From: Methanothermococcus sp. SCGC AD-155-C09
GTDB lineage: Archaea > AGJL01 > Methanococci > Methanococcales > Methanococcaceae
DNA: 34,755 nucleotides
Direction: 5' to 3'
Assembly: GCA_019561555.1 (NCBI GenBank)
Contig: JAHEQB010000099.1
Span: 1 to 34,755, forward strand
Shown one piece after another: positions 1-34,755 of this stretch. Positions within the stretch are counted from its first letter, which is position 1; every line of letters begins with the position of its first letter. Position numbers and translations under genes: made by a program. Below the pieces are notes generated by a model. The model saw only the letters and a program-made list of their open reading frames with translations. It ran no database searches and was not told where the DNA came from.

Positions 1-228
1 TAATAAAAGTTCTTTAGATATATAAATTTTACGGTTTATGATTAATTTATTTCTTATTTAGAGTGATATGGTTTTGTCCCGTTAGAAGGGGAGAGTAGAC
101 TAACTGTTTAATTATAATATGGAGCGATCTGAATAGAGATTAAATTGCAAGTTGACAGAACATCCTAATTTTAAACGTATTATAGTATAAAATCCCATAA
201 ATCCTATAATTAAAAGAATTTCTCTGCA

Positions 229-350
229 TTTCCGTGCTTGGAGTGTAGAGAGAGGGAGATGGAAGTGTGGAATTTCTATTTTTTTTAAGTATTTATTTTC
301 TCTTGTATTTTTAAATAATTTTATTTTTTTCCTCATATCCTAAGATTTAG
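229..350 (+). repeat. dispersed intergenic repeat, copy R1 (divergent)
   Basis: CCGTGCTTGGAGTGTAGAGAGAGG...GGAATTTCTATTTTTTTTAAGTATTTATTTTCT, same order of blocks as R6/R7. Confidence 0.6.
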
Positions 351-451
351 ATTAATTTTATTATTTTTTTAGGTTATTTTAATTTTTAATTTTTTTAAAT
401 TATTTTTTTATTTGTTATTATTTTTTTAATTATAGATGAGAATTTATTTTA

Positions 452-1861
452 TTATTTTATCCCAAGGTTTTCCTTAATTGCCTCATATAGATTAAAACAT
501 AAAAATTCAATTTCATCCTCAGTAATTGTTAGGGGGGGAACTATTATTATTGTATTAAATATGGGTCTCATATAAATACCCCTTTTTAATAGGTTTTCTG
601 CAACTCTGTAGGCTACCTTGTCCCTTGGGGGATAGGATTCCTTATTATTTTTGTTCTTTACCAATTCTATACCTATCATAAAACCCCTTTTTCTAATATC
701 TCCCACATGTTCCAATTCCTTTAATCTATCAAGGGACCTATGGAGTAGTTCTATTTTTTTGCCCATTTTTTTAAAGACTTCATCCCCTTCAAGTATATCT
801 AAGGTAGCAATTGCCGAAGTACATAGTAATTGATTTCCTGTATAGGTATGTCCATGGAAAAACTGTCTATATTCCTCAAAATCCCCCAAGAATTGGTTGT
901 AGATCTCCTCCCTTACCATAGTAAGGGCAAGGGGTAAATACCCTCCAGTTATTCCCTTTCCAATAGTAATTATATCTGGTTTAGATATTTTCTTTAATTT
1001 TTCATTATCTGAAAATAGATATTTTCCAAGTCTTGCAAAGGTTGCAACTTCATCAAGTATAAGTAAAATACCTTCCTCCTTGGATTTTCTTGCTACTTCC
1101 TCTATGTAATTATTGGGATAGGGTATCATCCCTGCAGAGCCCATTACCCCTCCCTCCAATATTATACAGAATAACTCATCTCTATGTTTCTCTATGAGAT
1201 TCAACATATCCTCTAAGCAATCCATACTACATCCCCTTTCCATTCTTTCATCAGTATTCTTAAAGTCATGGCCATATTTACATCTATAGCAATAGGGGGC
1301 ATTTCCATAGTATCCCTTAAAGAGTAGAGGTTTAAATATTCCATGGAAGGTCTCGCTACCTCCAACACTCATGGCTCCTATGGTATCCCCATGATAACCC
1401 TCTTTCACAGATAGAAATTTTGTTCTCTTTTTATTGCTCTCAGGATCCTTTAATTGATAGTACTCAAAGGCCATCTTAAGGGCTATCTCAACAGCCTCTG
1501 AACCATCCTCAGAGTAAAATACCTTATTTAAATGAGGAGGTGCAATTTCAACAAGTTTCTTTGCCAATAATATGGAGGGCACATTGCCACTCCCTAAAAG
1601 TGTAGAGTGGCATATTTTATCAGTTTGTCTCTTTATTTCTTCAATTATTCTTTTTTCACTATGGCCAAAGAGGTTACACCATATTGAGGATACTGCATCT
1701 AAGTATTTTTTACCATTAATATCTATTAAATAATTTCCTTCACCCCTTTCAATTATTAAATTTTTAAAGGGAGGGTTGTATTCTTTCATTTGAGTATATG
1801 GATGCCATATGTATTTTTTATCCCATTCAATAAGTTCTTTGGGAGAATAATCCTTAGTCAT
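452..1861 (-). CDS. bioA: adenosylmethionine-8-amino-7-oxononanoate aminotransferase (BioA)
   Basis: Class III aminotransferase: WHPYTQMKEY N-terminus, DGSEAVEIALKMA, GYHGDTIGAMSVGG, ILDEVATFARLGK, ITIGKGITGGYLPLA, FHGHTYTGNQL. Confidence 0.93.
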   Translation of the reverse strand: MTKDYSPKELIEWDKKYIWHPYTQMKEYNPPFKNLIIERGEGNYLIDINGKKYLDAVSSIWCNLFGHSEKRIIEEIKRQTDKICHSTLLGSGNVPSILLAKKLVEIAPPHLNKVFYSEDGSEAVEIALKMAFEYYQLKDPESNKKRTKFLSVKEGYHGDTIGAMSVGGSETFHGIFKPLLFKGYYGNAPYCYRCKYGHDFKNTDERMERGCSMDCLEDMLNLIEKHRDELFCIILEGGVMGSAGMIPYPNNYIEEVARKSKEEGILLILDEVATFARLGKYLFSDNEKLKKISKPDIITIGKGITGGYLPLALTMVREEIYNQFLGDFEEYRQFFHGHTYTGNQLLCTSAIATLDILEGDEVFKKMGKKIELLHRSLDRLKELEHVGDIRKRGFMIGIELVKNKNNKESYPPRDKVAYRVAENLLKRGIYMRPIFNTIIIVPPLTITEDEIEFLCFNLYEAIKENLGIK

Positions 1862-2043
1862 ATTATCACCATATGTAAAATTAAAATTTTAATTACACTT
1901 TTTAAATAAAATTTAATGATAAAGTATATATATTATTTTAGAGGAATACTATATTGCTAAGATATATATTATTATATTAACAAGTATATATCAATACAAA
2001 AATATAGGATATTAAAAAATTAAAATTATATTGGTGATATTCA

Positions 2044-2382
2044 ATGTCAAAAACCAGCCTTGGTTTAGATGAAAATATTGAAGGTTTGCTATGTTACATA
2101 TTAGGAATAATAAGTGGCATTGTGTTTTTAGTCTTAGAGAAGGAAAGTGAATTTGTTAAATTCCATGCAATGCAATCTATAGTAACCTTTTTAAGTTTGA
2201 TAATAATAGGTATAATAGTAGCATTTATTCCAACTGTTGGAGGTTTAATTAGTTTATTAATAAATCTTGTAAGTCTTGCCCTTTGGATATTGGGCATGTA
2301 TAAAGCATATCAGGGAGAAAGATATAAATTCCCAATATTTGGAGATATTGCAGAGGATTTGCTTAAAAAAGTTAATATCTAA
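2044..2382 (+). CDS. small multi-TM protein, DUF4870-like (copy 1)
   Basis: 112 aa hydrophobic protein: LCYILGIISGIVFLVLEKESEFVKFHAMQSIVTF ... MYKAYQGERYKFPIFGDIAEDLL, typical of the DUF4870 family. Confidence 0.85.
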   Translation: MSKTSLGLDENIEGLLCYILGIISGIVFLVLEKESEFVKFHAMQSIVTFLSLIIIGIIVAFIPTVGGLISLLINLVSLALWILGMYKAYQGERYKFPIFGDIAEDLLKKVNI

Positions 2383-2429
2383 TGCATAATATCTTTGAAT
2401 ATACTTGAAATAATTGGAGCAAAATAGTA

Positions 2430-2780
2430 GTGGTGTTATTCATGTCAAAAACCACCCTTGGTTTAGATGAAAATGTTGAAGGTTTGTTATGTTATTTAAT
2501 AGGGGCAATAAGTGGCATTGTGTTTTTAATCTTAGAGAAAGAAAGCGAATTTGTTAAATTCCATGCAATGCAATCTATAGTAACCTCTTTAAGTTTGATG
2601 GTATTAAGTATAATAGTAGCACTTATCCCATGTATTGGAATTCTCTTTAGTATATTGATATTTTTCGTAGGTCTTGCCCTTTGGATATTGGGCATGTATA
2701 AAGCATATCAGGGAGAAAGATATAAATTCCCAATATTTGGAGATATTGCAGAGGATTTGCTTAAAAAAGTTAATATCTAA
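2430..2780 (+). CDS. small multi-TM protein, DUF4870-like (copy 2)
   Basis: Near-identical ends to 2044..2382; true start probably ATG at 2442 (MSKTTLGLDENVEG). Confidence 0.85.
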   Translation: MVLFMSKTTLGLDENVEGLLCYLIGAISGIVFLILEKESEFVKFHAMQSIVTSLSLMVLSIIVALIPCIGILFSILIFFVGLALWILGMYKAYQGERYKFPIFGDIAEDLLKKVNI

Positions 2781-2975
2781 TGCATAATATCTTTGAATAT
2801 TTCTGAACAATACTTGATATTTATAAATTATTATAATTATTATTTTTTTATATTTTTAATTTTATTTATTTTTTAACTATTTTTAATTATTTATTTCATA
2901 TTTAAAAAACTAATAAATAATAAATATAAATTTTTATTATGGTTATTTTTATATTAATAATATACACGTGAAAAA

Positions 2976-3314
2976 ATGAGTGAGAATAATAAAAATAATA
3001 AAAACAGAGAATTAGAATTGATTTGCCCAATATGTAAGGGAAATGATTGTATAATAGAATCTGTTGTTAAACTGTATCTATCTATGGTAGAAAAATTTCC
3101 TAAATATCAAGATGAAAATAGCGAGTCAATATATCAAAAGTATCCAACTGTTGGAGATATAGGAGAATGTAAAAAAACCTTTAAGAGAATATGGTTATGT
3201 CCCTACTGTAAAAGGCCTTTTGAGTCCAATTATGCCCTTGAAAAGGCCACAGTTAATTGTCCCAATTGTGGTAGTACCCTATGTATCCCAGTATCCCATA
3301 GGACATTTTGCTGA
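2976..3314 (+). CDS. zinc-ribbon protein of unknown function
   Basis: CPICKGNDC, CPYCKRPF and CPNCGSTLC motifs in 112 aa. Confidence 0.7.
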   Translation: MSENNKNNKNRELELICPICKGNDCIIESVVKLYLSMVEKFPKYQDENSESIYQKYPTVGDIGECKKTFKRIWLCPYCKRPFESNYALEKATVNCPNCGSTLCIPVSHRTFC

Positions 3315-3409
3315 TTTTCTATTATATTATTAGGTTTTTTTATTTCTCAATACTATTAAAATTATATTTATTTATTAAACTATATATTATAAACAAAATA
3401 CTTTTTATA

Positions 3410-4087
3410 TTATTTATCAACCAATATGGCATCTTTAACAATATAGAGGCCATTTATTTCATTCCAGATTATATCATAATCTAAAACTTCTATTTTTTTA
3501 TTAAAAAAGGGGGCATCAAAAACAAAAGTTTCTGCCTCGCCCCCTTCAAAGGCCTTATTTATTCCATATCTTTCCATTATTTTAAGTAATTCTTCAATAT
3601 TTTTCTCATTTATGGTTTTTCCAAGGTATTCCCTACCTAATCCATAGGCAGATACACTAACAATCTTAAATTCAAAAAATTTTGAAGTATCTCTAAGTAT
3701 TAACTCCTGATCCTTATGCCAGAGGGGTGCAAAGGATTTTATATTTAATTCCTCACATATATGATCTATTCTTGTTCTCTGGTATTCACTTGCAAGGGCT
3801 CCACTAACTACTCCCTCAATATCCAATTTTTTTAGTGCCTTCTTTAAGTCCAATACTTCTTTTTCCTTTTCTCCTGTTGTATTTACTCTTATTAATGGAA
3901 TTCCAGTACTTTCTGAAACTAATTCAGTTAGTTCTACATTAGGAACATGAAACATATAACTTTCTTTATTTTTTGAAATTACATTAACGAGATATTTAAC
4001 ATCCCAACCTTGATTTAATGCCCACCATAGTGCATATGCTGAATCCTTTCCCCCAGAGTATAATGAGGCTATTTTCAAGATTTTCAC
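3410..4087 (-). CDS. dph6: diphthine--ammonia ligase-like ATP pyrophosphatase (Dph6 family)
   Basis: [18 protein letters not shown]-loop; [30 protein letters not shown]. Confidence 0.85.
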
Positions 4088-4226
4088 CTAATATTACTTA
4101 ACAATAATCTTTATATATAAATTTTAAAAAGTAATATATAGGAGTATTATTATAATTATATTTATTTTAATTAGTTTATTTTAATTTTTAATTATTTGTT
4201 AATATAAAAATTGTAATGGTAGTTAT

Positions 4227-4592
4227 ATGTTAAAGGTAAAGGATGTAATGAATAAAAATTTTTTAAAGATGTCCCCTGAAATGATAGGGGGAGAGGCTGT
4301 CGAGACATTGTATAGAAATAAAAAGGCCTATGCCCCAGTTATTGAAGATGGAAAACTTGAAGGATGGATCACAGCCTTGGATATATTAGCAGGATGTAAG
4401 CATTCAAAAGTTGAGGATCTAATGCTCTATGTTGATGAAATAAAAATATTAAATGAGGAGGATGAAATAACTGAGGAATTAATAGATGAAATGGTTAAAG
4501 AAGAGATTATTGCCTATCCTGTTGTTGATGCCAAGGGTTATGTTGTAGGTACTCTATCTATTTTTGATTTAATGAAAATAAAAAATATTTAA
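4227..4592 (+). CDS. CBS-domain protein
   Basis: Two CBS-like repeats: KVKDVMNKNFLKMSPEMIGGEAVETLYRNKKAYAPVIEDGKLEGWITALDIL and AYPVVDAKGYVVGTLSIFDLM. Confidence 0.85.
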   Translation: MLKVKDVMNKNFLKMSPEMIGGEAVETLYRNKKAYAPVIEDGKLEGWITALDILAGCKHSKVEDLMLYVDEIKILNEEDEITEELIDEMVKEEIIAYPVVDAKGYVVGTLSIFDLMKIKNI

Positions 4593-4654
4593 AAAAATAA
4601 TTTAAATATATAAGTATATTAATATGAAAATTAATAATTTAAAATGGTATTACT

Positions 4655-6187
4655 ATGGATAATCTAAGATTATTTAACAGTTTATTAAAAAGTTATTATT
4701 ATGACCTTGAAAGGAATAAACCTCACATCTCCCAAAGGGACATGAATATTATTGACAATAACTGTGAATACCTTGGTATTAATAAAATATTACTAATGGA
4801 AAATGCAGGAAAATCTGTTGCCAATGAAGTTATAAATTATTTGGGGGATCAGGGAAATAGAATATATGCATTTTGTGGCCTTGGAAACAATGGGGGAGAT
4901 GGGTTTGTAGCAATTCGTCATTTAATGGAGTACTGCAATTATAGAGATTCTTTGAAGGTAATATTACTTGGAAGGGAAGAATATATAAAAACCTATGAAT
5001 CAAGGGAAAATTTTAAAATATTAAAAAACATATCTCAATTGGATTTAAGATTGGAGATAAAGGAACTTCCCTGTAATGAAGGGGTATTAAAAATAATTAG
5101 GGAAATAGAGGATAATAACACTGATAATATAATAATCATAGATGCCATCCTTGGAACAGGGATTAAAGGGGAACTTCGGGAACCCTTTAAAACCTTAGTG
5201 GAGGAGTTAAATAGATTAAAGGCCTTTAAGAAAAATTTAAAAATAATATCTGTGGATGTTGAAACCAAGGGATTAATAGGGGATGTTATTATATCATTCC
5301 ATAGAAATAAATTGGAAAATGATATAAATAAGACCCTAATTAAAAGTATTGGTATTCCCCCAATTGCCAATAATGTAGTTGGCTTGGGAGATATAAAGGC
5401 ATTAAAAAACATAGATCCAAATTCACATAAGGGAAATAATGGAAAGGTTTTAGTTGTTGGAGGCTCAAAGGAATACTTTGGTGCTCCAATTTTATCTGCA
5501 CTATCCTCCTCAAAAATTGTGGATTTAACAACTGTGGTTTCCACTAAACCTACAATAGAGGCTCTAAGGAATTATCCCCATCTAATGGGTTATGAGGTTG
5601 AGGGGGATTATCTTGGGGAAAATCACTTAGATGAGGTAATAGAACTATCCAAAAATTATCATGTTATAATCCTTGGAAATGGATTGGGAGTAAGGGAGGA
5701 TACTAAGGAGTTTGTAAATAATTTTATAAATGAAGTTGGAAATAAAAAGATAGTAATAGATGCTGATGCCATAAAGGTTATTGATTATGATAATTTTAAA
5801 TTCACTGAAAATTATATATTTACACCCCATAAAAGAGAGTTTGAATATATGGGGATTGATTTAGAGGATGTTGATTCTATTAAGGGAATAAAATCAACCA
5901 TTGTATTGAAGGGTAGATATGATATAATATTCAACAATCAAAGTATAAAAATAAATAAAACAGGCAATGGGGGAATGACAGTAGGTGGTACTGGAGATGT
6001 GCTCTGTGGTATAATAGGGGGATTATTTTGTAATAATGAGACATTTCTCTCTGCATGCTGTGGGACATTTATTAATGGTTATAGTGGAGATATGCTACTC
6101 CAAGAAAAGGGATATTATTACACTGCAATGGATGTTTTGGAGAACATACCGAGGGTATTGAGCAATTTAAATAATAAAATATTTTAG
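4655..6187 (+). CDS. nnr: bifunctional NAD(P)H-hydrate epimerase / ADP-dependent NAD(P)H-hydrate dehydratase
   Basis: N-terminal YjeF_N: LLMENAGKSVANEV, CGLGNNGGDGFVAIRHL; C-terminal dehydratase: HKGNNGKVLVVGGS, GNGGMTVGGTGDVLCGIIGGL. Confidence 0.92.
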   Translation: MDNLRLFNSLLKSYYYDLERNKPHISQRDMNIIDNNCEYLGINKILLMENAGKSVANEVINYLGDQGNRIYAFCGLGNNGGDGFVAIRHLMEYCNYRDSLKVILLGREEYIKTYESRENFKILKNISQLDLRLEIKELPCNEGVLKIIREIEDNNTDNIIIIDAILGTGIKGELREPFKTLVEELNRLKAFKKNLKIISVDVETKGLIGDVIISFHRNKLENDINKTLIKSIGIPPIANNVVGLGDIKALKNIDPNSHKGNNGKVLVVGGSKEYFGAPILSALSSSKIVDLTTVVSTKPTIEALRNYPHLMGYEVEGDYLGENHLDEVIELSKNYHVIILGNGLGVREDTKEFVNNFINEVGNKKIVIDADAIKVIDYDNFKFTENYIFTPHKREFEYMGIDLEDVDSIKGIKSTIVLKGRYDIIFNNQSIKINKTGNGGMTVGGTGDVLCGIIGGLFCNNETFLSACCGTFINGYSGDMLLQEKGYYYTAMDVLENIPRVLSNLNNKIF

Positions 6188-6199
6188 ACTTAATATTTA

Positions 6200-6310
6200 A
6201 TATATTTTTAAGATTTAAAAAATATGCCTAAAAAGAAGTAAAAATATAAAAAATAAAAGTCCCATCATTACCCACTAAATGTCCCTAAGCACTGGGAGGG
6301 TTGGCAAAAT
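6200..6310 (-). repeat. dispersed intergenic repeat, copy R2 (inverted)
   Basis: CCCTAAGCACTGGGAGGG is the reverse complement of the CCAGTGCTTAGGG core; CCTAAAAAGAAGTAAAAATATAAAA tail. Confidence 0.6.
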
Positions 6311-6478
6311 CTTTTATAGGATTAATTATGGGGTTCATATTAATCTAAGATAGAAGGGACTTAAAGTATTTAGTATTTCCATTTATTAATACTCTATTTT
6401 ATATTTTTTTTATATTAGATTATAAGTTATTGTTATGGATTTGACTATATTTTTTATTTTTATAAATATGGTGAAAGG

Positions 6479-7069
6479 GTGAATTATAAATTCATAGTAT
6501 TTGAGGGCATAGATGGTAGTGGAAAGACTACCCAATCTAAAATGCTATCAAATAAAATAAAGGGTGCATATACCTACGAACCCACTGAAGGAGATATTGG
6601 AAAAGTTATTCGAGGAGCCCTTAGTGGCAAAAGGACATATAGAAAGGAAACACTGGCATTATTATTTGCAGCAGATAGGATGGAGCATGTGCCCATTATT
6701 AAGGAAATGTTAAAAAATCAACATGTTGTTTGTGATAGGTACTTATATTCCTCAATGGTTTATCAATCAATCCAAGGGGTTGAGTTGGATTTTATAATAA
6801 ATATTAATAAATTTGCCATTAGACCTGATGTTTTAATATTCTTAGATGTGGATATTGAAGAATCCATAAATAGAATGGGAAAAAGAGATAGAGAGATATT
6901 TGAAAATAGAGAGATGTTGGAACTTGTAAGTAAAAAATATTATGAAATTATAAAAAATAAAGTATTTGAGCCAAAATACGGCTATATTATTATAGATACC
7001 TCTAAGAAAACTATTGAAGAGGTTCATAGTGAGATTTTAAAAAACCTTAGGGATAAGGGAATATTATAA
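6479..7069 (+). CDS. tmk: thymidylate kinase
   Basis: FEGIDGSGKTTQSKML P-loop, CDRYLYSSMVYQ; GTG start preceded by GGTGA. Confidence 0.93.
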   Translation: MNYKFIVFEGIDGSGKTTQSKMLSNKIKGAYTYEPTEGDIGKVIRGALSGKRTYRKETLALLFAADRMEHVPIIKEMLKNQHVVCDRYLYSSMVYQSIQGVELDFIININKFAIRPDVLIFLDVDIEESINRMGKRDREIFENREMLELVSKKYYEIIKNKVFEPKYGYIIIDTSKKTIEEVHSEILKNLRDKGIL

Positions 7070-7080
7070 CTTTATTTAAC

Positions 7081-8481
<1,401 letters not shown>

Positions 8482-9257
8482 TTATAAAAAAATAAAAAAT
8501 ATTAAAAATAATTATACAATAATATTAACATATTATACTTATCTACAGGATTTAAGTATTTAAATGATAATTTTTTAGGTATTAATTATTTTTTATTAAA
8601 TATAGCCATAGTTTCCTTTATTTTTTTAATTTAATTTTATTTTTTTATTTTTTGATTATTCTTTTATTCGACTACACTTTAAATTTAATATATAACCAAG
8701 TGTATGAACTTAAAGGTATATCCTAATTTTAAAAAATGATTATAGACTTTATTAATCTTTTAAAAGTTAAAATTTTTTTAATCTTTTACATTTGAAAGAG
8801 CACTAAAATCCTGCATCCTATTATAACATGGTGGCAATGGTTTTCTATTATTTAGAAGGGTTTTCCTTTTATAGATTTTTAAAAAATATATTTTATTTTA
8901 TTTTTTTTACTATTTCCTTGATATAACTTTATAACTTTTTTAAATTATTTTATTATTTTTTTTATTTTTTACTTATTTATTTTATAACTATTTTTTATAA
9001 AAATTTTAAATAATTTATTTATTCTTGATTAACATCCAAATATATGAAAAGAATATTTTATTTACCAAAAACATTAAAATAACATATTAATATAAAAAAG
9101 TTTTTATAATTATCTTATAAAATAAGAGACCATTTAAGAAAATATATTTTATATAATATATTATTGACAGTAGATAATTGAGCAATAATATATTTATCTC
9201 TCATTTAAGGTATTAATTATTTTACAAAAAATATTAAAAATTTAAAAAAGTGATTTT

Positions 9258-10733
9258 ATGGTTAAAATATTGGATACTACATTAAGGGATGGAGAACAAA
9301 CCCCTGGAGTCTCTCTAACACCCCATGAAAAACTTGAAATAGCCTTAAAATTGGATGACTTAGGTGTGGATATAATAGAGGCAGGAAGTGCCATAACCTC
9401 CAAGGGAGAGAGAGAAGGAATAAAATATATCACCTCCCAGGGACTAAATGCCGAAATATGCTCCTTTGCCAGGGCCATGACCATTGATATAGATTATGCT
9501 TTGGAGTGCAATGTGGATAGTGTTCATCTTGTAACACCTACCTCAGATTTGCATATGAAATATAAACTTAGGAAAAGTAGGGAGGAAACCCTTAAATGTG
9601 CACTAAATGCTACTGAATATGCTAAGGATCATGGTTTGATTGTGGAACTTTCGGCCGAAGATGCCACAAGAAGTGATATAGACTTTTTAATGGAGTTATT
9701 CACTAAGGGCGTAGAGATAGGGGCAGATAGAATATGTGTATGTGATACTGTAGGAATACTAACCCCAGAGAGATCCTATGATTTATTTAAAAAAATAAGT
9801 GAAAAAATCACTGTCCCGGTGTCAGCCCACTGCCACAATGATTTTGGCATGGCCACAGCAAACACAATTTCTGCAATAAGGGGGGGAGCCCAGGAGTGCC
9901 ATCTTACAATAAATGGCATTGGGGAAAGGGCAGGTAATACTTCCCTTGAGGAGGTTGTAATGGCACTTCATACCCTATATGATATAAAAACCAACATAAA
10001 AACTGAAAAACTGTATGAGGTATCCAGGGTAGTATCAAGACTTATGAAATTACCAGTGCCCCCCAATAAGGCCATAGTAGGGGATAATGCCTTTGCCCAT
10101 GAGGCAGGAATACATGTGGATGGACTTGTTAAAAATACTCAGACCTATGAGCCAATATCTCCAGAGGTTGTTGGAAATAAGAGAAGGATAATACTTGGAA
10201 AGCATAGTGGTAAGGCAGCCTTAAAGTATAAATTGGAACTTATGGAAATATCCCTAAGTAGGGAGGAATTTGAAAGGGTTTATGAAAGAATAAAAAATCT
10301 TGGAGATTTGGGCAAGTATATCTCTGATGTGGATTTAAAGGCAATAATAAAGGAGATTAAGGGGGAGGTTATTGAGAGGAAAATATATTTAGAGGAACTT
10401 ACTGTAGTATCAGGTAATAAAATAACTCCTGTGGCCTCAATTAGATTGAATTTTTCAGATGATTGTAAGAGGGAACAACTTATAGAAACTTCATTTGGTG
10501 TGGGCCCAGTGGATGCAGCCATAAATGCCATGAGAAAGGCCCTAAGTAGCGTTGCAGATATAACCTTAGAGGGTTATCATGTAAGATCCATAGACAGTGG
10601 AACTGATGCCTTTGTTGAGGTAACTGTTAAACTTAGAAGGGGCCATGAGGTAGTTGAGGTTAAAAATTCTCAGGAGGATATAATAAGGGCCTCTGTTGAG
10701 GCAGTAATGGAAGGAATAAACATGTTAATTTAA
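9258..10733 (+). CDS. cimA: (R)-citramalate synthase, LeuA/CimA/AksA family
   Basis: ILDTTLRDGEQTPGVSLT, CHNDFGMATANTISAIRGGA, GIGERAGNTSLEEVVMAL, LeuA dimerisation domain. Resemblance to methanococcal CimA is by recall; LeuA not strictly excluded. Confidence 0.8.
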   Translation: MVKILDTTLRDGEQTPGVSLTPHEKLEIALKLDDLGVDIIEAGSAITSKGEREGIKYITSQGLNAEICSFARAMTIDIDYALECNVDSVHLVTPTSDLHMKYKLRKSREETLKCALNATEYAKDHGLIVELSAEDATRSDIDFLMELFTKGVEIGADRICVCDTVGILTPERSYDLFKKISEKITVPVSAHCHNDFGMATANTISAIRGGAQECHLTINGIGERAGNTSLEEVVMALHTLYDIKTNIKTEKLYEVSRVVSRLMKLPVPPNKAIVGDNAFAHEAGIHVDGLVKNTQTYEPISPEVVGNKRRIILGKHSGKAALKYKLELMEISLSREEFERVYERIKNLGDLGKYISDVDLKAIIKEIKGEVIERKIYLEELTVVSGNKITPVASIRLNFSDDCKREQLIETSFGVGPVDAAINAMRKALSSVADITLEGYHVRSIDSGTDAFVEVTVKLRRGHEVVEVKNSQEDIIRASVEAVMEGINMLI

Positions 10734-11034
10734 TTCTTAAAGTTATTAAAAAAATAATATAATTCAAAAAATAATAAAATAATAAAATAATTTAAAAAAA
10801 TAAAATTAAAAAATTAATTAATATAATAATAAAAAAATATAATTAAAGAATTAATAGGAATAAAAAATCATTATACAAAAAATATAATAAAAAAATAAAA
10901 AATAAAATTATGGTTATGAATATAATTATTTATACTAAATAAAAATTTCTAATTTAAAAAAAAACTTATAAAAAATAACAATTATTAAAAATTATTGAAA
11001 AAATAAAAAAATTAAAGAAAATTAAGACATAAAA

Positions 11035-11135
11035 AAATAATATAATACACTTAAAAAGAAAATAAAAACATAAATAAAAATAAAAAAATAAAATCCTATA
11101 CCCCAATACCTCTAAACACTGGGGAAAGGATATTG
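11035..11135 (-). repeat. dispersed intergenic repeat, copy R3 (inverted)
   Basis: CCCCAATACCTCTAAACACTGGGG, inverted form of the CCAGTG(C/T)TTAG core. Confidence 0.5.
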
Positions 11136-11654
11136 TCCCTTTGATGAAGTGGCATTATGAACTTTTAGATTAGATAAGATAGATGGAGATAGATTTACAG
11201 TAAAATCCTCATTAATTTTCATTATTAATATTTTATACTTCTTATTATTTTTGTTATATAATATTTATGTTAAAATTTAAATTTAAAACATTATTTGATT
11301 AATTATAATATAAAATTTATTAATAAAAATTTATTTTTTAAAATAAATAAAAAAATAATCATAAACTAATAAAAGAGCATTGCCATCTGAGTATAGCAAG
11401 ATACGGGGATTTTACCTCTCTTCAATGTAAATGATTAAAAAGTTCTAACTTTAAAAGGTAATAAAATATATAATATTTTTTTAAATCCCTTAGAAGATAA
11501 GTTAAGATATTATGCATTTGGCTATAATAATAAAATATTAAAATACTCGAAACAATTAGAAAACTAAAGAAAATTAATTAATCATCTCTTATTATAAATT
11601 TTTTTATTAATTTTTTAATAATTTATTTAAAATTTTAATATATGGTGAGATAAC

Positions 11655-13070
11655 ATGGATGAAAACGTCTCTATGAAGTGTGGTTTAGAGATTCATGTTC
11701 AAGTGGATACAAAATCAAAGTTATTTTGTAGATGTCCTACAAACTATAACGAGGTACCCCCAAATACCAATATATGTCCTGTATGCATTGGGCATCCAGG
11801 AGCAAGGCCCATGCCCCCAAATAAAAAAGCCATAGATATTGCAGTCATGGTAGCCAAAATGTTAGGATGCGAGATTGTACTAAATAAAGATATTTACTTC
11901 CAAAGAAAGCACTATAGGTATCCAGATTTACCTGGGGGCTATCAGAGAACTACAGTTCCTGTGGGGGTTAATGGAAATTTCTTAGATGTGGGTATTACTG
12001 AGGTGCATCTTGAGGAGGATCCTGGACAGTATAAACCAGATTTAGGTGTTGTTGATTACAATAGAAGTGGTACCCCCCTTATTGAAATAGTCACTGAGCC
12101 AGATATGAAAACCCCTGAAGAGGCCAGGGAATTTTTAAAACAACTAATGAGGTTATTTAAGTACATTGGACATCTTAGGGGAGAGGGTACAATGAGGGCT
12201 GATGTTAATATATCTGTTAATTACAAGGGTATTCAGGGGAATAGAGTTGAAGTAAAAAATGTTAATTCCATCAAAGGGGTTTATAAAGTCTTAAAATATG
12301 AGTATATAAGACAGAAAAACATTTTACGAAGGGGAGGAGAAATTAAGAGGGAAACACGAGCATACATGGAGTCTCAGATGATTACAAAGGCCATGAGATC
12401 AAAGGAAACTGCAGATGACTATAGATATATACCAGATCCAGATATTCAACCTATAGTATTGGATAGCAATTGGGTAGAGGAAGTGGAATCCAAAATGCCT
12501 GAAACCCCAATGGAAAAGGAAAAGAGATTTATGGAAGAGTACGGTATAAAAGAAGGGGATGCAAAGGTTCTTGTTTCTGATTTGGCCCTTGCCGAGGTTT
12601 TTGAGAAGGTTGTCCATGAGTTAGGAGTGGATGAGAAAAACATAAACCTTGCAGTAACTTGGATAAGGAACGAGTTAAGGAGGGTTTTAGCCTATAATAA
12701 AATAGACTTTTTTGAAAGTAATCTAAAATCTGAACATTTAACAGAACTTATAAAGTTAATAATAGATAATACCATAAGCCAGAAGATAGGTAAAAGGGTT
12801 ATTGAAATAATGGTGGAAAATAGGGGGAAAAAGACTCCAAAGGAGATCATAGAAGAATTGGGATTAACAGTAATTACCAATGATGATGTACTTATAAATG
12901 CCTGTGAGGAGGCCATAAAAAATAATCCCAAGGCTGTTGAAGATTATCTAAATGGAAATAAGGTAGCCTTAAACTTCTTAATGGGCCAAGTTATGAAATT
13001 AACAAGGGGGCGAGCAGAACCTAAGAAGGTTGTAGAGATTTTAAAGGAAAAATTAAAGGACTATAGTTAG
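11655..13070 (+). CDS. gatB: aspartyl/glutamyl-tRNA amidotransferase subunit B
   Basis: GLEIHVQVDTKSKLFCRCPTNY, PNTNICPVCIGHPGARP, KHYRYPDLPGGYQ, GTPLIEIVTEPDM. Confidence 0.96.
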   Translation: MDENVSMKCGLEIHVQVDTKSKLFCRCPTNYNEVPPNTNICPVCIGHPGARPMPPNKKAIDIAVMVAKMLGCEIVLNKDIYFQRKHYRYPDLPGGYQRTTVPVGVNGNFLDVGITEVHLEEDPGQYKPDLGVVDYNRSGTPLIEIVTEPDMKTPEEAREFLKQLMRLFKYIGHLRGEGTMRADVNISVNYKGIQGNRVEVKNVNSIKGVYKVLKYEYIRQKNILRRGGEIKRETRAYMESQMITKAMRSKETADDYRYIPDPDIQPIVLDSNWVEEVESKMPETPMEKEKRFMEEYGIKEGDAKVLVSDLALAEVFEKVVHELGVDEKNINLAVTWIRNELRRVLAYNKIDFFESNLKSEHLTELIKLIIDNTISQKIGKRVIEIMVENRGKKTPKEIIEELGLTVITNDDVLINACEEAIKNNPKAVEDYLNGNKVALNFLMGQVMKLTRGRAEPKKVVEILKEKLKDYS

Positions 13071-13278
13071 ACGCATAAACTTAACTTATAATTCAATATA
13101 ACAATGAAAATAATAAAAAAGATAATATTAATAGAGAGAAATACTTGTAAATTCATTCATATATTACTTTAGTTTTACTATATATTTTTTTAAAATCATA
13201 ATTAGATTTTAAAACCCACTTAAAGATAAATGGTTAAAAAAATATAATATCAACATAAAAAAGTATTTTTATAATATA

Positions 13279-13470
13279 CTATTTTTTAAAATTTTTAAAC
13301 CTACTTAAACGTTCATTGATTTTATCCAATTCCTCTCTAGTAAGTCTTGTAGATTGCTTAACATGTTCCAACTCCTTTTTTAATTGTATTACTTTTATAA
13401 AGAGTACAATATTTATTATAAGGCTAATAACGGCTATTACAATAGCAATAGTGCTAATAAATGAATCCAT
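13279..13470 (-). CDS. small single-TM coiled-coil protein
   Basis: 63 aa: N-terminal TM (IAIVIAVISLIINIVLFI) then charged helix; starts 3 nt after the minD ORF ends. Confidence 0.65.
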   Translation of the reverse strand: MDSFISTIAIVIAVISLIINIVLFIKVIQLKKELEHVKQSTRLTREELDKINERLSRFKNFKK

Positions 13471-13472
13471 TT

Positions 13473-14252
13473 TTATCTACCCCCAAATAATCCTTTAATG
13501 AATTTTTTAATAAATGATTCTCGTTCAACTTTTTTAGGTTGGTATTTCTTACCAATTAACTTTGCTGCAATTTTCATAATTGCCTCTGCAGCAATAGAAT
13601 CTGGATATTTCAATACAATAGGCTCTCCAAATGCAGCACATCTCTTAACATAAGGATCCTCTGGAATAACTCCTAATATTGGGACTTCTAATATTGTCTC
13701 AATTGCACTGGAACTTAACTCTGAGTCTTCTATGGTTGTTCTATTTATTATGGCTCCTAAAATATTAGTATCAAACTTTTTCGCTATGGCTATAACCTTT
13801 AAGGCATCAGATATGGAGGATATTTCAGGATTAACTACCAATATTAAATGCTCAGCAGTGGACATTGCTGTTAATGCCTCCTTCCCAATCCCTGCAGGGC
13901 AATCTATTATAATAATTTCTGCCATATCATGTAGTTTTAATAGGACCTCTTCCAATTTTTCTGGCCTGGCTTTTCTAAATGCATCTAAGGATATACCTGC
14001 AGGTACTATCTTTACCCCCGCAGGACCTTCGTATATGGCCTTTTCTATGGGGGCATTTCCTGCAAGAACATCATTTAATGTTACTGATTTTCCATCTAAG
14101 CCCATAACCAATTCTAAATTGGCCATGGCTATATCTGCATCTAAAACTATAACTTCTTTTCCAAGTTTTGATAGGGCCACGGCTAAGTTGGCTGAAATAG
14201 TAGTTTTACCTGTACCACCTTTACCCGATGCAATTGCAATGGATATTGCCAT
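13473..14252 (-). CDS. minD: MinD/ParA-family ATPase
   Basis: ASGKGGTGKTTISANLAVAL deviant Walker A; VLDADIAMANLELVMGL; IIIDCPAGIG. Confidence 0.92.
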   Translation of the reverse strand: MAISIAIASGKGGTGKTTISANLAVALSKLGKEVIVLDADIAMANLELVMGLDGKSVTLNDVLAGNAPIEKAIYEGPAGVKIVPAGISLDAFRKARPEKLEEVLLKLHDMAEIIIIDCPAGIGKEALTAMSTAEHLILVVNPEISSISDALKVIAIAKKFDTNILGAIINRTTIEDSELSSSAIETILEVPILGVIPEDPYVKRCAAFGEPIVLKYPDSIAAEAIMKIAAKLIGKKYQPKKVERESFIKKFIKGLFGGR

Positions 14253-14328
14253 TATTTTTCACCCATTATTTGCTATATTTTTATTTTATTTGATATATAT
14301 CCATTCATTTTTTTATTCCATATTTTAT

Positions 14329-15750
14329 TTATATACTATTACAATTATACCTACTAACTTGATTATTTAATAAAACATTTTCTAATTTTTCAATTGCATT
14401 AACAATATCTTTTCTTTTAACTCCTATTGAAGCATTTATAACAATATAATTATAGGGATATTCTCCCAAGTAACAGGTGGAGAATTTATCAGAGGATCTC
14501 ACTCCCCTTGGTCCAGTAATTCTTAAACTATACAATTTTCCTGCAATTTTTACAGGATCTGAATTTATGGCAATAGATAGAGATATTGGATTATTAATAT
14601 TTAAAACTTTACCTCCTATTTTTTCTGCCAAGTTATTGAGAAGTACATCTAAAAGATTTCTACATTCTATTTGTTGTTCCATAAGTTTTAAATACTTATC
14701 CATTCCCAAGGATAGTAATGATATCAATATATTTACAATAGGTGTTGCACAGGCTCTTCCAGGATAACTAAGGGATACTTCCCTTAGGAATTCCCTGTCC
14801 TTGGAATATATTATACTACCCCCTATTGGAGTTAATAATGTTTTATCTGAGGAACTTACAATGGCATCAACCCTGTATTTTAATGCCTTATTTAATTTAT
14901 TAATATAGTACTTATTTTGCAGGGCATAGGCTCCATTTATAATATGGGGTACATTGTACTCCTTACATATCTTTGCTATTCTTTCAATATCATCACCTTC
15001 CCTTGGGGGGAAAAATGTAAGGGTACTTAAAATACAGGGGTTATTTTTACATTCTATTTCATGAATTAGGGCATCCTCTATATCCTCCACATCTACTTTA
15101 AGGGCATCTCCATATAACTTAGTTTCAACTAATCTCATTTTAAACCCTGAAAAAAATACGGCCTTTATTGGACTTTTATGGGCTGCATAGGGATATATCA
15201 CTACATTGGATTGATATTTCTTTCTTATGGCATTTAAACATAAGGATAGGGACATTCCTGTTGCCACAGGAACTGCAATTGAATAAACCTTTAAACCTAA
15301 GCCATTTAAAAAACTTGTTAATAGATTATTTGTTAAACTATACATAACACTTGCTCCAGGGGCCTTAGGTTGTGGATCTATTAAATTGCCACTTCTTCCA
15401 ACTCCATGACAAAAACCAGAAACTAATTCCTCTTGAATTTTTGAGGCATATCGTCCTTCTCTCTCTCCAATCCTTATAACCTTAGGGTCCTTATCAGTAT
15501 CCATAAGTGAAAGAAACTTTAAAAACAATTTTATTTTATCGTCAGATATGCCCTTTTTTGGCACTTTTCTATGGTTTAAAATTTCCTCAATGTATTCAAA
15601 ATTATCCTTTAATATTATTAATCCCCTATCCTCCATGTTCTTGGGAATCATTCCAGTTATATTCATTTTAAACATAATTTCACTTATTTTCTTATTGGAC
15701 AGTGTGTTTAAAAATTTATAATCAATTATATAATTTAAATTTAAATCCAT
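14329..15750 (-). CDS. spcS: O-phosphoseryl-tRNA(Sec) selenium transferase (SepSecS)
   Basis: GREGRYASKIQEE-like segment, FCHGVGRSGNLIDPQPKAPGASVMYSLTN, VVIYPYAAHKSPIKAV, VSSSDKTLLTPIGGSII (PLP Lys). Confidence 0.88.
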   Translation of the reverse strand: MDLNLNYIIDYKFLNTLSNKKISEIMFKMNITGMIPKNMEDRGLIILKDNFEYIEEILNHRKVPKKGISDDKIKLFLKFLSLMDTDKDPKVIRIGEREGRYASKIQEELVSGFCHGVGRSGNLIDPQPKAPGASVMYSLTNNLLTSFLNGLGLKVYSIAVPVATGMSLSLCLNAIRKKYQSNVVIYPYAAHKSPIKAVFFSGFKMRLVETKLYGDALKVDVEDIEDALIHEIECKNNPCILSTLTFFPPREGDDIERIAKICKEYNVPHIINGAYALQNKYYINKLNKALKYRVDAIVSSSDKTLLTPIGGSIIYSKDREFLREVSLSYPGRACATPIVNILISLLSLGMDKYLKLMEQQIECRNLLDVLLNNLAEKIGGKVLNINNPISLSIAINSDPVKIAGKLYSLRITGPRGVRSSDKFSTCYLGEYPYNYIVINASIGVKRKDIVNAIEKLENVLLNNQVSRYNCNSI

Positions 15751-15819
15751 AATATAAAAATAGAGGTATTCAATAATAAAAAATAATAAAAAATAATAAA
15801 AGAAATATTTTAAGTCCTA

Positions 15820-15960
15820 CCTTAGCCTGAGTATGATATTTTCATAATATATCCTGTTAAGGATTTCTATCTGCTTTCCCGGTGCTTAGGAGCACCTAAG
15901 GAGATAACAATAGAAATTTCTATTTTTTTTAATGTATTTATTTTTTTTAAGAAATTTTAA
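15820..15960 (+). repeat. dispersed intergenic repeat, copy R4
   Basis: CCCGGTGCTTAGGAGCACCTAAGGAG...AGAAATTTCTATTTTTTTTAATGTATTTA; inner hairpin CTTAGG-AGCA-CCTAAG at 15885-15900. Confidence 0.7.
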
Positions 15961-16253
15961 AATATTATATTTTATTTTTTATCTTGATATTTTTATTTTT
16001 TTATTTTGTTTATATATTTTTTATATATTTATAATAATTATTATTTTTTTACAAAATTCTTAATGAAAATTAAGTTTTTTTATATAATTATTTTTTTTAG
16101 ACTATAAAAAAGACATTAAAAAATATTTTAATTAATATTTTAATATAATTACTATTTTTTTCTTTATTTTATAAGTAAATAGCATATCTTTCAATTTATC
16201 AAATCTCCCTTTAACTTAGAACCTTCTATTATATGGTGACAATCCATTAGATA

Positions 16254-17279
16254 TCATTTCATAAATAATCTTTTCATACTTCTTTCAATAGCGCCCTCTG
16301 CTGCTTTTTCTCCAATAATGGTTCTAAGTTCATTTACAAGGGCCTGAGAGGCTACAATTGTTGTTGGGTTTACCTTAGAATTTTTAGATTTTTCAACTAT
16401 TTTATCATCCAAATTACTTAAAATATCCAGGGCTACATCCAATCCCTTTTGATCCTCCAACAGACGCATGGATGAGGCACTCTTTATAACCAATTCCACA
16501 TTAAGGGCCTTTAAAAGGCCATAAACACCTGAAGTCTCCACAATTGAAGACATTGTTTGAAGTGTCATGGCTATCTGCTGCTCTACCATTTTCTTAGGTG
16601 CTCCTATAACTTCCCTACTAACAGTGTAATACTCTAAAACACCTGCTAATGCCACAGCAGTTGTAAGAACTCCCATATCTGAAACAGTAGGTACTACATC
16701 AATAGGAACTACATAGGCCTTCTTATTAACACTCTCTGCTAATTCAACACATTTTTTCATCTGTTCCTCAGTAATGTATTCCCTTCCATCAAGGGCAGTA
16801 CCTCCTATAACATAGTGATTATGTTGAGGAGTGCCAGGCACTGCAGCAGGCTGCATTGAGGAAATACCCACATCCTTTCTCTCCCTAAGTTCATATTTAA
16901 GACTTATATAAAGGACACTAGGGGAGGCAGTACAGGTGGTTAAAATAACCCCATCCTTTGGAAGATATGTAATTATACTATTAGCAACGCTTGTAGTGAC
17001 ACATCCAAAGGGTGTAAAAAGTATATGCAACTCTCCATGCTTTGCAGCCTCCATATCATTGTTAGTAATCTTAACTCCTGAACTTTCAACTTTTTCCCAC
17101 ATTTCATCAGTTAATTTATTTCTATCTGGTTCTGAAAGTATAACATCATGTCCTGCCTCAGCAAATTCCATTGCCATTCTACTTCCACCGTAGGGTGGCT
17201 CCCCTCCAAAAAGTTCTGGAAGTTTAAGTTTGTTAACATATAAGTTCTGATTTCCTGCTCCGTAGACTGAAACCTTCAT
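16254..17279 (-). CDS. HmdII-type methylene-H4MPT dehydrogenase ([Fe]-hydrogenase) paralog, copy 1
   Basis: MKVSVYGAGNQNLYVNKLKLPELFGGEPPYGGSRMAMEFAEAGHDV; TTCTASP Cys retained; SSMQPAAVPGTPQHNHYVIGG. Confidence 0.92.
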   Translation of the reverse strand: MKVSVYGAGNQNLYVNKLKLPELFGGEPPYGGSRMAMEFAEAGHDVILSEPDRNKLTDEMWEKVESSGVKITNNDMEAAKHGELHILFTPFGCVTTSVANSIITYLPKDGVILTTCTASPSVLYISLKYELRERKDVGISSMQPAAVPGTPQHNHYVIGGTALDGREYITEEQMKKCVELAESVNKKAYVVPIDVVPTVSDMGVLTTAVALAGVLEYYTVSREVIGAPKKMVEQQIAMTLQTMSSIVETSGVYGLLKALNVELVIKSASSMRLLEDQKGLDVALDILSNLDDKIVEKSKNSKVNPTTIVASQALVNELRTIIGEKAAEGAIERSMKRLFMK

Positions 17280-17530
17280 AAATTCACCAATGGTATCTGA
17301 TGATGGCTTACAGTATTTTATGATAGTTATATATAAATTGTATACTTCCCTTAGTATTTAATAATTACTATACGGAACTATCAATAGCATCTATCTATTT
17401 TTCTTTTATAGATTCTGAAAACTTTTAATTAAAAAATTTACTTTTATTTATTTTAATTAAAAAATAATAAAAAAAACTAAAAAAATAACTTTAAAAAAAT
17501 TTAAGAATTTATTAATTATGTATTATAATT

Positions 17531-18559
17531 CTACTCATTCATAAAGAGTTTTCTCATACTTCTTTTAATGGCTCCATCTGCTGCTCTATCCCCCATAATG
17601 ACTCTAAGTTCATTTACAAGTCTCTGAGGGGCTACAGGTGTTGTTGGGTTTACCTTGGCATTCTTAACCCTTTCCATTAATTCCTCGTCAATATTCTTTA
17701 ATCTCTCCAATGCTGCTTTTGAGGTTTTCTGATCCTCCGTAAGACATATAAATGAGGTACTCTTTCTAATCAATTCCACATCAAGGGCCTTTAAGAGGCC
17801 AGAAATTCCTGAAGTCTCCACAAGGGAGGCTAATGTTTGGAGTGCCATAAGTATATCCAATTCTATTACCTCTTCAGGGATATCCATAACCTTTCTACCA
17901 ATGGTGTAATAGTCCAATATACCTGCCAACGCCACGGCAGTTACTAAAGAGGATCCCATATTTCCAGTGGGGCATATTGCACCTATGGGAACTATATAAG
18001 TCTTCTTATTAACACTCTCTGCAAGTTGGATACACTTTTTCAATTGCTCCTCAGTAATGTAGTCCTTTCCCTCAAGAGAGGTGCCCCCTATAATATAATA
18101 AGTATGTTGAGGGGTACCGGGAATTGCAGTAGGATGTACTGAAGAGATACCAACATCACTTCTCTCCTTAAATTTATATTTGAGATAGTGATATGGGACA
18201 AGTGGGCAGATATTATAGGTAGTTAGAATTATGGCATCCTTTGGAAGATGTGGAAGTATATTCTTAATAATCTCTAGAATACGATCTCTGGGTGTAAAGA
18301 ATATATGGACCTCTCCGTGCTTAGCAGCCTCTATGTCATCGTTGGTAACTTTAACCCCAGATTCTTCAACTTTTTTCCACATTTCATCAGTTAATGCATT
18401 TCTATCTGGTTCTGAAAGTATAACATCATGTCCTGCCTGGGCAAATTCCATTGCCACCCTACTTCCCCCGTAGGGAGGTTCTCCTCCAAAAAGTTCTGGT
18501 GCTTTAATTTTGTTAATATATAGGTTCTGATTCCCTGCTCCGTAGACTGAAACCTTCAT
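17531..18559 (-). CDS. HmdII-type [Fe]-hydrogenase paralog, copy 2
   Basis: Same family as copy 1; TTYNICP instead of TTCTASP at the cofactor-ligand position. Confidence 0.92.
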   Translation of the reverse strand: MKVSVYGAGNQNLYINKIKAPELFGGEPPYGGSRVAMEFAQAGHDVILSEPDRNALTDEMWKKVEESGVKVTNDDIEAAKHGEVHIFFTPRDRILEIIKNILPHLPKDAIILTTYNICPLVPYHYLKYKFKERSDVGISSVHPTAIPGTPQHTYYIIGGTSLEGKDYITEEQLKKCIQLAESVNKKTYIVPIGAICPTGNMGSSLVTAVALAGILDYYTIGRKVMDIPEEVIELDILMALQTLASLVETSGISGLLKALDVELIRKSTSFICLTEDQKTSKAALERLKNIDEELMERVKNAKVNPTTPVAPQRLVNELRVIMGDRAADGAIKRSMRKLFMNE

Positions 18560-18810
18560 AAATTCACCAATAACACTTGATAATGACTTTTCAGTATTTT
18601 AGATGGTTATTTACTATACGTAATAACCCTTAGTATTTAATGATTACTATACAGAACTATCAATAGCCCCTATCTATTTTTTTTATAGATTTAGAAAAAC
18701 TTAATTAAAAAATATATTATTTTAATTTAATTAAAAATTAATAAAAAAATAAAATAATAATTTTAATTGTTTAAATAATTTGTTAATTGTAGTATAATTT
18801 TTATAGGTCG

Positions 18811-19836
18811 CTAATGGCTCATAAAGAGTTTTTTCATACTTCTTTTAATGGCACCATCTGCTGCTTTACCTCCAATAATAGTTCTAAGTTCATTTATAAG
18901 TGACTGGGAGGCCACAAGTGTTGTTGGATTTACCTTAGCATTTTTAGATTTTTCCAATATTCCATTATTTAGATTACTTAAAATATCCAAGGCCGCCTTT
19001 AATTCTTTCTGCTCCTCCATTAGATACATGGAGGAGGCACTATTCACTAGTAGTTCCATATCAATGGTTTTTAAAAGGCCATCTACATCTGAAGTTTCCA
19101 CAATAGAGGCCAATGTTTGAAGTGATGCAACTATCTGTTGCTTTATCATTTTTTTAGGTGCATTTATAACCTCCCTACCAACAGTGTAATAGTCTAAGAT
19201 ACCTGCCAATGCCACAGCAGTTATTAGAACTCCCATATCTGAAATAGCAGGTACTATATCAATAGGAACTACATAGGCCTTCTTATTAACACTCTCGGCT
19301 AATTCAATACATTTTTTCATCTGCTCCTTAGTAATGTACTCCTTTCCATCAAGGGCAGCGCCTCCTATAACATAGTGATTATGTTGAAGGGTACCTGGAA
19401 CTGTAGCTGGGTGCATAGATGAGATACCTATATCACCTCTCTTCTTAAGTTCAGATCTAAGGGACTCATATAAAAGTATGGGAAAAACAGTGCAAGTGGT
19501 TAGAATTACAGCATCCTTTGGTAAATATGGAAGTATGTTCTTGGCTATACTTTTAGTATGGCCATAGGGTGTAAAAAGTATATGAACTTCCCCATGCTTA
19601 GCAGATTCTATATCATCGTTAATAACTTTAACCCCAGATTCTTCAACCTTCCCCCACATTTCATCAGTTAGTTTATTTTTATCTGGTTCTGCAAGTATAA
19701 CATCATGTCCTGCCTGGGCAAACTCCATTGCCATTCTACTTCCGCCGTAGGGTGGCTCCCCTCCATAGAGTTCTGGTACTTTAAGTTTATTAATATACAA
19801 ATCTTGATTCCCTGCTCCGTAGACTGAAACTTTTAT
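18811..19836 (-). CDS. HmdII-type [Fe]-hydrogenase paralog, copy 3 (ORF extended upstream to an ATA codon at 19836)
   Basis: ORF track starts at TTG 19800. The 12 codons upstream encode the conserved IKVSVYGAGNQD preceded by GGTGAAATT, with an in-frame TAG 7 codons upstream and no ATG. Confidence 0.85.
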   Translation of the reverse strand: MKVSVYGAGNQDLYINKLKVPELYGGEPPYGGSRMAMEFAQAGHDVILAEPDKNKLTDEMWGKVEESGVKVINDDIESAKHGEVHILFTPYGHTKSIAKNILPYLPKDAVILTTCTVFPILLYESLRSELKKRGDIGISSMHPATVPGTLQHNHYVIGGAALDGKEYITKEQMKKCIELAESVNKKAYVVPIDIVPAISDMGVLITAVALAGILDYYTVGREVINAPKKMIKQQIVASLQTLASIVETSDVDGLLKTIDMELLVNSASSMYLMEEQKELKAALDILSNLNNGILEKSKNAKVNPTTLVASQSLINELRTIIGGKAADGAIKRSMKKLFMSH

Positions 19837-20144
19837 AATTTCACCCCTGAATATCTAATGGTTTTATATTGTTCAAATTATATGTAATTATATACTCCTT
19901 AAGGTATTTAATATTTACTATGATAGAACTATTAACGGTAACCATATAAAAATATATTTATTTTATAAATTCCAAAAACCTTAATTAAAAAAAATATTAC
20001 TTTAATTATAATCATAAAAATAATAACTATTAAAAAATTATTAATCTAAAAAAATAAAAAATAATTAAATAAAAATAGATAATTTAATATTTAAAAAATA
20101 CCTAAAAAAAAGTAAATGTATAAAGAGGAGTCTTGTCATTACTA

Positions 20145-21170
20145 TTACCCCATAAAGAGTTTTTTTATACTTCTTTTAATGGCACCCTCTGCAGCCTCAC
20201 CACCAATAATATTTCTAAGTTCATTTACAAGGGCCTGGGAGGCTACAAGTGTTGTTGGATTTACCTTGGCATTTTTAGATTTTTCTATTAATTTATCATT
20301 TAGATTACTTAAAATATCCAAGGCTGCCTTTAATTCTTTCTGCTCCTCCTTTAGATACATAAAGGAGGCACTCTTTATAATTAATTCCACATCAAGGGCC
20401 TTTAAAAGGCCAGGAATTCCTGAGGTCTCTACAATAGAGGCCAATGTTTGAAGTGCCATGACTACTTCCCGCTCAATTACATTTTCAGGGGATTTCATAA
20501 CTTCAGTACCAATGGTGTAATAGTCCAATATACCTGCCAACGCCACGGCAGTTACTAAAGAGGATCCCTTATTTCCAGTGGGGCATATTGCACCTATGGG
20601 AACTACATGGGCCTTTTTATTAACACTCTCTGCCAGTTGGATACATTTTTTCAATTGTTCCTTAGTAATATATTCCCTTCCCTCAAGGGAGGTGCCCCCT
20701 ATTATGTAGTAGGTATGTTGAGGAGTACCTGGGTATACACCTGGGTGCATTGAGGAAATACCAATATCACTTCTTTCCTTAAATTTATATTTGAGATGGT
20801 GATAGGGAACAACTGGGCAGATATTACATGTTGTTAGAATTATGGCATCCTTTGGAAGATGGGAAAGTATATTTTTAACAACCTCTAGGGTATAGTCAGT
20901 GGGAGTATATAGTATATGCAACTCTCCATGCTTTGCAGCCTCTATGTCATTGTTGGTGATTTTTACCCCGGATTCTTCAACCTTCTTCCACATCTCCTCA
21001 GTTAATATATTTCTATGGGGTTCTGAAAGTATTACATCATGTCCTGCCTGGGCAAACTCCATAGCCATTCTACTTCCGCCGTAGGGTGGTTCTCCACCGT
21101 AGAGTTCTGGTACTTTAAGTTTATTAATATAAAAATCTTGATTTCCTGCTCCATATATTGAAATTTTTAT
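20145..21170 (-). CDS. HmdII-type [Fe]-hydrogenase paralog, copy 4 (ORF extended upstream to an ATA codon at 21170)
   Basis: ORF track starts at internal ATG 21068. The 34 codons upstream encode the conserved IKISIYGAGNQDFYINKLKVPELYGGEPPYGGSR; GGTGAAACT precedes; in-frame TAA 4 codons upstream. Confidence 0.85.
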   Translation of the reverse strand: MKISIYGAGNQDFYINKLKVPELYGGEPPYGGSRMAMEFAQAGHDVILSEPHRNILTEEMWKKVEESGVKITNNDIEAAKHGELHILYTPTDYTLEVVKNILSHLPKDAIILTTCNICPVVPYHHLKYKFKERSDIGISSMHPGVYPGTPQHTYYIIGGTSLEGREYITKEQLKKCIQLAESVNKKAHVVPIGAICPTGNKGSSLVTAVALAGILDYYTIGTEVMKSPENVIEREVVMALQTLASIVETSGIPGLLKALDVELIIKSASFMYLKEEQKELKAALDILSNLNDKLIEKSKNAKVNPTTLVASQALVNELRNIIGGEAAEGAIKRSIKKLFMG

Positions 21171-21376
21171 AGTTTCACCTTAAATATTCATTTTAGGGAT
21201 AGAGCATTTAAATTCTTAATGATGGATGAATATTATTTAAATATTTATTGATAGTAATTATAGTTTAATTTACAAGTGTTAAATATATACTAATATTTAA
21301 TAGTTATTATTTTTATAATTAATATTAGAAATATATAGATATATCAATATTAATTGAAATAAATAAAAAAATATTA

Positions 21377-22333
21377 TTACATATTTAATTCCCTTCTTAA
21401 TTCTCCCATAGTAGAGTGTCTCTCGGCAAAGGCATCATGTCTATGGATACTTTCCTTATTTACCTGTCTAACTAACACTTGAGCATCATCAGGTAAATAT
21501 TTAAACTCCTCTACAATTTTCTTTATCATCTCCCTTGCACAGTCCTCAACAAACTTTGGATTTCTATGGGCCATTTCTACAACATAACTCTCATCCACCC
21601 TTTTTAATAATTCATAAACCTCCCCACTCATTGATTTTTTTATAATATTTATTATCTTTCCAATACTAACATTGTATCCATTAGGAACTTCAATCATTAC
21701 TGTGCCAATTCCTCTTTGATTGTGGGTTGCAACAACCACAGAATCTAAAATTTTAATTATATCCTCATCTGAAAATCCCTTTTCCTTTAGATTCTCAATT
21801 GCTTTTTCCTTTAAAAGATTTTGGGCACAGGGACAGGCTGTAATACCTACAACCTCTGCACCTACCATTTTTTTTATGCAAATATTCCCCTCTGAATCCT
21901 TTATACCATAGGCCCTACTTATAATCTTACATATTTCTTGAGATTCTTTATTGGTTACTGGAGATTTTTCCTCCATCACATAATCTCCATATATTAAAAC
22001 CTCTGCCCTACTGGCATATTCGTGTTTTTCAAATAATTTTTTTACAATACCCATGGATAACTCTTCCAATCCATAGGTTTCCTTAATAACAAGGTTTTCA
22101 ATTACCTCCTCAATTACCTCTGGACTTCTTGACATATGTATGCCCTTCTGGGAACTTGGTAGATCCACAAAAACTTCAAAGGTAGGCAATAATATAATTG
22201 GCCTCTTATTTCCCCTATATATTTTAACAAGTTTCTTTAGGTTCGTAATTCCCACTCTTGTAAGGGAAATTTTAATATCTGGCTCTGTGGCTTGGACATC
22301 ACAAAACATAAAATCCACCTTATTGTAAATCAT
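21377..22333 (-). CDS. mptA: GTP cyclohydrolase MptA (FolE2-like, methanopterin biosynthesis)
   Basis: DVQATEPDIKISLTRVGITNLKK, VFVDLPSSQKGIHMSRS, VGITACPCAQ, RHDAFAERHSTMGELRRELNM. Confidence 0.9.
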   Translation of the reverse strand: MIYNKVDFMFCDVQATEPDIKISLTRVGITNLKKLVKIYRGNKRPIILLPTFEVFVDLPSSQKGIHMSRSPEVIEEVIENLVIKETYGLEELSMGIVKKLFEKHEYASRAEVLIYGDYVMEEKSPVTNKESQEICKIISRAYGIKDSEGNICIKKMVGAEVVGITACPCAQNLLKEKAIENLKEKGFSDEDIIKILDSVVVATHNQRGIGTVMIEVPNGYNVSIGKIINIIKKSMSGEVYELLKRVDESYVVEMAHRNPKFVEDCAREMIKKIVEEFKYLPDDAQVLVRQVNKESIHRHDAFAERHSTMGELRRELNM

Positions 22334-22679
22334 ATAAATTTTAAAATAATATTAAAAATAAAAAAATAATATGATTTAAATAATATAAATAAGTTTTTAT
22401 AAAAATAATTTAAAATATTTTAAAAATTATAATAAAAAAATTAGGATCTATTAAAAAATAAAGATAATAGAAAAAAAAAATTAATAAAATATTAGTTATT
22501 AATATTATTCTTTCTAAGATTGCTAAGGAAATATACTATAAATCTAAAGGACAAAAGGGTAAATATTTATTCTTTCGTATTTTATAATATTATTTTAATT
22601 ATCACCACTAGAAATAAAATAAAAATAATTATAATATTTAATAAATAATAAAAATAATAAATAAGTACCGGCTATATAC

Positions 22680-22800
22680 AATTTAGTCTTAACCTGAGAA
22701 CTTTCATAAGGACTTTTTGTCAAAGATTATCTGTCTTTAGTGTTTAGGAGCATCTAAAGAGTAAAAGTGGAATTTTTACTTTTTAAGTATTTTAAAATTT
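22680..22800 (+). repeat. dispersed intergenic repeat, copy R5
   Basis: TTTAGTGTTTAGGAGCATCTAAAGAG...GGAATTTTTACTTTTTAAGTATTTTA; hairpin TTTAGG-AGCA-TCTAAA at 22743-22758. Confidence 0.7.
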
Positions 22801-22935
22801 TAAATTTCTATTTTATCTTAATTATTTTTTATATTAATATTAATAAATTTTTTTAATAAATTTAATAATTTTTTATAAATATATTATTTTTTTTATTATT
22901 GATTTTTTCATTTTATTTTTAAATTTTTTATATTT

Positions 22936-24195
22936 TTATTTATTATTTTTATCTCTATTAAAATCCTCCTCTATTAAAACATCACTTAATTCTTTGGATA
23001 ATATATAATATACATTATTTCCAGAGCGCTCCTTATATATGTAGCCCATTTCATAAATATCTGATAGATGGGTTCCAATGGTGCCTGGAGAATAATTTAA
23101 AGATTTGGCAAGTTCAGTTACTGTTGATCTCCCATTAAAACTTGCCAATGCCCTAACTATCTTAGATTGGGCAGGAGTTAGATGGTTTAATATCTGATGG
23201 CCTATGCTAATACCTAATTTTTTCATGGCCATTTTTACTATGTTTTCATCTATTTCTGTCAGTCCCTTTTTTAATCCTATGGATATGGCCTCAGAACAGG
23301 TCATAATAATCTTTCTTGGAATACCATCACACTCCTCCACAATAACATCAACTGCTCCTTCAGTAAAGGGCTCATAATTTTTAGCCTTGGATATTTGGGC
23401 ATCCTTTAATCTTCTCAATATTAAATCATAGGATTCTTCCTTGGATAGGGGAGGCATGTTTATTATCTTTGGTAATCTATCCCTCATGGCAGGAGATACC
23501 TTAGTTAGATTTTCCATAAGTGTGGGAGAGCCTGCAAAAAATGTTAGAATACCATCCTCATATAAAAAGGAATGGAAAAATTGGAGTAATTCAAGACATT
23601 TCTTTTTTGCAAATTGGTCAGCCTCATCTATAAGTATTATACATAGTCTATTATCTCCCTTTACAATATTCAATAAATAATCCAAATCCCTTTCAATTCT
23701 CTCCCTGGGATAATGCACTGGGGTTTTATCTGGATGGGCATCTAACCTCCTATATATCTCAATTATTTTTTGGGAATGTTCCACATATTCAGTAGATAAT
23801 GTGCCCTCCATAGTAAATAAATTATCCTTTATAATTCCATACATAAGTTGTATTAGAAATTGTCTGGGGGTAATTTGAGAGGCCTCCAATTCAACAGTCC
23901 AATGGTTCTGCCTCTTTGCTGCATAGTATATAACATTTAAAAGGGAACTCTTCCCAATTCCCTTTGTTCCAACAATGGCAGCATTGGCCACACTACCATA
24001 CTGGGCTGCTCCAAGTATATCGGCTATCTCCATTAATTCTGTGGTTCTACCAACAAAAAATTTTGTATTGCCCCTTATTGGTTTTTCAGAGAAGGGATTC
24101 GTCTTTAACTTTAGCCTATTCATGGCTTTTTTTGTTATGGATGATGCATTTTGTATAAATTCTATAGGGTCCAACATAATATCACAGTAGTCCAT
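22936..24195 (-). CDS. Orc1/Cdc6-like AAA+ ATPase with C-terminal winged helix
   Basis: NPFSEKPIRGNTKFFVGRTTEL, Walker A GTKGIGKSSLL, Walker B LCIILIDEADQ, C-terminal HTH LTPAQSKIVRALASFNGRSTVTELAKSLNYSPGTIGTHLSDIYEMGYIYKE. Confidence 0.8.
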   Translation of the reverse strand: MDYCDIMLDPIEFIQNASSITKKAMNRLKLKTNPFSEKPIRGNTKFFVGRTTELMEIADILGAAQYGSVANAAIVGTKGIGKSSLLNVIYYAAKRQNHWTVELEASQITPRQFLIQLMYGIIKDNLFTMEGTLSTEYVEHSQKIIEIYRRLDAHPDKTPVHYPRERIERDLDYLLNIVKGDNRLCIILIDEADQFAKKKCLELLQFFHSFLYEDGILTFFAGSPTLMENLTKVSPAMRDRLPKIINMPPLSKEESYDLILRRLKDAQISKAKNYEPFTEGAVDVIVEECDGIPRKIIMTCSEAISIGLKKGLTEIDENIVKMAMKKLGISIGHQILNHLTPAQSKIVRALASFNGRSTVTELAKSLNYSPGTIGTHLSDIYEMGYIYKERSGNNVYYILSKELSDVLIEEDFNRDKNNK

Positions 24196-24250
24196 TATTA
24201 AAAACTTATTTTTATACTTTCTAATTTTTAATATATTTATATATTTTTTA

Positions 24251-24278
24251 TTCGAATAATTCGAAAACTCGAAAGTCC
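24251..24278 (+). repeat. TCGAAAAC-type tandem motif (upstream of orc1-like gene)
   Basis: TTCGAATAATTCGAAAACTCGAAAGTCC. Confidence 0.8.
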
Positions 24279-24852
24279 TACTATAATATGATTTTTAAAT
24301 ATATTTTTATTTATATATGTCAATAATTAAATAAACAACCTTATATATAATAACCGTGAATACAATATTAAAATAAAATTAAAATGTGAATATAATAATA
24401 AATAAAAAAATAATATAATCTATGGCTCCTAAATACCTATAAAATTAACTTTAATAAAATTTTAAAAAATATATAAACTATCACAGTAATAATAAAGTTT
24501 TCTTTAATTCAATTTTTAGTATATATAGTAAAATCAAAATCGTGAATCAATAATATTATATTATATCTGCTATGAATATATTAAATTATACCTATAAAAA
24601 ATTATAATTTATTTTATATATTCTTATAATTACCTATCATACCCCTAAATATAAAAATAATTTATTAAAACCAATAAAATTAATTAATCAAAAATAAAAA
24701 AGTATATATATTTGATACTTCCATTAAGATAATAACCTAAAAATAATCCTTAAATGAATCCAAGGATAAAACATATACTAAAAAACATTAGAATTGATAA
24801 AATAATAAAATAAAATATAAATAAGAAATAAATAAAAAATTAAGGTGAAATA

Positions 24853-25371
24853 ATGGAGAACATAATAAATGAAAGTATATCTACCCCTATAAGAAAATTA
24901 ATTTTACATTATGTGTTAATTCGTGGCACAACATATCCCAAACAAATAACCGAAAACCTGAAAATCTCTAAGGGGCTTCCTTCTCAATTTTTAAGGCTTT
25001 GCACTGCTTTAAACCTAACAAAGCGAGAGAGAAATGGCCATAAAGTAATGTACTCCATGACTAAAAAAGGAATTGCAATTTTAAAGAGATTATGCCCTGA
25101 AATATTTGACCTTAGTTTTTCGAGTCTTTTCGAAAGTTTATCGAAAAAGAAATTTGATACTAAGTATTACCCAGTGAATAAAATAGGTTTTGAAATAAAG
25201 AAATACGTGGATAACTTTGGTGGAATCACATTTAAATTCTATGATGATAGTGGAGAAGAAATATCCTCAGTCTTTAGGTCTGCTGTAGGAACATGGTGGT
25301 GTGTAGCCTGTCAATCCAATGATTGTAGGCATATTAATTATCTGAAAAAATATTACCTTAATCCCAAATAG
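24853..25371 (+). CDS. HTH-domain protein with C-terminal Cys/His (SWIM-like) motif
   Basis: N-terminal winged-helix-like segment (YPKQITENLKISKGLPSQFLRLCTALNLTKRERNGHKVMYSMTKKG); C-terminal WWCVACQSNDCRHINYL. Confidence 0.65.
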   Translation: MENIINESISTPIRKLILHYVLIRGTTYPKQITENLKISKGLPSQFLRLCTALNLTKRERNGHKVMYSMTKKGIAILKRLCPEIFDLSFSSLFESLSKKKFDTKYYPVNKIGFEIKKYVDNFGGITFKFYDDSGEEISSVFRSAVGTWWCVACQSNDCRHINYLKKYYLNPK

Positions 25372-25733
25372 TAATATTTCGGGTTTTCGGGTGTGCACTG
25401 TATAAGGGGAGGGGAAAGTATATAAAAAATTTAATATTCCAAAATATTTTTGAGAAATAATTCCTTGGAAAATGGTTTATTTTTTGATATATCATAGTAT
25501 ATAAGTTTATATTATTAATACACTGATAACTGCATTTAATTTATGTATATTTTAATTATTTATTTTGTATTTTTTAAATAGTAGAAAAATATACATTATT
25601 TTAATAAAATACTTATTTATATTATTTATTATACATATTATGTGCAAAAATATAATATCAATATAATTTCTTAGGAATAATTTTTTTTATTGTACTTAAG
25701 GGATACTTCTTTTTTCTGTACATATATATCACA

Positions 25734-25748
25734 CTCGAAAACTCGAAA
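25734..25748 (+). repeat. TCGAAAAC-type tandem motif
   Basis: CTCGAAAACTCGAAA. Confidence 0.8.
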
Positions 25749-25818
25749 CACTTTTAAGAAATCATTTAAATACCTTTTTTCTTAAAATATTAACCTGAAA
25801 TATTATATTAAAAACAGT

Positions 25819-25831
25819 GTTGTGCCACAAC
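25819..25831. promoter_or_regulatory. perfect palindrome GTTGTG-C-CACAAC, operator-like
   Basis: 6-bp arms around a single central base, in a noncoding convergent intergenic region. Confidence 0.5.
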
Positions 25832-25894
25832 TATGAACAAAACATAAATGGTAATAAAATAGATTATTTTTTTAATATTCGGCAAAAAACAATA

Positions 25895-26956
25895 CTATCC
25901 GAAAACTCGAAAGTTATCTATAATGAGGTTGTTGTAATATATCCCATACACACTGGCATGGAAACTCCTATAGGGCAGGGTTTTAAAAATATCTAATAAA
26001 TCACTATTATCAGTATTTATTTTAAATATTATATTTTTTCCAATTCTTCTCTTTTTTAATATTTTTTTATCTGCCAATTCACTTAGATAGGCATATATTG
26101 TGGGCAATTTTAAATTTATATGTTTTTCAATATCATTTATGGTAAATTTTTTTAATTTCCAGGCTATATTTATTATTTTTTTATACTTATTTGGGAGTAT
26201 TAAGGGAATTACCTTTGACCAGGGTATTTTTAATTCCCTTAGGTTCCTTACCTCTCTTTTAATGCGGGGGAGAATTATATCCAGTATGTTAAGATTTCCC
26301 TGGGATATTTTTAATAGATATTTTGCTACCTTTGTGGATAGAATACATCCCTTTTTTCTTGCGTAGTATTTTATTATTGCAATATTGTTTATTTTCGAGT
26401 TTTCGAATATCCTTTTGGCATATTCTGTGGATTCAATAGGACATCTTAATACTATTGTAATGCCATTTTTATTTAACCTATCTACAAATTTTTTAAACCC
26501 ATTAATATGATTCCACTTATTTATGTTGTGTAAATCAAGTACAAGAATTGGTTTCAATACCTTTAATAAAGTTATTGTTTTATTAATGGCATTTTTAAAG
26601 TTCCACTGATAAATATCATTAAAAAAGTCCCCTATAAATCTATACCATGCCTTTTTTGCTCTATGGTAGTTTTTATTAATATTTTTAAAATAGACTTTGT
26701 CTAAATACTTAAATATATTTAGGTTTAGATCTTTATCCCTCTCTTTAAATAATACCATTTTGTCCTTTATTGTATATAATAACCTACTAATGGTTTTTTT
26801 TAATGAGGGTGTTGCCAATATCCTTAAAATAGGTATGCCATCCACTAAATTAATCTCCCCACTTTCATTTAACTCAAGAGTATTTTCTCTATCTGTTGGC
26901 ATAATCCATAAATCCCCTGTTAGAAAGTCCTTAGCATTTTTGGCAATTATATCCAT
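25895..26956 (-). CDS. divergent winged-helix protein, possibly a degenerate Orc/STAND-type ATPase
   Basis: 353 aa Lys/Asn-rich; ILVLDLHN Walker-B-like strand, no recognisable Walker A; C-terminal HTH FTINDIEKHINLKLPTIYAYLSELADKKILKKRRIGKNIIFKI. Confidence 0.5.
   Translation of the reverse strand: MDIIAKNAKDFLTGDLWIMPTDRENTLELNESGEINLVDGIPILRILATPSLKKTISRLLYTIKDKMVLFKERDKDLNLNIFKYLDKVYFKNINKNYHRAKKAWYRFIGDFFNDIYQWNFKNAINKTITLLKVLKPILVLDLHNINKWNHINGFKKFVDRLNKNGITIVLRCPIESTEYAKRIFENSKINNIAIIKYYARKKGCILSTKVAKYLLKISQGNLNILDIILPRIKREVRNLRELKIPWSKVIPLILPNKYKKIINIAWKLKKFTINDIEKHINLKLPTIYAYLSELADKKILKKRRIGKNIIFKINTDNSDLLDIFKTLPYRSFHASVYGIYYNNLIIDNFRVFG
25899..25914 (+). repeat. TCGAAAAC-type tandem motif
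   Basis: CCGAAAACTCGAAAGT; overlaps the 3' end of the 25895..26956 ORF. Confidence 0.75.
26391..26412 (-). repeat. TCGAAAAC-type tandem motif (inverted, inside CDS)
   Basis: ATTTTCGAGTTTTCGAATATCC. Confidence 0.7.
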
Positions 26957-27030
26957 AATTCTTCCCTTTATGTAAATTTTTATTTTGGATTATTTCTTTA
27001 AAAATAAAATAATAAAATTTATATTAATTA

Positions 27031-27270
27031 TAGTCAAGGACATAATAATTTAAACTTATTATGGGTATAGCATCTATACTTAAAGGGTTTCCCCTAAACA
27101 TCCAGTGCTTAGGGGTGTAGGAAGGAGGATATCGGCAGAACTTTTGCTTTTTTAGTATTTATTTTCTTTTATATTTTCTTTATGTCTTTAAGTAAATATT
27201 GATATTGCTTTTTTTTAAATACTTAATTTTTCCCTATATCTTAGGATTTAGGTTATTTTAATTTTTATTT
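27031..27270 (+). repeat. dispersed intergenic repeat, copy R6
   Basis: TAGTCAAGGACATAATAATTTAAACTTATTATGGGTATAGCATCTATACTTAAAGGGTTTCCCCTAAACATCCAGTGCTTAGGGGTGTAG, near-identical to R7. Confidence 0.9.
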
Positions 27271-27650
27271 ATTTTTAATTTTTATATTTAGATTATAGTT
27301 TAAGAAATCATGTTCTTAATTATAATTTATTACCATAGTTCCTACTAAAACTAATATATACTAACCACTAACTTATATAAAAATATTATACTTAAGGAAA
27401 AAAGGAGTTTACTAAAAGGTTAAAAGAAGAAACTACCATAGATATAAAGGATACATTGAGCAGGAAGTTCTCTAAAAAAAATGAAGAAAAAGGACGTTAC
27501 ATTCATTGCAATGAAAAGAGAGAACATTATTGAGGGATATAAGGAACAGGAGTACTACAGGTTCCTCTCTAAACTGAGAAAGAAAATTAATATTTTTCTC
27601 AGTTGTAGATAACTTAGATTAATATATATACGGGCTGTAAGTAGAAGGGG

Positions 27651-27707
27651 CCTATTTGTTAAGATTATTCTTAGTTTGATAATCTTTTAATTTCTATCCT
27701 TAATAGG
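27651..27707 (+). other. nested hairpin, candidate structured RNA or mobile-element end
   Basis: Outer CCTATT/AATAGG enclosing inner AAGATTAT/ATAATCTT (27661-27686). Confidence 0.45.
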
Positions 27708-28066
27708 TGATGGGAACTAGGGTAATTTATTTTATTTTTTATTATTTAATTATTTTATATTTTATTTTTTTTAATCATTTTATAATCTTTAATTCCATAT
27801 TTCTTAGGTATGTCTTAAGTATAATTAGCCTTATTTTATAATCTCTTACTAATTCCACTACTTTTTAAAAACTTCCCATCTATCTATGGATATTTTAAAA
27901 GTAAAGTCTTTTAAGAACTATTATGTCCTTTTATAGATCTCTATTTTTTATTTAATTTTTTAGATGTTATATTATTTTATAGGCCGCTGCCTTTTTAAAC
28001 TCCTTTTCTTCCTATTTATTTTTTTATTTAGTTTTATCTCCTTGGTATATATTTTTTTAAAAATTG

Positions 28067-28270
28067 TAGTCAAGGACATAATAATTTAAACTTATTATGG
28101 ATATAGCATCCATACTTAAAGGGTTTCCTCCACACATCCAGTGCTTAGGGGTGTAGAGGGGAGGAAGGTAAGTTATGGGATTTCTACTTTTTAAGTATTT
28201 ACTTTCTTTTATTTCTTTAAATATTTTATTTTTCCATATATCTTAGGAATTATATTATTAATTTTATTTA
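28067..28270 (+). repeat. dispersed intergenic repeat, copy R7
   Basis: Near-identical over its first ~90 nt to R6, with further similarity in the T-rich tail (TTTTTAAGTATTTA, TATATCTTAGGA). Confidence 0.9.
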
Positions 28271-28352
28271 TTTTAATTATTTTTATATTTTATTTATTTT
28301 ATTATTTTATTATTTTATACATTGTAATATATGACTTATAATATATAACCCA

Positions 28353-30398
28353 TTAAATTAACCTATATTTTCCATTTCTTGGTTCGTCTATATCCCCTCT
28401 TTTAAGTAATTTCTTAATGATATTTTCTACCCTTTCTTCATCCATCCCCTTCTTTTTAGCCTCTTCAACAATATCCATAAATAAAACTAAATTATCTCCA
28501 TTCTTTTTTTCAGATAGATTTTTTATAATATTGTAAATCTCCTTCATATCATCTCGATCTTTACTGGATTCCCCTACTATTTTCCCAACATCTATCATCC
28601 CTGTTTCAGGATCATAGGCAATTTCCCTTAAGGATTCCATTATTATATTAATGGCCTCCTGGGCATCTTCAGCCTCTACAATATCCTTTAATTTTACCTT
28701 AGCATGGGCCTCAGCAAGTCTAATTGCAGCCTCAAGTTGTCTTGCAGTTACCTGTATGGAACTCTTTCTCATATTGACATAGTACTCCACTAAAATATCC
28801 TCGGCCTCCCTGGATATAGTTGGTTTCTTAGTTTTACTATATATTATGTATTTTGTAATGAAATCTTCGTCTATTTCCACTCCATATATGTTGGTTTTTT
28901 TAGTCTTTTTATTTTCCTTATCCCTTTTAAGGTAATTCCTATGGATATCAATAATATGCCTTGCTATCTCTGTATCTTTGGCCCTATTCACTTCATCCTT
29001 TATGGGAAAGATTATATCAAACCTACTTAACATGGGAGCAGGTATATTTATCTGTTCAGGTATGGATTCATTTGGATCAAATTTACCCCATTTGGGATTA
29101 CATGCAGCCAATATTGCACACTCTGCTGGAAGTTTAGTGTTTATTCCTCCCTTATTGATATGTATAGTCTGACTCTCCATGGCCTCCAATACATAACTTT
29201 GTAAATCCTTATTTACAGTTAATTCATCAATACAGGCTGTGCCCTTATTGGCTTTAACCAATAAACCTGGTTTTATTACCCAAGTATCATCCCCAATCTC
29301 AGTCCTTTCCCTTACAACAGCGGCTGTTAATCCTACCCCTGATGCAGTAGTTACAGAGCCATACATGTTTCCTGGAAGTTCTGCAATTTTTCTTAGCATA
29401 ACACTCTTTCCTATACCTGGATCAGTAATTAAAAGAATATGACTATCTGCCCTTTTATTTCCCTTTTTAACTCCCTTTATCTGTTGTAAAAATATGGCCT
29501 TTTTTATGGTATTATATCCCTTTATTTCCTTTATAAGTTCATTGGCCAATATATTCAATACATCAGGATGTTTAGATACCTTTTCAATATTTTTAATATC
29601 CTCTTCAGTAAGTTCCATCTCCAACTTATCCTCTATTACTTGACAATCTATTCCCCTTATATATATGTCATATATGGGCAATTTTTTATTACTACGGTAT
29701 TTAATTGGCACCCCTGTTATTCTTACCCTTCCACAAAATACCCCTGGTGAATTTTCCAAGAATACTGTTATGTATTTTGGAGGCTCTTCAGGATCATCCA
29801 TTAGATCCAATGGTTGCTGGATTTTTAACTCTTGAAAGTCAATATATTCTGATATATTTTCGTTAATTTCCATTGAACCATTACAATCTTCTTTACCACA
29901 GGGCATTGATTCTGGAATGGATTCATATGGATTATCAATAGTCTTTTTTATGGAGTATCCACATTTATTACATACAAATACTGCTTTCTTTAATATGGAC
30001 TTTATTTTAGTGGCCAATACTACTATGCCTTCAAATTCAATGAGTTTTCCTAAGGTATTACTTTTAATATCCTTAATTGTTAAAGTTCTGTTTCCATATC
30101 TTTTAAATATATGGGGCAAATTTTTAATGGTGATAATACATTTACTATCTTCACTCTTTAATATTCTGTAGGCTTTGTTGTAGGCCTCATTTAATATTTC
30201 CAATCCATCGTAGGGATTATTATGGAGATATTCTATAAATTCCACTAATCCATAGTTATATAGTTTTTCTAAATCAATGGCTATTCTTTCCCTTTCAGAG
30301 ATAATATCCTCACTGTGGAAATTCCTAATATAATTTGCAATAGGGTTTATAAAATCTTCTCTATCTTTCTTTTTTATTTCTATTGATTCCTCATCCAT
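28353..30398 (-). CDS. mcm: MCM replicative helicase
   Basis: Zn finger CNKCGY...CGKEDC, Walker A LLITDPGIGKSVMLRKIA, Walker B-like ACIDELTVNK, SRFDIIFPI arginine finger, C-terminal wH. Confidence 0.93.
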   Translation of the reverse strand: MDEESIEIKKKDREDFINPIANYIRNFHSEDIISERERIAIDLEKLYNYGLVEFIEYLHNNPYDGLEILNEAYNKAYRILKSEDSKCIITIKNLPHIFKRYGNRTLTIKDIKSNTLGKLIEFEGIVVLATKIKSILKKAVFVCNKCGYSIKKTIDNPYESIPESMPCGKEDCNGSMEINENISEYIDFQELKIQQPLDLMDDPEEPPKYITVFLENSPGVFCGRVRITGVPIKYRSNKKLPIYDIYIRGIDCQVIEDKLEMELTEEDIKNIEKVSKHPDVLNILANELIKEIKGYNTIKKAIFLQQIKGVKKGNKRADSHILLITDPGIGKSVMLRKIAELPGNMYGSVTTASGVGLTAAVVRERTEIGDDTWVIKPGLLVKANKGTACIDELTVNKDLQSYVLEAMESQTIHINKGGINTKLPAECAILAACNPKWGKFDPNESIPEQINIPAPMLSRFDIIFPIKDEVNRAKDTEIARHIIDIHRNYLKRDKENKKTKKTNIYGVEIDEDFITKYIIYSKTKKPTISREAEDILVEYYVNMRKSSIQVTARQLEAAIRLAEAHAKVKLKDIVEAEDAQEAINIIMESLREIAYDPETGMIDVGKIVGESSKDRDDMKEIYNIIKNLSEKKNGDNLVLFMDIVEEAKKKGMDEERVENIIKKLLKRGDIDEPRNGKYRLI

Positions 30399-30739
30399 TT
30401 GATCCCTTTTTAAATTAAATAAATTAATATTTTTTATTTTTAATAATAAAATAAATTTTTAATATAAATAAAATAATTAAATTATAGTCAGGAACAAAAT
30501 TCCTTGAACTCATGCATTATATTATAACATGAATATACTAAAATATATACCATTTGTAGGGAGTTATTGATAAAATTTTATATGGTGAGTTCAGATAATT
30601 ATGTTTCTTACTATAAGTATAATTTAATAAATTAGCAAAAATCTTTAATATAAATAATAAAAATAATATGGATAATGATAAAAATAATAAAAAGGATAGA
30701 ATGTTAATAAAAAATATTTTAATTTATTATTTAGCCTGA

Positions 30740-30870
30740 TAAAGTTTATATACCATCCTGTAAAGAATTATCTACTCTTCAGTGCTTAAGAGCATCTAAG
30801 ACGAACAATGACGAGATTTTCACTCTTTTTTATATTTTTACTTTTTAAGTATTTTAATTTATTTTTTAAG
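30740..30870 (+). repeat. dispersed intergenic repeat, copy R8
   Basis: CTTCAGTGCTTAAGAGCATCTAAGACG...ACTTTTTAAGTATTTTA; hairpin at 30785-30800. Confidence 0.7.
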
Positions 30871-31026
30871 TATTTTAAATTCTTAGATTATTTATTTTAA
30901 TTATTTTTTTAATTACTTTATTTTTTATTTTAATATTCTATACATTATTTAAAATAAATACTAATAAATAGATAACAATTCCCAACAAATAAAATAAATA
31001 TGATAATAAAAATCATCATAGTATAA

Positions 31027-31635
31027 TTATATACTGTTGGTTTTTTCAATGACTTGGGATTTTGGTTTAATTTCCTCAAAAATTTGAGCCTGAAATGAAT
31101 ATATCTTCACAGGATGATTTAGCCAATAATTTGGAGGTAGGGAGGCTTTTATACATAAATTGGATAAATACTCTGAAACATCCCAACCTTGCTCCAAAGG
31201 TACCTGAGGCAATAGTAATCCCCTATAGGCCCCATACTCTATTATTAGTCCATCCCTTCCAATCTTTATTTTATCCAAGTACTCCATGGGATTCTCCACA
31301 GTTATTAACTTAGGTGTTGTTAATATACTAACCTCTATAACAATGGAATCCATTTCATCATATTCTACAGGTGGAAATCTTGGATCATTAGTTGCTGCAC
31401 TTATTGCTGCCTCTTTAAGGGCATCTATTAAGGGCATTACTGGTTCAGGTATGCCAATACATCCCCTTAAGGTATGATTAGGATAGGTATGGAGCGTCAC
31501 AAAAACCCCTCTTGGGTCATTAAATTTCTTAGGGTAATTAACCACTACAATATCTTTACCAGTTAAGTAATTTTCAATAACAGTTCTTGCATATTTTACA
31601 GCATAGGTTCCCTCTTCAAGGGTTAATTTTTCCAT
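31027..31635 (-). CDS. AMMECR1-family protein
   Basis: GVFVTLHTYPNHTLRGCIGIPEPVMPLIDALKEAAISAATNDPRFPPV, GLLLPQVPLEQGWDVSEYL. Confidence 0.9.
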   Translation of the reverse strand: MEKLTLEEGTYAVKYARTVIENYLTGKDIVVVNYPKKFNDPRGVFVTLHTYPNHTLRGCIGIPEPVMPLIDALKEAAISAATNDPRFPPVEYDEMDSIVIEVSILTTPKLITVENPMEYLDKIKIGRDGLIIEYGAYRGLLLPQVPLEQGWDVSEYLSNLCIKASLPPNYWLNHPVKIYSFQAQIFEEIKPKSQVIEKTNSI

Positions 31636-31944
31636 AATATCCCCTTTATAAATTATACATTTAGAATTATTTTAATAATTAAAGTATAAATTTAATAATA
31701 TAAAATATTTATTGTAAAAAATATTTATCTCATAATGATTAAAAATAATTATAGTTTTAAAAAAAATTTTATAGTGGATAAAAAACTTTAATTCTCATTA
31801 GAAATCCTAAAAATATAATAATTATCATAAAAATTATTTAATATTAAAAATAAAAATAATTAAAAAATTATTAATATAAAAATAAATTATAATATAATAA
31901 AAAAATAAAGGGCAATTAATATAAAATAGAAAAATCTAAGATTT

Positions 31945-32035
31945 TAAAAATACCTAAGAAGAAATAAATACATAGAAAGTAGAAATTCTATATTACCTTA
32001 TATACTTCTAAGCACTAAGGAAAAGAGTGACTTCT
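31945..32035 (-). repeat. dispersed intergenic repeat, copy R9 (inverted)
   Basis: Reverse complement reads CCTTAGTGCTTAGAAGTATATAAGGTAATATAGAATTTCTACTTTCTATGTATTTATTTCTTCTTAGGTATTTTTAAAATCT. Confidence 0.65.
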
Positions 32036-32081
32036 TAAGTGTTCAAAATATTAAAAAATAATTAAAATAATAATTGATACT

Positions 32082-33623
32082 ATGGAAATTGGATTATTGG
32101 ACATAAAAGGATCCCTTCCTGCCTTTGAAAGATTTGGAAATCTTCCCACAGTATTAATAACAGAAAAGAATATTGATGTAATTAAAGATTTAGATATGCT
32201 AATACTACCAGGAGGTAGTTTAATAGAGAGTAATTCCTTAAATGAAAAACTAAAAAAACAGGTTATTGAATTTGATGGAATATTACTTGGAATATGTAGT
32301 GGATTTCAGATATTATCCAATAAAATAGATATTGGAAGAAAAAGCCCTTTTCCAATATTTAAGGAAGGTTTAGGTCTTTTGGATGTTGAATTTTCCCCTC
32401 TTGTATGTACAGATGAAGTAACCTTTAAATTAGAGAGCAATTGTATATTTGGTAATGCCGGAATTGAGGGAGAAGGTTTTCACTGTCATACCTATGGTAA
32501 TATAACCATTAACGATAAAAAAATAAACATTCTAACAAAATCCCTTGTTAAAAAGTTAAATTATAAATTCCTTGAAATAGAAAATTACATGATTTCTGGA
32601 GTTTGTTATAAAAACATATATGGAACAATGGTACATGGATTTTTAGACAATGAGAATATGAGAAAAAATTTACTATGCTCTTTGGGAGTTTATGAGGATA
32701 AAACTATACTCAAGGATATATTGGAAAAAAATGCTAAATTGAATAAAAAATTAAAGGAAAGTTCCATAATTAATATTAATAGATTAAAGGGTAATAATAA
32801 TAATGGATTAAATAATAGATTAAATAACAAAAACAATAAAAAAATTAAAGAAAAAAAGGGAATAATACTACTATCAACAGGCTCTGAAAGTGGAAAAACC
32901 TTTTTAACAACAGGTATTGTTTCAAAATTAGATAGAAAAACATTTGTTGCAAAAATAGGTCCTGATGTAAGGGACATAGTTCCATCCCTATATATTTTAA
33001 GGGAGCCTATGCTACATTACAGTAGTATAAAAATTGGAGATAGGGGATGGTGTGATGTAGGGGAGTTTTTAAAATTTGTTAATGAGTCAGATTATGAGTA
33101 CTATATAATAGAGGGAGTTATGGGAGCCTTTACTGGTGCATTAAATAGAAAAAATTATAGTGGTGCCGAAGTATCAAAATTACTTGGATTTCCAGTATAT
33201 TTAGTATCCTCTTGTAATAAGAGTGGTATTGAGGGTGCCTTTGTAGAAAGTTTGGGATATTATACTTTATTAAAGGATATAGGTATTGAGGTTAAGGGCA
33301 TTATATTAAATAGGGTTTATAATTTTAAGGTATTTGAAAAGATTAAAAAAATATGTGGAGAAATTGGATTAAATATAATAGGTGTTGAAAAGATCAATAA
33401 AGCCAATAATAGGGGCCTTATTCCTGAAGTGGAGATTGATTATGATAGTTTTTGTAAGAGTTCAATGGAATTAAACATTAATATAGAGATCCCAAAACTT
33501 GATATGGATAAAATAAATAAATATATAATCAACCACAATAGGGACAACTATTTAGAAGAGGACACCAAAGAATTTGAAGACTACTTAAAAAAATGGGCTA
33601 TGAAATTAAGTGATAATCTGTGA
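32082..33623 (+). CDS. CobB/CobQ-like fusion with permuted order: N-terminal class I glutamine amidotransferase, C-terminal dethiobiotin-synthetase-like P-loop domain
   Basis: GATase: [36 protein letters not shown]-loop domain: [40 protein letters not shown]. Asn/Lys-rich linker between them. Confidence 0.75.
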
Positions 33624-33627
33624 TATT

Positions 33628-34320
33628 ATGAGAATAGCAGGAATAACTGATTTACATGGTAATTATCAAGGGATTAATGAAATTTTTATTTATAAACCAG
33701 ATGTGTTGATTATTTCAGGAGATATTACTCACTTTGGTAGAAATCTAAAGGTAATTGATTATTTAAAATTTTTAAAGGAAAATAGTAATATAAAAATACT
33801 TGCAATTCCTGGAAATTGTGATACTGAAGAGGTAATAAATAAAATCAATGATATAGGTATTAACTTAGATGAAAGGATTATTAATATAGAGGGCATATAC
33901 TTCATAGGCTTAGGAGGGAGCAACATTACTCCATTTAATACGCCAAATGAATATACTGAGGAGGAAATATACCTTAAATTTAAAAATACAATTAAAAAAG
34001 TAAAAAAAGAAGATTTAATAAATAAATTTGTACTAATATCCCATGCCCCTCCATATAATACCATGGCTGATAGGATAAATAATAATCATGTAGGGAGTAC
34101 CTCAATTAGGAGGATTATTGAGGAATATAGTCCCTCCTTAGTGGCCTGTGGTCATATACATGAGGGTAGATGTATAGATAAGATAGTGAATAGTTATATT
34201 ATTAATCCCTCTCCAAGATCTTTTTTTATATCAGATATAGTTATTGAAAAATATAAAGATAATAAGGAAAACATGGAAATGGCAACGACAGTTAAAACCC
34301 TTGAATTAATTGATTATTGA
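33628..34320 (+). CDS. metallophosphoesterase (YfcE/calcineurin-like)
   Basis: MRIAGITDLHGNYQGINEI, VLIISGDITHFG, AIPGNCDT, LISHAPPYNT, CGHIHEGRCID. ATG at 33628 preferred over GTG at 33610. Confidence 0.88.
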   Translation: MRIAGITDLHGNYQGINEIFIYKPDVLIISGDITHFGRNLKVIDYLKFLKENSNIKILAIPGNCDTEEVINKINDIGINLDERIINIEGIYFIGLGGSNITPFNTPNEYTEEEIYLKFKNTIKKVKKEDLINKFVLISHAPPYNTMADRINNNHVGSTSIRRIIEEYSPSLVACGHIHEGRCIDKIVNSYIINPSPRSFFISDIVIEKYKDNKENMEMATTVKTLELIDY

Positions 34321-34532
34321 TTATTTATAATTTATAGTCAATAACATAATTTCTTAAATCCTATTTAAAATAAAAAAAATAATAATTAAAATAATTTAAA
34401 AAAATTAAAAATTAAAAAATGAATAACCTAAAAAAATAATAAAGTTAATCTAACTCTGAGTGTGTCTAACATATAACTTCAATACTTATTAATAGTAAAG
34501 TATATATTTAAAATATTGCCAATAATAATAGT

Positions 34533-34739
34533 ATGTTAAAGAGATGGGATACTAGAAATTACGACATAAAATTAATTTTAGAGGTATTTGACTGGATTAA
34601 TGTACCTTTTGAATCTATGGGCATACCAAAACCAAAAGTTCACGATATAAAGGTAATAATAAAGGCATTGATTATAAAAGAATTGGAAAAACTATCCCTG
34701 AGATCTCCAGAGATAAGAGTAAATAAATTCTCAGAGTGA
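34533..34739 (+). CDS. small hypothetical protein
   Basis: 68 aa ORF, MLKRWDTRNYDIKLILEVFDW...; TATA-like sequence TATATATTTAAAATA upstream. Confidence 0.45.
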   Translation: MLKRWDTRNYDIKLILEVFDWINVPFESMGIPKPKVHDIKVIIKALIIKELEKLSLRSPEIRVNKFSE

Positions 34740-34753
34740 GAATTATCACTCTG
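34732..34753 (+). terminator. 8-bp hairpin at the stop codon of the last ORF
   Basis: CAGAGTGA-GAATTA-TCACTCTG; the TGA stop of 34533..34739 is in the 5' arm. Function uncertain. Confidence 0.4.
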
Positions 34754-34755
34754 TC

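Follow-up and report, generated by a model that had tools for sequence, protein, structure and literature searches.

Conserved box arrays beside an orc1-like gene at a candidate chromosomal replication origin of Methanococcales

Methanococcales were once described as having no recognisable Orc1/Cdc6 protein or origin (PMC3984812) and later as carrying highly divergent orc genes (PMC5333045). Composition analysis for an origin was inconclusive in M. maripaludis, and an oriC prediction for M. jannaschii (Zhang and Zhang 2004, PMID 15197606) is cited in PMC5333045 and PMC4164010. Does the chromosome of these archaea start its replication beside the orc1-like gene, and which proteins would recognise the site? 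We addressed this question in a 34,755-bp stretch of DNA from Methanothermococcus sp. SCGC AD-155-C09 (hereafter the window), for which a preliminary description had proposed that CG-containing motifs near an Orc1/Cdc6-like ATPase gene are origin recognition boxes of a non-canonical initiator.

Gene order around two intergenic regions

The orc1-like gene (22936..24195, minus strand) encodes a 419-aa AAA+ ATPase and is separated by 657 bp of intergenic DNA (region A, 24196..24852) from the gene for a 172-aa winged-helix protein (24853..25371, plus strand). A second intergenic stretch (region B, 25372..25894) leads to the gene for a 353-aa protein (25895..26956, minus strand), beyond which lies mcm, coding for the replicative helicase (28353..30398, minus strand; Pfam MCM, 1.7e-74). 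The ATPase gene, an intergenic region of ~650 nt and mcm had all been placed near the boxes before, and these gene calls hold. Region B is flanked by the 3' ends of two convergent genes, a setting absent from the preliminary description, and is therefore not a promoter of its neighbours.

The order of the orc1-like, 172-aa and 353-aa genes is common to five Methanococcales genera. Of 36 Methanococcales genomes, 27 have one copy of the ATPase gene, with 70–90% identity, and the 172-aa and 353-aa genes were each found in 26. The boxes described below have replication genes as neighbours, namely the orc1-like gene and mcm, with synteny throughout the order. In those loci of family f1 whose neighbourhood was read, mcm adjoins the 353-aa gene, and in family relatives the gap between the two is within about 100 bp. 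In the window, the intergenic stretch from the 353-aa gene to mcm measures ~1.4 kb and is bounded by the two copies of a 112-bp direct repeat (27018–27129 and 28054–28165; 89% identical). Elsewhere in the window (16254–21068) are four tandem Hmd-like genes, paralogs of methylene-H4MPT dehydrogenase with mutual identities of 64–77%.

CG boxes and the inverted pair of region B

The first CG box, an exact copy of TCGAAAACTCGAAA, lies 66 bp upstream of the orc1-like start (24261..24274, plus strand); an alignment of 17 loci places it beside a TATA-like element in relatives. Within the 172-aa gene, TCGAAAAGACTCGAAA forms a box with a 10-bp period (25116..25138, minus strand). Region B holds an inverted pair, here called the dyad, whose left arm is CCGAAAACCCGAAA (25377..25390, minus strand) and whose right arm, 358 bp away, is again exact TCGAAAACTCGAAA (25735..25748, plus strand). 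A third site, CCGAAAACTCGAAA, with one mismatch, follows 164 bp past the right arm at the 3' end of the 353-aa gene (25899..25912, plus strand). Every tandem CG motif listed in the preliminary description was recovered at its position, including the in-gene form at 25116–25150. With up to three mismatches allowed, the window contains 12 CG-box matches against 2.3 expected, and none of 100 shuffles reached 12. One further exact TCGAAAACTCGAAA match, within the 353-aa gene (26393..26406, minus strand), is where it had been reported, but its status as a box is doubtful: it codes for FENSK and, because among the compared loci only G023 has a matching exact site in this gene, it may be a coding coincidence.

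Across genomes the boxes are strongly local. Exact matches to YCGAAAANYCGAAA number five in the whole 1.73 Mb genome and all five fall in the cluster, so that the motif is far from being equally frequent genome-wide; only one other place in the genome (C101:3125) comes within one mismatch of TCGAAAACTCGAAA. In 16 relatives, each represented by one long contig, 85 CG-box matches were counted, 43 of them no more than 2.5 kb from the 172-aa gene, where 0.28 would be expected. No CG-box dyad was found in viral contigs. Within the same genus, a CG box also occurs between the gene for 5S rRNA and that for RNase P RNA (L005, L028, L029 and L030, at 1501–1514), upstream of polD DP2 in L028 and L030. 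This copy is present even in G027, a genome without the orc1-like locus, and in G024 it lies about 11.7 kb from the 172-aa gene. Further matches in Methanocaldococcus (L010, L011, L016, L009, L013 and L017, near 1501) fall within coding regions, for example of an aminotransferase-like gene, and are probably protein-driven.

The spacing of the boxes is conserved together with their neighbours. Region B reads, throughout the order, as a box, ~360 bp, an inverted box, ~165 bp and a further box. The inverted pair is spaced by 353–364 bp in all 17 aligned loci outside Methanococcus, and the third box stands 163–168 bp beyond the right arm in most of them. With positions counted from the 172-aa gene start, CG boxes occupy about −590 (plus strand), +524/532 (minus), +880–896 (plus) and +1045–1063 (plus), with a few bases' play between families. 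The one Methanococcus locus read has a degraded right arm and a degraded third box. The expectation that the motif would be conserved near orthologs is thus borne out, with fixed spacing beside the same genes. The dyad arms carry TATACATACATGCAA beside the box, and a second inverted pair, AATTATCRCAAAA / TTGTGATAATT, is nested within the first. The arms extend to 34 bp in Methanocaldococcaceae, with 28–32 identities; in the window's species, extension outside the boxes is weak (11/20, P 0.09). Between the arms, the core of region B has a GC content of 11.6% in the window and is poorly conserved in sequence. Many intergenic stretches of the genome are equally unstable, and the AT-richness of the cores is not exceptional against the rest of the genome.

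Long complementary arms some 360 bp apart, kept in all aligned loci except Methanococcus, might also be read as the processing stem of a structured RNA with pairing ends. A search of the region against Rfam returned no RNA family, the core is poorly conserved, and the same box has further copies: a third one in direct orientation, one close to the orc1-like promoter and one within a gene, so that we regard this explanation as very improbable.

The in-gene box shows conservation at the nucleotide level. Almost all relatives retain its TCGAAAA pair, and at synonymous positions they do so with rare codons: Ser TCG (usage 1.6–5.8%) and Phe TTC before G (4–11%). In G023, where the region B boxes are CCGAAAACCCGAAA, the in-gene box is altered likewise, at the cost of an E to G and an S to G substitution. 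Box sequences drift in concert: the within-genome box distance was 0.81 compared with 1.22 after shuffling (0 of 5000 shuffles), a shuffle that leaves shared ancestry in.

The TGAATC array of region A and strand composition

Region A contains a second family of boxes, the TGAATC array, which is absent from the preliminary description. Five TGAAT boxes, all on the minus strand and at fixed positions in the alignment of 17 loci, surround a conserved AT-rich core. In the window they form two pairs with boxes 30 bp apart (24357–24361 with 24387–24391, and 24543–24547 with 24573–24577) and a fifth box (24755..24759) ~98 bp upstream of the 172-aa gene, which in relatives stands at about −106. Relative to the start of that gene, the order-wide positions are −507, −477, −321, −290 and −106, again with a few bases' play between families. 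Pairs of TGAATC boxes at the array spacing gave 16 matches in the 36 genomes, and all 16 were in region A.

In G004, which we take to be M. jannaschii, the 172-aa and orc1-like orthologs are separated by positions 694540–695211. The origin that Zhang and Zhang predicted for this species in 2004 is said to span 694540–695226. From the agreement of the two intervals we conclude that region A is the published candidate, and the predicted M. jannaschii oriC and region A are the same locus. Unlike that prediction, which covers the region A interval, our analysis adds the CG-box dyad in region B and a geometry that holds across the order.

The origin recognition box (ORB) given for Methanococcaceae by Ori-Finder 2 / DoriC, TT[TA][GT]ATTCA[TC][GA]AT[AT]T[AT]T[AT] (PMC4164010), is fitted by the TGAATC array with 0–2 mismatches in relatives and more weakly in the window. 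Compared with that entry, the array has five fixed boxes, arranged as two ~30-bp pairs plus one, and the CG box is an unrelated motif. The resemblance raises the possibility that region A alone, with its TGAATC boxes, is the origin and that the CG boxes are sites for a regulator of cluster expression, perhaps the 172-aa protein, which resembles ArsR regulators. The orc1-like promoter does have a CG box next to its TATA-like element, and another box precedes RNase P RNA and polD DP2. Three of the boxes, however, are found where convergent genes meet, either between them or at their ends, with any gene start more than 400 bp away, and this placing, with rigid spacing and inverted arms, is unusual for operators. 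We therefore hold this explanation to be a lesser possibility, though one to be taken seriously.

Strand composition was examined through third-position GC skew corrected for coding strand and tested at the gene level, since a block-level test is too coarse. The preliminary description had named cumulative GC skew as a check, and the outcome was positive in two relatives, one of them partly sampled, and negative in the sampled part of a third. In G023 (99% of a 1,569,500-bp chromosome), cumulative corrected GC3 skew reaches its minimum at 1,201,834, within the locus, and its maximum near the antipode. The locus has a z of 7.4, which none of 300 block shuffles equalled, and the leading and lagging skews of 0.122 and 0.045 converge towards the opposite pole. 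Block bootstrap limits are 1.005–1.230 Mb and the fit moves to 1.071 Mb when ±25 kb are left out; given these wide limits and the shifted fit, the skew backs the region and does not pinpoint the site. In the sampled part (0–780 kb) of G024, which we take to be M. okinawensis, the minimum is at 724,194, in the 353-aa gene. In M. jannaschii, of which about 25% was sampled, there was no skew minimum at the locus (z −0.88).

Candidate binding proteins and the proposed origin

The 419-aa ATPase matches Pfam AAA_16 (4.6e-10) and, at residues 341–388, HTH_5 (7e-10). It has Walker motifs A and B (GTKGIGKSS and LCIILIDEAD) and a C-terminal winged helix of ArsR-like type. Its match to the orc1/cdc6 family TIGR02928 is partial, at 22.4 bits, below the curated cut-off of 181.3, which is reached in no Methanococcales genome. 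The protein is probably the ortholog of MJ0774. Its structure model is poor (pLDDT 54). On plasmids only remote matches of 23% were found, and a scan with the two most conserved peptides, which excludes close relatives only, detected none outside Methanococcales.

The 172-aa protein combines a winged helix resembling that of ArsR with a conserved C-terminal WWCxxCxxxxCxH motif; its profile weakly matches the Sulfolobus centromere-binding protein AspA (E 0.12). The 353-aa protein is fast-evolving and is predicted to combine a degenerate ORC-like AAA+ fold, with a degenerate Walker A, and a winged helix. Its AlphaFold2 model (pLDDT 85.6) finds its best PDB fold matches in Orc1/ORC proteins (A. 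pernix Orc1, E 3.2e-4), at a TM-score of only 0.2, and its TubR matches are restricted to the winged-helix part. When profiles of the 353-aa and 419-aa proteins were compared, the winged helix alone aligned (probability 32%).

The dyad might instead be a parS- or centromere-like site for partition or chromosome organisation that adjoins the origin. Such sites cluster near origins, and the AspA and TubR matches point in the same direction. These matches are of a generic winged-helix kind, however, the neighbouring genes code for replication proteins, and no ParA-like gene beside the boxes was recognised among the proteins scanned. We consider it unlikely that the dyad is such a site.

Altogether, the box geometry, the genome-specific clustering, the replication-gene neighbours and the GC-skew minimum in two relatives argue that the chromosomal replication origin occupies the ~2 kb that run from where the orc1-like gene starts (24196) to about 25912, where the 353-aa gene ends; we put the probability at about 0.75. 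The locus resembles a canonical archaeal oriC in its inverted repeated boxes and initiator-like gene and, less clearly, in the AT-rich stretch between the boxes and the skew minimum of the two relatives. Unlike a canonical oriC, in which Orc1/Cdc6 acts on ORBs of the TCCA..GAAAC type, it has an ATPase below the Orc1/Cdc6 family cut-off, and the canonical ORB TCCA[CG]T[TG]GAAA..GGGGT had no match in the window with up to three mismatches allowed.

The earlier proposal is thus well supported for the region; that the Orc1-like protein reads the CG boxes is one possibility among several. A box of the published type (TTTGATTCAYRAT), differing from the CG box, sits in the intergenic region of the orc1-like gene, and in G003 the ATPase gene has moved 190 kb away while both box arrays remain beside the 172-aa and 353-aa genes. 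All three winged-helix proteins are candidates for binding the CG boxes. We infer that proteins encoded at the locus bind the boxes. In region A, the TGAATC array would probably be bound by the Orc1-like ATPase, both being nearly invariant. The CG boxes change together in sequence within each lineage, and their probable binders are the 172-aa and/or 353-aa winged-helix proteins, which evolve faster. In region B, proteins bound to the two inverted arms would bend or open the AT-rich core that separates these arms, where MCM would be loaded, and the orc1-like gene would be autoregulated through the CG box next to its TATA-like promoter element.

More tentatively, the locus may be an archaeal origin in two parts with unrelated box systems. 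The TGAATC array would be read by an active Orc1-like ATPase, and the CG-box dyad by the 172-aa winged-helix protein, by an ORC-like protein that is degenerate and dead as an ATPase, or by both. Such an arrangement would amount to an ORC-like multi-subunit initiator that arose in Methanococcales and was lost together with the origin in some members of the same genus. The same-genus genomes G022, G025–G029, G031 and G032 (completeness up to 99%; one is a single contig of 1.5 Mb) gave no match to the orc1-like, 172-aa or 353-aa genes and have no exact CG box, and a search for mcm in four of them found only a paralog of ~48% identity. These genomes may use another initiator or replicate independently of an origin.

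The CG-box dyad, the in-gene box and the order-wide geometry appear to be unreported: they were not found in the searchable literature, a scope that leaves out most subscription papers, and the box motif strings matched none in papers. The outcome is a precise order-wide map of cis elements together with three candidate binding proteins. The 2-kb fragment is directly testable in the tractable M. maripaludis or its relatives, and origin fragments of this kind would be of use in vectors for Methanococcales methanogens.
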